Shown here piece after piece: positions 1 to 64,000 of a DNA stretch of 64,000 nt. Positions within the stretch are counted from its first letter, which is position 1. The number at the start of each line of letters is the position of its first letter. The notes beneath the pieces are model-generated. The model made no database searches. It saw only the letters and a program-made list of their open reading frames with translations, and was not told where the DNA came from. Position numbers and translations under genes: made by a program. Source of the DNA: Bacteroidota bacterium (GTDB taxonomy: Bacteria > Bacteroidota > Bacteroidia > Bacteroidales > NBLH01); contig JANYKN010000146.1 in assembly GCA_025361565.1 (NCBI GenBank), positions 1 to 64,000 of the forward strand, read 5' to 3'.

Positions 1-1
1 G

Positions 2-697
2 TTTGCACTCAGGCAAGAACTGGAAAGCTATGAGGTGTTACAGGAAAAAATAGCCCAGTGCAATGTTGAAATAGAAAAAAAGCTGGATGAAATCATCGAA
101 AGCGATGAAAATAAAAAGCAACACCTCATTGACAGCAAACCCCATAAACGGGTAAACAAAAACACCCCAAAGAACATCGACCTAAACCTGAAATCGTATC
201 AAATGTTTGAAGGCAATGATATTCTATCGATTGAAGGAGTGAGTTATTCGACAGTTTTAGCCATAATGAGCGAAATAGGGATAGAAGGGATCCGGAAATT
301 TCCCACGGCCAAACATTTTGCCAGTTGGTTGCGATTAGCCCCGAACAACAAAATAAGCGGTGGCAAAATTTTATCAAGCAAAGTACCCAAAGGGAGTAAC
401 CGGTTGAAGATAGCATTACGGAATGCTGCAAATGCCATAGGATTATTGAAAGAATCCACTCCATTACGAGATTTTTTTCATCGTATAAATTTTCGTAAAG
501 GCCGCACATCAGCTATAAGTGCAACAGCACGAAAACTGGCAGTAATTATTTGGAATATGATAGTAAAAAATGTTCCGTATCATAATCCCGAAGGATATTT
601 ATTTCTTGACCAAAAAAGAAAATTGGGAATGGTTAAAAGAATACAAAAACAAATTGATAAATTTGGAATATCAAAAGAAGATGTTGTATTTTCTTAA
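2..697 (+). CDS. IS110-family transposase, 3' part (gene cut by the window edge)
   Basis: The frame is open from base 2, so the gene begins outside the window; the GTG at 35 is not a real start. The visible 231 residues hold a charged coiled segment and then the C-terminal IS110/IS116 transposase domain. That domain carries the helix-hairpin-helix-like LSIEGVSYSTVLAIMSEIG, then FASWLRLAPNN, the SGGK motif that holds the family's catalytic serine, and the RLKIALRNAANA helix. The N-terminal DEDD nuclease half is missing only because of the window boundary. IS110 elements insert under the guidance of a bridge (seeker) RNA encoded in one flank; that RNA cannot be located here. The gene ends 52 bp before the ankyrin gene, so the element's right end must lie in about 698-735, next to a GTTAG core that looks like an attC end. 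Confidence 0.88.
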   Translation, partial: FALRQELESYEVLQEKIAQCNVEIEKKLDEIIESDENKKQHLIDSKPHKRVNKNTPKNIDLNLKSYQMFEGNDILSIEGVSYSTVLAIMSEIGIEGIRKFPTAKHFASWLRLAPNNKISGGKILSSKVPKGSNRLKIALRNAANAIGLLKESTPLRDFFHRINFRKGRTSAISATARKLAVIIWNMIVKNVPYHNPEGYLFLDQKRKLGMVKRIQKQIDKFGISKEDVVFS

Positions 698-748
698 TCG
701 CTGTAAATCAGTGATTAATATTTTACGTTAGTTAGGATAATCAGTAAG
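698..748 (+). other. IS right end and possible attC/cassette junction
   Basis: This short gap must contain the right end of the IS110-type element. At 727-737 it holds two overlapping cores, GTTAGTT and GTTAGGA, close to the attC R' core GTTRRRY. The ankyrin start codon follows 12-18 bases later, the spacing usual for the first gene of an integron cassette. The matching left half of such a site would lie beyond the IS, outside the window. The call is an inference from the better-preserved palindromes at 2564-4666 and 4784-4916. Confidence 0.4.
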
Positions 749-2563
749 ATGAAATTTAGAATTTTAGTATCGACAATAATTTTTACACTTTTATTTTCAT
801 GCAAATCAAATAACGACAAATTGATTGAAGCATGTAAAGAAAAAGATTTATTAAAAGTTAAAGAGTTATTGTCGTTGGATAGTATAGATGTAAATTATCA
901 TAACGACAAAAATGAAACAGCCTTATTTATTGCTTACCAAAACAATGATACTTCACTGATTTCGCTTTTGTTAAAGAATAAAGCTTCCGATAAACGTGTT
1001 TTCTTCAATTTTTATACAGAGATTTTAAAAGCTGTTGATGAAAATAATATAAACATTATTCACAAGTACGTAAAATTTGGAATTAATTTTAATTTTCAAC
1101 AAAACAATAAGCACCCATTGATTGAAGCTATTTCAAATGCAAAGGATTCGATAGCAAAACTAATCATTGATTCAGGTATTTCATTGAATCGGGATACGAT
1201 AAATAAAGAATTCCCATTGTTGGTTGCAGTTGAAAAAGAACGAATTAATATAATCAACTTTTTATTAAATAAACAACCCGATTTGATAAATTGGACAAAC
1301 AGAGATGGTGAAAATTTATTGTTTTCTACAAACAACTTGCAAATTGTAAAAATACTTGTAGAGCATGGTATTGATATAAATAAAAAAAATAATGATGAGG
1401 CTTATCCCTTGTTTTGGAAACAGTTTGAGCAGAATAGTGGGAGTGTTCGAGGAAAAGAAAACGATGAACTGAAAGAAATTGAAAGATATCTTATCGAAAA
1501 AGGAGCTAAAGATTTTAATAAATTAATTACACCTTTGTTAAATGCGTGCCAAAATGGAAATTTAGATTCAGTAAAATTATTACATAAAAAAGGAATTGAT
1601 TTGAATGCTAAATTTATTTGGTATGTTGAGGTGAATGAATGTCCAGGGGGATTATTGTTTACTACTCCAATAGTGAAAGCTGTCAATTCAAAAAAATTGG
1701 AATTAGTAAAATATTTAGTTGAAAGCGGTGTTCAATTTAATTTTTCAGAAAGCGGAGAACAACCTTTGTATAACGCAGTTATTTCGCAAGATTATAAAAT
1801 TGCTGATTATTTGATTTCAAGAGGAGCTATTTCAGATACAATATTTGCACTGGATTATTATGATCATTACAATTATGCAGTTGAAAAACAAGATACTGTA
1901 ATGCTTCAATATATTTTAAAAAATGGTTTTAAGTACCATTATGTATATGATGGAGTTCCACCTCTTGCTAAAGCTGCGAAAAATGGAAACCTCAAATTTG
2001 TAAAACTGATTGTTGAAAAGGTAATTGTTGATTTGGATAACAATGAGTATAGTAAAGCACTTTGTTATGCTACAAACATAGAAATTGCAAAATATTTAAT
2101 CAAGAAAGGTGGGTCGCTTGACTTTATTTTCCAATATGAAGGCGAAGGAGGTTGCAGAGAATTCATAACACCTTTAAACAATGCAGTTTCAACAAAAGAC
2201 ATTTTGTTTGTTGAATTTCTATTAAAAAATGGTGCCAATATTAATTTTCTCGATTCTTACAATCAGCAAATGGAAACTTCATGTTTTGTTCAAAATCCAC
2301 TTTGTATAGCAGTTCAAAATAATGATATTGAAATGGTTAAATTTTTGGTAAAAAAAGGCGTAACAATTAATTTTTATATTAAATATATTTGGGGTGAATT
2401 TAATAATCCATTATTTGGCGCAATTAAAAATAATAACATAGAAATGGTTAAGTTTTTAATTGAACATAAATCTAAACTAAAATTTGATACTATTTCAGCA
2501 ATAAATGTAGCTATGGAAACTAAAAATCAGGGACTGATTAATTATATAAAAAGTAGGAAATAA
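749..2563 (+). CDS. Ankyrin-repeat lipoprotein
   Basis: The 604-residue protein starts with a short signal peptide ending in the lipobox LLFSC (Cys18), so it should be lipid-anchored on the periplasmic side of the inner or outer membrane. The rest is a long solenoid of ankyrin repeats of about 33 residues. Recurring pieces are LLKVKELL, NNDTSLISLLLKN, AKLIIDSGI, LVKYLVESGV, IADYLISRGA, VEFLLKNGA and MVKFLVKKG. There is no catalytic domain, so it probably binds a protein partner. The gene is unusually AT-rich, has no obvious ribosome site, and starts just after a GTTAG core. Its stop codon TAA overlaps the left end of a palindromic attC-like site now split by a group II intron. That is how a gene in an integron cassette is laid out. 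Function unknown. Confidence 0.9.
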   Translation: MKFRILVSTIIFTLLFSCKSNNDKLIEACKEKDLLKVKELLSLDSIDVNYHNDKNETALFIAYQNNDTSLISLLLKNKASDKRVFFNFYTEILKAVDENNINIIHKYVKFGINFNFQQNNKHPLIEAISNAKDSIAKLIIDSGISLNRDTINKEFPLLVAVEKERINIINFLLNKQPDLINWTNRDGENLLFSTNNLQIVKILVEHGIDINKKNNDEAYPLFWKQFEQNSGSVRGKENDELKEIERYLIEKGAKDFNKLITPLLNACQNGNLDSVKLLHKKGIDLNAKFIWYVEVNECPGGLLFTTPIVKAVNSKKLELVKYLVESGVQFNFSESGEQPLYNAVISQDYKIADYLISRGAISDTIFALDYYDHYNYAVEKQDTVMLQYILKNGFKYHYVYDGVPPLAKAAKNGNLKFVKLIVEKVIVDLDNNEYSKALCYATNIEIAKYLIKKGGSLDFIFQYEGEGGCREFITPLNNAVSTKDILFVEFLLKNGANINFLDSYNQQMETSCFVQNPLCIAVQNNDIEMVKFLVKKGVTINFYIKYIWGEFNNPLFGAIKNNNIEMVKFLIEHKSKLKFDTISAINVAMETKNQGLINYIKSRK

Positions 2564-2568
2564 CCATA

Positions 2569-2651
2569 ATCGAGTAGATGGCCAGTGAGCTAAAAGCCCA
2601 CTGATGCACCTCTCACACCACCGTACGTACGGGTCTCGTATACGGCGGTTC
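2569..2651 (-). ncRNA. Group II intron domains V and VI
   Basis: Domain V spans about 2651 down to 2609: a GAACCGCCGTA arm pairs with TACGGTGGT, and the end is the familiar GGTGTGAGAGG. Domain VI follows, with stem CAGTGGGC / GCTCACTG, and the intron finishes with CTACTCGAT. Domain V starts two bases after the maturase stop codon, the compact layout usual for class C introns. Confidence 0.75.
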
Positions 2652-2652
2652 A

Positions 2653-3963
2653 TTAAACAATGGGGAACAGCGGCGAACTTTTGTATTTGGGCGCAACTTT
2701 AAGATACCATGTAAGCAGTGCTTCATAACCACGTTTAACCAATTTGTCGATTGTAACCGTGGTTCCTAAAATAGGACTTTGGGCTATTGCCCAGCCTCCC
2801 ATTCTGCTTCTGCTCCAAGGGTAAGCATTTTCAGGATTAACTCCAAGCCTTAAAAGGTTTTTCCGCTTACGCTCAGGCTTTTTCCAATGGTGCCAGATAC
2901 AATACCGCAACCGGTTGCGAAGCCAGCCGTCCAGCTCAGAGAGTTTTTCGTACATGCTTGCCAAACGGAAATTGTTAATCCAACCCCGTTGCACCTCTTT
3001 TAGTTTTTGTACTCGTTCATCGAAGCTCATGGGCGTAGTTTTACGGGTTATTTCCTTAAGCCTGGCTTTAAATGATATCCATCGTTTTTCTTCAACCACC
3101 AGTTGGTATTTGCCTTTATCACCTTTACGGTATGTTGGTACAAATCCATATCCTAGTATTTTGAAGTCCAAAGGTTTGCGGATACCGCTCTTTTCCCTGT
3201 TGATTGGCAGCTTTAACTTGTCCCTAAGGAAAAGATAAATGCTGTTGCCAACCATTTTGGCTTCCTGTTTGGTTTTGAAGTAGATACTAAAATCATCGGC
3301 ATAGCGTACAAACCGGAGTTGTCTTTTTTCCAATTCCATATCCAATTCATGCAGCATGATGTTGGACAGTAGTGGACTTATAGGACTTCCTTGTGGTACG
3401 CCTTTTCTGCGTTTGATTAGTTTACCGTTCTGCAAAATTGGTACTCTTAGCCAACGCCTGATTAACTGGAGTGTCCCTGGACATTTTATCTTCCGGTACA
3501 GCAATTGCATTAACAAACAGTGGTCTACTTCATCGAAAAATCCTTTCAGGTCGATATCAGCGATGTGTTGGTACCCTGAATTGATATAGTTCAATGATTT
3601 TGTAACTGCTTGTAATGTATTGCGTTCCGGACGGAAGCCAAAGCTGTACTCCGAAAACATATACTCGAATTGAGGCATTATTATGCGGCTAACGGCTTGT
3701 TGCAGCATCCGGTCGATGACAGTTGGTATGCCTAATAAGCGCATTTTGCCATTGCTTTTAGGAATCTCCTTTCCCCTGATGGGCTTTGGGATGTAGTTTC
3801 CATTGCGTATCAGTTCTGATAGTACGTTCCGGTTTTCATCCAGATAGTCTTTCAGTTCTTTTACACTCATTTTGTCTACACCTGCCGCACCATCGTTGCG
3901 AATTACTTCGTAACATGCTTGGGTTAGGTTTCCTGCATTTAATACTTTGTCAATTGTCTGCAT
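2653..3963 (-). CDS. Group II intron reverse transcriptase/maturase
   Basis: This 436-residue intron-encoded protein splices its own intron and copies it into DNA. It has the reverse-transcriptase blocks in order: the GKMRLLGIPTVIDRMLQQAV block, SFGFRP, the first catalytic Asp in IADIDLKGFFDEVD, GVPQGSPISPLLSNI, and the YADD catalytic pair in FVRYADDFSIY. After a thumb/maturase X domain (about 290-360) comes a C-terminal basic region, RKRKNLLRLG...WSRSRMGGW. There is no HNH endonuclease domain, which fits class C introns that insert into single-stranded or hairpin DNA. The gene lies fully inside the intron. The frame is intact, so the element may still be active. Confidence 0.93.
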   Translation of the reverse strand: MQTIDKVLNAGNLTQACYEVIRNDGAAGVDKMSVKELKDYLDENRNVLSELIRNGNYIPKPIRGKEIPKSNGKMRLLGIPTVIDRMLQQAVSRIIMPQFEYMFSEYSFGFRPERNTLQAVTKSLNYINSGYQHIADIDLKGFFDEVDHCLLMQLLYRKIKCPGTLQLIRRWLRVPILQNGKLIKRRKGVPQGSPISPLLSNIMLHELDMELEKRQLRFVRYADDFSIYFKTKQEAKMVGNSIYLFLRDKLKLPINREKSGIRKPLDFKILGYGFVPTYRKGDKGKYQLVVEEKRWISFKARLKEITRKTTPMSFDERVQKLKEVQRGWINNFRLASMYEKLSELDGWLRNRLRYCIWHHWKKPERKRKNLLRLGVNPENAYPWSRSRMGGWAIAQSPILGTTVTIDKLVKRGYEALLTWYLKVAPKYKSSPLFPIV

Positions 3964-4783
3964 ACATTCTTATTCACTTCTTTCTCCCTGTTGCATTTGC
4001 TGGTGGCTGGCTATGCCTCCATTCAGCATGGCAACTGTTCAATGTTCGTCCTTCACTGATTACTTCTGGTGTTGGGTAGCTTGGCCAGTCAGTTCGCTCG
4101 ACTTCCACAGACATACCTTTCATTTCATACCGTAGTTCACCTACTATGACCTCTGCTGACTTCTTGATATTTTGGAAAGGCTCTGCTGAGCCTGCCGAAG
4201 CACCGAACCTAATTCAAGACCTCCCCCGGTAAGAGCTTTTTCCTTCCTCCAATGCCTGCGGTATCTACTATAAAACGCTTTTGGTGTTCTTTGGACGTTA
4301 CAATGATGTGCTTGCTTATCCACGTTTAATAGCCTCATATACCGTTTCTGTTCGTCAGTACCGGATTTTGCCGTTTGACTTCCTTCAGTGAATGGGTCAC
4401 CCCAAAACCACCTTGTCACTTGCTAATGCTTCGGGCACGACCCCGCGCATAAGGGATTTGCACCCTCTGGAAAAATATACACGCACACTTGCTTGGCCTT
4501 GTAATTAAATTTGCATATTTGTATTTAAAAACGAGCTTACACAAGTGTGCGCTCCTGCTCATGCAGGGCGCACACATTGTGTAAACCGGCCATTTGCCCT
4601 TGAATCGGTTTCGCGTCGGGAAACCGCTGTACAAGGGCAAACGGCGGCTACACATGTTCGTTAGTAAGCATTGAGAATTTTACAAAATAGGCGATTTCTA
4701 TATAACGGTCGGAAATATTTTATTGAACCAAAAATGCCGACTCTAGCGATAAAACCATGTTATTAAAAATAAAGAATAAATGC

Positions 4784-4916
4784 ACACAACATGCTATAAA
4801 TGCCATTTGGGGGCATTACGTGCCTGAAGTGCAGTACAATTCATGAAGTTTATTACTAATTCGAAGCCACGGAACGGCTAAACCGCCAAACAGGCACTTA
4901 TAGCTATCCGTTATGT
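4784..4916 (+). repeat. attC-like site B
   Basis: A 133-bp imperfect palindrome. The outer left arm ACAACATGCTATAAATGCC (4786-4804) pairs with GGCACTTATAGCTATCCGTTAT (4893-4914), and GTGCCTG (4820-4826) pairs with CAGGCAC (4891-4897). The outer ends, ACACAAC and GTTATGT, correspond to R'' and R' cores of an attC. Between site A (ending 4666) and this site are 117 bases without an open frame, so an empty or decayed cassette would lie there. The arms differ from sites A and C, as is normal between attC sites of different cassettes. Confidence 0.5.
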
Positions 4917-5008
4917 TTAAGGACAATACAGCGACCTCGCTACCATCAATACACCTAAAGGAATAAAGTAATTCTCGACAAAAAAAATCTAAGAAAGTTG
5001 ATAAAAAA

Positions 5009-5040
5009 TTTGGTCTGTGATACAAACTTAATTAAGTTTG
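5009..5040 (+). promoter_or_regulatory. Bacteroidota promoter with an overlapping perfect palindrome
   Basis: TTTG at 5009-5012 and TAAGTTTG at 5033-5040 are separated by 20 bases, matching the Bacteroidota sigma-ABfr consensus TTTG / TAnnTTTG. The 18-base perfect palindrome CAAACTTAATTAAGTTTG (5023-5040) covers the -7 element. It could be the operator of the winged-helix regulator encoded two genes downstream. The first gene starts at 5078. Confidence 0.6.
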
Positions 5041-5077
5041 GAATACAGACTAGTTTTATTAATCTAACTTAAAAATC

Positions 5078-5689
5078 ATGGAAACAAAACAACCAATTGC
5101 CGAATCTTTTGATGAAAATCAATCACTTCAGGTGATTAAAGAAATGATTCAGGTTTCGCAAAAGAAACTAAAAAACGATGGTGTTCTATTTATTTTATGG
5201 GGATGGGTTATTTTTTATAATTACATTTCGTGGTATGCGCTAAATGATATGGTAACAACCTACCAAATTTATAAGGGATTTGAATATTTTGCAAAAGGCT
5301 TGGTAGTATTCGCTTTTGCTTTTTCTATCTATTATATTTTTAGAAAAAGCACAAAAGTGACAACATACATTGGAATATCTCTACGATATGTTTGGATTTC
5401 ATTAATAATATGTCTCTCATTAGTCAATATGATTATATTTAATGCGATACATGAATTTAATGCTACATTACAACATCCGATTTTAATGGTATTTATGGCC
5501 TTTGCAGTTGTGGTTACAGGAGGAATTTTGCGTATCAAATTAATAATATTGGGTGGTGTTGTTTTTGGCCTTTTGGCTTATATATGTACATATCTTAGCA
5601 TAGAGAATCAAATGCTAATTGAAGCGGTTGCCTGGTTGATTGCGTTTATTATTCCTGGTCATTATTTGTATGCAACACGTAAAACCTAG
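5078..5689 (+). CDS. Polytopic membrane protein of unknown function
   Basis: A 203-residue protein with a soluble N-terminus of about 45 residues and then five to six hydrophobic segments (near 46-65, 78-98, 105-128, 140-158, 158-180, 180-198). It ends with the basic tail ATRKT. No known catalytic motif is visible. It is the first gene of a tight three-gene unit: the stop codon is 5 bases before a winged-helix regulator, which itself ends 4 bases before a lipoprotein gene. A small membrane protein plus a PadR/MarR-like regulator is a common pairing in Bacteroidota, where the membrane protein is often the regulated partner. It has its own promoter at 5009-5040. The unit lies between two attC-like sites. 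Confidence 0.82.
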   Translation: METKQPIAESFDENQSLQVIKEMIQVSQKKLKNDGVLFILWGWVIFYNYISWYALNDMVTTYQIYKGFEYFAKGLVVFAFAFSIYYIFRKSTKVTTYIGISLRYVWISLIICLSLVNMIIFNAIHEFNATLQHPILMVFMAFAVVVTGGILRIKLIILGGVVFGLLAYICTYLSIENQMLIEAVAWLIAFIIPGHYLYATRKT

Positions 5690-5694
5690 GTACT

Positions 5695-5997
5695 ATGTTC
5701 AATGAATTAGACCCAATATTGCATTCACAAGTTAGGCTTGCAATCATGTCGTTACTGATGAATGTAAAATCTGCCGAATTCAGTTTTTTGCTCGAAAATA
5801 TCAATACAACAAAAGGAAACCTGAGTTTTCAGCTAACAAAGTTGAAAGAAGCAGAATATATTGAAATCAAAAAGTCTTTTAAAGGAAACTATCCATTAAC
5901 AACTTGCGAGGTTACTCAAAAAGGGATTGATGCTTATGAAATTTATGTCAAATCTATTGATGAATATTTTAAAGAATTTAAAAACAATAAAAAATAA
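5695..5997 (+). CDS. Winged-helix transcriptional regulator (HTH_34/MarR-like)
   Basis: A 100-residue, single-domain DNA-binding protein. The layout is that of the small winged-helix family common in Bacteroidota: LDPILHSQVRLAIMSLLM as first helix, EFSFLLENINTTKGNLSFQLTKL as helix-turn-helix, and a wing with YIEIKKSFKGNYPLTTCEVTQKG. A C-terminal dimer helix follows. There is no ligand domain. It sits 5 bases after the membrane protein gene and 4 bases before the lipoprotein gene, so the three are one operon. The perfect palindrome over the operon promoter (5023-5040) is the obvious candidate binding site, making this a probable autoregulator. Confidence 0.85.
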   Translation: MFNELDPILHSQVRLAIMSLLMNVKSAEFSFLLENINTTKGNLSFQLTKLKEAEYIEIKKSFKGNYPLTTCEVTQKGIDAYEIYVKSIDEYFKEFKNNKK

Positions 5998-6001
5998 AAT
6001 T

Positions 6002-6625
6002 ATGAAAACAATAAACAATAAAACGATTAAAGGAATATTTTTAAGGTCCATCACATTTCTATTTTTCCTATTTTCATGTGATTCACAGACAAAAACAAAT
6101 GGGCAAAAAGTAGTATTTGGGATACATGTAGTTGCAAACGGTAGTGAAATACCTAATGCGATAATTGATACCCTAAAATCCAGAGGTGTTCAAATTGAAA
6201 GCAATCAACAACAACCTATTCTTGGTTATATTTCAAAAGCTGATTCTATGGTTCTTCAAATTGATTTATCTGAACCGAACATTAAACTTGTCAAAACAGT
6301 TTATCTGGCCGATAAAGAACAAAAATATTATGGCCTGGTTGGGATTAGACCAATTACTGTTATTAATATCACATCTTTAAAAGAGACCAAAGCTAATGGA
6401 ACTAATGTAGAGATTTATTTCAATTCGAAGGGTGCGAAAGATTGGGCGGATTTTACAAAACAAAACATTGGAAAATCGATAGCATTCATCATTGACAATC
6501 AAGTTTACGCAATTCCTTTAATAAATGGTGAGATTAAACATGGGATTGCAATGATTACCGGACTGAATAATGAAAGCATTGCAAAAAACATTTCGGAGTC
6601 CTTGAATTTTAGCATACCTAAATGA
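6002..6625 (+). CDS. Lipoprotein with SecD/SecDF P1-head-like domain
   Basis: A protein of 207 residues when started at ATG 6002; the longer upstream frame overlaps the regulator gene and lacks a signal peptide at its start. A signal peptide with lipobox LFSC precedes Cys23. The C-terminal half (about 120-205) follows the pattern of the SecDF periplasmic P1 head: VEIYFNSKGAKDWADFT, then IGKSIAFIIDNQVYAIPLI, I..G..MITG, and a helix ending AKNISESLN. In SecD that domain binds preproteins during export, but here there are no membrane helices and no second domain, so it is a stand-alone periplasmic lipoprotein. Function unknown. Third gene of the 5078-6625 unit. Confidence 0.78.
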   Translation: MKTINNKTIKGIFLRSITFLFFLFSCDSQTKTNGQKVVFGIHVVANGSEIPNAIIDTLKSRGVQIESNQQQPILGYISKADSMVLQIDLSEPNIKLVKTVYLADKEQKYYGLVGIRPITVINITSLKETKANGTNVEIYFNSKGAKDWADFTKQNIGKSIAFIIDNQVYAIPLINGEIKHGIAMITGLNNESIAKNISESLNFSIPK

Positions 6626-6969
6626 TATTTTTATAATAAAGATAAAAAATACTGAGTATCAACAATGCCAGTACATAACAGTGTGTAGCCGCCCATTTGC
6701 CCTTTCATCGGTTTCGTGTGCGTGGAACAGATGAAGGGGATAACGGTGTCTATATATGTGTATCGGTCTGTGCAAAAACTCCCCAAAATTGTTGATAATT
6801 ACAATAGACCAGAAGAAGTATTAACCAGTTCATCTTGTTAACTTTATAGTAACAAAAGAACCAGCAATTAAAGGAGCTATTTTATTGTTTGCAAATCATA
6901 TCATAAGTGCATATCGTATCGAACTTAAGATTTTTGTAGCTAATTTCGAACCCAAATTATTCTAAACAT
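6626..6969. other. 344-bp gap holding attC-like site C
   Basis: No open frame of note. The first 140 bases contain the palindromic site at 6673-6768. The rest is AT-rich DNA before the aminotransferase gene, with a weak TAATTTCG at 6941-6948 but no good upstream TTG, so no promoter is called. Confidence 0.6.
6673..6768 (+). repeat. attC-like site C, right arm decayed
   Basis: The left arm ACATAACAGTGTGTAGCCGC and the CATTTGCCCTT and CATCGGTTTCG blocks match site A closely. The right arm at 6744-6768 lines up with site A's right arm without gaps, but many positions differ (CGGTGTCTATATATGT against CGGCGGCTACACATGT). Its R' core reads ATCGGTC instead of GTTAGTA. The site follows the three-gene unit as an attC should, but it probably no longer recombines. 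Confidence 0.5.
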
Positions 6970-7806
6970 ATGACAACCTTACAAACCCCAAACACAGCCT
7001 TCCACAACGGCATTTTTGAACACATTTCGAAAATACGAGTCCCGGTCGATAGCCTAATTGCAAACCGGGCCTATGGCGCCTATGAATTTTTAAGAATAAA
7101 CCATTCTATCCCATTTTATTTAGACAGGCATTTGGAAAGATTTTTTAAAACGCTTGATATTTTGCGATTGAGTGTTCAATTTCAAAGAGTTGAAATTGAG
7201 CAAATAATACATGGAATCATTCAAAAAAACGGAATTTCAGATTTCTATATCAAGCTTTTTGCAGTTCCCGAATCATCGAATAAAGCAGTAAACCCATCCG
7301 AGCTTTTTATCATTCCATGCCAGTTCCCTGATTATCCCGGCGAGATGTACCAAAATGGTGCAAATTTGATACTAAAAGAATATTCACGTTTTTTGCCCGA
7401 AGCCAAAACTACTAATTATGTCGCATCTGTTTATTGGCAGCACGAAATGGATGAAAAACAAGCCATCGATGTGCTTTATTTTGCAGGGGACGAGGTTTTT
7501 GAAACATCAAGAGGAAATCTCTTTTTGGTGAAAGGAAATGAAATTTATACTCCGGATAAAAATATCCTGAAAGGCATTACCCGCAGTATTGTTATGGATT
7601 TGGCAAGTGAAGAAAATCCGGTTAAAGAACTAGCTATTTCTGTAAGGAATCTTTTTTGGGCCGATGAAATTTTCATTACCAGCACCACAAAAAAAATAAT
7701 GCCAATAGTTAAAATCAAGAATGCAACAATTGGCGATAGTTTGGTGGGTCCGGTTTCTAAAAAGATTTTATCTTTATACAATAACAAACTGAATATGAGA
7801 AATTAA
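6970..7806 (+). CDS. Class IV aminotransferase (branched-chain / D-amino acid / ADC lyase type)
   Basis: A 278-residue PLP enzyme of fold type IV. The conserved pieces are AYGAYEFLRI near the start, RHLERFF, and the PLP lysine in AKTTNYVAS. Further on come the phosphate-binding DEVFETSRGNLFLVKG (E-x-x-x-x-N) and the closing ILKGITRSIV. Family members transfer amino groups on branched-chain or D-amino acids, or act as aminodeoxychorismate lyase in folate synthesis. The sequence alone does not settle which. Cytoplasmic. The gene stands alone, between the cassette region and a small secreted protein gene. Confidence 0.85.
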   Translation: MTTLQTPNTAFHNGIFEHISKIRVPVDSLIANRAYGAYEFLRINHSIPFYLDRHLERFFKTLDILRLSVQFQRVEIEQIIHGIIQKNGISDFYIKLFAVPESSNKAVNPSELFIIPCQFPDYPGEMYQNGANLILKEYSRFLPEAKTTNYVASVYWQHEMDEKQAIDVLYFAGDEVFETSRGNLFLVKGNEIYTPDKNILKGITRSIVMDLASEENPVKELAISVRNLFWADEIFITSTTKKIMPIVKIKNATIGDSLVGPVSKKILSLYNNKLNMRN

Positions 7807-7956
7807 GGAATACTTATTATTCATTTTGTAATAATTTTGATTTAGGAAACAGTCAAAGCAAAAATGCCATAACTTTGATATTTATTTCGTTATTGTTTTA
7901 CTATCCTGAGTATTCAGGATTTATTATCGGTTTCAAAACCTGAAAAAACTAAAATA

Positions 7957-8295
7957 ATGAAAACACTGATTTTATTGTTTCTTTTGTTTCATTTGTCGGA
8001 AACTTCAGCAATTTATGGTCAGAAAATTATTCCTGAAAAAGAGTATATATTCATTGGCACATACAATGGACTTAGCAAAGATATTGAGTTCGAATTTATT
8101 GATGATAAGGGTAAGAACTATATTTTCCAGGAAATTGGCGATGAAGTAACCATAGATTTATTCGAAGAAGAAAATATTGACAAGAAATTTGAAATCACAT
8201 GGATAAACGAAACCAGAGAAGTTGTTGATGCTGAAGGTGAATCGACTGGCGAAACTCAAAAAATTAAAATGATTATTTGGCTTAAAGCACTTTAA
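7957..8295 (+). CDS. Small secreted protein, unknown
   Basis: 112 residues. The first 21 or so form a signal peptide (LILLFLLFHLSETSAIYGQ), probably cut after the Gly-Gln. The mature part is about 90 residues, acidic, and predicted to be mostly beta strands (KEYIFIGTYNG, IEFEFIDDKGKNYIF, FEITWINETREVVDAEG). I recognise no family. No cysteine or catalytic signature is present. It stands alone. Confidence 0.72.
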   Translation: MKTLILLFLLFHLSETSAIYGQKIIPEKEYIFIGTYNGLSKDIEFEFIDDKGKNYIFQEIGDEVTIDLFEEENIDKKFEITWINETREVVDAEGESTGETQKIKMIIWLKAL

Positions 8296-8434
8296 TTTAG
8301 CACAAACACTGACAGCTTTTTTATACAACTTATTAGGATTTAAAATTGTTTTTGCTGTTTATAGAATCAACGCTTAAAGTATTATACATTGAAATTAACA
8401 TAAAATAACCCTCAAAAATTCCTAATCTCCTTAG

Positions 8435-10105
<1,671 letters not shown>

Positions 10106-10203
10106 AAAGTGCCTTGAATACTTAAAAATTTGATTGACTGGAGTTAAAAATAAATCAGGGCAATAAAAATTTCAATTTATTTTTTTTATTTCAAAGTATT
10201 TCA

Positions 10204-10821
10204 ATGAATAAAATAGATACCATTATTTTCGATTTGGGTGCCGTTTTAGTTGACTGGAACCCCATGAACGTTTACCTCAAAGCTTTTGAAGGCGATGAAA
10301 AAAAGGCACGATGGTTTTTGGATACTGTTTGTTCTTCTGCTTGGAATACGGCCATTGATGGGGGCAAGGATTGGCAGGAATCAATCGAAGAAAAAATTCT
10401 TGAATTCCCTGAATATGAGAAATATATCAGGTTGTATCGCTCTGAATGGGAATCGATGTTGAATGGAGAAATTTCAGGGACTGTAGAGATTTTAAAACGA
10501 TTAAAAGAATCAGGTAAATACCGATTATACTCTATAACCAATTGGAGTTCCGAAACTTTTGCCATTGCTTTTGAAAGGTATGATTTTTTGAAATGGTTCG
10601 AAGGAATTGCAGTTTCTGGTGATTTGAAAATGATTAAACCACACAAAGAAATTTATTTGCATACCCTTGATAAATACGATATTAAAGCTGAAAACTCCAT
10701 ATTTATTGACGATAACAAAGCAAATTTCGAAACAGCTAATGTTTTAGGGATTAATGGAATTCATTTTAAAAGCCCGGAAGAATTAGAACAATCACTTAAG
10801 CAATTTAATTTAGAGTTTTAG
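10204..10821 (+). CDS. HAD-superfamily hydrolase (subclass IA, YihX-like)
   Basis: A 205-residue cytoplasmic phosphatase. Motif I is IIFDLGAVLVDWNP with nucleophile Asp10. Motif II is the SITNWS segment, motif III the lysine in LKMIKPHKEIY, and motif IV FIDDNKAN. A small helical cap lies between motifs I and II (about 20-100). Length and motif spacing match YihX-type sugar-phosphate phosphatases and related haloacid dehalogenase-like enzymes; the substrate cannot be read from sequence. Single gene, followed by a long inverted repeat shared with the convergent DUF6155 gene. Confidence 0.87.
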   Translation: MNKIDTIIFDLGAVLVDWNPMNVYLKAFEGDEKKARWFLDTVCSSAWNTAIDGGKDWQESIEEKILEFPEYEKYIRLYRSEWESMLNGEISGTVEILKRLKESGKYRLYSITNWSSETFAIAFERYDFLKWFEGIAVSGDLKMIKPHKEIYLHTLDKYDIKAENSIFIDDNKANFETANVLGINGIHFKSPEELEQSLKQFNLEF

Positions 10822-10835
10822 TGAATTATCATATA

Positions 10836-10917
10836 AAACCCGTCAGGTTTCAACTTGAGAGATCAATGAAGGTTTTATAAATTCATCGTATTAATTAAAT
10901 TCAAACCTGACGGGTTT
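10836..10917. repeat. Inverted repeat between convergent genes
   Basis: AAACCCGTCAGGTTT (10836-10850) is perfectly complemented by AAACCTGACGGGTTT (10903-10917), with a 52-base loop. The right arm overlaps the last codons of the convergent DUF6155 gene. It may act as a bidirectional terminator. The arm sequence resembles AACCTGACAGGTTT-type intergenic repeats of Bacteroidota, from memory. Confidence 0.7.
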
Positions 10918-11428
10918 GTTGTTTCACCACCAAAGCCTTCCCAAATAACCGGTAATTAAACCAATGCTGCTTTCCTGCAGTATCTGCTATCCTATTTAAT
11001 CTAACTGTAAATGAAGCAGAAATTCCCTGAATATTTATAAATTCAACCGCCTCTTCAAAAGATCTAAGCATACTTTTATAAAAAGCCTCCTGCCTGATTT
11101 CCCTTTCGTCCGATAAAGTTTGGGCTATCTCAATATTATAAAGCATAATATCTGCAATCAACATAGGATCAACTCCCAATAGAATAAAGTGTTTGATGTA
11201 TTTTTGTGCAACGGATCTACGCATTTTGGCCTTTCTTCCGTTAGGTGGAAAATATTCCTTCGAAATTTTCTGCTTGCATTCGTCTATTAATTTTTTTTCC
11301 TGCGGATTAAAAACAAAATCATAATAAACTTTTACTTCTTTAAAGCGGTTGTATAAATCTTCAAGCTGCTCTTCGAGTTGCTCTTTGTTCAGTTCGTGTA
11401 GGTATTTTTTTAAATCTCGTTTGCTCAT
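10901..11428 (-). CDS. DUF6155-type conserved protein
   Basis: 175 residues, mostly helical and very charged, starting MSKRDLKKYLHELNKEQLEEQ. Strong landmarks are VKVYYDFVFNPQE, KISKEYFPP, RRSVAQKYIKHF and MLYNIEIAQTLSDE. I recognise this as the uncharacterised DUF6155 family of Bacteroidota, from memory and not by search. No signal peptide or catalytic signature. Its last codons (QQTRQV) are encoded in the right arm of the 10836-10917 inverted repeat, so the C-terminus may have been altered by insertion of that repeat. Confidence 0.75.
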   Translation of the reverse strand: MSKRDLKKYLHELNKEQLEEQLEDLYNRFKEVKVYYDFVFNPQEKKLIDECKQKISKEYFPPNGRKAKMRRSVAQKYIKHFILLGVDPMLIADIMLYNIEIAQTLSDEREIRQEAFYKSMLRSFEEAVEFINIQGISASFTVRLNRIADTAGKQHWFNYRLFGKALVVKQQTRQV

Positions 11429-11452
11429 TGATCTAAATTAATGATTTGTAAA

Positions 11453-11490
11453 TATAGCTATGTTTTTGAATAAGGAATAACATAGCTATA
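11453..11490. repeat. Perfect 12-bp inverted repeat upstream of the DUF6155 gene
   Basis: TATAGCTATGTT (11453-11464) and AACATAGCTATA (11479-11490) are separated by 14 bases. They lie 25 bases upstream of the DUF6155 start and 190 bases from the divergent aldo/keto reductase gene. It could be an operator or an RNA hairpin in the leader. Confidence 0.6.
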
Positions 11491-11679
11491 ATCGGGTTTA
11501 GATTAAGCTGAATGATAATATTTGTTAATTAATAGATAATGAATTTATTACATTGTAAATATCTTTAAATAGTTAGCAAAATTGACATGATTTTAATTTC
11601 TTGTATTTAATTTTATATTAACTTAGCAGATAAAAGGAATTTTCTTTTAATAATGTCCGAACACTTTTAAATCTATCAT

Positions 11680-12633
11680 ATGAAAGTCATTGAATTCAAG
11701 AATCGCGATAAAATGCCCATTTTGGGATTAGGTACCTGGAAATCGGGAAGTGGCGATGTTTATGGCGCAGTCCGCGAAGCCATTAAAATGGGATACCGGC
11801 ACATCGATTGTGCGCCGCTTTATATGAATGAACCTGAAATTGGCCTGGCAATCAACGATGCAATTTTGGATGGTGATGTTGAAAGACAGGACTTATGGAT
11901 TACTTCCAAACTATGGAACAATGCACATGGCTCTGAAAATGTGGTGCCAGCTATAAAAAAAACATTGAAAGATTTGCATCTTGATTATCTCGATTTATGG
12001 CTAATTCACTGGCCAATTGCATTAAGAACCGATGTTAGTTTTCCTAAAAAACCGTCCGATTATTTAAGTCTCGAAGAAATGCCTTTGACTGAAACATGGA
12101 AAGGAATGGAAATGGCTGTTGAACTGGGTTTGGCGCGACATATTGGTGTTTCAAATTTCAGCCTTAAGAAATTATCGGAATTGGTTGGTAATTGTAGAAT
12201 TAAACCTGAAGTATTGCAGGTTGAATTGCATCCACTTTTGCAACAAAAAGAATTGGTTGATTATTGTAAAAACCAAAATATTATAATTACTGCCTATGCC
12301 CCGCTTGGTTCAAAAGATAGGGCATCCGCTATGAAATCTACTGATGAACCGGATTTGATGAAAAATGAGGTTGTTAAAGCAATTGCGGAAAAACACAATT
12401 GTACCCCAGCCCAAATATTACTTGCCTGGCCAATTATGCGAGGAATTTCTGTTATTCCAAAATCGGTGAACTTCAATCGCATGCATGAAAATTTAAAAGC
12501 TGCAGCAATTGTATTAACTGCCGATGATTTGGCTGAAATTGCAAAAATGGACAAGCATTATCGTTTTGTAAACGGAAAATTTTGGGCAATGCCAGGCTGT
12601 GGCTATACTTATGAAAATCTTTGGGATGAGTAG
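11680..12633 (+). CDS. Aldo/keto reductase
   Basis: A 317-residue NADPH-dependent carbonyl reductase of the AKR superfamily with a TIM-barrel fold. The catalytic tetrad is complete: Asp43 and Tyr48 (HIDCAPLYMNE), Lys77 (ITSKLW) and His110 (LIHWP). The NADP-binding end carries VIPKSVNFNRMHEN, the usual IPKS...R motif. The length matches aldose-reductase-like enzymes closely. The substrate is unknown; aldehydes or sugars are likely. Single gene, transcribed toward the convergent hydrogenase cluster. Confidence 0.92.
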   Translation: MKVIEFKNRDKMPILGLGTWKSGSGDVYGAVREAIKMGYRHIDCAPLYMNEPEIGLAINDAILDGDVERQDLWITSKLWNNAHGSENVVPAIKKTLKDLHLDYLDLWLIHWPIALRTDVSFPKKPSDYLSLEEMPLTETWKGMEMAVELGLARHIGVSNFSLKKLSELVGNCRIKPEVLQVELHPLLQQKELVDYCKNQNIIITAYAPLGSKDRASAMKSTDEPDLMKNEVVKAIAEKHNCTPAQILLAWPIMRGISVIPKSVNFNRMHENLKAAAIVLTADDLAEIAKMDKHYRFVNGKFWAMPGCGYTYENLWDE

Positions 12634-12717
12634 AATAATGTAGAAAAATTTTCAGGACTAAATACTAATGAGTGGCGCTTAAGCCTCCTTTCAGGGGGTT
12701 CGAGCAAATCTCTTATT

Positions 12718-13872
12718 TTAATACTCATATCTAACCACTAATTTACCTTTGCAAATCAGCTTTTCCTCAATCAATTGCAGTATTTTTTTACGCGATAAAA
12801 TCCCCTGTTGTTTATAAGCAATATCGTTTTCGATTGGATTGACCGCTTTCCCGATAAATAAATTAATCCTATCCGCGGTTTTGAGCAGTTCAATCAATTC
12901 AAAAACAGCAGATTGATAAACAGATTCACCATCTAATTCTTCGTCCAGCAGATTGTAAACCTGGTTAAGTGTGACAATGCCCTCGGTAACCAAATGAATG
13001 CCTTCCATTTGATATCCAGGTGGCGAAATGGCACTCACGTCATGATTGTCTGTTTCTATTTTTTTATTCAGAATTCTTGATGCGATTTGAGAAGTTGTTC
13101 CACCGCAGATAACCTTTATTCCCAGCGTTCCCATGAAATCTTCAATCATTTTATTATCCAAATGTTTATTGGATGGTGGGCCACTGAGCAGGTTTACAAT
13201 CACCCCTTTTCTAATCTTTACAAACAGCACCGAACAATCATCGCCTTGCTTTCTTCCCCAGTAGTTTTTGGCTTGCTGATGGATATCGTCCGTTAGAATT
13301 TGTCCATTAATCTTTCCGGGGCTTCTTTTTTTATTGATATGACAGGCAACTCCTTCAACTTCCCATCCTTTTGGAAGTCCTTGACCAAGTCCTGCTTGGG
13401 TAATTCCATCGCTCAACAAAAGTATTCCTTCACCAATTGATAAATTACCATTGTTTTCGCTGATTATGGCGTTTCCCAAAGTGTATACCCTATCGGAAAG
13501 TACAGTGGCGGTATTTTCAGTAATTAAAATAGGTAAAGGGCTTTCGTAGGATAAAACGGTCGTGCTTCCATTGTTCAGGATTCGCGCCACCGAAAAAACG
13601 GCGAAAGGTTCATCGGAACCCCAGGCATTGTTCATTGTTTTAACTAGTGCCGAAAAAGCATCGCGCAAGCTGGCTCCATTTTTAATCAGGCTCAAAAAGC
13701 GGGAAACGCACATTTCTGCTGCTATATTTGCTTTGATACCCGCGCCCAAACCATCGCTTAAAATAATGGTTGTTGCATCCACATCATGCACAAAACCAAA
13801 CACATCGCCACAAGGATTGCTTGGATGTTTTGAACTTTGGCAGGTGAAAATATCTGTGTGGATATAGGTCAT
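12718..13872 (-). CDS. SpoIIE/PP2C-type phosphatase of the sensory hydrogenase (HsfB-like)
   Basis: 384 residues. The N-terminal 200 carry SpoIIE-type PP2C motifs: Asp23 in NPCGDVFG, metal-binding ILSDGLGAG, LLLSDGITQ and QGDDCSVL. This is a Ser/Thr phosphatase fold that reverses partner-protein phosphorylation. The C-terminal part (about 215-384) is not recognised. The start codon overlaps the stop of the upstream sensory hydrogenase gene by 4 bases (ATGA), so the two are translationally coupled. From memory, group C [FeFe] hydrogenases are often paired with such phosphatases, as in Thermoanaerobacterium HsfA/HsfB. The likely role is to turn the H2 or redox state sensed by the hydrogenase into dephosphorylation of an unknown target. 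Confidence 0.85.
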   Translation of the reverse strand: MTYIHTDIFTCQSSKHPSNPCGDVFGFVHDVDATTIILSDGLGAGIKANIAAEMCVSRFLSLIKNGASLRDAFSALVKTMNNAWGSDEPFAVFSVARILNNGSTTVLSYESPLPILITENTATVLSDRVYTLGNAIISENNGNLSIGEGILLLSDGITQAGLGQGLPKGWEVEGVACHINKKRSPGKINGQILTDDIHQQAKNYWGRKQGDDCSVLFVKIRKGVIVNLLSGPPSNKHLDNKMIEDFMGTLGIKVICGGTTSQIASRILNKKIETDNHDVSAISPPGYQMEGIHLVTEGIVTLNQVYNLLDEELDGESVYQSAVFELIELLKTADRINLFIGKAVNPIENDIAYKQQGILSRKKILQLIEEKLICKGKLVVRYEY

Positions 13873-15575
13873 TTTTGGATTTCGTTGATTAGCTTGTTCA
13901 TCAGCATTTCGCCATGGGCTGTGTAATCGCCAATAAAACGTGCAAGTTCCTGTGCCATTTTAACTTGATGGTCGATCAAATCTTGCGCTTGAATGGCTGT
14001 TTCGGTTTTTAGATCGCGCAATTTTTCTTTGTTGTGCTGTGTATCGGTAATGTCCACAAATATTCCAACGTATTGATTTTCTTCTTCAATGGGGTAGCAA
14101 ATTTGATGGCAAACCAAATTATACGAATAGTATTTTACGATATCGTTGAAACGGGATTCTTTTTTGGTCAGAAGTTTTTCAAAAGGCTCTGGATCAATTA
14201 AATAAGACAGTTTTTTGCCAACCAATTTATCGGAACAATTAAACATTTTTTGAAACGCCGGATTCATGCTTACAATTTCCAGATTTTTGTTCAGCAAGAT
14301 AATTCCGTTAGGATCAGCATAAATGAGTTTGTCGTTCCGCTGCTCGGCCAATCGGCGCATGTAGGGTATACACATTTCCATTTCGGCAATGCCATTTAAA
14401 ACAGCTATGGCTTTTTCTTTGCAAGTATTGTAGCCACAAGCACCACAGTTAAGTTGGTCTGCTTCTTCCTGTTTTCCATTGCTGCGGAGCACTTCCTGTA
14501 TTTGATCTTCACCAAATACTTTTTCGTATACCCTATTTTTGGGTTGATAATTGGCTTTTAGGATATCCTGAAATTTGGGTACAGGCATTTCCAAAATACC
14601 TTCGGAATGATAATCGGTGATTTCCTGCTTTTTGTGCAAAATATTCTTTTGCCGCAAAACCGGGCTATTGATGCAGCCTGAACGACAAAAAAGTGGTTCA
14701 ATGATGAAGGCTTCTTTGGTTTCGCGGATGGTTTCAATGGCATCTTTTACATCTTCAAAACCACTTAATGCAAATACCTTGTTGTGAGTCAATTCCTGAT
14801 CAATTCCAGCGGTTTTGAGCAAACCGGCTTCCAATGCAAAAAGCTTAGAATAGCCCCCAACTTTATTGTCGAAATTGCTGGCATCGCATTTTTTTAGATC
14901 AATATTTTTGCGGCTGAATATTTCGTTTAGCTCATCGAAAGTGAGTACAGCATCAATCAATTGGCGATATTCGGGCCGACGCGCTTCATCTTTTTTTGCC
15001 ACACAAGGGCCGGCAAATACAATTTTGCAATTTTTACCAAATTCTTTTCTCAACATTTTGGCGTGGGCAATCATTGGAGAAACCACGGGCGTTACGTATT
15101 TGATTTCGTCCTTGCAATATTTTTCAATGTAATTGACAATGGCGGGGCAAGCGGAACAAATATGTGCCTTTTTAGGATTGCCTTCGATTATTTCGCGCGT
15201 TTTTAAAGCCACTTCGTATGCGCCGGTTGCAGTTTCGGCAACTATATCAAAACCGGCTTCGCGCAAAGCGGAAGGCAAGCGTTTTCGTTCCCATTCGTTG
15301 TACACCGAAGCAAATGATGGTGCAATGCTTATCAATACGGGCGTTTGTGAGGCCAGAAAATCATTCACTTCATCCATTTGCCTGATATAAGTTTTTGCGT
15401 GCTGCGGACATTCGGGAATACAAGTTCCGCACGAAATGCAATTTTCGGGAATCACTTTTGCTTGTCCGTTTTCCATTTTAATGGCATTTACGGGGCAAAC
15501 CCGCACACAGCGGTAGCAATCGTGGCATTTGGCTTTGTTGGTGTATACGACGGATTGGGTTTCTGGAATGGTCAT
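13869..15575 (-). CDS. Sensory group C [FeFe] hydrogenase with PAS domain (HsfA/HydS-like)
   Basis: 568 residues. In order: two [4Fe-4S] ferredoxin sites (Cys17/20/23/27 and Cys46/49/52/56), the H-cluster domain (about 75-330), an extra four-Cys Fe-S domain (Cys377, 380, 385, 402), a PAS domain (about 412-515) and a C-terminal coiled helix. H-cluster ligands are Cys143 (CSACP), Cys191 (AGPCVAKKDEA), and Cys297 and Cys301 (CRSGC). The cysteine that carries protons in catalytic enzymes (first C of TSCCP) is Ala142 here, and the third motif lacks GGGQP. Both point to a slow, sensory enzyme. It overlaps the phosphatase gene and follows the hydCBA operon on the same strand, from which it is split by the DUF559 unit. 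Confidence 0.9.
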   Translation of the reverse strand: MTIPETQSVVYTNKAKCHDCYRCVRVCPVNAIKMENGQAKVIPENCISCGTCIPECPQHAKTYIRQMDEVNDFLASQTPVLISIAPSFASVYNEWERKRLPSALREAGFDIVAETATGAYEVALKTREIIEGNPKKAHICSACPAIVNYIEKYCKDEIKYVTPVVSPMIAHAKMLRKEFGKNCKIVFAGPCVAKKDEARRPEYRQLIDAVLTFDELNEIFSRKNIDLKKCDASNFDNKVGGYSKLFALEAGLLKTAGIDQELTHNKVFALSGFEDVKDAIETIRETKEAFIIEPLFCRSGCINSPVLRQKNILHKKQEITDYHSEGILEMPVPKFQDILKANYQPKNRVYEKVFGEDQIQEVLRSNGKQEEADQLNCGACGYNTCKEKAIAVLNGIAEMEMCIPYMRRLAEQRNDKLIYADPNGIILLNKNLEIVSMNPAFQKMFNCSDKLVGKKLSYLIDPEPFEKLLTKKESRFNDIVKYYSYNLVCHQICYPIEEENQYVGIFVDITDTQHNKEKLRDLKTETAIQAQDLIDHQVKMAQELARFIGDYTAHGEMLMNKLINEIQK

Positions 15576-15634
15576 TTTGGTGTTTTTGAATTTGAAGATT
15601 ATTACATCAAATCTTAATTATTACGCTCAAAAGA

Positions 15635-16036
15635 TTATTTAATCAACTCCCCCTTGGCGAAGGGGGTAGGGGGATTGACAATATTTAAGACATAATTTTC
15701 AATACCTCTAATCACATTTTCTAAATCATTAAGAATTTCTTTTTCCGAAAATCTAAAAATATCATATCCAAGATTTTTGAGTAATTTATCTCTCTCAATA
15801 TCTTCATGATATTTAAACTGATGTGAATATCCATCATTTTCAATAATAAGTTTTGTTTTTCTGCAAATGAAATCCACTATATATTTATCGATGGAAAATT
15901 GTCTGTTAAATTGCATACCATTCATTTGTTTGTTTCTGAGGACTTTTGTCCATAATATAATTTCGCCAGGAGTCGAATTCTTTCTAAGTTTTTGTGAAAA
16001 TATTTTATGCGATTTATTATAGTTTGATTTTTCCAT
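15635..16036 (-). CDS. DUF559 endonuclease-like protein
   Basis: 133 residues of the DUF559 (Vsr/restriction-like fold) family: LRKNSTPGEIILWTKVLRNKQ, FNRQFSIDKYIVDFICRKTKLIIENDGYSH, RDKLLKNLGYDIFRFSEKEI. The usual family text is E-[VIL]-D-G-x-x-H; here Glu-Asn-Asp-Gly-Tyr-Ser-His, so the acidic and His residues remain. Family members are widespread, often plasmid- or repeat-associated, and thought to be nucleases; activity is unproven. The C-terminal codons (NPPTPFAKGELIK) are encoded inside one of two 38-bp inverted repeats that bracket the gene, which suggests the gene travels as a small unit. It interrupts the hydrogenase gene cluster. Confidence 0.82.
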   Translation of the reverse strand: MEKSNYNKSHKIFSQKLRKNSTPGEIILWTKVLRNKQMNGMQFNRQFSIDKYIVDFICRKTKLIIENDGYSHQFKYHEDIERDKLLKNLGYDIFRFSEKEILNDLENVIRGIENYVLNIVNPPTPFAKGELIK

Positions 16037-16090
16037 TTCTCAAATTAATTAATCAATCCCCCAACCCCCTTCTCCAAGGTGGAATTGGGA
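15641..16090. mobile_element. Putative DUF559 mobile unit with terminal inverted repeats
   Basis: The sequence at 16053-16090 begins TCAATCCCCCAACCCCC. The reverse complement of 15641-15678 begins TCAATCCCCCTACCCCC. Over 38 positions I count about 31 matches, including CCTTC-CCAAGG. Each end is itself partly palindromic. The unit of 450 bp holds only the DUF559 gene. No target-site duplication could be assigned with confidence. Confidence 0.5.
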
Positions 16091-16188
16091 CTTATTAGCT
16101 ATTTTACATTTTTTAAGATGCAGGAAACTTAAATAATTATCTTTTTATTCAATAATATAAACTTCGAAATTAAACAATATATGACACT

Positions 16189-18237
16189 TTATTTCTCCAT
16201 CAACTCCCCATAAACAAAAATTTCCTGATCAAGTACTTCTTTTGCTTTTGCGTAATCGGCATGTTCAATAATTTTGTTGTTTATGCGCACAACCGGGCCC
16301 CTTTCGCAACACTCAAAGCAGAAAGTAGCTTTTACGTCAACCATATCTTCATGACCTTCAAAACCAACCCTGTCTTCCAGTTTGTTTTCCGAAACGTATT
16401 TCATCATTTTCTTCAGGATTTTGTGTGCACCCTTGTTGTAGCAATTGGTTCCCACACAAACGCAAACTTCAATTTTTGGATGTTGGGTATTCCTGATGTT
16501 GATGGTTTGGTTTTTAATCCGCTGGCGACCGGTAAAATGGGTATGTAACAATTCATGTGCTTTGTGGCCTCCAACTTCGCCAAGTACTTGTTGGTAAACT
16601 TCTTTCACATACGGATTTTCTTGCGATTTGTGCAATTGCAGTTGTTTGTCGCAACTATAAATGCCTTTTGTACGTTTTTCGAGATAATCAGGATCAAAAC
16701 TCACAGGCTGTGCACCACCGTTTACACATCCGCCTGGGCAAGCCATTACTTCAATCAAATCGTATTCGGAATTTCCTATTTTGATTTCTTCGCAAATCTG
16801 TCTGGCGTTTGCAAGACTGTGCACCACAGCTAATTTCAGCTTTACTTTGCCCAATTCCAAATCTGCGATCCGTATACCTTCTTTTCCGCGTACCATTTTA
16901 AAATCGACTTTACTCAAAGTTTCGCCGGTTAATTTTTCGTAAGCAAAACGCAGAACAGCTTCGCTAACTCCACCTGAATTTCCAAAAAGAACACCGGCAC
17001 CGGTTTTAAAACCAAGCGGTAAATCAAATGATTCCGGGGCTAATTTGGCAAATTGTATACCCATTTCGGCTATCATTTTCGATAAACCTTCGGTACTCAG
17101 CACATGGTCAACATCAGCCATTTCGTCTTTGTAAAATTCATCGCGTTTGGCTTCGAATTTTTTGGCGGTGCATGGCATAACCGAAACAACAACCAAGTCT
17201 TCTTTCCTTATTTTCAAAATAGCTGGAAGTATTTCCTTGGCCAGGCTTCCAAACATTTGTTGAGGCGATTTGCAAGTTGACAAATTGCCCAACAATTCAG
17301 GATAATATTGCTCGGTAAATTTCACCCAAGCCGGGCAGCATGAGGTAAATTGTGGTAATTTCTCTCCTTTTAATTTTCTGGTAATAAACTCTGTAGCTTC
17401 TTCAATCACAGTTAAATCTGCAGCAAAAGAAGTGTCGTATATTTGATCGAAACCAATTCGTTTCATGGCGGCTACCATTTGTCCGGTGCTTACTGTGCCT
17501 GGCTCCAGACCGAATTCTTCACCAATGGCAACACGCACAGCAGGAGCAACTTGAACTACCACCGTTTTGGTTTTATCATGAATGGCTTTCCAAACTTCTT
17601 CCGTTTCAGGGCGTGGAGTCAACGCACCAACAGGACAAGCCCTAACACATTGGCCACAATAAACACATTCCACATCGGCCAAACTTTTTCCATAAGCAGG
17701 GCCAACTGTAGTATTTGAACCTCTTTGCACAAAGTCGATTGCGCCAACGGTTTGTATTTCTTTGCAAACACGGACGCAATCGCCGCAAAGTACACATTTG
17801 TTTGGGTCATGGATGATGCTTCTCGATTTTCGATCAACTGGATGCACTTTATCCGTTTTTTTGAAACGGCTTTTTGTAATCCCCAATCTGCGGGTTAAGT
17901 CCTGCAATTTGCAATTGTTGCTTCTTGCACAAGTTGGGCAACTGATATCGTGATTTGCCAACAACAATTCAAGGTTCACTTTTCTGATTTGTCGCACCTC
18001 GGCAGTGTTCGTCGAAACTATCATTCCATCGCGTGGAGGAGTGGAGCAAGTGGTTTGTATACCCATTCCTTCAATATCGGCTACACATAGTCGGCATGCT
18101 CCGTAAACACTCAATTCTGAATGATAACAGAAAGTTGGCATTTCAATATCCGCTTTCCGAACCAGTTCAAGTACGTTTCTTTCGTTTTCGATGGGTAATT
18201 TTATCCCATCTATGGTTATATATTTTTGATTGTCCAT
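16189..18237 (-). CDS. hydA: NAD-linked [FeFe] hydrogenase catalytic subunit
   Basis: 682 residues, the catalytic subunit of a trimeric group A hydrogenase that makes or uses H2. The N-terminal [2Fe-2S] site is Cys37/48/51/64, the His-Cys3 [4Fe-4S] site His96/Cys100/103/109, and two ferredoxin clusters are Cys148/151/154/158 and Cys191/194/197/201. The H-cluster ligands are Cys301 (TSCCPAW), Cys356 (MPCTAKKFEA), and Cys500 and Cys504 (MACPGGCVNGGAQP). The proton-transfer Cys300 is present, so this enzyme should be catalytic. A C-terminal thioredoxin-like [2Fe-2S] domain (about 588-660; Cys594, 599, 640, 644) follows, as in bifurcating HydA. It is 18 bases after hydB. The maturases HydE/F/G are not in this window. 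Confidence 0.95.
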   Translation of the reverse strand: MDNQKYITIDGIKLPIENERNVLELVRKADIEMPTFCYHSELSVYGACRLCVADIEGMGIQTTCSTPPRDGMIVSTNTAEVRQIRKVNLELLLANHDISCPTCARSNNCKLQDLTRRLGITKSRFKKTDKVHPVDRKSRSIIHDPNKCVLCGDCVRVCKEIQTVGAIDFVQRGSNTTVGPAYGKSLADVECVYCGQCVRACPVGALTPRPETEEVWKAIHDKTKTVVVQVAPAVRVAIGEEFGLEPGTVSTGQMVAAMKRIGFDQIYDTSFAADLTVIEEATEFITRKLKGEKLPQFTSCCPAWVKFTEQYYPELLGNLSTCKSPQQMFGSLAKEILPAILKIRKEDLVVVSVMPCTAKKFEAKRDEFYKDEMADVDHVLSTEGLSKMIAEMGIQFAKLAPESFDLPLGFKTGAGVLFGNSGGVSEAVLRFAYEKLTGETLSKVDFKMVRGKEGIRIADLELGKVKLKLAVVHSLANARQICEEIKIGNSEYDLIEVMACPGGCVNGGAQPVSFDPDYLEKRTKGIYSCDKQLQLHKSQENPYVKEVYQQVLGEVGGHKAHELLHTHFTGRQRIKNQTINIRNTQHPKIEVCVCVGTNCYNKGAHKILKKMMKYVSENKLEDRVGFEGHEDMVDVKATFCFECCERGPVVRINNKIIEHADYAKAKEVLDQEIFVYGELMEK

Positions 18238-18255
18238 TTTATTTTCTATTGAATT

Positions 18256-20160
18256 TTAAAAACCTAATACTGCATCAAACCTGCAAGTGGTAGCGCAAAC
18301 ACCGCATTTGGTGCACAAATCACCATCAATAACATGCAGTTCTTTTTTGTTACCAACTATTGCACCAACCGGGCATTTTTTGGCACACGCGGTGCAGCCT
18401 GTGCACTTTTCAGCATCAATACTGATATCAGCCAAAGCCTTACAATTGTTGGTCGGGCATTTTTTGTGCAGGATATGCTGCAAATATTCTTCCTTGAATT
18501 TTGAAATAGTTGATAAAACAGGGCTTGGAGCAGTTTTTCCCAATCCGCAAAGTGATGCTTTTTTTACAACCAAAGCTACTTCTTCAAGCAGTTCAAAGGT
18601 GGTCATATCAGCCTCGCCATTGATAATTTCATCGAGCAACGACGACATTTGTTTGGTTCCTTCGCGACAAGGTACACATTTTCCACAACTCTCGCTTTGG
18701 GTAAATTCCATAAAATAGCGGGCTATCTGAACCATGCACGATTGTTTGTTCATCACCACCAATCCTCCGGATCCCACCATGGCGCCTTTTTGGATCAAGT
18801 TGTCATAATCGAGCGGCAAGTCCAAATCCTCTTCGGTTAAACAACCACCAGATGGGCCACCAATCTGGACAGCTTTAAAACCTTCGTTGGTAATTTCGCC
18901 TGCATCGTCGGTAACACCGCCACCAATATTGTACACAATTTCGCGAAGGGTTGTTCCAAAAGGAACTTCAATTAATCCGGTATTTACCACATGGCCGGTA
19001 AGTGCAAAAGTTTTGGTACCTCTTGAATTTTCAGTTCCCAATTGCTTAAACCATTCCGGTCCTTTCCGGATAATAAGAGGAACAGCAGCAAGGGTTTCCA
19101 CGTTATTGATTACGGTTGGATGTCCCCATAACCCTTTTTGTGCCGGAAACGGTGGTTTTGGGTTTGGCATTCCACGTTTTCCTTCGATGGAAGCCATCAA
19201 TGCGGTTTCCTCGCCACAAACAAAAGCGCCGGCACCTTCCATTACCTGGATTTTAAAAGTTTTGCCGCTTCCAAAAACATCATCACCCAAAATTCCTGCA
19301 TTTTCGGCAGCTTCAATGGCTTTTCTAACACGTTTTACTGCCAAAGGATATTCCAATCTCACATAAACATAACCTTCATTCGCGCCAATGGCTCTTGCAG
19401 CAATCATCATTCCTTCAATGATTCTGTGGGGGTTTCCTTCCATCAAGCTTCTGTCCATAAAAGCTCCTGGATCGCCTTCGTCGCCATTGCAAATCACATA
19501 TTTTTTGGGGTCTTTTTCAATTTGGGTCAGCATCCATTTTTTACCTGTTGGGAAACCACCGCCCCCACGACCGCGCAATCCGGAATCGAGCATGGTTTTG
19601 CAAACTTCCACGTCTTCCATTTCAAGATAGGCTTTTTCTGCTGCCTGATAGCCTTTTTTGCTGATATATTCGGCCAAATCTTCGGGGTCGATTATTCCGC
19701 AATCCGAAAGTATAATCCTTTTTTGTTGTTTATAAAATGGGATATCGTTTTGGCCTTTGTGTTTTTTGCCAGTTATCGGATCCTGATAAAGCAATTCATC
19801 GATTATTTCATTGTTCTTGATGGTCTGTTCAACAATTTGCTTTACGTCTTCGGGTTTCACTTTGTTGTACAAAATATCGTTGGGGAAAATTTCAATAAGC
19901 GGGCCCATGGCGCAGAACCCCTGGCATCCGCTTCCGCTAATGTGTACCTTATCTTTGCCGTTGCACTCGTGACTGTTCACTTCCAATACAACATCTAAAT
20001 TGGCATCGGTTAATTCCTTTTTAAATTCATGATAAATATTCATGGAACCATTTGCAATACAGCCTGTTCCGGCACATATTACAATACGTTTTTTGATATT
20101 TGCGGTTTTCTCTTTATACTCAACAGCAATTTCGTTTAAATTGATGGCAGTGGTAATCAT
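18256..20160 (-). CDS. hydB: NAD-linked hydrogenase flavoprotein subunit (NuoF-like)
   Basis: 634 residues. The N-terminal thioredoxin-like [2Fe-2S] domain has Cys29/34/79/83. Then comes the NuoF core with the FMN/NADH-binding GRGGGGFPTG (197-206) and GDEGDPGAFMD. An SLBB-like part and the NuoF [4Fe-4S] site SCGKCVPCREGT with Cys492/495/498 and Cys538 follow. The C-terminal pair of ferredoxin clusters is Cys586/589/592/596 and Cys616/619/622/626. This is the full domain set of HydB of electron-bifurcating HydABC, which oxidises NADH and ferredoxin together to drive H2 formation. Whether this one bifurcates is inferred. It overlaps hydC by 4 bases, and a GGAGG ribosome site lies within the end of hydC. 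Confidence 0.94.
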   Translation of the reverse strand: MITTAINLNEIAVEYKEKTANIKKRIVICAGTGCIANGSMNIYHEFKKELTDANLDVVLEVNSHECNGKDKVHISGSGCQGFCAMGPLIEIFPNDILYNKVKPEDVKQIVEQTIKNNEIIDELLYQDPITGKKHKGQNDIPFYKQQKRIILSDCGIIDPEDLAEYISKKGYQAAEKAYLEMEDVEVCKTMLDSGLRGRGGGGFPTGKKWMLTQIEKDPKKYVICNGDEGDPGAFMDRSLMEGNPHRIIEGMMIAARAIGANEGYVYVRLEYPLAVKRVRKAIEAAENAGILGDDVFGSGKTFKIQVMEGAGAFVCGEETALMASIEGKRGMPNPKPPFPAQKGLWGHPTVINNVETLAAVPLIIRKGPEWFKQLGTENSRGTKTFALTGHVVNTGLIEVPFGTTLREIVYNIGGGVTDDAGEITNEGFKAVQIGGPSGGCLTEEDLDLPLDYDNLIQKGAMVGSGGLVVMNKQSCMVQIARYFMEFTQSESCGKCVPCREGTKQMSSLLDEIINGEADMTTFELLEEVALVVKKASLCGLGKTAPSPVLSTISKFKEEYLQHILHKKCPTNNCKALADISIDAEKCTGCTACAKKCPVGAIVGNKKELHVIDGDLCTKCGVCATTCRFDAVLGF

Positions 20161-20690
20161 TTTGCACCTCCTTCGGCTTCAATAATGGAATCAATAATTT
20201 CATTTACTTTTTTATCGCCAACCTGACCATAGATACTCTCATTTACAACCATTACTGGAGCTAAGCCACAAGCGCCAAGGCACGAAACGGTTTCGAGTGT
20301 AAACATCATATCGTCGGTGGTATGTTTGTTTTCGTTCAGTTTTAATTTTTTAAACAAGGCGTTTACCAATTTCATGGAGCCTTTTACGTGGCAAGCCGTG
20401 CCGTTACAAACTTTAATCACGTATTTTCCTTTTGCTTCGAGCGAAAAGTGTGCGTAAAAAGTAGCCACGCCATAAATTTCAGCCACTGGCATATCCAATG
20501 CGGTTGCCAAAAATGTTAAAACTTCCTGAGGCAAATATCTGTATTCCTCTTGCACTTCTTGCAAAATGGTAATCAGGCGTGATTTTTGAAATTTGTATTT
20601 CTCCACAATTTCAATCACTTTTTCAAATTGCCTAGTTTTGACATTTGCCTCAATAAAAACTTCGTCCAGTAATGTGTTTTCCATGTTCAA
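20157..20690 (-). CDS. hydC: NAD-linked hydrogenase small subunit (NuoE-like)
   Basis: 177 residues of the NuoE/HydC family. An N-terminal helical region (QFEKVIEIVEKYKF to YLPQEVLTFLATALDMP) is followed by a thioredoxin-like [2Fe-2S] domain with ligands Cys95 and Cys100 (VCNGTACHVKG) and Cys137 and Cys141 (SCLGACGLAP). It carries electrons within the HydABC complex next to the flavin of HydB. The gene starts 12 bases after rex and overlaps hydB, so rex, hydC, hydB and hydA form one transcription unit. Confidence 0.94.
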   Translation of the reverse strand: MNMENTLLDEVFIEANVKTRQFEKVIEIVEKYKFQKSRLITILQEVQEEYRYLPQEVLTFLATALDMPVAEIYGVATFYAHFSLEAKGKYVIKVCNGTACHVKGSMKLVNALFKKLKLNENKHTTDDMMFTLETVSCLGACGLAPVMVVNESIYGQVGDKKVNEIIDSIIEAEGGAK

Positions 20691-20702
20691 TCTTTAAAAG
20701 TT

Positions 20703-21371
20703 CTACTTAATTGTTTTTGTTTCAGTTTTATGGTGTAGTTTGTTCATAATTACGGCCAGATTGGCGTATATCGATGTGTTTTGTACAATAATTCGTTCGG
20801 GGACAACAATGCTCGTTGGAGCGAAATTCCAAATGGCTTCAATTCCCCAGCTCACCATTAAATCGGCAATTTGCTGGGCTTGATCGGCAGGGGTTGTGAT
20901 AATTCCGAAAACTACATGCATCCTTTCAGCTAAATCGGCAAATTTATTGATGGGCATAACAGGAACGCCTCTTATATTTGTCCCAATTTTTAAAGGATCA
21001 TTGTCAAAAGCAGCAACAATTTTGACTCCGTATTCATCAAAGCCCGGATATCCGACCAATGCAGTTCCGAGACTGCCCGCTCCAACTAAAAAGGCATGAT
21101 CCAAATGATTAAAACCAAGGAACTCTTCGATGGCAGCCAAAAGATCGCTTACATTGTAACCAATTTTTGGTTTGCCTGTAATTCCTGTGTATGCAAGGTC
21201 TTTGGTTACTTGCGTGGCATCAAACCTCAAGCGGTGTGCAATTCTGGGAGCAGAAACATAAAGGACACCTTCGCTTTTCTTTAGTTTAACATAGTCGAGG
21301 TAGTTTGGCATCCTGCGGATAGTAGGTTCCGGAACGCTGGTATGTATTGTTTTTTTGTCGGTAGTTTCCAT
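20703..21371 (-). CDS. rex: Redox-sensing transcriptional repressor Rex
   Basis: 222 residues. An N-terminal winged helix (about 15-85; PEPTIRRMPNYLDYVKLLK-like start, then VSAPRIAHRLRFDATQVTKDLAY) is followed by a Rossmann domain with the NAD(H) loop VGAGSLGTAL, AFDNDPLKIG, and a C-terminal domain-swap helix. Rex binds DNA when NAD+ is high and lets go when NADH builds up. It usually controls fermentation and hydrogenase genes. It heads the hydCBA operon, and three 8-4-8 palindromes lie just before its start (21378-21527), which fits autoregulation and NADH-responsive hydrogenase expression. Confidence 0.94.
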   Translation of the reverse strand: METTDKKTIHTSVPEPTIRRMPNYLDYVKLKKSEGVLYVSAPRIAHRLRFDATQVTKDLAYTGITGKPKIGYNVSDLLAAIEEFLGFNHLDHAFLVGAGSLGTALVGYPGFDEYGVKIVAAFDNDPLKIGTNIRGVPVMPINKFADLAERMHVVFGIITTPADQAQQIADLMVSWGIEAIWNFAPTSIVVPERIIVQNTSIYANLAVIMNKLHHKTETKTIK

Positions 21372-21377
21372 ATTTAA

Positions 21378-21397
21378 ATAAAGATTAAATTCTTTAT
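21378..21397 (-). promoter_or_regulatory. Putative Rex operator 1
   Basis: ATAAAGAT-TAAA-TTCTTTAT, with arms complementary at 7 of 8 positions. It starts 7 bases upstream of the rex start codon. The 8-4-8 geometry is that of known Rex boxes (TTGTGAAA-N4-TTTCACAA), although the bases differ. Confidence 0.6.
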
Positions 21398-21462
21398 AAA
21401 AAATAATGTTAAAATCTTGATATATAATTAAAAGCTTATAGACGTTGAACTAAAGTATTTAA

Positions 21463-21482
21463 ATAAAGAAAAAATTCTTTAA
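21463..21482 (-). promoter_or_regulatory. Putative Rex operator 2
   Basis: ATAAAGAA-AAAA-TTCTTTAA: the same 20-bp pattern as the site at 21378, with 7 of 8 arm positions complementary. It is embedded in the shared flank ATTTAAATAAAGA. Confidence 0.6.
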
Positions 21483-21507
21483 TGCATCAAAAATATAATA
21501 AGTTTTA

Positions 21508-21527
21508 ATACAGAAAAAATTCTTTAT
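21508..21527 (-). promoter_or_regulatory. Putative Rex operator 3
   Basis: ATACAGAA-AAAA-TTCTTTAT: one mismatch between arms. It is 45 bases from operator 2 and 130 from operator 1. Three near-identical palindromes in 150 bp argue against chance. Confidence 0.55.
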
Positions 21528-21785
21528 AGATTTTTGTGTAATATGGAATGGATTTAAATAAGGAGAAATAAGAATTTTGATTTTTAGCTTTAATGAATCA
21601 TCGCAAAATAAATAGGCTTCATACATTTGGATTATTGCCTTAGAGAGTTTAACTATCTTTTTAAAAGAAAATATTACAACACTTTGTGAACAAACAATAA
21701 GTACCTTCTATAAATAGTTTATAAAATTGTATTTCAAGTATATTTAACTCATTTAAAACTTTAAAAACATCTAAAAATCAAGTAT
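21528..21785. other. Rest of the rex upstream gap, AT-rich
   Basis: The whole gap before rex and the divergent gene at 21786 is 414 bases. Outside the three palindromes it is very AT-rich, with no open frame, no clear TAnnTTTG element and no hairpin that I can support. Confidence 0.6.
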
Positions 21786-22682
21786 ATGAAATCATTCCTT
21801 AAATTCATCCCACTGCTTCTTGTATTCATACTTTTTCTGTCATTTATGGCTGTAGTTCCATTTCCAAAGACCGAAACCAAAAAATACCTGTCAATTGAAG
21901 AGGCAATGAAAAACAAAATAGTATCGGTACATTTTACAGGAAAAGGCGGCTATTCAGGCGAATGCGTTGAACTTAACATTCAATCACTGATTGATCATGA
22001 TACTTTGATCAGGATTGAGCCTGGCCGTCGATTGGTTTCTGACGATACACTTTTACAGGATATTTTGATTGTTAAAGAGATACAGTTGTTGTTGGCAGCA
22101 AGAGAAAAAAAACAATTTAATATTTTTGGTTTTTGTTGCGAAGCTACCAATCATGCCCCTTATGGTGGCGCCAAGTTCAGCGTTGGTTATATGGCCGACA
22201 GTGCTTTTATTAAACTGGCCATGTTTTTATCGGCATCCAATTTACCATTGGATGTGATGCAAAGTGCAGTTTGGGTTTTGAGTAACAATCACGCGCTCAA
22301 TTCCATCAATAACGAAAATGAAAGCGACCGGCCAAAAATGAAAGAACTTTACCAGTTAATTGCTGGTATGAAGGGACTTGAAATCAAATTTCCTTGGTAT
22401 ACACTTAAATATAAGGCAGATACTGCAACCTTATTTTCAAATATCCCAGTTAAACTTTTTGGTGAAATTGAATACAATTTATCTGATCCTGCTCATGTTG
22501 ACCTGGTAGTGCGCGATTCCCGGAATAATTTTGTTGCCAACCTTTTCGTAAACAGACCACATAATCCCAATACTTATACCTATCGCTTTTCGCTCGACGT
22601 TGCAAAATATCCAAAAGGGAAATATTATGTGATTTTGTATGTCGATAATCAAATGCGGGTTCGAAAGGAATTTGAGCTATAG
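21786..22682 (+). CDS. Exported protein, possibly thioester-domain-like
   Basis: 298 residues with an N-terminal signal or anchor helix (FLKFIPLLLVFILFLSFMAVV). No family is recognised with confidence. The central part contains GGYSGECVELNIQ, then FNIFGFCCEATNHAPYGGAKFSVGY, and then LDVMQSAVWVLSNNHALNS. The last matches the Q-x-A-x-W motif of thioester domains in Gram-positive surface adhesins, where that Gln forms a bond with an upstream Cys. Cysteines in SGEC or FGFCC could supply the partner. The C-terminal 80 residues look like a beta sandwich (VDLVVRDSRNNFVANLFV...KYYVILYVDNQM). Role unknown. A terminator-like hairpin follows at 22703-22737. Confidence 0.7.
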   Translation: MKSFLKFIPLLLVFILFLSFMAVVPFPKTETKKYLSIEEAMKNKIVSVHFTGKGGYSGECVELNIQSLIDHDTLIRIEPGRRLVSDDTLLQDILIVKEIQLLLAAREKKQFNIFGFCCEATNHAPYGGAKFSVGYMADSAFIKLAMFLSASNLPLDVMQSAVWVLSNNHALNSINNENESDRPKMKELYQLIAGMKGLEIKFPWYTLKYKADTATLFSNIPVKLFGEIEYNLSDPAHVDLVVRDSRNNFVANLFVNRPHNPNTYTYRFSLDVAKYPKGKYYVILYVDNQMRVRKEFEL

Positions 22683-22702
22683 AAATTTGAATCTAGAAAT
22701 TG

Positions 22703-22737
22703 GAAATTAGAACTTTGAAAATTTAAGTTCTAATTTC
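22703..22737 (+). terminator. Hairpin after the exported protein gene
   Basis: GAAATTAGAACTT (22703-22715) pairs perfectly with AAGTTCTAATTTC (22725-22737) around a 9-base loop. There is no long T run after it, so it could also be a leader hairpin. Confidence 0.5.
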
Positions 22738-22746
22738 TAATTGCCA

Positions 22747-22778
22747 TTGAAAAAAACAACCCAATTTTACTATATTCG
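22747..22778 (+). promoter_or_regulatory. Possible promoter of the M28 peptidase gene
   Basis: TTG at 22747-22749 and TATATTCG at 22771-22778 (7 of 8 to TAnnTTTG) are 21 bases apart. The start codon is at 22803. Confidence 0.4.
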
Positions 22779-22802
22779 CTTTTCAATTAAAAAGGTAAAA
22801 TC

Positions 22803-24386
22803 ATGCGCATAACTTTATTATTTATTAGCATTTTAATAGCATCCAGAAGCCAAGCCCAAGATTCGTTAATTGTAAAATATTCAAAAACAATAACGGCAGT
22901 TGAGCTTCAAAAACATTTAACCATAATCGCTTCCGATGCCTACGAAGGGCGAGAAACCGGTGAAAAAGGGCTGGAGATGGCTGGAAAATATATGGTCAAC
23001 GAGTTTCAGGATGATAAGCTAACCGGACCTGTTGGAAATAGCATCAACCCATTTTATCAGGAATTTGAACTCGAAAAAAAAACCTGGACAAAAGTTAAAT
23101 TTACTGCCGGAAAAGAAAAATTTGAGAACTATAAAGATATGGCTTTTTTAACCGCATCGCCTGGTATAAGTGAGTTTGATGTTGTATTTGCCGGATATGG
23201 AATTTATTCCGATAAGTACAATGATTATGTAGATATTGATGTGAAAGATAAAATGGTGGCTTTCATGATTGGAGAGCCAAAAAACAAGAAAGGGTTTTTT
23301 CTGATGACGGGTACAAAAGATCCGAATTTTAAAATGGATACAACCATCAACAGTAAATTTGAATCGGTGCAATCAAAGGCTATGGCTTCAGTGCTTAGAG
23401 GTGCAAAAGGATTTATCCTGATTGAAGAAAATGATAAAGAAGCCGAAAAAACGATTAAACTTTTACAAGATGAGTTAGGCGAATCGCAAATTTCTTTCCC
23501 AGGAAAGGATAATATTAGCGAAAACTTTCCAGTTATTTATATGTCACCAACCCAGGCAGCACGCTTATTTGGAACCAGTAAAAAGAAATTTGACACAACA
23601 CTTTCAGATAGCGTGGCTAAAGATGTTAGTCCTGCTGGAAAATGGTATGCGAAAATAAAATTTGAAACCGAACAGAAAAATGAAATTATAAAAACTAGAA
23701 ATGTACTTGGTTTTATTGAAGGAACAGATAAAAAGGATGAGATTTTAATCATTTGTGCACATTATGATCACGAAGGAATTAAAAATGGGGAGGTATACAA
23801 TGGTGCGGATGATAATGGTTCTGGAACTGTTGGGTTACTTGAACTTTCCGAAGCATTTTCCAAAGCCAAAGCCGATGGACATGGACCGCGCAGAAGTATT
23901 CTTTTTATTGCAACAACAGGAGAAGAAGAAGGTCTGCTTGGTTCTAAATATTATGCCGAACATCCAATTTTTCCAATGGCTAAAACGGTATCAGCACTTA
24001 ATATGGATATGCTTGGCAGGATTGATAAAGAGCATGAACAAAATAAAAGCTACATTTACCTGATTGGTGCTGATTATATGTCTTCGGAGTTGAATAAATT
24101 GAGTGAAGAGTCCGCCAAAATATATACCCCGGAACTTCAACTTGATTATACTTATAACGACAAAAACAACCCTGAAAAATTAAATGAACGCTCAGATCAA
24201 TTCAATTTTGCCGAAAAAGGTGTTCCGGTTATATTCTATTTTTCGGGTTTACATGCCGATTATCATAAACCGACCGACGATGTTGATAAAATAGATTTTA
24301 ATTTGCTTGAAAATCGTTTGCATTTGGTTTTTGCAACAGCTTGGGAGTTAGCGAATAGGGAAGAAAGGGTTAAAGTGGATAAATAA
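22803..24386 (+). CDS. Secreted M28-family zinc aminopeptidase
   Basis: 527 residues. A signal peptide ends about SRSQA. A PA (protease-associated) domain is inserted at about 115-280 (FDVVFAGYGIYSD, VLRGAKGFILIEEN). The M28 peptidase core then has two-zinc ligands His320 (ICAHYDHEG), bridging Asp336 (NGADDNGSGT), Glu375 with base Glu374 (TTGEEEGLLGS), Asp402 (LNMDMLGR) and His488 (DYHKPTDD). All catalytic residues are present. It should trim amino acids from peptides in the periplasm or outside the cell. Single gene, ended by the strong hairpin at 24431. Confidence 0.93.
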   Translation: MRITLLFISILIASRSQAQDSLIVKYSKTITAVELQKHLTIIASDAYEGRETGEKGLEMAGKYMVNEFQDDKLTGPVGNSINPFYQEFELEKKTWTKVKFTAGKEKFENYKDMAFLTASPGISEFDVVFAGYGIYSDKYNDYVDIDVKDKMVAFMIGEPKNKKGFFLMTGTKDPNFKMDTTINSKFESVQSKAMASVLRGAKGFILIEENDKEAEKTIKLLQDELGESQISFPGKDNISENFPVIYMSPTQAARLFGTSKKKFDTTLSDSVAKDVSPAGKWYAKIKFETEQKNEIIKTRNVLGFIEGTDKKDEILIICAHYDHEGIKNGEVYNGADDNGSGTVGLLELSEAFSKAKADGHGPRRSILFIATTGEEEGLLGSKYYAEHPIFPMAKTVSALNMDMLGRIDKEHEQNKSYIYLIGADYMSSELNKLSEESAKIYTPELQLDYTYNDKNNPEKLNERSDQFNFAEKGVPVIFYFSGLHADYHKPTDDVDKIDFNLLENRLHLVFATAWELANREERVKVDK

Positions 24387-24430
24387 ATAATCTGATAAAG
24401 TTTTACATACAAACAATTTAAAAACCAAAA

Positions 24431-24478
24431 AACCGCAGATAATATATTGAAATATAATTATCTGCGGTTTTGTTTTTA
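24431..24478. terminator. Bidirectional terminator
   Basis: AACCGCAGATAAT (24431-24443) and ATTATCTGCGGTT (24457-24469) form a perfect 13-bp stem with a 13-base loop. A run of A precedes it and TTGTTTTTATTTT follows, so it can stop transcription from both convergent genes. Confidence 0.85.
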
Positions 24479-24510
24479 TTTTAAAATGTAATGTTGCATG
24501 AAATTATATT

Positions 24511-25278
24511 TTATTGAAAAAACATCATCCTTCCTTTTCCACAAGTAGCATCGCCCCAAAATCCAAAGAAATAATTGAGTTCAGCCATTAATTTTAAAGT
24601 AATTGGGCTAGTTTTAGCAGTAAATGTTGTAGTTGGATGATACACACCATCGTTTAGCACATGATAATCGGGATTTAAATCACCAAAAGCATAAGCACCT
24701 CTTAATCCTATAAATAGTTGAACGCGATCGCCATTGATTGCTGCGAATCCCATTCCTGCAGCAATACTGGTGAATTTGTCTGCAAAATTGGTCTTGTAAT
24801 CATTTACCGAATTTTCGTCAGTAAATAAAAGATTTGAAGGATCATTTTTAACACTTGCAGATTTCATGGTAGAAAATTGTGGACCGGCTTCAACATAGAA
24901 ACCATAATCGCTTATATATCTTAAAGAAACAAACAAGTCGAATGATTTTAATTTTTGTGTTTTAACATATGGAACCACCCCATTGGTATTATCGCTGATG
25001 CTATAAACCTCTCCAAAGTTTGAAATAGTTGGTTCTATATTAATTCCAACATGATCGCCGTATGTTATACCAAATCGGCCACCAAAGGAGTATGCAGGGC
25101 TGAAGTTAAGTTTTACGTTTTTATCGGACATCACATCTTTATTATATAACAAACTGCCACCAAATCCACCTTTAATTGATAGGCTAAGCCATTTGACTTC
25201 ACCACTTCCACGCCCCCTTTGCGCAAATATTGTTGTAATCATTGTCATACAAAAAAGCACGGTTAAAATTTTTTTCAT
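24511..25278 (-). CDS. Outer-membrane beta-barrel protein
   Basis: 255 residues. A signal peptide MKKILTVLFCMTMITTIFAQ is followed by alternating beta strands typical of small porin-like barrels: LSLSIKGGFGGSLLYN, YSFGGRFGITYGDHVGINIEP, FDLFVSLRYISDYGFYVEAGP, AAGMGFAAINGDRVQLFIGLRGAYAF and ITLKLMAELNYFFGF. The C-terminus (MMFFQ) is somewhat atypical because a short cysteine- and glycine-containing tail follows the last strand. Function is unknown beyond an outer-membrane location. Single gene, convergent with the M28 peptidase gene. Confidence 0.82.
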   Translation of the reverse strand: MKKILTVLFCMTMITTIFAQRGRGSGEVKWLSLSIKGGFGGSLLYNKDVMSDKNVKLNFSPAYSFGGRFGITYGDHVGINIEPTISNFGEVYSISDNTNGVVPYVKTQKLKSFDLFVSLRYISDYGFYVEAGPQFSTMKSASVKNDPSNLLFTDENSVNDYKTNFADKFTSIAAGMGFAAINGDRVQLFIGLRGAYAFGDLNPDYHVLNDGVYHPTTTFTAKTSPITLKLMAELNYFFGFWGDATCGKGRMMFFQ

Positions 25279-25488
25279 AGCTATAAGGATTTATTTAATG
25301 CAATTGCTGACCAATATTATTTACTAGATGCAAGTAGACATGATAAAGTTGCATATCTCAAAAAAATCTACAATTCTTTAACATCAGCATAATACAAACA
25401 TAACTCAAAAAAAATAAATTTTCCTGGAATTAGATTAGACTATTGTTGAGAATATTGAATTATATTTATAAACGGATATGAAATAGAT

Positions 25489-26517
25489 TTATTTATCTAA
25501 GCTAAATTGAAAACTTCCATATGTTCGGCCAATTTCTTCGATCAGTTCCAAAACTTTTTCAGGTTCAGTCGTTGTAACCAGTTTTAACCTCATTTCTTTA
25601 AAATCTGGAAGACCTTTAAAGTAAGTGATTAAATGCCTTCTCATTTCATTGACTCCACGCCGTTCACCTTTGTATTCCACAGATTTTTTAACATGAAGTT
25701 TTGCCATTTCCACCTTTTGCATAACGGTAAAAGGTTCCATTTCTGTTCCGTTATCTAAAAAATGCCTGATTTCTTTAAAGATAAATGGCCGACCAATTGT
25801 TCCGCGCCCAATCATAATACCGTCAACACCATATTTATCAAAGGCTTCTCTGGCTTTTTGAGGCGTTGTTATATCGCCATTTCCAATAATGGGGATTTTA
25901 ACTTTTGGATTGTTCTTCACTTTTCCAATGGTTTCCCAATCAGCGCTTCCGCGATACAGCTGTGCCCTGGTTCGCCCATGGAGCGTAAGGGCTTGTATGC
26001 CTACATCTTGAAGCATTTCGGCAAGTTCAACAATAATAATTTCATCAGAATCCCATCCTAAACGGGTTTTTACAGTTACCGGTAAATGCGTGGCTTTTAC
26101 AATTTCGGCGGTCATCTTCAATAATTTTGGCACATCACGAAGCATTCCTGCACCAGCTCCCCGGATGGCAATCTTTTTTACCGGACAGCCAAAGTTGATA
26201 TCAATTAAATCGGGATTAACTGCTGTTGCAATTTTTGTCGATTCGACCATTGCATCTATATTATGCCCATACAATTGAATTCCGATGGGTCGCTCTTCGT
26301 CTGTTATTTCTAATTTTTTATGAGATTTTGCAATGTCTCTTATCAAAGCTTCCGAAGCTATAAATTCGGTATACATCATATCAGCACCAAAATGTTTGCA
26401 CAAATGGCGAAAGGATGGATCAGTGACATCTTCCATGGGGGCCAGAAACAATGGATATTCCGGCAATTCTATATTTCCTATTTTCAAGAATTTATGATTA
26501 TTTGATTTGATCGGCAA
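25489..26517 (-). CDS. dusB: tRNA-dihydrouridine synthase B
   Basis: 342 residues, an FMN enzyme that reduces uridine to dihydrouridine in tRNA using NADPH. Landmarks are the N-terminal LAPMEDVTDPSFR, IQLYGHN, the active-site loop DLIDINFGCPVKKI with the conserved Cys in GCP, and RGAGAGML. FMN-phosphate contacts follow at VKTRLGWD, LHGRTRAQLYRGSADW, IIGNGDI and GIMIGRGTIGRPF. The C-terminal tRNA-binding helix bundle is complete. Length and the GAGAGML segment fit DusB. Housekeeping gene, next to but divergent from tetR. Confidence 0.94.
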   Translation of the reverse strand: MPIKSNNHKFLKIGNIELPEYPLFLAPMEDVTDPSFRHLCKHFGADMMYTEFIASEALIRDIAKSHKKLEITDEERPIGIQLYGHNIDAMVESTKIATAVNPDLIDINFGCPVKKIAIRGAGAGMLRDVPKLLKMTAEIVKATHLPVTVKTRLGWDSDEIIIVELAEMLQDVGIQALTLHGRTRAQLYRGSADWETIGKVKNNPKVKIPIIGNGDITTPQKAREAFDKYGVDGIMIGRGTIGRPFIFKEIRHFLDNGTEMEPFTVMQKVEMAKLHVKKSVEYKGERRGVNEMRRHLITYFKGLPDFKEMRLKLVTTTEPEKVLELIEEIGRTYGSFQFSLDK

Positions 26518-26627
26518 AAATAAGGAATCATTCCAATACTTAAAAGTCTATAAAATGGTAATTTTCTAATTATCAACTTAAATCACATATTTTAGTGATT
26601 TTTAACATTAAATTATTTAAACTAAAT

Positions 26628-26657
26628 TTGGAATATAAAAATTAAATTCTACTTTTG
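26628..26657 (+). promoter_or_regulatory. Promoter of the tetR gene
   Basis: TTG at 26628-26630 (within TTTG) and a perfect TACTTTTG at 26650-26657 with 19 bases between them match the Bacteroidota consensus. The operator at 26656-26680 begins in the -7 element, so bound TetR would block initiation. Confidence 0.65.
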
Positions 26658-26680
26658 TACCAACAAACCAAAACGGTCGA
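26656..26680 (+). promoter_or_regulatory. Putative TetR operator 1 (autoregulation)
   Basis: TGTACCA-N11-CGGTCGA has the same 7-11-7 geometry as the two sites at 27304 and 27367, with a diverged left arm. It ends 12 bases before the tetR ATG. Confidence 0.5.
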
Positions 26681-26692
26681 ATAGAACAAAGC

Positions 26693-27286
26693 ATGGATCA
26701 GAAAATAATAACTAACGAAGACATTAAATCAAGGCTTTTAGATGAAGCCCGACAGATTTTTGCTCGTTTTGGTTATAATAAAACAACTGTTGACGACATT
26801 GCAAGGGCTGTTGGTAAAGGGAAAAGCACTTTTTACTATTATTTTACAAGCAAAGAGGAAATTTTTAAAGCCGTTATTGAAAAAGAGGCTTTTCTCTTCA
26901 GGGCAAAGCTTATCGAATCAATTAGTATCAAGGGCAGTCCACTTGATAAAATCAAAACTTATGTGTTGACAAGACTTGAAAATTTTAAAGAACTTGTTAA
27001 TTTTTACAACGCGATACGAAACGATGGGATGAGCCAGATTTCTTTTATTGACGAAATTAGGGACAAGTATGAGATGGAGCAAGTCAATATTATAAAAATG
27101 GCATTAATGGAATCGATCCAAAATGAATTGATTGAAATTGATGATATTGAATTGGTTACCGAAGCTATGGCTGAAATTTTAAAAGGTCTGGAATATCATT
27201 TGATGTTTAATCCATCGGCAGGTTTAAATATTAAAACAAAAATAGACAAAGTGCTTGATTTAGTTTTTAAAGGTATTACGAAATAA
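26693..27286 (+). CDS. TetR/AcrR-family transcriptional regulator
   Basis: 197 residues. The N-terminal helix-turn-helix (about 12-58) is a textbook TetR domain: RLLDEARQIFARFGYNKTTVDDIARAVGKGKSTFYYYFTSKEEIFKAVIEKE. The C-terminal part is all-helical for ligand binding and dimerisation; the ligand is unknown. Matching 25-bp palindromes overlap its own promoter and lie twice in the 144-bp gap before the next gene, an outer-membrane barrel protein. It probably represses itself and that gene. Confidence 0.93.
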   Translation: MDQKIITNEDIKSRLLDEARQIFARFGYNKTTVDDIARAVGKGKSTFYYYFTSKEEIFKAVIEKEAFLFRAKLIESISIKGSPLDKIKTYVLTRLENFKELVNFYNAIRNDGMSQISFIDEIRDKYEMEQVNIIKMALMESIQNELIEIDDIELVTEAMAEILKGLEYHLMFNPSAGLNIKTKIDKVLDLVFKGITK

Positions 27287-27303
27287 ATTTTTTTAACATT
27301 TTA

Positions 27304-27328
27304 TCGACCAAAATACAATAATGGTCGA
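27304..27328 (+). promoter_or_regulatory. Putative TetR operator 2
   Basis: TCGACCA-N11-TGGTCGA: perfect 7-bp arms, 18 bases after the tetR stop codon and upstream of the barrel gene. Confidence 0.65.
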
Positions 27329-27366
27329 GAGTAAATTTAGAAGTTAAATATTTTTTTATATTAAAA

Positions 27367-27391
27367 TCGACCAAAAAATTAAAAGGGTCGA
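27367..27391 (+). promoter_or_regulatory. Putative TetR operator 3
   Basis: TCGACCA-N11-GGGTCGA: one arm mismatch and the same 7-11-7 geometry. It is 63 bases (six helical turns) from operator 2 and 40 bases before the barrel gene start. Confidence 0.65.
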
Positions 27392-27430
27392 TTAGACGAA
27401 TTGATAAATTAAAAATTAAAAAATTGAATT

Positions 27431-28036
27431 ATGAAAACATTGAGTAGAATTACATTGACAGTTGTATTATTAAGTACAATAATTGGTTTAAACGCCCAGA
27501 GCTTCAAATATGGAGTTCAAGCCGGATCGAACTTTTCGGTTCAATCGCAAATTGGAGATTATTATAACAACAGCGATATTAGAACAGGTTTGCACGCCGG
27601 AGTTTTTGGGAATTATTCCTTTAATGAAAGTATCACCCTTCAAACTGAAGTAAGTTATGACCAAAAAGGTTCTAAAACCGGAACAATCAAAAACAATTTT
27701 GATTATGTAACAGTGCCGGTATTAATTAAATATTCATTGGGCAAAAGCTGGAAAACTCCTTTGCGCTTTAATATTTACACAGGTCCTTATGTTGGTTTTT
27801 TAATCAATGCAGAATCAAAAAATGAATCAGCTGAAGTAAACGAAACAACTGATTTAAAAGATGCTACGAACAAAGCTGAGGTTGGTTTAATCAGTGGTTT
27901 TGGAATTAAATATCCGGTAAGCAATCACAATATTTTATTTGATGTTCGCCTTGGTTTAGGTTTTTCACCATATGATAAAGTTAATTACGTGCCTAAGAAC
28001 AAATACATTGGTTTGAGCCTTGGTTACGAGTTCTAG
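27431..28036 (+). CDS. PorT-like outer-membrane beta-barrel protein
   Basis: 201 residues. A signal peptide ends IGLNAQ. An eight-strand barrel of the outer-membrane beta-barrel family follows: FKYGVQAGSNFSVQS, RTGLHAGVFGNYSFNESITLQTEVSYDQKG, VTVPVLIKYSLG, PLRFNIYTGPYVGFLIN, VGLISGFGIKYPV, ILFDVRLGLGFS and YIGLSLGYEF with a terminal Phe. These proteins are common in Bacteroidota and mostly uncharacterised. Two TetR-type palindromes lie directly upstream, so expression is probably repressed by the neighbouring regulator. A strong terminator follows. Confidence 0.87.
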   Translation: MKTLSRITLTVVLLSTIIGLNAQSFKYGVQAGSNFSVQSQIGDYYNNSDIRTGLHAGVFGNYSFNESITLQTEVSYDQKGSKTGTIKNNFDYVTVPVLIKYSLGKSWKTPLRFNIYTGPYVGFLINAESKNESAEVNETTDLKDATNKAEVGLISGFGIKYPVSNHNILFDVRLGLGFSPYDKVNYVPKNKYIGLSLGYEF

Positions 28037-28097
28037 TATTCATTATTTACTAGATTTTTAAGAGACTATTTTTTGAAATAGTATTAGGTTTTTTTTT

Positions 28098-28134
28098 ATC
28101 CCAAACGGTATTACGGCTGTTTGGGATTTTTTTA
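28098..28134 (+). terminator. Rho-independent terminator
   Basis: ATCCCAAAC (28098-28106) pairs with GTTTGGGAT (28119-28127), 12-base loop, followed by a run of seven or more T. Confidence 0.85.
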
Positions 28135-28334
28135 TTATTTCATTTTGAGGAGGGAAATTGATTGTAAAAATTTCAAATGCAGCTGTTTTAAAAAACATTT
28201 TAAATAAATAAACCAACTCTATTCCGAATAAACTTCACCATTTTAATTCATAAATAGTTATTATTGTATTCGAATGAAAAAGGGCTATTTCAATTATTTT
28301 TTACATTAATTATTTAAATGTTTGATTGTTAAAT

Positions 28335-29102
28335 ATGAATCGGAAGGTGGTTTATTGTAATTGTGGAGGCGGAATAATTGATGAAATCACAAAAAGGAAA
28401 ATGCTTGATTTTCTTCCTTCCTTAAATATTGAAAAAGTAAAACTTGATGATTTGTGTGGATTATGTGCCACAAATAAAGAAGAGGTCAAAAGTTTATTTT
28501 CAGCTATGGACAAGACTGTCATTGCGGCTTGCCATCCACGGGCAGTGAAAATGCTTTTATCATATGCAGGTGTACAATCGCATGAAAATCTTTTATTCAT
28601 CGATTTACGAGAAACCGACGGGTTTTCAATATTAGAAAAAAATGTTGAAAATACGGATAAACCCACCCAAAGTTTTCCTGTAGCTGAAATATCAACAAAT
28701 TCAGAATGGCCTGCATGGTATCCTGTGCTGGATTATTCAAGATGTACTTCCTGTGGCCAATGTGCAGATTTTTGCCTTTTTGGAGTTTATCGGAAACATG
28801 ATGGAATTGTAGAAGTTGTTAACCCTTCTGCATGTAAAAATAATTGTCCGGCATGCGCCAGGATTTGTCCTCAGGTAGCAATTGTTTTTCCGAAATATTT
28901 GCACGGTGGAGCAATTAGCGGAACTGATTCCATTGACGAAATTACAGAGCAGAACCGTCAATTGGAAGATATGGACCAAATACTTGGTGGTGATATTTAC
29001 AAGGCACTTGGCCAGCGAAAAGCAAAACGACAGTCCATCATAAAGGAAGAGGCTTTGAAAAAAGCAATGGAAGAAAGGAATGCTGCTTTGAAAGAGCAAT
29101 AA
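28335..29102 (+). CDS. Hdr-like [4Fe-4S] ferredoxin protein
   Basis: 255 residues from ATG 28335; the TTG nine bases earlier is less likely. The N-terminal half (about 1-90) carries CNCGGGI, DLCGLCA and VIAACHPRAVK, reminiscent of segments of heterodisulfide-reductase subunit A/MvhD-type proteins. The middle (about 128-185) is a two-cluster ferredoxin: CTSCGQCADFC and CKNNCPACARIC. The C-terminus is a long charged helix. It probably passes low-potential electrons to a partner. It is the first gene of the 28335-34680 unit, 36 bases before the radical SAM gene, which needs such electrons; that link is inferred. Confidence 0.82.
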   Translation: MNRKVVYCNCGGGIIDEITKRKMLDFLPSLNIEKVKLDDLCGLCATNKEEVKSLFSAMDKTVIAACHPRAVKMLLSYAGVQSHENLLFIDLRETDGFSILEKNVENTDKPTQSFPVAEISTNSEWPAWYPVLDYSRCTSCGQCADFCLFGVYRKHDGIVEVVNPSACKNNCPACARICPQVAIVFPKYLHGGAISGTDSIDEITEQNRQLEDMDQILGGDIYKALGQRKAKRQSIIKEEALKKAMEERNAALKEQ

Positions 29103-29138
29103 AAAAAATAATAAACTATATCATATTAATAATAAGCA

Positions 29139-30317
29139 ATGTCAATTACTAAAAACCTGTTACGTGCAGATAATAAGTGCCTTATAAAGTTTATTTACAA
29201 CTTTGGCTGGAAAGGTTTGATAGGTTTCAATAAATTTCAAAAGCGAAAGAAGAAGGGCGAAATATTTCCTGCTTTTCAATTTATATCGGTTACCAACGAT
29301 TGCAATTTAAGTTGCCAGGGATGTTGGGTTACAAAAGGTGAAAAGACCGAAAGTCTGGATATTTATCAGATAGACAAAATAATAAACGAAAGTAAAAAAT
29401 ATGGCTCTTATTTTTTTGGAATACTTGGTGGAGAACCATTGATGTATAAATATTTATTTGATATTTTTCACAGGCATACCGATTGTTATTTCCAATTGTT
29501 CACAAACGGAACCTTGCTTTCCGATTCAATAGTTCAAGAGCTAAGAAAATGTGCCAATGTTACGCCACTTATAAGTTTCGAAGGCAATGAAACAGTTGCT
29601 GATATTAGACGAGGTGGAAAAGCAATTTTTAGCAAAACAGTCCAAGCCATTGATATGTCAACTAAGCATAAACTCATTACCGGAGTTGCCATTAGCGTAT
29701 GCAAATCGAATTTTGAAATGGCCTTGTCCGATGATTTTATAAATATGCTTCACAACAAAGGGGTTTTATACCTTTGGTATTATATTTTTCGCCCTTCTGG
29801 AATCAATCCCAGTTATGAATTAGCTTTATCAGCAGAAGAAATTGAAAAATTAAGAACTTTTCTGGTCGAAGGGCGCAGCAAATATCCAATTGTTATTATT
29901 GATTCTTATTGGGGAGCCGATGGAGAAGCTTTTTGCCCTGCAGCTGAAGGACTTAGCCATCATATTAACCCTGCAGGATTTATCGAGCCTTGCCCGGTAA
30001 TTCAGTTTTCGAAGGATAAAATTACCAATGGAAATTTGAAGGAAGTTTATGAAAACTCATCGTTTTTAAAGGATTTTAAAATCGATGTTTCGAAAAAAAC
30101 CAAAGGTTGTATTTTGATGGAGGATCCGGAATGGCTAGGTCAGTTTGTTGGAAAACAAGAAGCCTTAAATACTTCAAACCGCATAGATTTGCCTCAGCAA
30201 TTGAACGTTGCGAGATCTATTCCCAGTCATGGATCAACAAAAAAAATACCCGAAAAACATTGGATTTATAGAATGGCTAAGAAACGTGCTTTCTTTGGTT
30301 TGGGAGCTTATGGATAA
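29139..30317 (+). CDS. Radical SAM enzyme of the terpenoid operon
   Basis: 392 residues. The [4Fe-4S]-AdoMet motif is CNLSCQGC (C-x3-C-x2-C) in FISVTNDCNLSCQGCW. The GGEP motif (FGILGGEPLMYKYLFD) and the later FQLFTNGTLL strand confirm the radical SAM barrel. The C-terminal part has further cysteines (CPAAEG, EPCPVIQF, KGCILM), perhaps an auxiliary cluster of the SPASM type. Its neighbours are a prenyl synthase fusion and a class II cyclase, so a prenyl or cyclised terpene substrate is plausible. The precedent is HpnH, a radical SAM enzyme acting on hopene, but the sequence around the motif differs from HpnH. The gene ends 11 bases before the next. Confidence 0.88.
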   Translation: MSITKNLLRADNKCLIKFIYNFGWKGLIGFNKFQKRKKKGEIFPAFQFISVTNDCNLSCQGCWVTKGEKTESLDIYQIDKIINESKKYGSYFFGILGGEPLMYKYLFDIFHRHTDCYFQLFTNGTLLSDSIVQELRKCANVTPLISFEGNETVADIRRGGKAIFSKTVQAIDMSTKHKLITGVAISVCKSNFEMALSDDFINMLHNKGVLYLWYYIFRPSGINPSYELALSAEEIEKLRTFLVEGRSKYPIVIIDSYWGADGEAFCPAAEGLSHHINPAGFIEPCPVIQFSKDKITNGNLKEVYENSSFLKDFKIDVSKKTKGCILMEDPEWLGQFVGKQEALNTSNRIDLPQQLNVARSIPSHGSTKKIPEKHWIYRMAKKRAFFGLGAYG

Positions 30318-30328
30318 TTAATTAAAGC

Positions 30329-31918
30329 ATGGAAAAGCAACAATTGGATTTTGTTCTGGCAGTGCCAGGCGAAAGAAAACTAAGGGATGATATTCGCCGT
30401 GTAGTTAATGATTTTTTTGTCAGAAATGGAATGATGCCTCCGGTTTCCTACGAATATCTTGATAAAATCTCTGACCAACTTATCCATTTGAATGGATGGG
30501 ATATAAAATATCGGGCATTTGTAATGGTTTGCAGTGGAAATGCTGTTTGGAGAAAAGTTGTTGGAACAATTCCATACAATCGACGGATTCTGCTTCTACC
30601 CCAATGTTTGAAAAGCAGTATAAGTTGCAAAGCCGGATACGACCAATTTGGCCTTCTTTGCGAAAATTGCGAAAAATGCACCATTCCGGATTATATTGAT
30701 GAAGCTGAAAAGCTTGGTTATATTGTACTTGTTACCGAAGGAACAACTGTTACAACCCAGCTTGTTGAAAGTGGTAAAATTGATGCAGTCATTGGCGTTG
30801 GGTGCATGGAAGTGCTCCAAAAAATGTTTGATTCAGTGCAAAAATATTCAATCCCAGCCATTGGTATTCCATTATTAAATTGCGGATGCAAAGATACTTT
30901 AGGCGATTCTAAATGGATAAAAGAAGAATTGTACCATCTTAATCAAAGCAATAATATTCAATTACTTAACCTTAATCAAATTAAAATAAAGGCTTTATCC
31001 ATATTTGATGAAGTACAATTAAAGGCTATTCTTGGTATTTCAGATAATGAAATGGAAGCAATTGCAATAAAAACGCTTCTTTTGGGGGGAAACCGGCATA
31101 GAGTTGTCCTTGCTGCGATGGCATATGAGGCGTTTTGCGAAAGACCAATCCATGAAATTCTTGTCAGGCTTGCCTTGTCTGTTGAATGTTTTCATAAAGC
31201 TTCTCTTGTACATGATGATATTGAAGACAACGACAATCTTCGTTATGGAAAGGAAACAATTCATGCAGAGCATGGAATAGCAACCGCAATCAATACAGGC
31301 GATTTTCTTATTGGCGAAGGTTACCGATTAATTGCAGAGGCCAATATTTCGCCCGAAACTGCTGTACAAAGTTTCAAACTTTTATCTCTGGGCCACAGAA
31401 CGTTGTCTGTTGGTCAGGGTACTGAATTGGTATCCATTACTAATGGCAAAATTCTTTCGATTGATCAAATGTTGAAAGTTTTTGAGCAGAAAACTGCAAC
31501 GGCTTTCAAAGTATCCTTATTGCTTGGTGCAATTGTAGGAGGTGCTGATACAAAATCAATTGAAATGCTCGATAAATATAGCTATAACATTGGCATTGCC
31601 TATCAAATTTTGGATGATATGAGTGACTTTGAAAGCAAAAATGGTGATATTGAAATCAGGAAATTTTCTTTAATTCTTTCTATGCTTTATAGCAAAATAT
31701 CAAACCAGGAAAAAGAAGAGTTGGCAAAAAGTTTAAAATCCAATGAATTTGCAAAAATCTATCAGAAAATTGAAGAATTAAATTTACAAAAAGAAGCCGG
31801 GAAAATGCTTGCAGCGTATATTCAAAAAGCCAAAGAATGTATTTCGGAATTACAAAACCCAGGATTGAAATTGGCTTTACATGAGGTTTTGGGTAAAATG
31901 TTTAGGGATTATGTTTAG
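30329..31918 (+). CDS. DUF116 - polyprenyl diphosphate synthase fusion
   Basis: 529 residues, two domains in one chain. Residues about 1-215 are a DUF116-type domain, rich in cysteine (Cys93, 100, 111, 114, 117, 159, 185, 187) in motifs LPQCLKS, CENCEKC and VGCME; it probably binds a metal cluster. Residues about 235-529 are a trans-prenyl diphosphate synthase: KTLLLGGNRHR (usually G-K-R-x-R), first Asp-rich motif DDIED (296-300), GDFLIGEGY, GQGTEL, and second motif DDMSD (429-433). Both Asp motifs are intact, so it should chain-elongate DMAPP/FPP with IPP; product length cannot be read with confidence. Feeds the cyclase encoded downstream. Confidence 0.9.
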   Translation: MEKQQLDFVLAVPGERKLRDDIRRVVNDFFVRNGMMPPVSYEYLDKISDQLIHLNGWDIKYRAFVMVCSGNAVWRKVVGTIPYNRRILLLPQCLKSSISCKAGYDQFGLLCENCEKCTIPDYIDEAEKLGYIVLVTEGTTVTTQLVESGKIDAVIGVGCMEVLQKMFDSVQKYSIPAIGIPLLNCGCKDTLGDSKWIKEELYHLNQSNNIQLLNLNQIKIKALSIFDEVQLKAILGISDNEMEAIAIKTLLLGGNRHRVVLAAMAYEAFCERPIHEILVRLALSVECFHKASLVHDDIEDNDNLRYGKETIHAEHGIATAINTGDFLIGEGYRLIAEANISPETAVQSFKLLSLGHRTLSVGQGTELVSITNGKILSIDQMLKVFEQKTATAFKVSLLLGAIVGGADTKSIEMLDKYSYNIGIAYQILDDMSDFESKNGDIEIRKFSLILSMLYSKISNQEKEELAKSLKSNEFAKIYQKIEELNLQKEAGKMLAAYIQKAKECISELQNPGLKLALHEVLGKMFRDYV

Positions 31919-31994
31919 CAATAATTAAAAGAACTAGATTTATAAATAAAGCTGAACCAAATAATGTTAAACCTGTAAAATTCATTTCTAAATA

Positions 31995-32846
31995 ATGAAC
32001 ACGATCTTAAATTTTATATCCAAAATTTTCACCCTTCAATTTCGAAATAAAACACTAGAACCCATATTAAGAAAATCAATGCAATTGCTTGATAGCCAAA
32101 CTTTAGATGAAATTTATTCAAGAACCCATGGATTTATCACCAATGAAGGATCATTTAGCGATAGAGCTGGAAAAAGCGATTTGTATTACACTTTATTTGG
32201 ATTATTAGTTTCGGATGCCATCATGCCAGGCAAAAACAATGAAAGCTTAAAAAATTATCTCCGAAAGCTTCATCTTTCTTCAGATTATAAGGGCGTTTAC
32301 CTGTATTGCGCTGCAATTATTCATTACAAATTATTTGGTGATGATGTGGAAGCCAAAAAACTCAGAAACAAGGTGACCGATTCATTAAAACAAAATCTTC
32401 AAAAACCTGATTATAATTTATTCTTAGGCATTCTGTGCCTTTATGTTCACCATGATTATTTTTCTATTTTCAAAATACTAAGAAAGATGGAAGTTGAGGA
32501 AAATGAAAATGACTTACCATGTCCGGTATTGGCGGCAAAAGCAATTATGCTTACGGCTTCAGGAAAAGAGATTACAAAAACGGTTCAAAACTTAATGTTG
32601 TTTTATCGTGGTAATGGCAACTTTGGGGCATTAAAAAACTCACCAACAGGCGATTTGCTTTCAACTGCCGTTGCACTTTTTGCGCTACAATTTATTGGTG
32701 CAGATTTGAGATTGATTAAGCCTGATTGCCTTGTATATATTGACTCGCTTTATGAAAATGGAAGTTTTAGGGCTACGGAGCTTGATTTTGAAACTGATAT
32801 TGAATATACATTTTATGGGATGTTAGCCTTGGGTTCGTTGGTTTAG
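31995..32846 (+). CDS. Small alpha-toroid protein (prenyltransferase/cyclase-repeat-like)
   Basis: 283 residues, all helical, no signal peptide. Pieces such as GSFSDRAGKSDLYYTLFGLLVSDA, GDLLSTAVALFALQFIGADL and ENGSFRATELDFETDIEYTFYGMLALGSL resemble the helix pairs with G-x-F...D-x-x-x-T of prenyltransferase beta subunits and terpene cyclase barrels. It is too short for a full cyclase, has no DxDD motif and no zinc Cys-x-His set that I can see. It lies between the prenyl synthase fusion and the class II cyclase genes and may bind a prenyl chain or pair with the cyclase. Function unknown. Confidence 0.78.
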   Translation: MNTILNFISKIFTLQFRNKTLEPILRKSMQLLDSQTLDEIYSRTHGFITNEGSFSDRAGKSDLYYTLFGLLVSDAIMPGKNNESLKNYLRKLHLSSDYKGVYLYCAAIIHYKLFGDDVEAKKLRNKVTDSLKQNLQKPDYNLFLGILCLYVHHDYFSIFKILRKMEVEENENDLPCPVLAAKAIMLTASGKEITKTVQNLMLFYRGNGNFGALKNSPTGDLLSTAVALFALQFIGADLRLIKPDCLVYIDSLYENGSFRATELDFETDIEYTFYGMLALGSLV

Positions 32847-32880
32847 CCTACCTGCAAAAATAGATTCCAAACTTTTTACA

Positions 32881-34680
32881 ATGGAAAAAGAACATTTAGA
32901 GAAACAATACAATTCATTGTGCAATCAACTCAAGTCAGAAATGAACAGCCAGGGATTTTGGTCTGGCAGGCTTTCATCAAGTGCGCTAGCCACATCCGTT
33001 TCAATTGTTACTTTCAAATTGAATGATGGAACAAGCCACACACAAAGAATTGAAAAAGGTCTGGCCTGGATTTATTCAAATATCAATAAAGATGGAGGCT
33101 TTGGAGATTCTCCCGAAAGCGAAAGTAATGTTAGCACAACTTTATTGAGTTATGCAGCAATTGTTTTTTGCAAAACGGAGCAAGTCCAAAGTACCATTGC
33201 AATTTCTTCAATCGAAAATTATTTAAAAAATCAAAAAATAAGCCCTCAATCTTCAGAAATTGCCAATTCAGTGCTTGATTTTTATGGCAAAGATTTAACA
33301 TTTTCAGTTCCCATACTTTCGATGTTGTCCATTTGTGGAATTTTAAAAAGCGATGGATTAAAAAAAATTCCTCAGCTGCCTTTTGAATTTTCCTTATTAC
33401 CTCAACATTTTTATCAGCTTTTTAATCTTCAGGTAGTTAGCTATGCTATACCAGCATTAATTGCTGTTGGAATTTATCTTTTCAAAACAAAAAAAAGCAA
33501 TAATCCAGTTGCCAAATTAATCAGGAACAGATCGATTTTGCCAGCATTAAAGAAACTTGAATCTATCATGCCCGAAAGTGGAGGATTCCTTGAAGCAATT
33601 CCATTGACAGCTTTTACCAATATGTGCTTAATGGACGTGGGATTTAAAGATAATAATGTGGTGAAAAAAGGCATTTCATATCTCGAAAACCAACAGCGGA
33701 CTGATGGAAGCTGGCCAATAGATACCGATCTTTCGACTTGGGTTACTACTCTTTCGGTTAAAGCAATGGCATCAAATATTACAAACGTACTTGAACCTGA
33801 ATCTGTTCAAATTCTTAAAAATCATCTATTAACTATACAATATAAAGAAAAACATCCTTTCAATAATGCTCTGGCGGGTGGTTGGGGCTGGACAAATTAT
33901 TCAGGTTCAGTTCCCGATGCAGATGACACCCCTGGTGCAATACTGGCCTTACTTGGAATGTATGAAGGAAACGCCGAAGAGTCTGTTGCCATTTTACAGG
34001 GCTGTGTATGGCTGCTCAAACTCCAAAATAGCGACGGTGGAATTCCCACATTTTGTAAAGGCTGGGGCAGTTTGCCATTTGATAGCAGTTGTGCAGATTT
34101 GACTGGCCATTGCATTTTAGCCTGGGTAAAAGCTTTGGATTTACTTGGAGGGGCTGTTCCAAATGCGATTAATAAAGAAATTTCTATCGGAATAAAAAAG
34201 GCAACCAAATATTTAAAACGAAATCAAAATCCAGAAGGTTCTTGGTTGCCACTTTGGTTTGGAAGTCAATTAACAACCGACAAACATAATCCTGTATATG
34301 GAACATCAAGGGTTGGGGCTTATATTCAGGATTGCTTAAATTGTAATAACCTGGAATTAAATCATAAAGAGAATTTAGCTAATATGCTTTCAAAAGCCCA
34401 GCTATATCTTAAAAATCAGCAGAATATAAACGGAAGTTGGGGTGCAGTAAAAGGTGCAGAAGGAACTATTGAAGAAACAGCTTTGGCAATTAGTGCAGTT
34501 GCAAGTTTTGATTTGGAGGCAGCTTTAAATGGTCAAAAATGGATAGAAAACCAAATAGCAATTAATGGACTGAAAACGAGTCCAATCGGGCTTTATTTTG
34601 CCTCATTATGGTATGATGAAAAATTATATCCGTTGGTATTTTATATTGATGCGTTGAGAAGGTTGTTGGATATGTTTTAA
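32881..34680 (+). CDS. Class II terpene cyclase (squalene-hopene cyclase family)
   Basis: 599 residues. The protonating DxDD motif is present: D346-A-D-D-T in VPDADDTPGAI, as in squalene-hopene cyclases. QW-type repeats are visible at YLENQQRTDGSW (267-278), WLLKLQNSDGG (376-386), YLKRNQNPEGSW (444-455) and YLKNQQNINGSW (509-520); GSWLPLWFG and NPVYGTSRV follow the cyclase pattern. A hydrophobic stretch at about 183-202 may dip into the membrane. It should cyclise a linear polyprenoid by protonation. No squalene synthase genes (hpnCDE or sqs) lie nearby, so the substrate may be the product of the fused prenyl synthase. Last gene of the operon. Confidence 0.9.
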   Translation: MEKEHLEKQYNSLCNQLKSEMNSQGFWSGRLSSSALATSVSIVTFKLNDGTSHTQRIEKGLAWIYSNINKDGGFGDSPESESNVSTTLLSYAAIVFCKTEQVQSTIAISSIENYLKNQKISPQSSEIANSVLDFYGKDLTFSVPILSMLSICGILKSDGLKKIPQLPFEFSLLPQHFYQLFNLQVVSYAIPALIAVGIYLFKTKKSNNPVAKLIRNRSILPALKKLESIMPESGGFLEAIPLTAFTNMCLMDVGFKDNNVVKKGISYLENQQRTDGSWPIDTDLSTWVTTLSVKAMASNITNVLEPESVQILKNHLLTIQYKEKHPFNNALAGGWGWTNYSGSVPDADDTPGAILALLGMYEGNAEESVAILQGCVWLLKLQNSDGGIPTFCKGWGSLPFDSSCADLTGHCILAWVKALDLLGGAVPNAINKEISIGIKKATKYLKRNQNPEGSWLPLWFGSQLTTDKHNPVYGTSRVGAYIQDCLNCNNLELNHKENLANMLSKAQLYLKNQQNINGSWGAVKGAEGTIEETALAISAVASFDLEAALNGQKWIENQIAINGLKTSPIGLYFASLWYDEKLYPLVFYIDALRRLLDMF

Positions 34681-34689
34681 TTGCTGAAA

Positions 34690-34736
34690 TCCAGAGCTTG
34701 TTTTCCAAAAAAATAAATGGAAATTCAAGCTCTGGA
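34690..34736. terminator. Bidirectional terminator between convergent genes
   Basis: TCCAGAGCTTG (34690-34700) pairs with CAAGCTCTGGA (34726-34736); inside, TTCCA and TGGAA extend the stem. A and T runs lie in the loop and around it. Confidence 0.75.
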
Positions 34737-34750
34737 ATTTGATCATTGTA

Positions 34751-36796
34751 CTATTTCTTTAATTCCTTATTTTCCAATTTATCCTTGGAGATTGAATTGG
34801 TCAAATAAGCAGAAAGAAGATTGCTTATATTATCGCCACCTTGCACCAGAAAATCAGGTGTAACTTTAATATTTCCCTGTGCAATTTGCTTGGCAATTTC
34901 AATAGCAGTAACTCCTTGCTGTCCAACTGCTTTGTTCTGCAATTCGTATGATTTTGCAGTAGCTTCGCCAATTGCCAGAATTTTGATACCTTCAGCTTCA
35001 CCTTTTGCTTTAATACCTTTTGCTTCACCTTCAGCTTTCAGCCGTATACTTTCCGATTCAGCCTCAGCAAATTTGATGGTTTTTTGTTTGTTTTGCTCCG
35101 CAATTTTTACCCCAATTTCAGCTTCAACCAGATTTTTCTGTTGATCGGCTTCAGCTCGGGTTTTTTCCATGGCAATGCGTGTTTGCTCCGCTCTTTGTTG
35201 ATCTTCGAACATGGTTTGTTGTTGTTGTGCAATAATTTTCATGGTCTGAATATCCATCAAATCCTGTGGCAGGTTTATTTGGCAAATCAAAACAGAAACA
35301 CATTCCACATGATATTTCTCTAATTCAATCTGGGCACGTTCTTCAGCTTTTCGCTGCTCTTCTTGCCTGTCTTGCATAAAGTTCATTGCCGAAGTTGATG
35401 AAGCCTGATTCCTAAAACTTGAATCGATCATTGGATGGATTACATGTACAATCAGGTTTTCAACTGATCCAATTTTTGCAACCATGTATGGTGCTTGATC
35501 CGGACGTATCCGAATAACCACTTTTACCGAAACACTGATTGAAAAACCATCGCGTGAAATTACTTTTAATGGATCGAAACGGGTTTCCTGAGAATCGTCC
35601 CAATCTATGGTAATATTCGTTGTATCAACAATATACGCCATATAGGCCCTACGGTTAAGATAATAAAAACCAGGGCCGGCGACTTCTTGCTGAATACCTC
35701 TGTAACCCTTTGGCACAACGTATCTTTCAATACCTTTGTCAAGCCGTTTTTCAATATCTTTATATAATTGGGTTCCAAGGTTAGCGCCTTCTTCTTTTGC
35801 AATATCTTCCACTGCACGTTGAACATGCTTGGGCTCCTCTCCAACATTCGAAACTACAACTGCAACTTGGCCACGTTCTACAACCGCTACGTCATCAAGT
35901 TCAATTTTAAAAATCATTGGATTTATGTAATAAGTACCCGGTTTGAGCACATCAAACTGCGGTCCTCTTTGGCCTCCGGTACTTAGGAATTTCGAGGCAT
36001 CTTGGTAATCGTTATGGCCAACTACCGATTTGGCAACATATTCATTCTCAGGCAATGGCTCGCCGTCGAGGGCAGTTATTAATCCAACCTTTTTTGCTGG
36101 AATTACTGATGCTTCCTGAATTTCTAATTTATATAAATCCAGATTGATACGATAAGTACCAGGTAGTAAAATTTCAATCTGAGGACCTTTTTGTCCGCCA
36201 TTGTTTAAAAATATTTGTCCATTTTCAAAATTAGAGTGTCCATCCACCTTTTTTGCAAGCAATCTTCCAGGGGGAATTGGATCTCCATCCATTGAAGTTA
36301 CCAGACCTATTTTCCCTTTGTCGATGATGATTGCCGGAACATTTTTTATTTTGAACAAAACCGGGTTAATACGGTATGTACCAGGAGAAAGTATTTGAAT
36401 TTGCGGACCTTTTTGTCCTCCATTTAAAAGAAATTTTTCACCGTCCTGAAATGCATTGTGACCTTCAACCACTTTGGCAAATATTTTACCAGGAGGCACA
36501 GGATCGCCATCAATGGATTCGATGATACCTACTTCGTTTTCGCCAATTACTGTAAAACGATATTTTTTGACAGAATACAAGAATGGTATCAATAAATGTA
36601 GGCCTGGTCCTAAAGTTCTGGCCTGAATACCAATTTCGTTTTTTTGGGCAATTACCCTTCCTTGTGGCATGTTTTTGCCGAAATATTTCCTTTCGAGAAC
36701 AGCCATTTCACGGCCATCAACAAGAACCAAAGATTGATAAAGCACAATAAATAAAACTAATGCAGCAACAATTAATAGAATGAGAGACATGTCCAT
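34751..36796 (-). CDS. SPFH/band-7 membrane protein with tandem vault-like repeats
   Basis: 681 residues. An N-terminal membrane helix (about 4-23) is followed by three clear tandem repeats of about 73 residues (84-151, 157-226, 231-300). Each runs VG-I-(S/A)-(M/L/I)-DG-(D/E)-P-x-P ... AK-x-V-x-GH ... NGGQKGPQ ... PGTYRIN. A partial fourth (304-392, with helical insert) ends GPGFYYLN. Then come the SPFH core (about 395-510), a long Ala/Glu-rich coiled coil (about 475-620) and a flexible tail. SPFH proteins form large membrane-bound rings or cages. Repeats ahead of an SPFH-like shoulder also occur in eukaryotic major vault protein. Unusually for this genome, a strong AGGAGG ribosome site (36803-36808) lies 6 bases before the ATG. 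Confidence 0.9.
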   Translation of the reverse strand: MDMSLILLIVAALVLFIVLYQSLVLVDGREMAVLERKYFGKNMPQGRVIAQKNEIGIQARTLGPGLHLLIPFLYSVKKYRFTVIGENEVGIIESIDGDPVPPGKIFAKVVEGHNAFQDGEKFLLNGGQKGPQIQILSPGTYRINPVLFKIKNVPAIIIDKGKIGLVTSMDGDPIPPGRLLAKKVDGHSNFENGQIFLNNGGQKGPQIEILLPGTYRINLDLYKLEIQEASVIPAKKVGLITALDGEPLPENEYVAKSVVGHNDYQDASKFLSTGGQRGPQFDVLKPGTYYINPMIFKIELDDVAVVERGQVAVVVSNVGEEPKHVQRAVEDIAKEEGANLGTQLYKDIEKRLDKGIERYVVPKGYRGIQQEVAGPGFYYLNRRAYMAYIVDTTNITIDWDDSQETRFDPLKVISRDGFSISVSVKVVIRIRPDQAPYMVAKIGSVENLIVHVIHPMIDSSFRNQASSTSAMNFMQDRQEEQRKAEERAQIELEKYHVECVSVLICQINLPQDLMDIQTMKIIAQQQQTMFEDQQRAEQTRIAMEKTRAEADQQKNLVEAEIGVKIAEQNKQKTIKFAEAESESIRLKAEGEAKGIKAKGEAEGIKILAIGEATAKSYELQNKAVGQQGVTAIEIAKQIAQGNIKVTPDFLVQGGDNISNLLSAYLTNSISKDKLENKELKK

Positions 36797-37150
36797 AGTT
36801 AACCTCCTGATTTTAGTGTATTTTTGATAGGATAAAAGTAATTATAAGTTTGATTTTTTATATTTGAATTGCTTTTTTTAATTCAATTTTATTTGACGAA
36901 AATACAAACAAGTCTTTTTAAATTGAATTTTAAAGAACAAAACAATTGGTTTTGGACTAATTGTACTTTTGAATTTCTTAAAATTCCTTTATTGGTATAT
37001 TGTTTGTTATTTACAGATAATAAATGTAATTTTTGTAAGATCATTTCTCTAAATCATCTATTTTTACAATAATTTTTTACATTTATCTATTTTATTGTAG
37101 TTTTATGTTTCACTACAGAACTTAATTTCAGTAACACAAAAGAAAAGACG
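36797..37150. other. 354-bp divergent control region, AT-rich
   Basis: Between the divergent SPFH and hemerythrin-receptor genes. Apart from the AGGAGG ribosome site for the SPFH gene at 36803-36808, I see no convincing TTTG/TAnnTTTG pair, open frame or hairpin. Confidence 0.55.
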
Positions 37151-39901
37151 ATGGATTTTTTTCAAAATGTGAGTATTAAAATCAAATTATTTTCGGGAAT
37201 TTTCCTGGTAATTCTGATATTTTTGATTTTAATTTTCTGGCAGTTTAGTACGCTTAATAAGATTGATAGCAACCAGGAAATGTTGAAAAGTACAGAAAGA
37301 AGTATTGATGCCGTTAATCAATTGGCCGAAATCAATTTCGAAGAAATGAGCCGTTTATTGGAATTGATCCAATCCAGTGAAATTGAATCGATTGAATCTA
37401 TTTATGAATCACATGGATTTTCTGTTAAAAAGCTGACTTCACTTTACGATACTCTATTTCAGGATATAAAGCTGATTTATCCCGATAACTCCAATATGGG
37501 ACGGATCAAGGTTGTAAACTACCTGAACGAAAGCCAATCTACATTTAATAATATTTTAATTCCTTATTTCGACAATGTAAGATTGGTTAAAATTGATCAA
37601 ATAAAAAAGGGCGATACATTTGCACACGAAAAGGAAATGGTAGTAGGTGGAAATCAGGATACAACCTATACAGATCCAAATATTGAAATAGTTGAAATAA
37701 TCCCACAAGCCATTGTAGGAAGCAGCCGTACCGCACAATTAATTAAAATACATCAATTTTATAAGCAAAATTACGATCAGCAGAAACTCCAATATGTTGA
37801 AATAAACAAAGTATTGCGCGATGTTTTTAATACATCGAGCACTCTGGTGCAGGATTTGAGTTCGCGGATAAAATTATTTAACAGCTTGTTTTTACTCATT
37901 GCCATTATTACGTCGTTTGTTATTTTGGTTTTAATCTCCCAAACAATTTCAAAACCGCTCGAAGAACTCGAAAAATTAGCTTCAAAACTGTCAAAAGGAG
38001 AGCTTGCCTGGCATTCCGTTTTTGTTGCTAAAGATGAAATCGGAAACATGGAATCAGCGCTGCATTCATTGACTGATGGATTGATTAAAACATCGGAATT
38101 TGCATCTGAAATTGGACGGGGAAACTTCGAAAGTGAGTTTGAGCCTTTGAGTAACAAAGACGTTTTAGGAAACTCATTGTTGGAGATGCGCAAAAGTTTG
38201 CAGGCAGCAAAAGAAGAAGAAAATAAGCGTAAAGTTGAAGATCAGGAACGAACATGGACTACTGAAGGACTTGCCCGGTTTGGTGAAATTCTGCGGAGGC
38301 ATACAGAAAACATCAACCTATTATCAAAAGATATTATTATAAACCTGGTAAAATATTTAAAAGCAAATCAAGGTGGCATCTTTATTTTAAACGATTCTGA
38401 TGAGCAAAATATTTATCTTGATTTGATAGCAGCCTATGCCTATAACCGTGAAAAGTTTTTGCATAAACGGATACAGCTTGGCGAAGGCCTTGTTGGTGGC
38501 GCAGCAGTTGAAAAGTACACCATTTACATGACCGATTTGCCACCGGAATATGTTGAAATTGAGTCAGGGCTTGGATCTGCAAATCCAAATAGTTTACTTA
38601 TTGTGCCGCTGAAACTTGAAAATAATGTACTTGGAGTTATAGAATTGGCATCGTTTAGTCCATTTAAAAAATACGAAATTGAATTGGTTGAACGAATTGG
38701 CGAAAGTATTGCATCAACATTGTCGACTGCCAAAATAAATACACGTACGGCTGAATTGCTTGAGCAATCGAGAATTCATACACAGGAAATGCAGGAGCAA
38801 GACGAGGAAATGCGGCAGAATATGGAAGAAATGATTGCTGCCCAGGAAGAATCAGTGCGCCGCGAAGAAGAATTACGCAAGGAAGTTGCCGAACTTGAAT
38901 CGATGCGGGTAAACTTTGTTGATAAAGATAAAAAACAACGTATCAAGATTGAAGAATTAAATAAAACCACCAATTCCCAGGCTGAGGAACTAGAAATGAT
39001 TGTTAACCAGATAGGAAGGGCGTTTGAATCGAATTTTGAAGCATTGGTTTTAATTGATGATGAACGGAAAGTTCAATTTTTTAATCCAGCAGCCGAAGAA
39101 CTTTTTGAGTATAACAAATCTGAAATTCTTGGACGAAATTTTAGTATTCTCACTGTAGAAGAAACAGTTAGGGAACTGGAAGAAAATATATTGTTGTATT
39201 TTCAAACCGGCAGAAAAGGTTTAATAGACAAACAACGAGAAATCAATATTATCAATAAAAGTGGAATATTAATTCCTGTTTTATTAATTATGGCCGATAT
39301 CGACCTTAAAGGTAAAAGAAGGATTGCCATTTTTATGAAAAATTTGGGTGAAATAAAATCGCTTGAAAAGCAACGGGATTCAATTAATGAAACCTTGATG
39401 TCCAAGGTTTTTGATTATACAACAAAAATCACTTTACTGGAAAATTTTATTCAGAAAAATAACCTGGAAGTTCCTGAGGATCTTGAATCACAGAGTGATT
39501 TGATTAACTGGAGCGAAGCATATTCGATCGAATTGGCAATTATTGATACACAACACAAAAAATGGATTGAGTTTATCAATATTTTATATAAATCTTATAA
39601 AACCAAAGCAAATAAAAAAGAGATCATTGAAAATATCTCTAAATTGCTTGACTATACCGATTATCATTTTGGATTTGAGGAAAAATATCTCGAAGATTTC
39701 AACTGTGGAAATCTAGAAAGCCATAAAAAAGAACATGCTTTGTTTATTTCTACCATTAAATCGTACCAATTGCAATTTGAAAAAGGCGAGTTAGAAGTAG
39801 TTTATAAACTTATTATTTATTTGAATAACTGGATTTTAACCCACATACATGAAGATGATAAACGATATGTGGAATGCTTTAAATTGAACGGTCTAACTTA
39901 A
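37151..39901 (+). CDS. Membrane receptor: HAMP-GAF-PAS-hemerythrin, no enzyme output domain
   Basis: 916 residues. Membrane helix about 11-30, periplasmic sensor about 31-240, second helix about 243-263, HAMP (264-320), GAF (about 385-525), coiled coil (535-620), PAS (620-735), and a C-terminal hemerythrin domain (785-910). The di-iron ligands of hemerythrin are complete: His802, His839, Glu843, His858, His862, His898 and Asp903, with the 4-, 4- and 5-residue spacings of bacterial hemerythrins. Hemerythrin binds O2 reversibly and is common in anaerobes as an oxygen sensor or scavenger. No kinase, methyl-accepting, GGDEF or other output domain is present, so signalling must go through partner proteins. 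The frame is intact. A palindromic element follows. Confidence 0.9.
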   Translation: MDFFQNVSIKIKLFSGIFLVILIFLILIFWQFSTLNKIDSNQEMLKSTERSIDAVNQLAEINFEEMSRLLELIQSSEIESIESIYESHGFSVKKLTSLYDTLFQDIKLIYPDNSNMGRIKVVNYLNESQSTFNNILIPYFDNVRLVKIDQIKKGDTFAHEKEMVVGGNQDTTYTDPNIEIVEIIPQAIVGSSRTAQLIKIHQFYKQNYDQQKLQYVEINKVLRDVFNTSSTLVQDLSSRIKLFNSLFLLIAIITSFVILVLISQTISKPLEELEKLASKLSKGELAWHSVFVAKDEIGNMESALHSLTDGLIKTSEFASEIGRGNFESEFEPLSNKDVLGNSLLEMRKSLQAAKEEENKRKVEDQERTWTTEGLARFGEILRRHTENINLLSKDIIINLVKYLKANQGGIFILNDSDEQNIYLDLIAAYAYNREKFLHKRIQLGEGLVGGAAVEKYTIYMTDLPPEYVEIESGLGSANPNSLLIVPLKLENNVLGVIELASFSPFKKYEIELVERIGESIASTLSTAKINTRTAELLEQSRIHTQEMQEQDEEMRQNMEEMIAAQEESVRREEELRKEVAELESMRVNFVDKDKKQRIKIEELNKTTNSQAEELEMIVNQIGRAFESNFEALVLIDDERKVQFFNPAAEELFEYNKSEILGRNFSILTVEETVRELEENILLYFQTGRKGLIDKQREINIINKSGILIPVLLIMADIDLKGKRRIAIFMKNLGEIKSLEKQRDSINETLMSKVFDYTTKITLLENFIQKNNLEVPEDLESQSDLINWSEAYSIELAIIDTQHKKWIEFINILYKSYKTKANKKEIIENISKLLDYTDYHFGFEEKYLEDFNCGNLESHKKEHALFISTIKSYQLQFEKGELEVVYKLIIYLNNWILTHIHEDDKRYVECFKLNGLT

Positions 39902-39951
39902 ATTTAAAATCTGAGAAAAAGTTCAACCATTTTATAATTCAAACAATAAAT

Positions 39952-40094
39952 AGGCTGTCTAAAAAGTCCTAAAAGTGATGGACATTGAGCTTGTTGAAAT
40001 GCGATGTACTGAGTTTATCGAAGTATATAAGTTGTTGATTATCAATAATCGTTTAGACAGGCTCAACGTCCAGAAAACACTTTTTAGACAGCCT
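39952..40094. repeat. 143-bp palindromic MITE-like element
   Basis: Perfect 16-bp terminal inverted repeats: AGGCTGTCTAAAAAGT (39952-39967) and ACTTTTTAGACAGCCT (40079-40094). An inner imperfect pair, GGACATTGAGCTTGT and GACAGGCTCAACGTCC, extends the symmetry. No open frame. It lies between two convergent genes and may also act as a terminator. Confidence 0.7.
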
Positions 40095-40133
40095 CTTTTA
40101 AATTTAGTGATTAAAGATTTTAAAAGCAATACA

Positions 40134-41051
40134 TTATATCTTAAGTACAGTTGACTTAATGCCAAGTTTTATGTAGTAACCAAGCTTGTAAAAATCAAAA
40201 GCTTTTAGGCTGATCAAACCAAAACGAAAGAATAATATAATCAATGGCTTTAGAACAATTGAAACCAGTAATACCGGTATTTCTAAAAAGTTCTTTTTAA
40301 TCCAATCATAAACCCTCAATAGTTTTATCATATTATCAAAATCGTTACCTAAATTCATTTCAGATTTGATAAAATATAAATTTTCCAACGCTTGTCTGGT
40401 CTTATGCAAAAATTCAGAATAAGTTTCGGTATAATCATGAATTACTGGGTTTTGAACATGGATAACGGGGATATTATTTTGCATCAGCCTATAACCAAAC
40501 AGACTGTCTTCGTGACCATATCCAGTAAGGTTTTCTTCAAATTTTATGGTTTCCAATACATTTCTGTGAATCAGAAAATTATTTGTCATAAAGGATTGAT
40601 ATGGTTTCTTGATTCTAACTTCGGCAGGAATGCATTCGCGTGTAACCCCATATTCCCATCTTAAATTATATTGCCTGTTTTTTTGTTTTGGCGGATAAAT
40701 TCTACCTCCGCAAACCACTTGTTCTGAAGGGTTACAATGCCTGATGTAATTGGCAATAAATAGATTGTCAGCTATTTGTGAGTCGCAATCAAGAAAAAGT
40801 AAATGCTCAAATTTTGCATATTTTAAAAAAAGGTTCCTGATTGCAGATCTGCCGATATTTTTGTCGAGTTCGATATAAAATACAGATTTTATAGAAAGTA
40901 GCTCATTATTTATCAACTTCTTATCTGAATTGGAGCAATCGTCAATTACGATAATTTCATATAAAATTCCCAGCGCTTTGGTTTGTTCATCCAGGGTTTT
41001 TATCAAATTGATAACATTGAAATTATATACTGGAATACAAATGGATAGCAT
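40134..41051 (-). CDS. Family 2 glycosyltransferase
   Basis: 305 residues. A GT-A fold, family 2: LSICIPVYNF at the start, IIVIDDCSN (nucleotide-binding Asp pair), LDKNIGRSAIRN, and the metal-binding DxD-like LFLDCDSQI. TGYGHEDSLFGYRL is the ED acid motif. The C-terminal quarter has one or two hydrophobic stretches (about 255-285), suggesting attachment to the inner membrane. It should transfer a sugar to a glycan or lipid acceptor; donor and acceptor are unknown. It follows rsgA on the same strand after 56 bases. No polysaccharide cluster surrounds it. Confidence 0.88.
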   Translation of the reverse strand: MLSICIPVYNFNVINLIKTLDEQTKALGILYEIIVIDDCSNSDKKLINNELLSIKSVFYIELDKNIGRSAIRNLFLKYAKFEHLLFLDCDSQIADNLFIANYIRHCNPSEQVVCGGRIYPPKQKNRQYNLRWEYGVTRECIPAEVRIKKPYQSFMTNNFLIHRNVLETIKFEENLTGYGHEDSLFGYRLMQNNIPVIHVQNPVIHDYTETYSEFLHKTRQALENLYFIKSEMNLGNDFDNMIKLLRVYDWIKKNFLEIPVLLVSIVLKPLIILFFRFGLISLKAFDFYKLGYYIKLGIKSTVLKI

Positions 41052-41107
41052 TTTGAATTTATGAATGAGATAACGAAAGAAAATATACCGATTTCAACAA
41101 TTGCTCT

Positions 41108-42049
41108 TTATCTGTGAATATCGTCGCGATATTTGCCTTGATTTTCGAGCAACATACTCAAATAACTTTTATATCTCGACTCGGCTATCGATCCATGTTT
41201 AACTGCCTCAATTACTTTGCATCCGGGCTCATGGGTGTGTGTGCAGTTGTAATATTTGCATTCGTTTTGCAATCTGAGCATTTCAGGGAAATAAGTGGCC
41301 AAATTCTCTTCATGCAAATCAACAAGGCCAAAACCTTTAATACCAGGTGTATCTATAATAAAACCTCCAAATTCCAACATGTGTGCTTCAGAAAAAGTTG
41401 TGGTGTGTTTCCCTTTTTTATGATAATCCGAAATTTCATCAGTCCGCAACATCAGATTGGGATCAATAGCATTAATTAATGTGGATTTTCCAACACCGGA
41501 ATTGCCCGAAATAACAGAACTTTTATCTTTGAGCAAGTTTTTAAATTCTTCAATGTTAGTCATTTCCAAAGCAGAAACTTCCATGCATGGATATCCAATT
41601 CGTTGATAGATATCTGTCCATTCAGCCATTTTTTCTTTATCGGCAGCAGTATAAATATCCACTTTGTTAAAAACAATTTCAACGGGAATATCATAAGCCT
41701 CAGCCGATACCAAAAATCTATCAACAAAAATAGGATGAGTTTCCGGAAATCGGATGGTAACCAGTAAAATGGCCAAATCTACATTAGCGGCAATAATATG
41801 GGCTTTGTGCGATAGATTTATTGATTTGCGGATGATGTAGTTTTTACGATCGTGAATATTGGTTATTAATCCGGTATTTTCTTCTTTGGTGATTAAAAAA
41901 TCAACTTTATCACCAACAGCAACTGGATTAGTGGTTTCGTAACCTTTAACCCTAAAGTTGCCTTTAATCCTGCACTCAATCACCTGGTTGTTCCAAAGAA
42001 CACGATACCAGCTCCCTGTCGATTTTATTACAATTCCTGTATTTTCCAT
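41108..42049 (-). CDS. rsgA: Small ribosomal subunit biogenesis GTPase RsgA
   Basis: 313 residues with the circularly permuted GTPase order of this family. An N-terminal OB fold (VIKSTGSWYRVL, VGDKVDF) is followed by G4 (FNKVD), G5-like VSAL, then G1 (SGNSGVGKSTLINAI), G2 (KHTTTFSEA) and G3 (IIDTPGIKGFG). The C-terminal zinc knuckle C-x-x-x-x-C-x-H-x-x-x-x-x-C (ECKYYNCTHTHEPGC) is present. It helps mature the 30S subunit near the decoding site. It lies between the gene of a predicted membrane protein (40 bases upstream) and a glycosyltransferase gene. Confidence 0.95.
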   Translation of the reverse strand: MENTGIVIKSTGSWYRVLWNNQVIECRIKGNFRVKGYETTNPVAVGDKVDFLITKEENTGLITNIHDRKNYIIRKSINLSHKAHIIAANVDLAILLVTIRFPETHPIFVDRFLVSAEAYDIPVEIVFNKVDIYTAADKEKMAEWTDIYQRIGYPCMEVSALEMTNIEEFKNLLKDKSSVISGNSGVGKSTLINAIDPNLMLRTDEISDYHKKGKHTTTFSEAHMLEFGGFIIDTPGIKGFGLVDLHEENLATYFPEMLRLQNECKYYNCTHTHEPGCKVIEAVKHGSIAESRYKSYLSMLLENQGKYRDDIHR

Positions 42050-42089
42050 TCTAAAATTATTGTCTTATGTTGCACCTTCAACATTCTGC

Positions 42090-43229
42090 TTAAATTGGCA
42101 AGTTAAATTCGAGTAAAGCACCTGAACGGAAACGTTTTAAAAGAAGCTTTATTTTGTTAAAATCAAAAGGGATATTGCATATTTTATAGGCAGATGTTAA
42201 TAGGTTTTTCTCCCGATAAGTAATTTTTCCGTCAATAATTGAACTATATACCAACGTTTCAAGCACAATTCTTTTTTCTTCATCATTCAGCGTACTTAAT
42301 TCTTTCAGGAATAAATGTGAATCGTCGAGAACATCATTGGCAGATTCGTTGATGTTTTCATCTAACGAACGGTACATTAATTCCAGGTTTGGGTGCATGT
42401 CGGCAGTTCTAACAATACAACTTCCAACTGCCCTCAATAGGGCAATTTTGCCACGATCTGACAATTGGATTTCAAGAGCACTTATTTTATTTAAGACTTC
42501 CAGTGCTGCGGAAGGACCTAAAACCCTAATTTTCACTTCTCTAATAACTACCCAACAAACCCATCCATTCCAGAATGCACAAACCGGAACAGCCATAAAA
42601 TTGAGCCATGCGCGGCTAATTGCCCTGCCAAGCATTCTTTTTATAAAAGCCCTAAAAAGAAAACTCGAAGCAGAAACCTTTAATTTATAGGCTATTGTAC
42701 TTATCAAAATGACAACTTTCGAAGATTCTCGGTTGGGATCAATTCTTAAATCAGAATCTTTTTTATTTGGCAATTCAAGTGCTGCCCGAACAATTGAAGC
42801 AGCTATTTCTTTTACATCCTCACCTTTGGGAAATAACTCAAGATGCGCGGCTACAGTCAAATCATGAGTTTTGGACATCACATCATAATAGATGTAAAAA
42901 ATTTCAACCATTGAAGCTATAATGGTAGCGCCGAGCACAATAGACCAATACAACATATTTTCTTTCGAAAAAAAACTGCTTGATAAATCAATTAGCGGAT
43001 CGGCCAAATAACCGGCAAGTCCGGAAGCAATAGTGGAAATTGTTCCTGCAATTACTACGTTGATAATTGCACGTTTCTCTATTTTATTGATCTTTTCGCG
43101 TTCTTCATTATCGAGGATATATGCCTGTGAATCAATTCTATCAAGGGCAGTCTTTGCTCTAAGTTTTTTTAGATACCTAATACCAAGCTTTTCCATTATG
43201 GGGATATGCTTTGTATCCTGATTGGTCAT
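42090..43229 (-). CDS. Conserved membrane protein (possibly LBF_2804 family)
   Basis: 379 residues. Two membrane segments near 52-75 and 90-115 and weaker hydrophobic stretches around 170-235 (VVILISTIAYKLKV, NFMAVPVCAFWNGWVCWVVI). The C-terminal 80 residues (NDEEKRIVLETLVYSSIIDGKITYREKNLLTSAYKICN) resemble a TerB-like helical domain. The start MEKLGIRYLKKLRAKTALDR and overall shape remind me of the uncharacterised LBF_2804 family, recalled and not searched. No enzyme motif. Probably co-transcribed with rsgA. Confidence 0.75.
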   Translation of the reverse strand: MTNQDTKHIPIMEKLGIRYLKKLRAKTALDRIDSQAYILDNEEREKINKIEKRAIINVVIAGTISTIASGLAGYLADPLIDLSSSFFSKENMLYWSIVLGATIIASMVEIFYIYYDVMSKTHDLTVAAHLELFPKGEDVKEIAASIVRAALELPNKKDSDLRIDPNRESSKVVILISTIAYKLKVSASSFLFRAFIKRMLGRAISRAWLNFMAVPVCAFWNGWVCWVVIREVKIRVLGPSAALEVLNKISALEIQLSDRGKIALLRAVGSCIVRTADMHPNLELMYRSLDENINESANDVLDDSHLFLKELSTLNDEEKRIVLETLVYSSIIDGKITYREKNLLTSAYKICNIPFDFNKIKLLLKRFRSGALLEFNLPI

Positions 43230-43401
43230 ATGTGATATTTTAAGTTATTAATTATTTGTGCGATAAAGATATAAGTTATCCATAAAAAATCATGAACGAA
43301 AACATTTTTTTAATTAAGCATTTGTTAATTTTACAAATATGAAGCTTCTATAAGTGATTGGTAAATGAACTATATTTCAATGTAAACCTAAAATAAAAAT
43401 C

Positions 43402-43650
43402 ATGGAAAAAAATTGCGAAAGTTGCGGAATGCCGATGAAAAAAATCGAGGAATTTGGCGGAAAAAAACCAGATAACAGATACTGTGTCTATTGTACAGAT
43501 GAACAAGGAAATCTAAAACCATTTGATGAAAAAGTCAAAGACATGACAGGTTTTATTATGAGAACACATGGTTTGGATTTTGAACATTCCCAAAATCTGG
43601 CAAGGGAGAACATGAAAAAAATGCCGGCTTGGAAGGAGTATTTTAATTAG
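43402..43650 (+). CDS. Small zinc-ribbon protein
   Basis: 82 residues. CESCGMPM near the start and YCVYCTDEQG form a four-Cys zinc ribbon of the kind annotated as putative zinc-ribbon domain (PF12674-like). The second half is a short helical tail with HGLDFEHSQNLARENMKKMPAWK. Cytoplasmic, function unknown. Single gene. Confidence 0.85.
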   Translation: MEKNCESCGMPMKKIEEFGGKKPDNRYCVYCTDEQGNLKPFDEKVKDMTGFIMRTHGLDFEHSQNLARENMKKMPAWKEYFN

Positions 43651-43910
43651 AAATTCTAAGCGATTTCATAATATCTAAAATAGTTAAGAAGCAAGTCTTT
43701 TCTTTAATGAATTGATCATTGGTATTTGATCAAATAGTATTAGCTTTACATTCACAGATTTACATCATTTTTGATTTCCTGGCTGCGTACTTTGCTCAAA
43801 AAAGTGGATTCGAATAATTGATGTAATATCTTTGGATTATTCATAAATAGGCTGATTACTAATATTTTACTATTTCAAATTAAATTATCAAACATTTAAA
43901 AACTTAAATT

Positions 43911-44810
43911 ATGTTTATTATTGTTATTGGAGTGATCATCATAATTATTGGTGTGACACTTAAAAAAGGCGATGTTCCTGCAAGGAATTATAGTGGAACT
44001 GTTGTTACTGTGGGAATTGCTCTGGCTGTAATAGGTGGATTATTTTCATCGGTAAAACAAATTGAACCAGGTGAAGTAGGTGTGCAAAAACTATTTGGAA
44101 AAGTGAGTAATACAACTTTGGAAAGTGGATTAAATATTGTAAATCCATTGGTTGAAGTTGTAACTTTCGACATCAGGACTCAAAATTATACCATGTCAGG
44201 TGTTCATGACGAAGGTGATAAATCAGGCGATGATGCTATTCGTGTGCTATCGGCTGATGGACTTGAAGTTATTGTTGATTTAACTGTTTTGTACAAAGTA
44301 CTGCCAAATCAGGCACCAAATATTTTAAAAGAAATTGGAACCGATTATCGCAACACCATTGTGCGGCCCATTTGCAGAACAAAGATAAGAGACAATGCAG
44401 TATATTATGATGCCGTTGCTTTGTATTCAACCAAGCGCGATGAGTTTCAAACACGGATTTTCAATTCAATAGAAAAAGATTTTAAAACCAGGGGTTTGTT
44501 TCTTGAACAGTTATTGGTCAGAAACTTAACACTTCCTGCATCAGTAAAAACAACCATTGAATCGAAAATAAACGCAGAACAGGATGCTCAAAAAATGACA
44601 TTCGTTTTGCAAAAAGAAAAACAAGAAGCCGAGCGTAAAAGAGTTGAAGCACAAGGTATTGCCGATTATCAGAAAATTTTGAGTACCGGTTTGAGCGATA
44701 AGCAATTACAATATGAAATGATTAAGGCAATTGCCACATCACCAAATGCCAAGCTTATTATCATGGGCGGAGGAAAAAATTCTACACCTATTATGCTTGA
44801 TGCTAAATAG
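43911..44810 (+). CDS. Prohibitin-like SPFH membrane protein
   Basis: 299 residues. A short membrane helix at the N-terminus (FIIVIGVIIIIIGVTL) and a second hydrophobic stretch (about 27-44) precede the SPFH domain (about 48-230): QIEPGEVGVQKLFGKV, GLNIVNPLVEVVTFDIRTQNYTM, LEVIVDLTVLYKVLP, VKTTIESKINAEQDAQKM. Then come a coiled coil (AERKRVEAQGIADYQKI) and a C-terminal tail. It is the classical prohibitin/HflC layout. Such proteins scaffold membrane proteases and microdomains. Second SPFH protein of this window; unlike the one at 34751 it has no tandem repeats. A terminator follows. Confidence 0.92.
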   Translation: MFIIVIGVIIIIIGVTLKKGDVPARNYSGTVVTVGIALAVIGGLFSSVKQIEPGEVGVQKLFGKVSNTTLESGLNIVNPLVEVVTFDIRTQNYTMSGVHDEGDKSGDDAIRVLSADGLEVIVDLTVLYKVLPNQAPNILKEIGTDYRNTIVRPICRTKIRDNAVYYDAVALYSTKRDEFQTRIFNSIEKDFKTRGLFLEQLLVRNLTLPASVKTTIESKINAEQDAQKMTFVLQKEKQEAERKRVEAQGIADYQKILSTGLSDKQLQYEMIKAIATSPNAKLIIMGGGKNSTPIMLDAK

Positions 44811-44825
44811 AAAAGAATAACATTC

Positions 44826-44861
44826 AAAAAGCTGTCTCTTTATTAGAAGGCAGCTTTTTTT
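44826..44861 (+). terminator. Rho-independent terminator
   Basis: AAAAAGCTG (44826-44834) pairs with CAGCTTTTT (44851-44859), 16-base loop, then more T. Confidence 0.8.
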
Positions 44862-44899
44862 GTTCCAACAAAATGAATAATAAACAAGTACAATTTTTT

Positions 44900-44907
44900 T
44901 AACTTTG
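44900..44907 (+). promoter_or_regulatory. -7 element TAACTTTG
   Basis: A perfect TAnnTTTG with its last base 22 bases before the TTG start at 44929. No clear -33 TTG. Confidence 0.45.
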
Positions 44908-44928
44908 CTTTTCAATAATTTGTAATAA

Positions 44929-45438
44929 TTGAGAAAGACTGCAAGCATACTGTTATTGTTTATTTTAGCCTTGCAATTGGGCGGACTGCTGTTTGTTTTC
45001 AATATTCAACAATGCATTGCCAAATATCAGATGCGTGAAAAACTGGAAAGCGATACTGTTTTATTCGAAAAACTTAACCTCACTGCTATCGAATATAAAA
45101 AGTGCCTGATTAAATCAAATGAAATCTTATTTAAAGGAAAGATGTTCGATATTAAATCAGTAACTTTAGTTGGTGATTCAGTTAAGTTGCTTGTTATTAA
45201 TGACATAAAAGAAGAACAAATTTTGCTCAAAATTAAGGATTTATCAGATAACATGAGTTTTCCGGACAGAGAGCTTCCTGTACAATTAAAAATACTTTCT
45301 TCGCTAAATTATATTTCTCCCGAAACTGAATTCACATTTTTGCACCCGTTTTTTCAAATCCTATTCCAATCTCAACTAGCGCCGGAATTTGTGTCAAATA
45401 ATCCGGATATTCTAACTCCTCCTCCAAAGTTGGTTTAA
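44929..45438 (+). CDS. Membrane-anchored small protein next to the TonB receptor gene (TTG start)
   Basis: 169 residues. I keep TTG 44929 as the start because the protein then opens with the basic MRKTAS and a hydrophobic helix (ILLLFILALQLGGLLFVFNI), a proper membrane anchor or signal peptide, and because a -7 promoter element lies just upstream. The rest is soluble and presumably periplasmic. No family is recognised. The tail is proline-rich (ILTPPPKLV). It ends 87 bases before the TonB-dependent receptor gene, so it may belong to the same uptake system. Confidence 0.7.
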   Translation: MRKTASILLLFILALQLGGLLFVFNIQQCIAKYQMREKLESDTVLFEKLNLTAIEYKKCLIKSNEILFKGKMFDIKSVTLVGDSVKLLVINDIKEEQILLKIKDLSDNMSFPDRELPVQLKILSSLNYISPETEFTFLHPFFQILFQSQLAPEFVSNNPDILTPPPKLV

Positions 45439-45525
45439 ACAAGTATTTCTTTAAAATATCTGCATATTCATTAGTTGTGAATATGTTAATCTATTGTGTT
45501 TAAACAAAACTTAAAAATTTTAAAA

Positions 45526-47748
45526 ATGAAAATGATTAAATATGTAATCATCATATTGCTTATTGTACCTTATCAATTGTCTTATTCACAAAATATTACA
45601 ACTGATACAAGTCAAAGTAAAGCACATATTTTTGATGAGGTTGTTATTTCGGCCAACAAAATTGAAGAATCGAAAAACAATGTATCGCAGCAAATACAAA
45701 CGCTTACGATAAAACAAATAGAAAATTCGCAATCGCAATCCACAGCAGATCTGTTGTTCAATTCAGGAAATATATTTGTTCAAAAAAGTCAATTGGGTGG
45801 CGGAAGTCCTGTAATTCGTGGATTTGAAGCAAGCCGTATTCTACTTGTCATTGATGGGGTTCGAATGAATAATATTATATATCGTGCCGGTCACCTGCAA
45901 AATATTGTTACTGTGGATAATAGTATTCTTGAAAAGGCAGAAATATTGTTCGGACCTTCTTCTACCATTTATGGCAGCGATGCACTTGGTGGCGTTATTT
46001 ACATGAGTACAAAAAAACCAGTATTTGCATCTGCCGAAAAAAAATCAAATGTAGGGATAAATGCATTTACCCGTTATGGAAGTATTGATAATGAGAATAC
46101 TGGTCATTTGGATTTCAATATTGGAACAAAAAAATTTGCGTCGCTTACTTCCATCACCTATTCAAAATTTGGAGATTTGAAAGGCGGTACCAATCAAAAC
46201 CCTTTTTATGACAAGAGTTATGGCGAAAGGCCTTATTATGTTGAACGGATAAGCGGAAAGGATTCGCTGGTAAAGAATAGCGATCGTTATTTACAAACCC
46301 AGAGTGGGTATTCGCAATACGATTTATTGCAGAAATTTTTGTTTCAGCAAAATGAACATTTGTCGCATGCTTTGAATATTCAATATTCCAGTTCAACAGA
46401 TGTTCCCCGATACGACCGTTTAACTGACCCAGCCGGATCAGGATTGAGTTATGCTCAGTGGTATTATGGGCCACAAGCCCGGCTATTTTCGGCTTATGAT
46501 TTGAATTATAAAAGTGGAAGCTCATTTTTTCAAAACATTCATTTAGGCCTTAACTATCAGAATATTGAAGAAAGCCGGCATTCCAGAAAATTTGGCAATG
46601 ATAATTTGTCGCATCGGGTTGAAAATGTTAATGTATTTGGAGCCAATCTCGATTTTCAGAAAACCGTTAATTCGAACAACATCCGTTTTGGATTTGATGG
46701 TCAGTTTAATACGTTGAAATCTACCGCCAATAAAGAAAATATAGTTACTGGTGTGCGTGTTCCATTGGATACCCGTTATCCTGATGGAGAAAATACCATG
46801 ATGAATGCCGCTTTGTATTTATCACACACCTGGCAAATAAATAATGAACTTATTCTGATCGATGGAATCCGTGCAGGCTTTGTTAACTTGCATTCTACGT
46901 TTATCGATACTTCATTTTATCATTTTCCATATACAAAAGCAGAACAAAAAAATCCTGTTTTTTCGGGAACTGTTGGTTTAATCAACAATCCATCTGATGA
47001 CTGGAGATTATCGCTGTTAATTTCAACTGGTTACCGGGTACCCAATGTTGACGATTTAAGTAAAGTTTTTGAATCGGCTCCCGGAGAAGTTATTGTTCCA
47101 AACCCAGACTTGAAACCAGAGAAAACCATTAATTACGAGGCTGGAATCACAAAAATTTTCAATCAAAAAACCATTTGGGAAAACAATGTTTTTTATACCC
47201 AATTTATTGATGCAATTGTAGCCGATAAATTTCAATTAAACGGACAGGATTCAATTATTTATGATGGAACAATGAGTGAAGTATTGGCAAATCAGAACAA
47301 AAGAAAAGCCTATATTTATGGATTTTCATCAAATTTGAAATCGCAATGCAGCGAAAATTTCATCCTCTCGTTAATGATGAATTATACCTATGGAAGAATT
47401 AAAACCGATAGCAGTGATTATCCGCTTGATCATATTCCTCCATTTATGATGAGATTTCAACTGAATTATACCAATAAAAACTTCAGTTCCGATTTTTTTG
47501 TCAATTACAATGGAGCTAAAAAGTTGAAAGATTATTATTTGAATGGCGAAGACAACGAACAATATGCAACAGAAGTTGGAATGCCTGCATGGATGACCAT
47601 AAATTTAAGGGTTTCATATAAAATAAAAAAAATGATAACGTTACAAGCTGGGGTCGACAATATTTTCGATACACAATATCGTACTTTTGCAAGTGGGATA
47701 AATGCGCCGGGCAGAAATGTTTTTGCCGCACTTAGGTTTCATTTTTAA
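45526..47748 (+). CDS. TonB-dependent outer-membrane receptor, hemoglobin/heme-type
   Basis: 740 residues from ATG 45526; the upstream GTG would add residues ahead of the signal peptide MKMIKYVIIILLIVPYQLSYS. A plug domain (about 35-155; FDEVVISANKIEESKNNVSQQ, IVTVDNSILEKAEILFGPSSTIYGSDALGG) is followed by a 22-strand barrel that ends RNVFAALRFHF. The plug text GGGSPVIRGFEASRILLVIDGVRMNN resembles the hemoglobin/transferrin/lactoferrin (HmuR) receptor family. It should import heme or another iron complex using TonB energy. No carboxypeptidase-like N-terminal extension or SusD partner, so not a glycan receptor. A strong terminator follows. Confidence 0.88.
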   Translation: MKMIKYVIIILLIVPYQLSYSQNITTDTSQSKAHIFDEVVISANKIEESKNNVSQQIQTLTIKQIENSQSQSTADLLFNSGNIFVQKSQLGGGSPVIRGFEASRILLVIDGVRMNNIIYRAGHLQNIVTVDNSILEKAEILFGPSSTIYGSDALGGVIYMSTKKPVFASAEKKSNVGINAFTRYGSIDNENTGHLDFNIGTKKFASLTSITYSKFGDLKGGTNQNPFYDKSYGERPYYVERISGKDSLVKNSDRYLQTQSGYSQYDLLQKFLFQQNEHLSHALNIQYSSSTDVPRYDRLTDPAGSGLSYAQWYYGPQARLFSAYDLNYKSGSSFFQNIHLGLNYQNIEESRHSRKFGNDNLSHRVENVNVFGANLDFQKTVNSNNIRFGFDGQFNTLKSTANKENIVTGVRVPLDTRYPDGENTMMNAALYLSHTWQINNELILIDGIRAGFVNLHSTFIDTSFYHFPYTKAEQKNPVFSGTVGLINNPSDDWRLSLLISTGYRVPNVDDLSKVFESAPGEVIVPNPDLKPEKTINYEAGITKIFNQKTIWENNVFYTQFIDAIVADKFQLNGQDSIIYDGTMSEVLANQNKRKAYIYGFSSNLKSQCSENFILSLMMNYTYGRIKTDSSDYPLDHIPPFMMRFQLNYTNKNFSSDFFVNYNGAKKLKDYYLNGEDNEQYATEVGMPAWMTINLRVSYKIKKMITLQAGVDNIFDTQYRTFASGINAPGRNVFAALRFHF

Positions 47749-47758
47749 GAAGAATTTT

Positions 47759-47793
47759 AAATGAAAGACAGACTATTAATCTGTCTTTCATTT
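47759..47793 (+). terminator. Hairpin terminator after the TonB receptor gene
   Basis: AAATGAAAGACAGA (47759-47772) pairs perfectly with TCTGTCTTTCATTT (47780-47793), 7-base loop. Confidence 0.8.
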
Positions 47794-47866
47794 ATTAATC
47801 TATTTAAACTTTTTCGGTAAGCTTTGAAAAATAAATTTAGATAGTTTTCATAATCCTAAAACTAGT

Positions 47867-47874
47867 TAACTTTG
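47867..47874 (+). promoter_or_regulatory. -7 element TAACTTTG
   Basis: A perfect TAnnTTTG with its last base 22 bases before the TTG start at 47896, the same spacing as at 44900/44929. No clear -33 TTG. Confidence 0.45.
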
Positions 47875-47895
47875 TAAATCAAAATAATATCAAAA

Positions 47896-48198
47896 TTGGC
47901 CAATAAAACTTCTCAACATATCTTAAATACCTCGGTTAATCTTTTGGGATTTTGTCTTTTTACAATCACATCATTGCATATTACCGACAAGGCAGAAAAT
48001 ACATTAATCGATGAATTTACTTCTGTAATTGCATTATTGCTGACCATTTCTTCGGTATTTTCGTTTTTTTCTATTCGCACAGAAAATATTGAAAGAGAAT
48101 TGCTTTTAGAAAAAATTGCAGATTATTTCTTTGTATTTTCTTTATTTGGGATTTTCATTATAACCCTTTTTATACTTCTGAATATCTCATTTGTATAG
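47896..48198 (+). CDS. Small membrane protein (TTG start)
   Basis: 100 residues with three hydrophobic segments: about 10-28 (NTSVNLLGFCLFTITSLHI), 38-60 (FTSVIALLLTISSVFSFFSI) and 73-98 (DYFFVFSLFGIFIITLFILLNI). TTG 47896 is kept because it gives a short polar N-terminus and fits the -7 element at 47867. Function unknown. It is convergent with gnd. Confidence 0.7.
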   Translation: MANKTSQHILNTSVNLLGFCLFTITSLHITDKAENTLIDEFTSVIALLLTISSVFSFFSIRTENIERELLLEKIADYFFVFSLFGIFIITLFILLNISFV

Positions 48199-48271
48199 TT
48201 GATGATTCCATTCATGCAAATAGCAAAAAAATCTGAAATTTTACATATTGTTTCGTATTATTCAAATCGGG

Positions 48272-49726
48272 TTAAACATTATAAGTCGAAGATGAAGTAT
48301 CACCGCCTGTACCTGTCCAATTGGTGTGAAAAAATTCTCCACGCGGCTTATCAATCCTTTCATAAGTGTGCGCCCCAAAATAATCACGTTGTGCTTGAAG
48401 CAAATTGGCAGGCAACCTTTCGGTGCGGTAACCATCAAAATAGTTCAATGCCGTTGCAAATGCAGGAACAGGAATGCCGTTAACCATAGCAGTAGCAACC
48501 GCATTGCGCCATCCGGCTTGTGCTTCTTCAATTTTACCAATAAAGTATGGGTCGAGCAATAAGTTGCTCAAATTTGGATTTTTGTCAAAAGCCTCAGTGA
48601 TTTTTCCTAAAAATACGGAGCGGATAATGCAACCACCACGCCACATTAAAGCAATTCCACCATAGTTCAATGTCCATTTAAATTCAGCAGCGGCAGCACG
48701 CATAAGCACGTATCCCTGAGCGTATGAAACCACTTTTGAAGCAAACAGTGCCTGGCGGATTTGCTCTATAAATTCTTTTTTGTTGCCTGTAAAGTTAACT
48801 TTCGGGCCTTTTAACTTTTTAGATGCTAGTACACGTTCGTCCTTGATGGCCGACAAGCAGCGCGAAAACACCGATTCGCCAATCAAAGTCAATGGAATAC
48901 CCAAATCGAGCGCAGCAATACCTGTCCATTTTCCAGTACCTTTTTGACCGGCGGTGTCAACAATTTTTTCCACCAAGGCGCTTCCATCCGTATCTTTGAA
49001 AGCAAGTATATCCCTTGTAATTTCAACCAGATAGCTGTCCAGATCACCATTGTTCCATTCTTTGAAAACTTGCTGCATTTCGGAGGCACTCATACCCAAA
49101 ATGTCTTTCATCATTTGGTAGGCTTCGCAAATCAACTGCATATCGCCATATTCAATACCGTTGTGAACCATTTTAACAAAGTGACCGGCACCGCCATTGC
49201 CAACCCAGTCGCAGCAAACCGCGCCATTATCCACTTTGGCTGCAATGGCCTGAAAAATTGGTTTAACACTTTCCCAAGCTTTAGGCGATCCACCTGGCAT
49301 AATCGAAGGGCCCAATAAAGCGCCTTCTTCACCACCCGAAACCCCCGTACCGATATAAAGCAAACCTTTACTTTCGATATATTTTGTTCTTCTTTCTGTA
49401 TCTGGAAAATGCGAGTTACCGCCATCAATTATGATATCGCCAGCTGAGAGATAAGGCAATAATTGTTCAATGAAATCATCCACAGGTTTTCCTGCCTTTA
49501 CCATAAGCATTACTTTACGTGTACTTTTTAGGTTTTTAACCAGTTCTTCGATGGAATGGGCGCCAATAATTTTTTTGCCTTTTCCACGGCCGTTGATGAA
49601 GCTATCAACCTTATCGGTGGTTCGGTTATAAACAGCTACGATAAAACCTTTGCTTTCCATATTTAAAACTAAGTTTTCGCCCATTACGGCTAAACCTATT
49701 AAACCAATATCTGCTAATTGACTCAT
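48272..49726 (-). CDS. gnd: 6-phosphogluconate dehydrogenase (decarboxylating)
   Basis: 484 residues, full length for the long (E. coli-type) enzyme. It oxidises and decarboxylates 6-phosphogluconate to ribulose 5-phosphate, making NADPH. The Rossmann motif GLAVMGENLVLNMESKG and NRTTDK after beta-2 suit NADP+. Catalytic and substrate segments are GGNSHFPDTERR, GTGVSGGEEGALLGPSIMPGG, GGAGHFVKMVHNGIEYGDMQLICEAY (catalytic Lys and Asn), DTAGQKGTGKW, and the C-terminal RAQRDYFGAHTYER-like tail (AQRDYFGAHTYERID). Cytoplasmic pentose-phosphate enzyme. The adjacent pdxB, on the same strand, may share the transcript. Confidence 0.97.
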   Translation of the reverse strand: MSQLADIGLIGLAVMGENLVLNMESKGFIVAVYNRTTDKVDSFINGRGKGKKIIGAHSIEELVKNLKSTRKVMLMVKAGKPVDDFIEQLLPYLSAGDIIIDGGNSHFPDTERRTKYIESKGLLYIGTGVSGGEEGALLGPSIMPGGSPKAWESVKPIFQAIAAKVDNGAVCCDWVGNGGAGHFVKMVHNGIEYGDMQLICEAYQMMKDILGMSASEMQQVFKEWNNGDLDSYLVEITRDILAFKDTDGSALVEKIVDTAGQKGTGKWTGIAALDLGIPLTLIGESVFSRCLSAIKDERVLASKKLKGPKVNFTGNKKEFIEQIRQALFASKVVSYAQGYVLMRAAAAEFKWTLNYGGIALMWRGGCIIRSVFLGKITEAFDKNPNLSNLLLDPYFIGKIEEAQAGWRNAVATAMVNGIPVPAFATALNYFDGYRTERLPANLLQAQRDYFGAHTYERIDKPRGEFFHTNWTGTGGDTSSSTYNV

Positions 49727-49755
49727 TTGATGTATTTTTTAATTTGTATTGAATA

Positions 49756-50883
49756 TTAAATGATTTTAAAACCAATTTTTTGCAATTTTTCTTTTAAAGT
49801 AATATTGTTTGGATCCATTTTTATCGAATAACTCGAAAATTCCCGACGCATCGGATAATCTCCTCTTTGGTACTCAAAAGTATCCATTGATTTTCTTAAA
49901 CGCATATCATCAAATTTAATATCATATGTATTTAGAATGAGTTGCGACAATATTTCCATTTCTGTTTTGTTTTTCAAATTTAATGTAATTTCTGCATTCT
50001 CGGGCAAGGGAACATTGGAAGGAAACCATTTTCTTAAACCAAAACCAAAAAAATCGTTGATTGCTTGCACGCTCATAGCGGTTCCGTTTGCTTTGCCATC
50101 GGCTGAATATCCAGCAATATGTGGAGTTGCAATATCAACCAAATCGAGTAATTCTTTGTCGATATTGGGTTCGTTTTCCCAAACGTCCAAAACTGCACCT
50201 TTGATTTGTTTGTTTTGCAATGCGAATTTTAAAGCTAAATTATCAATTACCTCTCCACGCGAACTGTTGATTATGAGTGTAGTAGGTTTCAATGATTTTA
50301 TGAATCCATCATCCACCAAATGAAGTGTTTTATCAATCCCAGTCTTGTTCAGCGGAACATGAAAAGTAATGATATCCGCTTTTTCTTTTATTTCGTTCAG
50401 TGAAACGGAATTTTGCAAAACGCCTTTTCGTTGAAGCGGCGGATCGTTTATCAACACCTTCATTCCTAAGGCTGAAGCCAATCTTGCTACTTTAGAACCA
50501 ACATTTCCGTGACCTACAATTCCAATGGTTTTTTTGGATAAATCGAAATTGTGCTTCATTGAAAGCCGAACTAGCGCTGAACCAATATACTGCATTACTG
50601 AACCTGAGTTACAGCCTGGCGCATTGGTCCATTTAATGTTGTTTTTTTCGCAATAAACAGTATCGATGTGATCGAATCCAATGGTTGCCGTGGCGATAAA
50701 TTTCACGTTGGTTCCTCCGAGCAATTCTTTGTTGCAAATGGTTCTGGTTCGGATGATTAGAGCATTGGCATCCTTAAGTATTTCATTGTTTATATCCTTA
50801 CCTGGAAAATAAAGTACTTTGCCAAATGGTTCCAATGCACCTCTTAGGAATGGGATTTTATCGTCAACAACAATTTTAATCAT
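49756..50883 (-). CDS. pdxB: Erythronate-4-phosphate dehydrogenase
   Basis: 375 residues of the D-2-hydroxyacid dehydrogenase superfamily. It makes 2-oxo-3-hydroxy-4-phosphobutanoate on the DXP-independent route to vitamin B6. Diagnostic segments are IKIVVDDKIPFLRGALEPFG at the start, ATIGFDHID, NAPGCNSGSVMQYI, the NAD loop VGHGNVGSKVA, INSSRGEVIDN, DVWENEP and HIAGYSADGKANGTAM. The PdxB-specific dimerisation tail lies at about 285-375 (DMRLRKSMDTFEYQRGDYP). The catalytic Arg, Glu and His sit in SSRGE, ENEP and PHIAGYS. It is 29 bases upstream of gnd. Confidence 0.95.
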   Translation of the reverse strand: MIKIVVDDKIPFLRGALEPFGKVLYFPGKDINNEILKDANALIIRTRTICNKELLGGTNVKFIATATIGFDHIDTVYCEKNNIKWTNAPGCNSGSVMQYIGSALVRLSMKHNFDLSKKTIGIVGHGNVGSKVARLASALGMKVLINDPPLQRKGVLQNSVSLNEIKEKADIITFHVPLNKTGIDKTLHLVDDGFIKSLKPTTLIINSSRGEVIDNLALKFALQNKQIKGAVLDVWENEPNIDKELLDLVDIATPHIAGYSADGKANGTAMSVQAINDFFGFGLRKWFPSNVPLPENAEITLNLKNKTEMEILSQLILNTYDIKFDDMRLRKSMDTFEYQRGDYPMRREFSSYSIKMDPNNITLKEKLQKIGFKII

Positions 50884-50904
50884 ATCTTTAGGCTACATAT
50901 ATTT

Positions 50905-50912
50905 TAGGTTTG
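50905..50912 (+). promoter_or_regulatory. -7 element TAGGTTTG of the GH2 gene
   Basis: A perfect TAnnTTTG 33 bases before ATG 50946, within the gap to divergent pdxB. No TTG at the right distance upstream. Confidence 0.4.
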
Positions 50913-50945
50913 GAATAATTAACGCAATTTAATGGATAATTTGAC

Positions 50946-52787
50946 ATGAAAAAAATGGTTGTACGCATTTTAGGATTCTGGCTAATTTCAGTAAACATTG
51001 CATTGAGCCAGGACGCACAGATTACTAACATTCAAAACAGAAACACATTTAGTTTGAATGGCAAATGGAATTATATTGTAGATCCATATGAAAATGGGTA
51101 CTATAATTATCGTTATGAACCTTATGATCAGATGGAGAGCATGTCCCGAAGTGCATTTTTCATGAATAGCGAAGCCAAAGGAAGCGAGCTAATCGAATAT
51201 GATTTTAACAATGCCTCCACTTTGTTAGTGCCACGGGACTGGAACTCACAGGAAAAGGAATTACTGTATTACGAAGGTACAATCTGGTACAGAAAACTAT
51301 TCGATTATAAAAAAAAGAAACCTTCAAACAGGCTTTTTGTGCATTTTGGTGGTGCCAATTATCAAACCGATGTGTATATGGACTATAAAAAACTTGGCAA
51401 ACATGTTGGTGGTTTTACACCTTTTAATTTTGAAATTACTAATTTACTAAAGGAAACTGACAATTATATTATTGCAAAAGTTGACAATAAACGAAAAGCA
51501 GAAGGTGTTCCAACTTTGAATACCGATTGGTGGAATTATGGTGGGCTTACCCGTGACGTGCAATTGGTGGAAGTTCCCGAAACTTTTGTTCAGGATTATT
51601 TTATTCAACTTGCTAAAGGTTCATACAATGAAATTTCCGGTTTTGTGCAATTAAATGGTAAAGAACAATCAACAAATTTAACAATTTCAATTCCAGAACT
51701 TAAGATTAATCAAATGGTTAAAACCGACGAAAAAGGCTTGGCAAATTTTACTTTTAAAATTTCAAAAGTGGTTTTATGGTCGCCTGAAAATCCAAAATTA
51801 TACGAGGTAATTGTTAAAACCAATTGGGAGCAATTGAGCGATCAGATTGGATTTAGGAACATTGAAACCAGAGGGAGCGAATTACTTCTAAATGGGAAGC
51901 CATTATTTTTAAGGGGAATTTCGATACACGAAGAAAATCCAATCAGAGGCGGCAGGGCAACAGGCATAGAAGATGCAAGAATGTTGTTGAATTGGGCCAA
52001 AGAATTGAATTGCAACTACGTTCGTCTGGCACATTATCCACACAACGAATATATGGTTCGGTTGGCCGATAAAATGGGAATTTTGGAATGGGAAGAAAAT
52101 CCAGTTTACTGGACCATCCAATGGCAAAATCAGGAAACCCTCGAAAATGCCAAAAATCAGCTAAAAGAAGTGATAACCAGAGATAAAAACCGTGCATCCG
52201 TTATTATCTGGTCGATGGCCAATGAAACTCCAGCCTCAGAACCACGCTTGGTTTTTATCCGTACATTAATTGATATGGCGCGTTCCATGGATTCTACACG
52301 CCTAATTAGCGCCGCACTTGAAAAGCACCAGAAACAGGATGAGCCGCTGACCATGGTACTTGAAGATCCTTTGGCCGAATCTATTGATGTTCTTGGAATG
52401 AACGAATATTTGGGCTGGTACGATGGTTTTCCCGAAAAAATCGGAAAAGTAAAATGGGAAATAAAATACAACAAACCGCTTATCATTACTGAGTTTGGTG
52501 GTGATGCGCTTCAGGGGTTACATGGCGATAAATCGGTTCGTTGGACTGAAGAGTTTCAGGAAGAAATTTATAACGAAACTATTAAAATGATGGTTAAGAT
52601 TCCTCAATTTAGAGGAGTGACACCTTGGATTTTGACCGACTTCCGCTCTCCACGAAGGACATTGCCAAATATCCAGGATGGATGGAACCGAAAAGGTCTT
52701 ATTTCTGAAACGGGGAATAAAAAACTGGCTTTCTGGATATTAAAGAAATTTTATGATGAAATGGAATTGAAATATAAAAAGAATTAG
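50946..52787 (+). CDS. Secreted glycoside hydrolase family 2 enzyme
   Basis: 613 residues. A signal peptide ends about NIALSQ. Then come the GH2 sugar-binding (about 35-210), immunoglobulin-like (210-310) and TIM-barrel (310-610) domains. The acid/base is Glu427 in IIWSMANETP and the nucleophile Glu516 in PLIITEFGGDA. N-E-x-P and the RLAHYPHNEYMVRLADKMGI segment fit beta-glucuronidase/beta-galactosidase-type members. It cleaves beta-linked sugars in the periplasm or outside; exact substrate open. It is not part of a SusCD locus. Confidence 0.9.
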   Translation: MKKMVVRILGFWLISVNIALSQDAQITNIQNRNTFSLNGKWNYIVDPYENGYYNYRYEPYDQMESMSRSAFFMNSEAKGSELIEYDFNNASTLLVPRDWNSQEKELLYYEGTIWYRKLFDYKKKKPSNRLFVHFGGANYQTDVYMDYKKLGKHVGGFTPFNFEITNLLKETDNYIIAKVDNKRKAEGVPTLNTDWWNYGGLTRDVQLVEVPETFVQDYFIQLAKGSYNEISGFVQLNGKEQSTNLTISIPELKINQMVKTDEKGLANFTFKISKVVLWSPENPKLYEVIVKTNWEQLSDQIGFRNIETRGSELLLNGKPLFLRGISIHEENPIRGGRATGIEDARMLLNWAKELNCNYVRLAHYPHNEYMVRLADKMGILEWEENPVYWTIQWQNQETLENAKNQLKEVITRDKNRASVIIWSMANETPASEPRLVFIRTLIDMARSMDSTRLISAALEKHQKQDEPLTMVLEDPLAESIDVLGMNEYLGWYDGFPEKIGKVKWEIKYNKPLIITEFGGDALQGLHGDKSVRWTEEFQEEIYNETIKMMVKIPQFRGVTPWILTDFRSPRRTLPNIQDGWNRKGLISETGNKKLAFWILKKFYDEMELKYKKN

Positions 52788-53001
52788 AAATTTCAATGCA
52801 CAAACTTGGTTTATTGAATGAATTGTAAAAGTTTATATTTCCTTTTTAGATTACTCTTTTTGATTTAATCAAAATAATCTTAATTTTGAATATATATCAG
52901 CCATAGATTTATCTGATTTACTGTGAATTGTATTCAAATGGCGATATGAAATATCGGTAAATTTCTTTAAAACTACTTTGTAATAAACAGAAACCATAGA
53001 A

Positions 53002-54357
53002 ATGGAATATGAGAAGCTGATTATCAAATATAATAAAGGAAAGAAACACATCTTCCTATTTGTTTGTATATTCTCAATAATTGGTTATACAATTGATTAT
53101 ATTTCATTTAATCAAAAATATGGCAGTATTCAGAAAATTTATCACATTTTAAGCCTTTTAATTTGTGTGTTTGCCTTGGTTTTGTTTGTTATCAGAAAAG
53201 GAAAATCAATTGTGTTTATTTTTAATTTGATTGCTTATACGGCTATTATCAATATAGTTTTCTCCCATGTTTTTTTTAATTCTTTTTACGAATCCCAATT
53301 TGGAGGTGCGTCAAATACGCTTTCCCGCGATATTTTTTTTCTGATTTGTTATCTTGCATTGGCAGGTTTTATATCCAGTAAACGGCATATTGTAATTCAA
53401 GGTCTTATAATTATTCTGCTAATTTCTTATTATCAATGGGGATTGAAATCAACATTTTTTATTGAAAATGGTCCAGTTTACATTTTGGTAACTATCGGAT
53501 TTTGTCTAGTTATGTTTTTCTTTACTTCAGTAGTTAAAGATTCTTTGTTTAATTTATCAGAGTCAAACCAAAAATTGATAGAATCCAATCATGAATTGAA
53601 ATCTCAGCATGAAGAACTGGAAACAACCCTTAATTTGTTGCAAACAACCCAGAATCAATTGGTTCGTTCAGAAAAGATGGCTTCATTAGGAGTTCTTGCC
53701 GCTGGTGTGGCGCACGAAATAAATAATCCGCTCAATTTTATTCAAGGTGGGGTTTATGGAATTGAGCAATATTTCGAAGAAAATCTTAGGGATCATTTGG
53801 ATGAATTGGTACCGCTAGTTGCGGGAATTAAGGAAGGTGTAAAGCGATCATCCAGTATAGTTACAAGTCTCAATCTGTTTAGCCGACAGGGAACTTCGGA
53901 CTTTGAAAAATGTGATATCCATTCTATCATTGACAGTTGCCTGATTATGTTGTATAACCAGATAAAATTCAGGATTGAAATTATAAAAAACTATACAGAA
54001 GAATTATACTCCCTTATAGGTAATGAAGGGAAACTGCATCAGGTTTTTTTGAATATTCTTTCAAATTCAAGCCAGGCAATCGAAGAAAAAGGTAGCATTA
54101 CCATTGCCACAGAAATAAAAGATAGCGAATTTGTTGTTTCCATTCGTGATACGGGTTGTGGCATCAGCGATGAAAACCTGGCTAAAGTTAGTGATCCATT
54201 TTTTACCACAAAAGAGGCGGGCAAAGGAGTTGGACTTGGCTTGTCGATTGTATATACAATTATTGGAGAGCACAATGGCTCAATTGAATATAAATCGGAA
54301 CAAGGAAAATGGACAGAGGTTATTGTAAAATTACCGTTGGATAGTAAAATAATTTAG
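53002..54357 (+). CDS. Membrane sensor histidine kinase
   Basis: 451 residues. Six hydrophobic segments (about 17-34, 45-64, 70-92, 110-126, 130-144, 158-176) form an N-terminal membrane sensor of unknown signal. A coiled coil (185-225) leads to the phospho-acceptor His238 in LAAGVAHEINNPL. The ATP-binding domain has N box GKLHQVFLNILSNSSQAIEE, G1 DTGCGISDENLA, F box DPFFTTKEAGKG and G2 GVGLGLSIVYTII. All kinase motifs are intact. There is no receiver domain in the chain and no response-regulator gene nearby, so it is an orphan kinase. Confidence 0.93.
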   Translation: MEYEKLIIKYNKGKKHIFLFVCIFSIIGYTIDYISFNQKYGSIQKIYHILSLLICVFALVLFVIRKGKSIVFIFNLIAYTAIINIVFSHVFFNSFYESQFGGASNTLSRDIFFLICYLALAGFISSKRHIVIQGLIIILLISYYQWGLKSTFFIENGPVYILVTIGFCLVMFFFTSVVKDSLFNLSESNQKLIESNHELKSQHEELETTLNLLQTTQNQLVRSEKMASLGVLAAGVAHEINNPLNFIQGGVYGIEQYFEENLRDHLDELVPLVAGIKEGVKRSSSIVTSLNLFSRQGTSDFEKCDIHSIIDSCLIMLYNQIKFRIEIIKNYTEELYSLIGNEGKLHQVFLNILSNSSQAIEEKGSITIATEIKDSEFVVSIRDTGCGISDENLAKVSDPFFTTKEAGKGVGLGLSIVYTIIGEHNGSIEYKSEQGKWTEVIVKLPLDSKII

Positions 54358-54369
54358 TGCCAAATTCAA

Positions 54370-54588
54370 TCAATTTATGATTAATCTAACCAAGATTGGA
54401 ATACCAAAAATTGCAGCTAGAGTTATGTAAGCATAAGGGCTTGCAAAATTAAATGTCCAACCCATTGATGTATAAAGTTTTGGAACCATCAGCCGTGGAT
54501 CTTTTCTGTTAAAATAAAATAAGCCTTTCCAGTTACCAGGATCTTTACTCATTGCATCAAGCATTTGTTTTTCTAATTTTGTTTTCAT
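54370..54588 (-). CDS. DUF5808-type small membrane protein
   Basis: 72 residues. DPGNWKGLFYFNRKDPRLMVPK and SMGWTFNFASP match what I recall of the DUF5808 domain (W-x-G-x-x-Y-x-N-x-x-D-P-R ... G-W-T-x-N-F). A C-terminal hydrophobic helix (YAYITLAAIFGIPILVRLII) should anchor it. It is convergent with the histidine kinase gene. Function unknown. Confidence 0.75.
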   Translation of the reverse strand: MKTKLEKQMLDAMSKDPGNWKGLFYFNRKDPRLMVPKLYTSMGWTFNFASPYAYITLAAIFGIPILVRLIIN

Positions 54589-54671
54589 TATGTTGAAATT
54601 TAATGAATTAGATGTCGTTTAAATCAATAAATAAAATTGTACTTTGAGGAATTAAAATTACTAAATTTCCA

Positions 54672-55991
54672 TTAAAACTTCAATCCACCGCTAATTTGGA
54701 GTAATTGTATTTCGGCAATTTTTGCATAATATTGGGCAAAGAGCAACCGGTTTTCTGCATCAAATTCCTTTCGCTGTATTTCCCTGAAATCTATTTCATT
54801 GATAGAACCTAGTTTGTACAACTCTATTGCAAACTGAAGGTTTTTGCGTGCATTTACCAGATTTTCAGATTCGAGTTTAATTTGCTTTAAGTCACTCGAA
54901 TAATCGTTGTAGTTTTGATACAAATCCGATTTGATGTTATTCATTTCACTTTCTTCTTCCAATTGTGCCGATTGGTATTCAACTTTACCAATTTGCCGTT
55001 TCCTATTATCATTAAAACCGTTAAAAATATTGTAACTGAGCCTTAGTCCTATGTTTGGTCCAAAATTTTGGCTCAACTCCAGTGAGCCTGAAGAATAATG
55101 AGAGTGATAATACTCATAATCGGCATAAAGCGATAAGGTGGGCAGAAAATTACTTCTGTTTTCTTTTAACGCAAGTTCTTTTATCTGAACATTGCTTTTG
55201 GCAAGCAACAGAGATTTGTTTTGTTCAGTCAGCGATTTCTCCAGTTCGGAATAATTAAGTTCTGGAGCCATTTCCATTTCGGTATCCACAGTAAATTGAA
55301 CCTCTGGTAAACGCCCAATTATTCGGTTTATATCTGCTTTTAAATTAACAATTCGGGTTTCCTCCTTTAGCAGCATGGAGCTATCGTTGCTCAAATCGAG
55401 GCTGGCTTGGATTCTATCAATTTCGGAAGCAGCACCCAACCTAAACTTTTTTTCGGCCAAATCTAAACGAAACCGACTGATTCCAAGGGTATATTTTAGA
55501 ACTTCGGCCAGTTTTTGTTCCTGCACCAATGCATAATAATTAGAAGCCAACTGGATATAAACATTTTCAGTTTCAAGCTGCAATTGGATGTTTCCGAATT
55601 TTTCGAGTTCGCTCAAACGGCTTTTGGTCACAAACATTTTAGAGCCATCGAACAGTGTCCAGTTCAGTTGAACCAATGCGTCGATCATATTATTGCGCAC
55701 GCCATTGTTTATATCGTCAGTTCCATCAAAATAAGTTGTTTTATTATCGGTAGTGGAATAGTTATTTGCAGCACTTGCGCCAACGACTGGCAAAAAACCG
55801 GCATTTCCTAATGTATTGTTTAGCTTGCTGATTTCTGTGTTGCTTTTGGTAATTAAAATACCATAGTTATTTTGCATTGCGATAGTGAGCAAGTCGATAA
55901 ATTGCACGGTATCATTTGTTTGGGCATTTAAACCGACCGGTATTTTCAGAAATAATAGAAATAGAAAACTTGAAGAGATGATTCGTTTCAT
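54672..55991 (-). CDS. TolC-family outer-membrane efflux protein
   Basis: 439 residues. A signal peptide (FLFLLFLKIPVGLNAQ) is followed by two homologous halves of long amphipathic helices with short beta strands, the OEP/TolC repeat: ENVYIQLASNYYALVQEQKL, LAEKKFRLGAASEIDRIQASL, then LALKENRSNFLPTLSLYADYEY, GLRLSYNIFNGFNDNRK and QFAIELYKLGSINEIDFREIQ. It forms a trimeric tunnel through the outer membrane and periplasm. Last gene of the RND efflux operon (adaptor, pump, channel in order of transcription). Confidence 0.93.
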   Translation of the reverse strand: MKRIISSSFLFLLFLKIPVGLNAQTNDTVQFIDLLTIAMQNNYGILITKSNTEISKLNNTLGNAGFLPVVGASAANNYSTTDNKTTYFDGTDDINNGVRNNMIDALVQLNWTLFDGSKMFVTKSRLSELEKFGNIQLQLETENVYIQLASNYYALVQEQKLAEVLKYTLGISRFRLDLAEKKFRLGAASEIDRIQASLDLSNDSSMLLKEETRIVNLKADINRIIGRLPEVQFTVDTEMEMAPELNYSELEKSLTEQNKSLLLAKSNVQIKELALKENRSNFLPTLSLYADYEYYHSHYSSGSLELSQNFGPNIGLRLSYNIFNGFNDNRKRQIGKVEYQSAQLEEESEMNNIKSDLYQNYNDYSSDLKQIKLESENLVNARKNLQFAIELYKLGSINEIDFREIQRKEFDAENRLLFAQYYAKIAEIQLLQISGGLKF

Positions 55992-56018
55992 GTAAATGTC
56001 TTTTTATATGCTTAATTT

Positions 56019-59000
56019 TTAATTAACCTCCTGCATTGCATGAATTCTTTTCTCACTATGCACCTTTTCTGCTTTTCCCCTTACTTTCTTTGAAGTCAAA
56101 TAAATATACAATGCAGGAATAACAAAAAGTGTTAGCACCAGCGAAAAAGTTAAGCCACCGATAATAACGATTCCCAAGGGAATACGGCTGGTTGATGCAC
56201 CTCCCAATGCCATGGCTATTGGAACTGCACCAAGAACGGTGGCCAAACTAGTCATTAAAATTGGGCGGAAACGCTGAGTAGCTGCATCAATTACGGCTTC
56301 CCGAATGGTTAATCCATCCGCTTTTCTTTGGTTGGCAAATTCAACAATCAAGATACCGTTTTTGGTTACAATACCAACCAGTACAATTATTCCAATTTCG
56401 CTGAAAATATTCATTGTTGCTCCGTAAAGCCAAATTGACAACACTGCTCCTGCAAGTGCAAGTGGCACCGTTAACATAATTATCAACGGATCCGAAAAAC
56501 TTTCGAATTGTGCAGCTAAAACCAAATAAATTAGAACCAAAGCCAGTAAGAATGCAAAAATAAGACTGCTTGAACTTTCGGCAAATTCTTTTGAAACTCC
56601 TGATAATGTTGTACTAAAAGTATCGTTAAGTACCTCTGCTTTGATTTTATCCATTGCCTGAATGCCTTGTCCGAGTGATACACCTTTGGCCAGGCCCGCT
56701 GAAATTGTAGCCGAAACATATCGATCATATCGATAAAGTTGTGGCGGTGTGCTTTCGTATGTTAATTTTACAAGATTGTCCAGCTGAACGGTTTCACCCT
56801 TATTGTTTTTAACCGCAATGGTCTTTAAATCAAGCGGCTCATTTCGGTTAAATAGTTCGGCCTGACCAATAACCTGATATTGCTTACCATCCAGGATAAA
56901 ATATCCGTAACGTTGTCCGCCAAAAAATAGTTGTATAGTTTCGGCAATATCCCTTACCGAAACCCCCATTTCCCGTGCTTTATTTCTGTCAATTTCAACC
57001 CTGAGTTCAGGTTTGTTAAACTTCAGGTTCAAATCTACAACTGAAAAGGCAGGATTGTTCTGGGCTTTGTCCATAAATTTGGGAATAGCTTCTTTTAACG
57101 CTTCAAAATTCGGAGCCAGAATTACGTATTGAACAGGTAATCCGCCACCAGTGCTACTACTTATGGTTTGATCCTGAATTACGAATGAACTGGCAAAATT
57201 CATTTTTCTAACAATTGCAGTTAATTCATCCGCAAGCTGAGATTGCGACTTTTTTCTTTCTGATGGCGGTATTAGAGTGATACGGTTCATTCCGCTATTG
57301 GTTGATGACGAAGAACCAAATCCCGGTGCTGTAATACTTAAAAGCGCATCCTTTTCGGGCAAAGAATCAAGAATCGTTGCAATTTGTAATACATATTCGT
57401 CCATTTTGGTATATGAAACCCCTTCTGGAGCAGTTGACATAATTCTGAGACGGCTTTTATCTTCCATTGGTGCCAGTTCCGAAGGAATGTCTTTTCCAAT
57501 AAAGAAAATGATAAAACCGGAAACTACCATTATCACAACGGCAATCCACGAGCGATTGATGTATTTATCTAATGTTTTGTTATAAGTGCTAATCATTCCT
57601 TCGAAAAATGGCTCCGTTTTTCTGAAAAGCCAGTTTTGTCGTTCGCGACGTTTCAAAATCCTTGCACTCATCATAGGCGTAAGCGTAAGCGAAACAACTG
57701 CCGAAACTATAACCGAACCTGCCACCACTATTCCGAATTCCCTGAAAAGCCTTCCGGTTAAACCGCTTAAAAATATAATGGGTAGAAATACTGCCGAAAG
57801 TGTTATGGTTGTTGAAATGATTGCAAATACAATTTCTTTTGATCCTATATGAGCCGCTTCAAAGGGTTGCATTCCCTTTTCCACTTTCGAATAGATATTT
57901 TCCATTACCACAATGGCATCATCAACTACAATTCCTGTTGCTAAAACGATTCCAAGCAAAGAAAGAATATTGATTGAAAAATCGGAAACATACATAATAA
58001 AAAAAGTGCTTATCAGTGATATTGGAATGGCTATAATGGGTATCATGGTAGTCCGCCAGTCACGTAGAAACATGAAAATAACCAATGCTACCAGTATAAA
58101 GGCCAGCAGGATGGTTTCCTGTACCTCGGTGATAGCTTTTCGAATGGTTTTGGTTGTATCCTGTGCAATTCCAATTTTGATATCGGCAGGCAAATCTTTT
58201 TTAATCTGTTCAACGCGCCTAAAGGCTTCATCCACAATTTCAATGTAATTTGCACCAGGCTGTGGTGTTAGCGCAACTCCAACCATTGGAATTTTGCCAT
58301 TTCCACGTAAAATTGTACGTTCATTTTCAGGCGACAAACGAGCTTTCCCAACATCTTTAAAACGTATAAGTGCACCATCCTGCTCGGAAAGAATCATATT
58401 GTCAAAATCATCTTCAGAAGTCAGACGGCCCATGGTTCTAATGGTCAATTCGTTTGTTAAGCCTTCAATTCTTCCTGCCGGAACCTCCACGTTTTCACGA
58501 AGCAATGCGGTGCGCACATCAAGTGGGGTTAAATGATAGGCAGCCAGTTTAATGGGATCAAACTCAAGTTTCATCGCATATTTTTTCTCGCCCCATATTC
58601 TTATTTCGCTTACTCCATCTATTGTTTGAAGCCTTTCTTTAAAATTACGGATTGCAAAATCGGTTAATTCAATCAAGTTTCTTTTATCGCTTTGCACCGT
58701 AATGGATAAAACAGTTTCGGCATTGGCGTCCGATTTATTCACTACTGGAGGATCTGCATCAGGAGGTAAACTGCGGATAGCACGCGAAACTTTGTCACGT
58801 ACATCATTTGCAGCCCTTTCCATATCAATTCCCAGGTTAAATTCTACAGTTATGTTGCTTCTTCCATCAGAACTAACAGAACTTAAGCTGCGAACTCCTG
58901 AAATACTGCTTATAGATTCTTCAAGTGGTTCGGTAATTTGTGATTCTATTACTTCCGCATTAGCTCCTGTATATGAAGTTGATACTGTAATAATTGGAGG

Positions 59001-59123
59001 ATCTACACTTGGATATTCCCTGACTCCAAGAAAAGTAAAACCAATAATCCCAAAAAGTACAATGGTTATCGAAACCACTGTGGAAAGTACGGGACGGTTA
59101 ATAAATAATGAAGAAATATTCAT
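56019..59123 (-). CDS. RND multidrug/solute efflux pump (AcrB/MexB type, HAE1)
   Basis: 1034 residues, full length for the hydrophobe/amphiphile efflux RND family. Twelve membrane helices are arranged as 1+5 and 1+5 around two large periplasmic loops. The proton-relay Asp pair is present in helix 4 (GIVVDDAIVVMEN), and the matching Lys of helix 10 lies in GIVTKNGILIVEFANQ. Other landmarks are the start SLFINRPVLSTVVSI, YPSVDPP, and the GGxxFSxxLTLFVIPALY end (GGLTFSLVLTLFVIPALYIY). It exports lipophilic compounds across the envelope, driven by protons. 14 bases separate it from the adaptor gene. Confidence 0.96.
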   Translation of the reverse strand: MNISSLFINRPVLSTVVSITIVLFGIIGFTFLGVREYPSVDPPIITVSTSYTGANAEVIESQITEPLEESISSISGVRSLSSVSSDGRSNITVEFNLGIDMERAANDVRDKVSRAIRSLPPDADPPVVNKSDANAETVLSITVQSDKRNLIELTDFAIRNFKERLQTIDGVSEIRIWGEKKYAMKLEFDPIKLAAYHLTPLDVRTALLRENVEVPAGRIEGLTNELTIRTMGRLTSEDDFDNMILSEQDGALIRFKDVGKARLSPENERTILRGNGKIPMVGVALTPQPGANYIEIVDEAFRRVEQIKKDLPADIKIGIAQDTTKTIRKAITEVQETILLAFILVALVIFMFLRDWRTTMIPIIAIPISLISTFFIMYVSDFSINILSLLGIVLATGIVVDDAIVVMENIYSKVEKGMQPFEAAHIGSKEIVFAIISTTITLSAVFLPIIFLSGLTGRLFREFGIVVAGSVIVSAVVSLTLTPMMSARILKRRERQNWLFRKTEPFFEGMISTYNKTLDKYINRSWIAVVIMVVSGFIIFFIGKDIPSELAPMEDKSRLRIMSTAPEGVSYTKMDEYVLQIATILDSLPEKDALLSITAPGFGSSSSTNSGMNRITLIPPSERKKSQSQLADELTAIVRKMNFASSFVIQDQTISSSTGGGLPVQYVILAPNFEALKEAIPKFMDKAQNNPAFSVVDLNLKFNKPELRVEIDRNKAREMGVSVRDIAETIQLFFGGQRYGYFILDGKQYQVIGQAELFNRNEPLDLKTIAVKNNKGETVQLDNLVKLTYESTPPQLYRYDRYVSATISAGLAKGVSLGQGIQAMDKIKAEVLNDTFSTTLSGVSKEFAESSSSLIFAFLLALVLIYLVLAAQFESFSDPLIIMLTVPLALAGAVLSIWLYGATMNIFSEIGIIVLVGIVTKNGILIVEFANQRKADGLTIREAVIDAATQRFRPILMTSLATVLGAVPIAMALGGASTSRIPLGIVIIGGLTFSLVLTLFVIPALYIYLTSKKVRGKAEKVHSEKRIHAMQEVN

Positions 59124-59137
59124 TTTAAATTCTATTA

Positions 59138-60178
59138 TTACTCTTTAATAATCTTTTTAACGATAACAGGCATCTTATCTTTAAGAGCCAGCAGCCCTGT
59201 TGATGCAATGGTGTCACCTTCAGAAATTCCGGAAATTATTTGTATCTGATCTGCTGTACGAATTCCGGTTTCTACTTGAACCAAACTGGCAAAATTATTC
59301 TTTATGACATATAAATTCTGGCCATTCATTAATGGAACCAAACAATAGGTGGGTATCATCATTGCTTTGTTTATTTTTTCGAGTTGAATTTTTAAATCTG
59401 CAAAAGCACCCGGAATAACTTCAGCTTTTGGATTGGCCATAATTGCACGAATAGTCAGTGAACGAGATTCTTGAGTAATCTGTGCCTGAAAAGCATAAAC
59501 TTTTGCCTGATATGTTTTTGAACTGCCAACAATGTTAAAATCAACGGGCATTCCATCATGAATATAAGTTGCGTATTTTTCAGGTACATTGAACTCAATT
59601 TTAAGTGGATCGAGCTGGACCAATGATGAAATTGTTGTTCCCACTGAAACATAAGCGCCTTCACTAACACTGCGTAGGCCAATAGTTCCGTCAAAAGGAG
59701 CAACAATCCTTGATTTTCTGATTTTTGAATTGGTTAAATCGATATCGGCTTTTGTGGTTTCTAAATCGGTATAAGCTTCATCATATTCCACTTTCGAAAT
59801 TCCATTGATGGCCAAAAGTTCCTTTTTCCGGGCCTCTGTTTCTTCAGCAAGTTTCAGTTGTGCCTGAAGTTTTCGCAGTTGCGCCTGCAATTCCGAATCA
59901 TCTATTTGCACTAATATGGTACCTTTTCTCACCAATTTCCCTTCTGAAATATTTAGCCTGTCAATTCTTCCAGCCACTTCGCATTTTAACTCAATCATTT
60001 CGCCAGGTTGAATGTTTCCCGTGGTTTTAATAATATTGTCAAGCTCTTGTGCTTTTACTTTATATGCTTCAATTTCAATTGCCGGTTTTTTAACATCACC
60101 TTCATTCTTTGTTTCTTTTTTGCACGAAAATGAAAGTATTCCAATTGCCAACAGTATTAAAGTTTTTGTTTTTTTCAT
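59138..60178 (-). CDS. RND efflux periplasmic adaptor lipoprotein
   Basis: 346 residues from ATG 60178; the longer frame lacks a signal peptide at its front. Signal and lipobox (LAIGILSFSC) place a lipid at Cys19. Then come the membrane-fusion-protein domains: barrel-sandwich/lipoyl part (IIKTTGNIQPGEMIELKCEVAGRI, LVRKGTILVQIDDSELQAQL), an alpha hairpin (about 105-155), the second lipoyl half (RIVAPFDGTIGLRSVSEGAYVSVGT), and the beta barrel and proximal domain. It joins the RND pump to TolC. First gene of the efflux operon. Confidence 0.94.
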   Translation of the reverse strand: MKKTKTLILLAIGILSFSCKKETKNEGDVKKPAIEIEAYKVKAQELDNIIKTTGNIQPGEMIELKCEVAGRIDRLNISEGKLVRKGTILVQIDDSELQAQLRKLQAQLKLAEETEARKKELLAINGISKVEYDEAYTDLETTKADIDLTNSKIRKSRIVAPFDGTIGLRSVSEGAYVSVGTTISSLVQLDPLKIEFNVPEKYATYIHDGMPVDFNIVGSSKTYQAKVYAFQAQITQESRSLTIRAIMANPKAEVIPGAFADLKIQLEKINKAMMIPTYCLVPLMNGQNLYVIKNNFASLVQVETGIRTADQIQIISGISEGDTIASTGLLALKDKMPVIVKKIIKE

Positions 60179-60640
60179 ATTTATTGTTGTTGCTGTATCA
60201 AAAGTTTGATGAATGAATTGTAAACACAAAATGATTTTAGCCAGATTTTATTCTGGTTTGCAAAAGTACTAGTTGATGGTCAAATAATTTGTATAATATT
60301 AAAAAACGTTTCTAAATTACTTTAAAATTTAATCTGTTCCCAAAACCCCCAAATTTTATCATTGAACTTCAACACCTTCTATTTTAAAGGTAATATGCTA
60401 AAAATAAGAATTATAGAAATGTTCCTTTTGGAAAACTCAGGGCTAAAATAACTTATTGAAATGGGATCGATATAAAATTTCAGCTATTTTCTTCGACACG
60501 CTATTTGTTCAAAACTTGCGGAGCTCAATCTAATTTTATAAGCAAAATATGATTTGAAATTGCTTGGATTTTTAAGTTTGATATATGAAAGAATTTTGTG
60601 TGATTAATGAAAGAAATTGAAATTGCACCATGTCCAATTT
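60179..60640. other. Leader and upstream region of the RND operon
   Basis: Reading leftward, the region holds a -7 element TACTTTTG at 60261-60268 (minus strand) without a clear -33 partner. Between it and the start codon lies a small palindrome, CCAGA-N6-TCTGG (60241-60256), which could be an operator. The remaining 370 bases, up to the lipoprotein gene, show no open frame or hairpin that I can support. Confidence 0.45.
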
Positions 60641-61723
60641 TTATTTTCGCCCTCTAACAACAACACCAAAAACCAAACCAGCTATTAATAATGCTAGCGA
60701 TACAGCACCCACCACAAATGCCCATCTATTGATAATTCTCGATGTTACAATGATTTCGTAATCGTTGAAAAAACATTTCATAGGAGTAAATTCCCATTGT
60801 ATTTTATTTCCAATCAATGATTTACAATTGGTATTGATTATTAGTCCAGGCATTACTACTGAATTTTTAACAGTGTCAGCCGCAAATCGATAAAGCCAAC
60901 CTAATTTAAATCCCTTTTCTAAATATTTATTAAACACTTGGCTGTGAGTAGTGTCTAGCTGTTCGAAACCCTTTGTATTAAAACAGATTGAGCATATTTT
61001 TAGCATAGAATCTACATCAAATAAAACATTGGAGATGTCTTCTTCTTTAAATTTTATGTAATTACGGATTGTATCCTTTTTGGCTTTTATAGATTGATAA
61101 TTAATTGCAGGATTTCCTATTAAATGCGCATTTTCTGACAATGTATGGATAAACTCCTCGTATATGCTTACCTGCGCCCATGCGAAAGCTTTACTCATAA
61201 TCTGATCCTTGATTTTTTCAATTTCGTCACTGTCTCTTCCGGCCAGATATTTTGTAGGTTCGTCGGTTATCAGCAAAAGTTCATCACTTGATAAGTAATC
61301 GGAAACAGGAATCAGTTCAAATGGATTTATTTTAGAATAAGTCTCTTTATAACTTAAATGGGTGTAAAACCATCTGAATTTTTTTTCAAGATTAAACGAA
61401 TGTTTCAACTTTGATAGAGGAACACTATCATTGGGAGTTTCGGCATTCAACTCATTTACATTATTAAATTGTTTGCTTGCTTTTATTTGAAATGGATTCC
61501 TTTCATCATTTGTTTTACTTATGTTTTTTTTCCAACTAGAATCAATCAATACTGGAAATACCTGAGCCGCTAAAATCGATGAATCTCCGGTTACAGACAT
61601 CGTCCGATAGCATGAGCCATCCTTAAAAACCTCTGTGTTATTTACATAAACTTTATTTTTGCACGACATTGGAATAGTTGTCATCAGAAAGATGATTGAG
61701 CAATTTCGCAAAGTGGTTTTCAT
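60641..61723 (-). CDS. Lipoprotein with a C-terminal membrane helix, unknown
   Basis: 360 residues. An N-terminal signal peptide with lipobox TIPMSC (Cys21) predicts lipid attachment. The chain then runs about 310 soluble residues, rich in charged helices (LSSDELLLITDEPTKYLAGRD, KIKDQIMSKAFAWAQVSIYEEF), and ends in a strong membrane helix, AFVVGAVSLALLIAGLVFGVVV, followed by RGRK. Lipid at one end and a transmembrane helix with a basic tail at the other imply an inner-membrane location with the bulk in the periplasm. I recognise no family or catalytic motif. Single gene. Confidence 0.8.
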   Translation of the reverse strand: MKTTLRNCSIIFLMTTIPMSCKNKVYVNNTEVFKDGSCYRTMSVTGDSSILAAQVFPVLIDSSWKKNISKTNDERNPFQIKASKQFNNVNELNAETPNDSVPLSKLKHSFNLEKKFRWFYTHLSYKETYSKINPFELIPVSDYLSSDELLLITDEPTKYLAGRDSDEIEKIKDQIMSKAFAWAQVSIYEEFIHTLSENAHLIGNPAINYQSIKAKKDTIRNYIKFKEEDISNVLFDVDSMLKICSICFNTKGFEQLDTTHSQVFNKYLEKGFKLGWLYRFAADTVKNSVVMPGLIINTNCKSLIGNKIQWEFTPMKCFFNDYEIIVTSRIINRWAFVVGAVSLALLIAGLVFGVVVRGRK

Positions 61724-62062
61724 AATCTTTAATTTTTTAACAAATCTTCATACAAAATTACACCTGAAATTTGTAATTGCGTTATTCATTGTCATCATAT
61801 TGCTTGTCAAAGTATTTTTAGAATTAATTTATGAATGATTGGCGGGTAAAGTGAATGCTAAATTGCATTTCCATTTTGAATGGAATAAGAAATCACAAAC
61901 AAATAAACACTTAACATTTGTATCAGATTTAAACTAAGTAAAAGTGAAAACGTATTACACTTAATAATTTGAAAATTAAAACTAATATTTACCTTTGCGG
62001 GCTGAAAAACCTTTTATAAGGCAGGATTCACAGATTTAGGCATACAAAATCACTTTCCAATT
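61724..62062. other. Divergent intergenic region with an acyltransferase promoter
   Basis: 339 bases between divergent genes. Besides the promoter at 61968-61997 I see no further feature. The DNA is AT-rich. Confidence 0.6.
61968..61997 (+). promoter_or_regulatory. Bacteroidota promoter of the acyltransferase gene
   Basis: TTTG at 61968-61971 and a perfect TACCTTTG at 61990-61997 with 18 bases between them; the start codon is at 62063. Confidence 0.6.
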
Positions 62063-63244
62063 ATGATAAATAAATACAAGAACATTTCTTTTTTTGAAGG
62101 TCTGAGTGCTTTACGGTTTTTTGCCGCTTTTTTTGTTGTTATGCATCATTCAGAAACCATCAGAAGAAAAAATGGGTTTGATAATTTGGAGTGGTTGAGC
62201 CTTTTCAGAAACGGTGGAAGTGCAGTCACTTTCTTTTTTGTACTGAGCGGTTTTTTAATAACTTATTTACTCCTTAAAGAAAATCATAAAAGAGGAACTG
62301 TTAGCGTAAAAAAATTCTATATCAAAAGAACTTTGCGGATTTGGCCACTTTACTTTTTGCTTGTAATTATTGGAACACTTATTCTTCCTCAGGCCTTTGG
62401 TATTCTGCATATTAAATATGAAATGCCTTATTCATTTGGGCAGGTTTGGTATTATTTCATTTTTTTCTTGCCGGGTCTGGTCACATTCTTTTTCGGCCAT
62501 CATTTTTTAGAACCGCTTTGGTCCATTGGGGTTGAAGAGGTTTTTTATCTGTTATGGGCACCAATATTTAAAATATTCAAAAAAAACATATTGGTTATCC
62601 TTTTATCTATCATTATGTTAAAAATTATACTAATGATAATTGGATATTTTAATCCTGGCTATGCACTTTTTAATTATCTGGTCAATACTTTCCGCATTGA
62701 AGCTATGGCAATTGGTGGTTTAGGTGCATATTTTATATTTAACCGAAAAAAGGAATTGTCGAACCTTTTTATCTACAAAATACCATTGCAAATTTTGATA
62801 TATCTGGTTTTCATTGTTTACCTTATTTTTCACATCAATATCCACAATTTAGTTTGGAACACTATATTTAGTACTCCTGTTTTTTCAGGAATATTAATCA
62901 ATTTTCTGTTCCTGTATTTAATTATTGGAGTTTCGCTAATCGATAACAATATCATTAAATTGAAAAGTAAAATCCTTACTTATCTGGGCGATATTTCTTA
63001 TGGGATTTATATGTACCATATGTTGACTATTTTTGCAGTTATTCAACTTTTAAAAAAATATTTAATCGACTTAAACCCCTTTGTAAGCGGAATATTGTTT
63101 TATATAATAGTTACAATTGGAGTTATTTTAATTTCCTCAATTTCTAAATTTGCTTTCGAAAATTATTTCTTAAACCTAAAATCCAAATTGGATAAACCTC
63201 TTGAAACAAAAAAGGTGTTAGCTGAAGCTGGGCTAAAAGAATAA
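62063..63244 (+). CDS. Membrane acyltransferase (acyltransferase 3 family)
   Basis: 393 residues with about ten membrane helices. Family landmarks are the N-terminal FFEGLSALRFFAAFFVVMHHSE, in which the first helix carries the conserved R and H, then GGSAVTFFFVLSGFLITYLL, IKRTLRIWPLYFLL, LEPLWSIGVEEVFYLLWAPIF and YGIYMYHMLTIF near the end. Such enzymes move acetyl or other acyl groups onto sugars of lipopolysaccharide, peptidoglycan or exopolysaccharide at the inner membrane. The acceptor is unknown and there is no glycan cluster beside it. It is followed by a pentapeptide-repeat gene. Confidence 0.92.
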   Translation: MINKYKNISFFEGLSALRFFAAFFVVMHHSETIRRKNGFDNLEWLSLFRNGGSAVTFFFVLSGFLITYLLLKENHKRGTVSVKKFYIKRTLRIWPLYFLLVIIGTLILPQAFGILHIKYEMPYSFGQVWYYFIFFLPGLVTFFFGHHFLEPLWSIGVEEVFYLLWAPIFKIFKKNILVILLSIIMLKIILMIIGYFNPGYALFNYLVNTFRIEAMAIGGLGAYFIFNRKKELSNLFIYKIPLQILIYLVFIVYLIFHINIHNLVWNTIFSTPVFSGILINFLFLYLIIGVSLIDNNIIKLKSKILTYLGDISYGIYMYHMLTIFAVIQLLKKYLIDLNPFVSGILFYIIVTIGVILISSISKFAFENYFLNLKSKLDKPLETKKVLAEAGLKE

Positions 63245-63280
63245 TTGAGGCAGTTGAAAAATGATACAAAACTTGACTTA

Positions 63281-63853
63281 ATGAACAATATATTTCAGGA
63301 AAATAAAACCTTTTCCAAAGTTGATTATTCCGAAAATGATTTACCGGGCAAAGAATTTGATAACTGCAAGTTTGTTAACTGTAATTTTTCAAAATGCAAT
63401 TTGGCCAATATCGATTTTATCGATTGTAAATTCGAAGATTGCGATTTTAGTATGGTTAAATTGAACGATTCCGGATTGAAAAATGTTATTTTCAGTGGTT
63501 GCAAGTTGATAGGTATTGATTTTAACGGGTGTAAGGATTTTCTTCTTTCATTCAGTTTTCAAAAATGCGTTTTGGATTACTCCACTTTTCACAAGAAAAA
63601 GATAAGCAAAACAATATTTAAAGATTGTTCAATAAAAGAAGTTGATTTTTCTTTTACCGATTTAACGGGTTCAAGTTTCCTGGATTGTGATTTGTCACGA
63701 AGCATTTTCCAGCAAACTGTTTTAGAAAAAGTGGATTTCCGAACTGCAAACAATTATTCAATTGATCTTGAAATGAATAGAGTTAAAAATGCAAAGTTTT
63801 CCATATCTGGAATTATTGGACTTTTGACAAAATACCAGATTATTGTTGAGTAG
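63281..63853 (+). CDS. Pentapeptide-repeat protein
   Basis: 190 residues from ATG 63281; a TTG start at 63245, right after the upstream stop, is the alternative. Nearly the whole chain is pentapeptide repeats with a central F or L: CKFVNCNFSKCNLANIDFID, CKFEDCDFSMVKLNDSGL, SKTIFKDCSIKEVDFSF, LTGSSFLDCDLSRSIFQQ. It should fold as a right-handed quadrilateral beta-helix. Qnr/McbG proteins of this fold protect DNA gyrase by DNA mimicry. The tail NNYSIDLEMNRVKNAKFS is typical of a Bacteroidota group of unknown role. The high cysteine content is notable. Confidence 0.87.
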   Translation: MNNIFQENKTFSKVDYSENDLPGKEFDNCKFVNCNFSKCNLANIDFIDCKFEDCDFSMVKLNDSGLKNVIFSGCKLIGIDFNGCKDFLLSFSFQKCVLDYSTFHKKKISKTIFKDCSIKEVDFSFTDLTGSSFLDCDLSRSIFQQTVLEKVDFRTANNYSIDLEMNRVKNAKFSISGIIGLLTKYQIIVE

Positions 63854-63859
63854 TTAATC

Positions 63860-63937
63860 ATGTACCTCGGGATTTATCCCGAGTCTTCCTCGATTGTTTA
63901 TTGGCTTCCAAAAAACTACATAAATGCCGAGGTACAT
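63860..63937. repeat. Nested inverted repeats after the pentapeptide gene
   Basis: ATGTACCTCGG (63860-63870) pairs with CCGAGGTACAT (63927-63937). A tight hairpin, CTCGGGA-TTTA-TCCCGAG, lies within at about 63866-63883. It may terminate transcription or be a short interspersed repeat. The last 60 bases of the window hold no supported gene. Confidence 0.55.
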
Positions 63938-64000
63938 TAATAAAAAGGCCATCAACGGATCAACCCAATTAAATTAACCTCAAAATCTACCCTTTCAAAA

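Follow-up and report, generated by a model that had tools for sequence, protein, structure and literature searches.

Results

Layout of the locus

The DNA analysed here (hereafter the window) is a 64,000-nucleotide stretch of a Bacteroidota genome available as a draft of 199 contigs. It opens with the right part of an IS110 element, followed by a gene for an ankyrin-repeat lipoprotein, an attC site split by a class C group II intron on the opposite strand, a second cassette with three genes, and a degenerate attC-like site beyond which chromosomal genes begin (Table 1). The end of the IS110 element was fixed by a second copy, 91% identical, at C189:1-738. The motif GTTAG at 726 was considered as the remainder of an attC cut by the element, in the manner of IS1111-attC elements, and this was rejected because the motif lies inside the element, whose second copy runs to 738. 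The first-pass annotation had taken the ankyrin gene for an integron cassette. An attC directly follows the gene, in agreement with that reading, but only the 3′ end of the cassette is complete, its start being lost beyond the IS110 element and the contig edge; the cassette start TTATGGTTA was found on none of the contigs that share the IS110 edge.

Table 1. Positions of the features in the window and on other contigs of the same genome.
Feature	Position	Strand	Details
IS110 element, right part	1..738	+	Upstream of the ankyrin gene; contig breaks inside the element
Ankyrin-repeat lipoprotein gene	749..2563	+	604 aa; cassette gene; split attC directly after it
R″ part of split attC	2562..2568	+	AACCATA; intron 3′ exon
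Class C group II intron	2569..4573	-	2005 nt, GTGCG...CGAT; Rfam matches and intron-free own-genome copies
Group II domains 5-6	2569..2650	-	RF00029, Rfam, 40.5 bits; ends exactly at 2569
Reverse transcriptase/maturase	2653..3963	-	Intron-encoded; 436 aa, intact, YADD present, RVT_1 and GIIM domains
Group II D1-D4 core	4234..4406	-	RF02001, Rfam, 120.2 bits, E 4e-24
Candidate EBS1	4306..4309	-	ACAT, could pair with IBS1 (ATGT) in the 5′ exon; from 53 aligned intron 5′ regions
Intron insertion point			ACAATGT/TATGG of the attC bottom strand; GT/TRRRY position in the R″ box
Remainder of split attC	4574..4664	+	ACATTGTGTAAACC...CGTTAG; intron 5′ exon; own-genome copies, DNA fold
Second cassette	5078..6625	+	Membrane protein 5078-5689, winged-helix regulator 5695-5997, SecDF-P1-head-like lipoprotein 6002-6625
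Degenerate terminal attC-like site	6674..6759	+	Chromosomal genes from 6970 on
Candidate integrase, own genome	C53:1583-3379	-	With attI-like junction and attC on the same contig
Defence cargo, own genome	L017 3995-7366, L022 2816-6049, L025 537-3698, L018 2285-4372, L019 949-3561		Contigs C26, C49, C86, C39, C40

A class C intron interrupts an attC site

The ribozyme core, domain 5, GTGYG...AY ends and a class C reverse transcriptase/maturase assign the intron to class C, as had been claimed from the letters alone, and the tree described below agrees. The maturase scored 365 bits against the group II reverse transcriptase/maturase model TIGR04416 (cut-off 300), and its nearest solved structures, 7uim (E. 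rectale) and 6ar1 (GsI-IIC), are both of class C. On the bottom strand the intron ends read ACAATGT/GTGCGCCC...TACTCGAT/TATGG, with slashes at the intron boundaries, and the 3′ end is identical in Bacteroidota relatives. Removal of the intron joins CCATA to ACATTG; the flanks then read CCATAACATTGTGTAAACC... and run on to GTTAG at 4664, and the expected intron-free junction of the ankyrin cassette contains CATAACATTG. A candidate EBS1 is listed in Table 1 as a proposal only, because its covariation with IBS1 was not significant in the aligned 5′ regions.

When the genome was searched at the DNA level with positions 2400-4800, 38 further places were returned, nearly all of which matched only the ~90 nucleotides from 4574 onward; a weak copy at 6678 was among them. 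In local alignments with an intron-deleted query, at least 36 other copies in the same genome ran through the junction intron-free (...YATAAC/ATT..TGTA...). These 36 uninterrupted copies are empty sites and therefore fix the intron ends as ACAATGT/TATGG, which bears out both ends first proposed, GTGCG at 4573 and the last base at 2569, the latter also being where the domain 5-6 match stops. The insertion lies in the bottom strand of attC with the junction ATGT/TATG, antisense to the cassettes, just as predicted.

The palindrome that had been rebuilt by joining the flanks, with its right arm ending in GTTAG, is an imperfect hairpin with R and L boxes and recurs elsewhere in the genome. Folded as DNA, the bottom strand of the intron-deleted attC reached -26.4 kcal/mol (z = -4.8), and none of 200 shuffles was as good. 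Compensatory changes were present at five attC base pairs among 29 own-genome copies. A second palindrome, at 6673, had been described as matching the rebuilt left arm; it is a copy of the site, but a degenerate one with 77% identity.

The genome contains extensive cassette arrays

The cassette array suspected from the window is real and far larger than first seen. A profile search of the fetched contigs of this genome, window included, detected at least 56 attC sites in three or more subtypes. All own-genome statistics rest on this search because a general hairpin scanner misses most of the bulged attC sites. Short contigs were filled by arrays of mostly co-oriented genes with one site after each. 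In these arrays a cassette begins with nine nucleotides that are reverse-complementary to the left end of its own attC: in most consecutive pairs, the nine bases after G complement the nine ending in AA at the left AAC box of the next site, and the complementarity ends exactly at nucleotide 10. Across 28 pairs, 118 matches were counted at the seven scored positions, compared with 59.3 ± 6.8 after shuffling, and 0 of 10,000 shuffles did as well. This complementarity is the relation between TTRRRY and RYYYAA that is characteristic of integron cassettes. The window's own cassettes fail this test or cannot take it, one having lost its start and the terminal site being degenerate.

The attC type of this genome had a single match elsewhere among 60 relatives (in G016, 83% over 81 nucleotides), and attC types are therefore largely genome-specific. 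The cassette cargo was rich in anti-phage defence: three genes are of the type IIG restriction-modification kind, one is DndD/PbeC-like and one is a type III restriction gene.

Candidate integrases without the I2/patch insert

The first-pass annotation saw no integrase. This holds for the window; elsewhere in the genome, a non-canonical recombinase lies on contig C53 together with an attI-like junction and an attC. The junction, AAACGT^TTGG, departs by one base from the expected G^TT. C53 and the array contig C140 have 141 identical nucleotides at both contig edges, where they run into one and the same cassette.

The integrase expected of an integron, an IntI with the additional domain known as the patch, was not found: no canonical IntI passed the TIGR02249 or NF011946 cut-off in the own-genome draft, and an IntI over the cut-off was present in none of 24 intron-bearing genomes, one of them complete (Maribacter halichondriae). 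Tyrosine recombinases that matched the IntI model were detected in 23 of the 24, the match mostly being split where the IntI insert belongs. When aligned with IntI1, IntI4, XerD and XerA, they showed the catalytic residues and a tail of the IntI type, (S)PLD, and the insert was absent; in the tree they fell outside the IntI clade (support 100/99). The L197 recombinase was excluded because it was in the wrong frame. The candidates scored 216-236 bits against NF040815 (cut-off 220), a model named 'site-specific tyrosine recombinase/integron integrase'. They resemble XerA/XerC-type recombinases in scoring near or over this model and differ from them in heading attC arrays and in having the (S)PLD tail in common with IntI. 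Also noted, at C133:207-434 (L032), was the broken C-terminal part of a patchless integrase, with SPLD as its last residues.

Several of the recombinase genes have an attC array with exact 9/9 junctions as a neighbour, mostly at the 3′ side; in 54 kb of control sequence there were no junctions. In 6 of 20 regions, C53 included, the first cassette start, defined as an exact 9-mer complementary to the first attC, was located 28-163 nucleotides past the stop codon of the recombinase gene, compared with 8 of 380 cross-locus pairings. An interval of the same size 5′ of the recombinase gene gave matches in 2 of the 20, which are due to chance or unexplained. These positions suggest that the (S)PLD-tailed recombinases without the I2/patch insert move the cassettes in these genomes, with an attI-like site just 3′ of the gene. 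To our knowledge, the insert is considered a requirement for the recombination of folded attC and has not been found outside IntI; a patchless integrase is the part of this reading that would be most surprising. We lean towards a phylum-wide form of integron in Bacteroidota that combines an integrase lacking the insert, an attI 3′ of its gene, and a separate lineage of class C introns specialised for its attC sites. It would share with chromosomal integrons and CALIN the cassette arrays, attC hairpins, TTRRRY end complementarity and a cargo of defence and unknown genes, and would differ from them in the lack of a canonical IntI, in the candidate integrase without I2/patch and in the position of the array at its 3′ end.

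Alternatively, the arrays could be mobilised by a canonical IntI missing from the drafts, with the patchless recombinases nearby as passengers. It is common for arrays to lack intI, the own genome is in 199 pieces, and a genome of the same taxonomic order, G013, has a canonical IntI of 367 bits (C50:52308-53159, L070), the C-terminus of which is apparently diverged or cut. However, we rejected the G013 gene as the missing integrase because no cassettes were seen up to the contig end. In addition, IntI was lacking from all 24 intron-bearing genomes, the complete one among them, and recombinases with a cassette junction just past the stop recur in several genera. We consider a missing IntI possible, although rather unlikely, and retain the patchless recombinases as the candidate integrases.

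The maturase belongs to a separate Bacteroidota lineage

Introns of the IIC-attC type and their insertion into attC are already known (PMC7923331), and the intron had been likened to them. Its target site, junction and orientation agree with this, but its maturase was placed in a separate Bacteroidota lineage of class C. The IIC-attC references (L151, L152, L153 and L169), which come from or lie beside integrons in plasmids, grouped together as one clade (100/99), which nested with class C maturases of the terminator type (93/93). The maturase of the window intron fell in a group made up of Bacteroidota only (97/99) and was about 37-41% identical to those of the plasmid integron introns. Judged by sequence, then, the intron appears to behave like an IIC-attC intron while being placed outside that clade. 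Forcing the core Bacteroidota group to join IIC-attC was rejected in a test without the three deep Bacteroidota members; forcing all Bacteroidota sequences to join was not rejected (p-AU = 0.185).

These results bear on the alternative that horizontal transfer brought this intron into Bacteroidota from the known IIC-attC clade. In its favour, PMC7923331 gives the same target box, orientation and TGT/T junction for IIC-attC introns, the 3′ junction (GAT/TRRRY) is shared with L151-L153 from class 1 integrons, and the second test is compatible with attC targeting having arisen once for IIC-attC and all of the Bacteroidota lineage. Such a transfer is nevertheless unlikely, given the two well-separated groups and the low identity between their maturases. 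We favour two origins of attC targeting, as the tree would suggest. Thus, the intron resembles IIC-attC introns of class 1 integrons in its class C maturase, attC bottom strand, R″ box, TGT/T junction and antisense orientation; it differs from them in maturase clade, in its Bacteroidota hosts with another attC type, and in that the first base of IBS1 is free in the Bacteroidota lineage, (A/C/G/T)TGT.

Relatives of the intron insert preferentially into attC-shaped sites

A scan of 84,980 species genomes yielded 80 relatives of the intron, nearly all in Bacteroidota. Sites were counted for relatives with the 5′ exon present, those whose intron 5′ end could not be located being omitted, and were called attC-shaped when a 14-nucleotide stem inside an AAC...TGT frame had at least 10 pairs. 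By this definition, 34 of 52 distinct insertion sites were attC-shaped, compared with 71 of 1910 random positions (3.7%) and 46 of 662 other TGTT[AG] positions, and the AAC box lay at -119 to -126 nucleotides in most relatives. The cassette-end complementarity could also be followed through the intron: eight bases (GT plus the 3′ exon) had their exact reverse complement at the start of a hairpin further downstream in 11 of the 38 loci with enough downstream DNA, compared with 5 of 1793 cross-locus pairings (0.3%). Multi-cassette arrays with an antisense intron were observed in Salegentibacter agarivorans, Flavobacterium fragile and Cryomorpha ignava, and the intron was opposite to the cassette ORFs in L112, L105, L150 and L128. 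Insertion into attC is a habit shared by the related introns, whose lineage spans the phylum. Some relatives (L088, L093 and L122) are found at ordinary hairpins resembling terminators, and attC is therefore not an absolute preference.

Class C introns seek hairpins, and the intron in the window could be an ordinary terminator-seeking one that met an attC hairpin by accident. The few relatives at terminators point in this direction, as does a second class C intron in the own genome, of which the 5′ end lies at a contig edge (C188:23160-23295, L068) behind a short non-attC hairpin. An accident is nonetheless unlikely, because two thirds of the distinct sites used by the lineage have the attC shape, in most of them with a constant distance to the AAC box, and because the complementarity is kept exactly through the intron at the 11 loci. 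Targeting of attC remains the preferred reading. With terminator class C introns (GsI-IIC and E. rectale 7uim) the lineage shares the class C reverse transcriptase, the ribozyme core and the use of a hairpin with a short IBS, and it differs in having attC as the target hairpin in most members.

That the palindromes are some other intergenic repeat of Bacteroidota, as their length (about 126 nucleotides in many relatives), a sequence unlike proteobacterial attC, R boxes that fit GTTRRRY only loosely (GTTAKRC) and the lack of a canonical IntI might suggest, is scarcely credible in view of the co-oriented genes with one site each and of end complementarity that stops where cassette excision and integration at G^TT would have it stop, and we know of no other process that gives such arrays with such ends.

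Discussion

This end of the window is very probably the tail of a Bacteroidota chromosomal integron, in which a mobile class C intron has reverse-spliced into the folded bottom strand of an attC; patchless recombinases may move the cassettes. On the best reading of the data, the integrase of these Bacteroidota integrons lacks the patch, and the integrons are parasitised by class C introns of their own that target attC. The intron and the cassettes are well supported, and the role of the integrase is suggested by the position of the gene.

Mechanistically, the attC bottom strand would fold when single-stranded, and the intron would read its hairpin as other class C introns read that of a terminator. 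IBS1 (xTGT) and IBS3 (T) would pair with the intron, possibly with the ACAT at 4306-4309 as EBS1, and the intron would reverse-splice between GT and TRRRY of the R″ box. The entry route was presumably retrohoming into single-stranded attC. The split attC is probably no longer recombined normally: the 2 kb between R″ and the rest should block attC folding, and therefore the ankyrin cassette is probably locked in place.

Integrons have been reported in Bacteroidota before (PMC8618304, PMC2426708), and IntegronFinder 2.0 found one complete Bacteroidetes integron, in Salinibacter ruber M1 (PMC9024848). Incomplete conservation of the insert has also been noted in a subgroup of integron-like recombinases (PMC8138268). 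A literature search of freely accessible papers, preprints aside, found no paper on class C introns in Bacteroidota attC sites or on cassette arrays headed by patchless recombinases. Arrays of this kind would imply that many Bacteroidota cassettes escape surveys that look for integrons with IntI models; the intron lineage is a natural marker for the attC sites of such arrays. The lineage also bears on how class C introns choose their hairpins. The array-borne recombinases without the insert, if active, would be intermediates or an independent solution, and this is directly testable.

A further trace of such introns was observed in the own genome. A 176-kb chromosomal contig contains a remnant of an intron 3′ end, comprising domains 5-6, at C109:160624-160708 (L036 5625-5709), with the 3′ exon TAGATGC.
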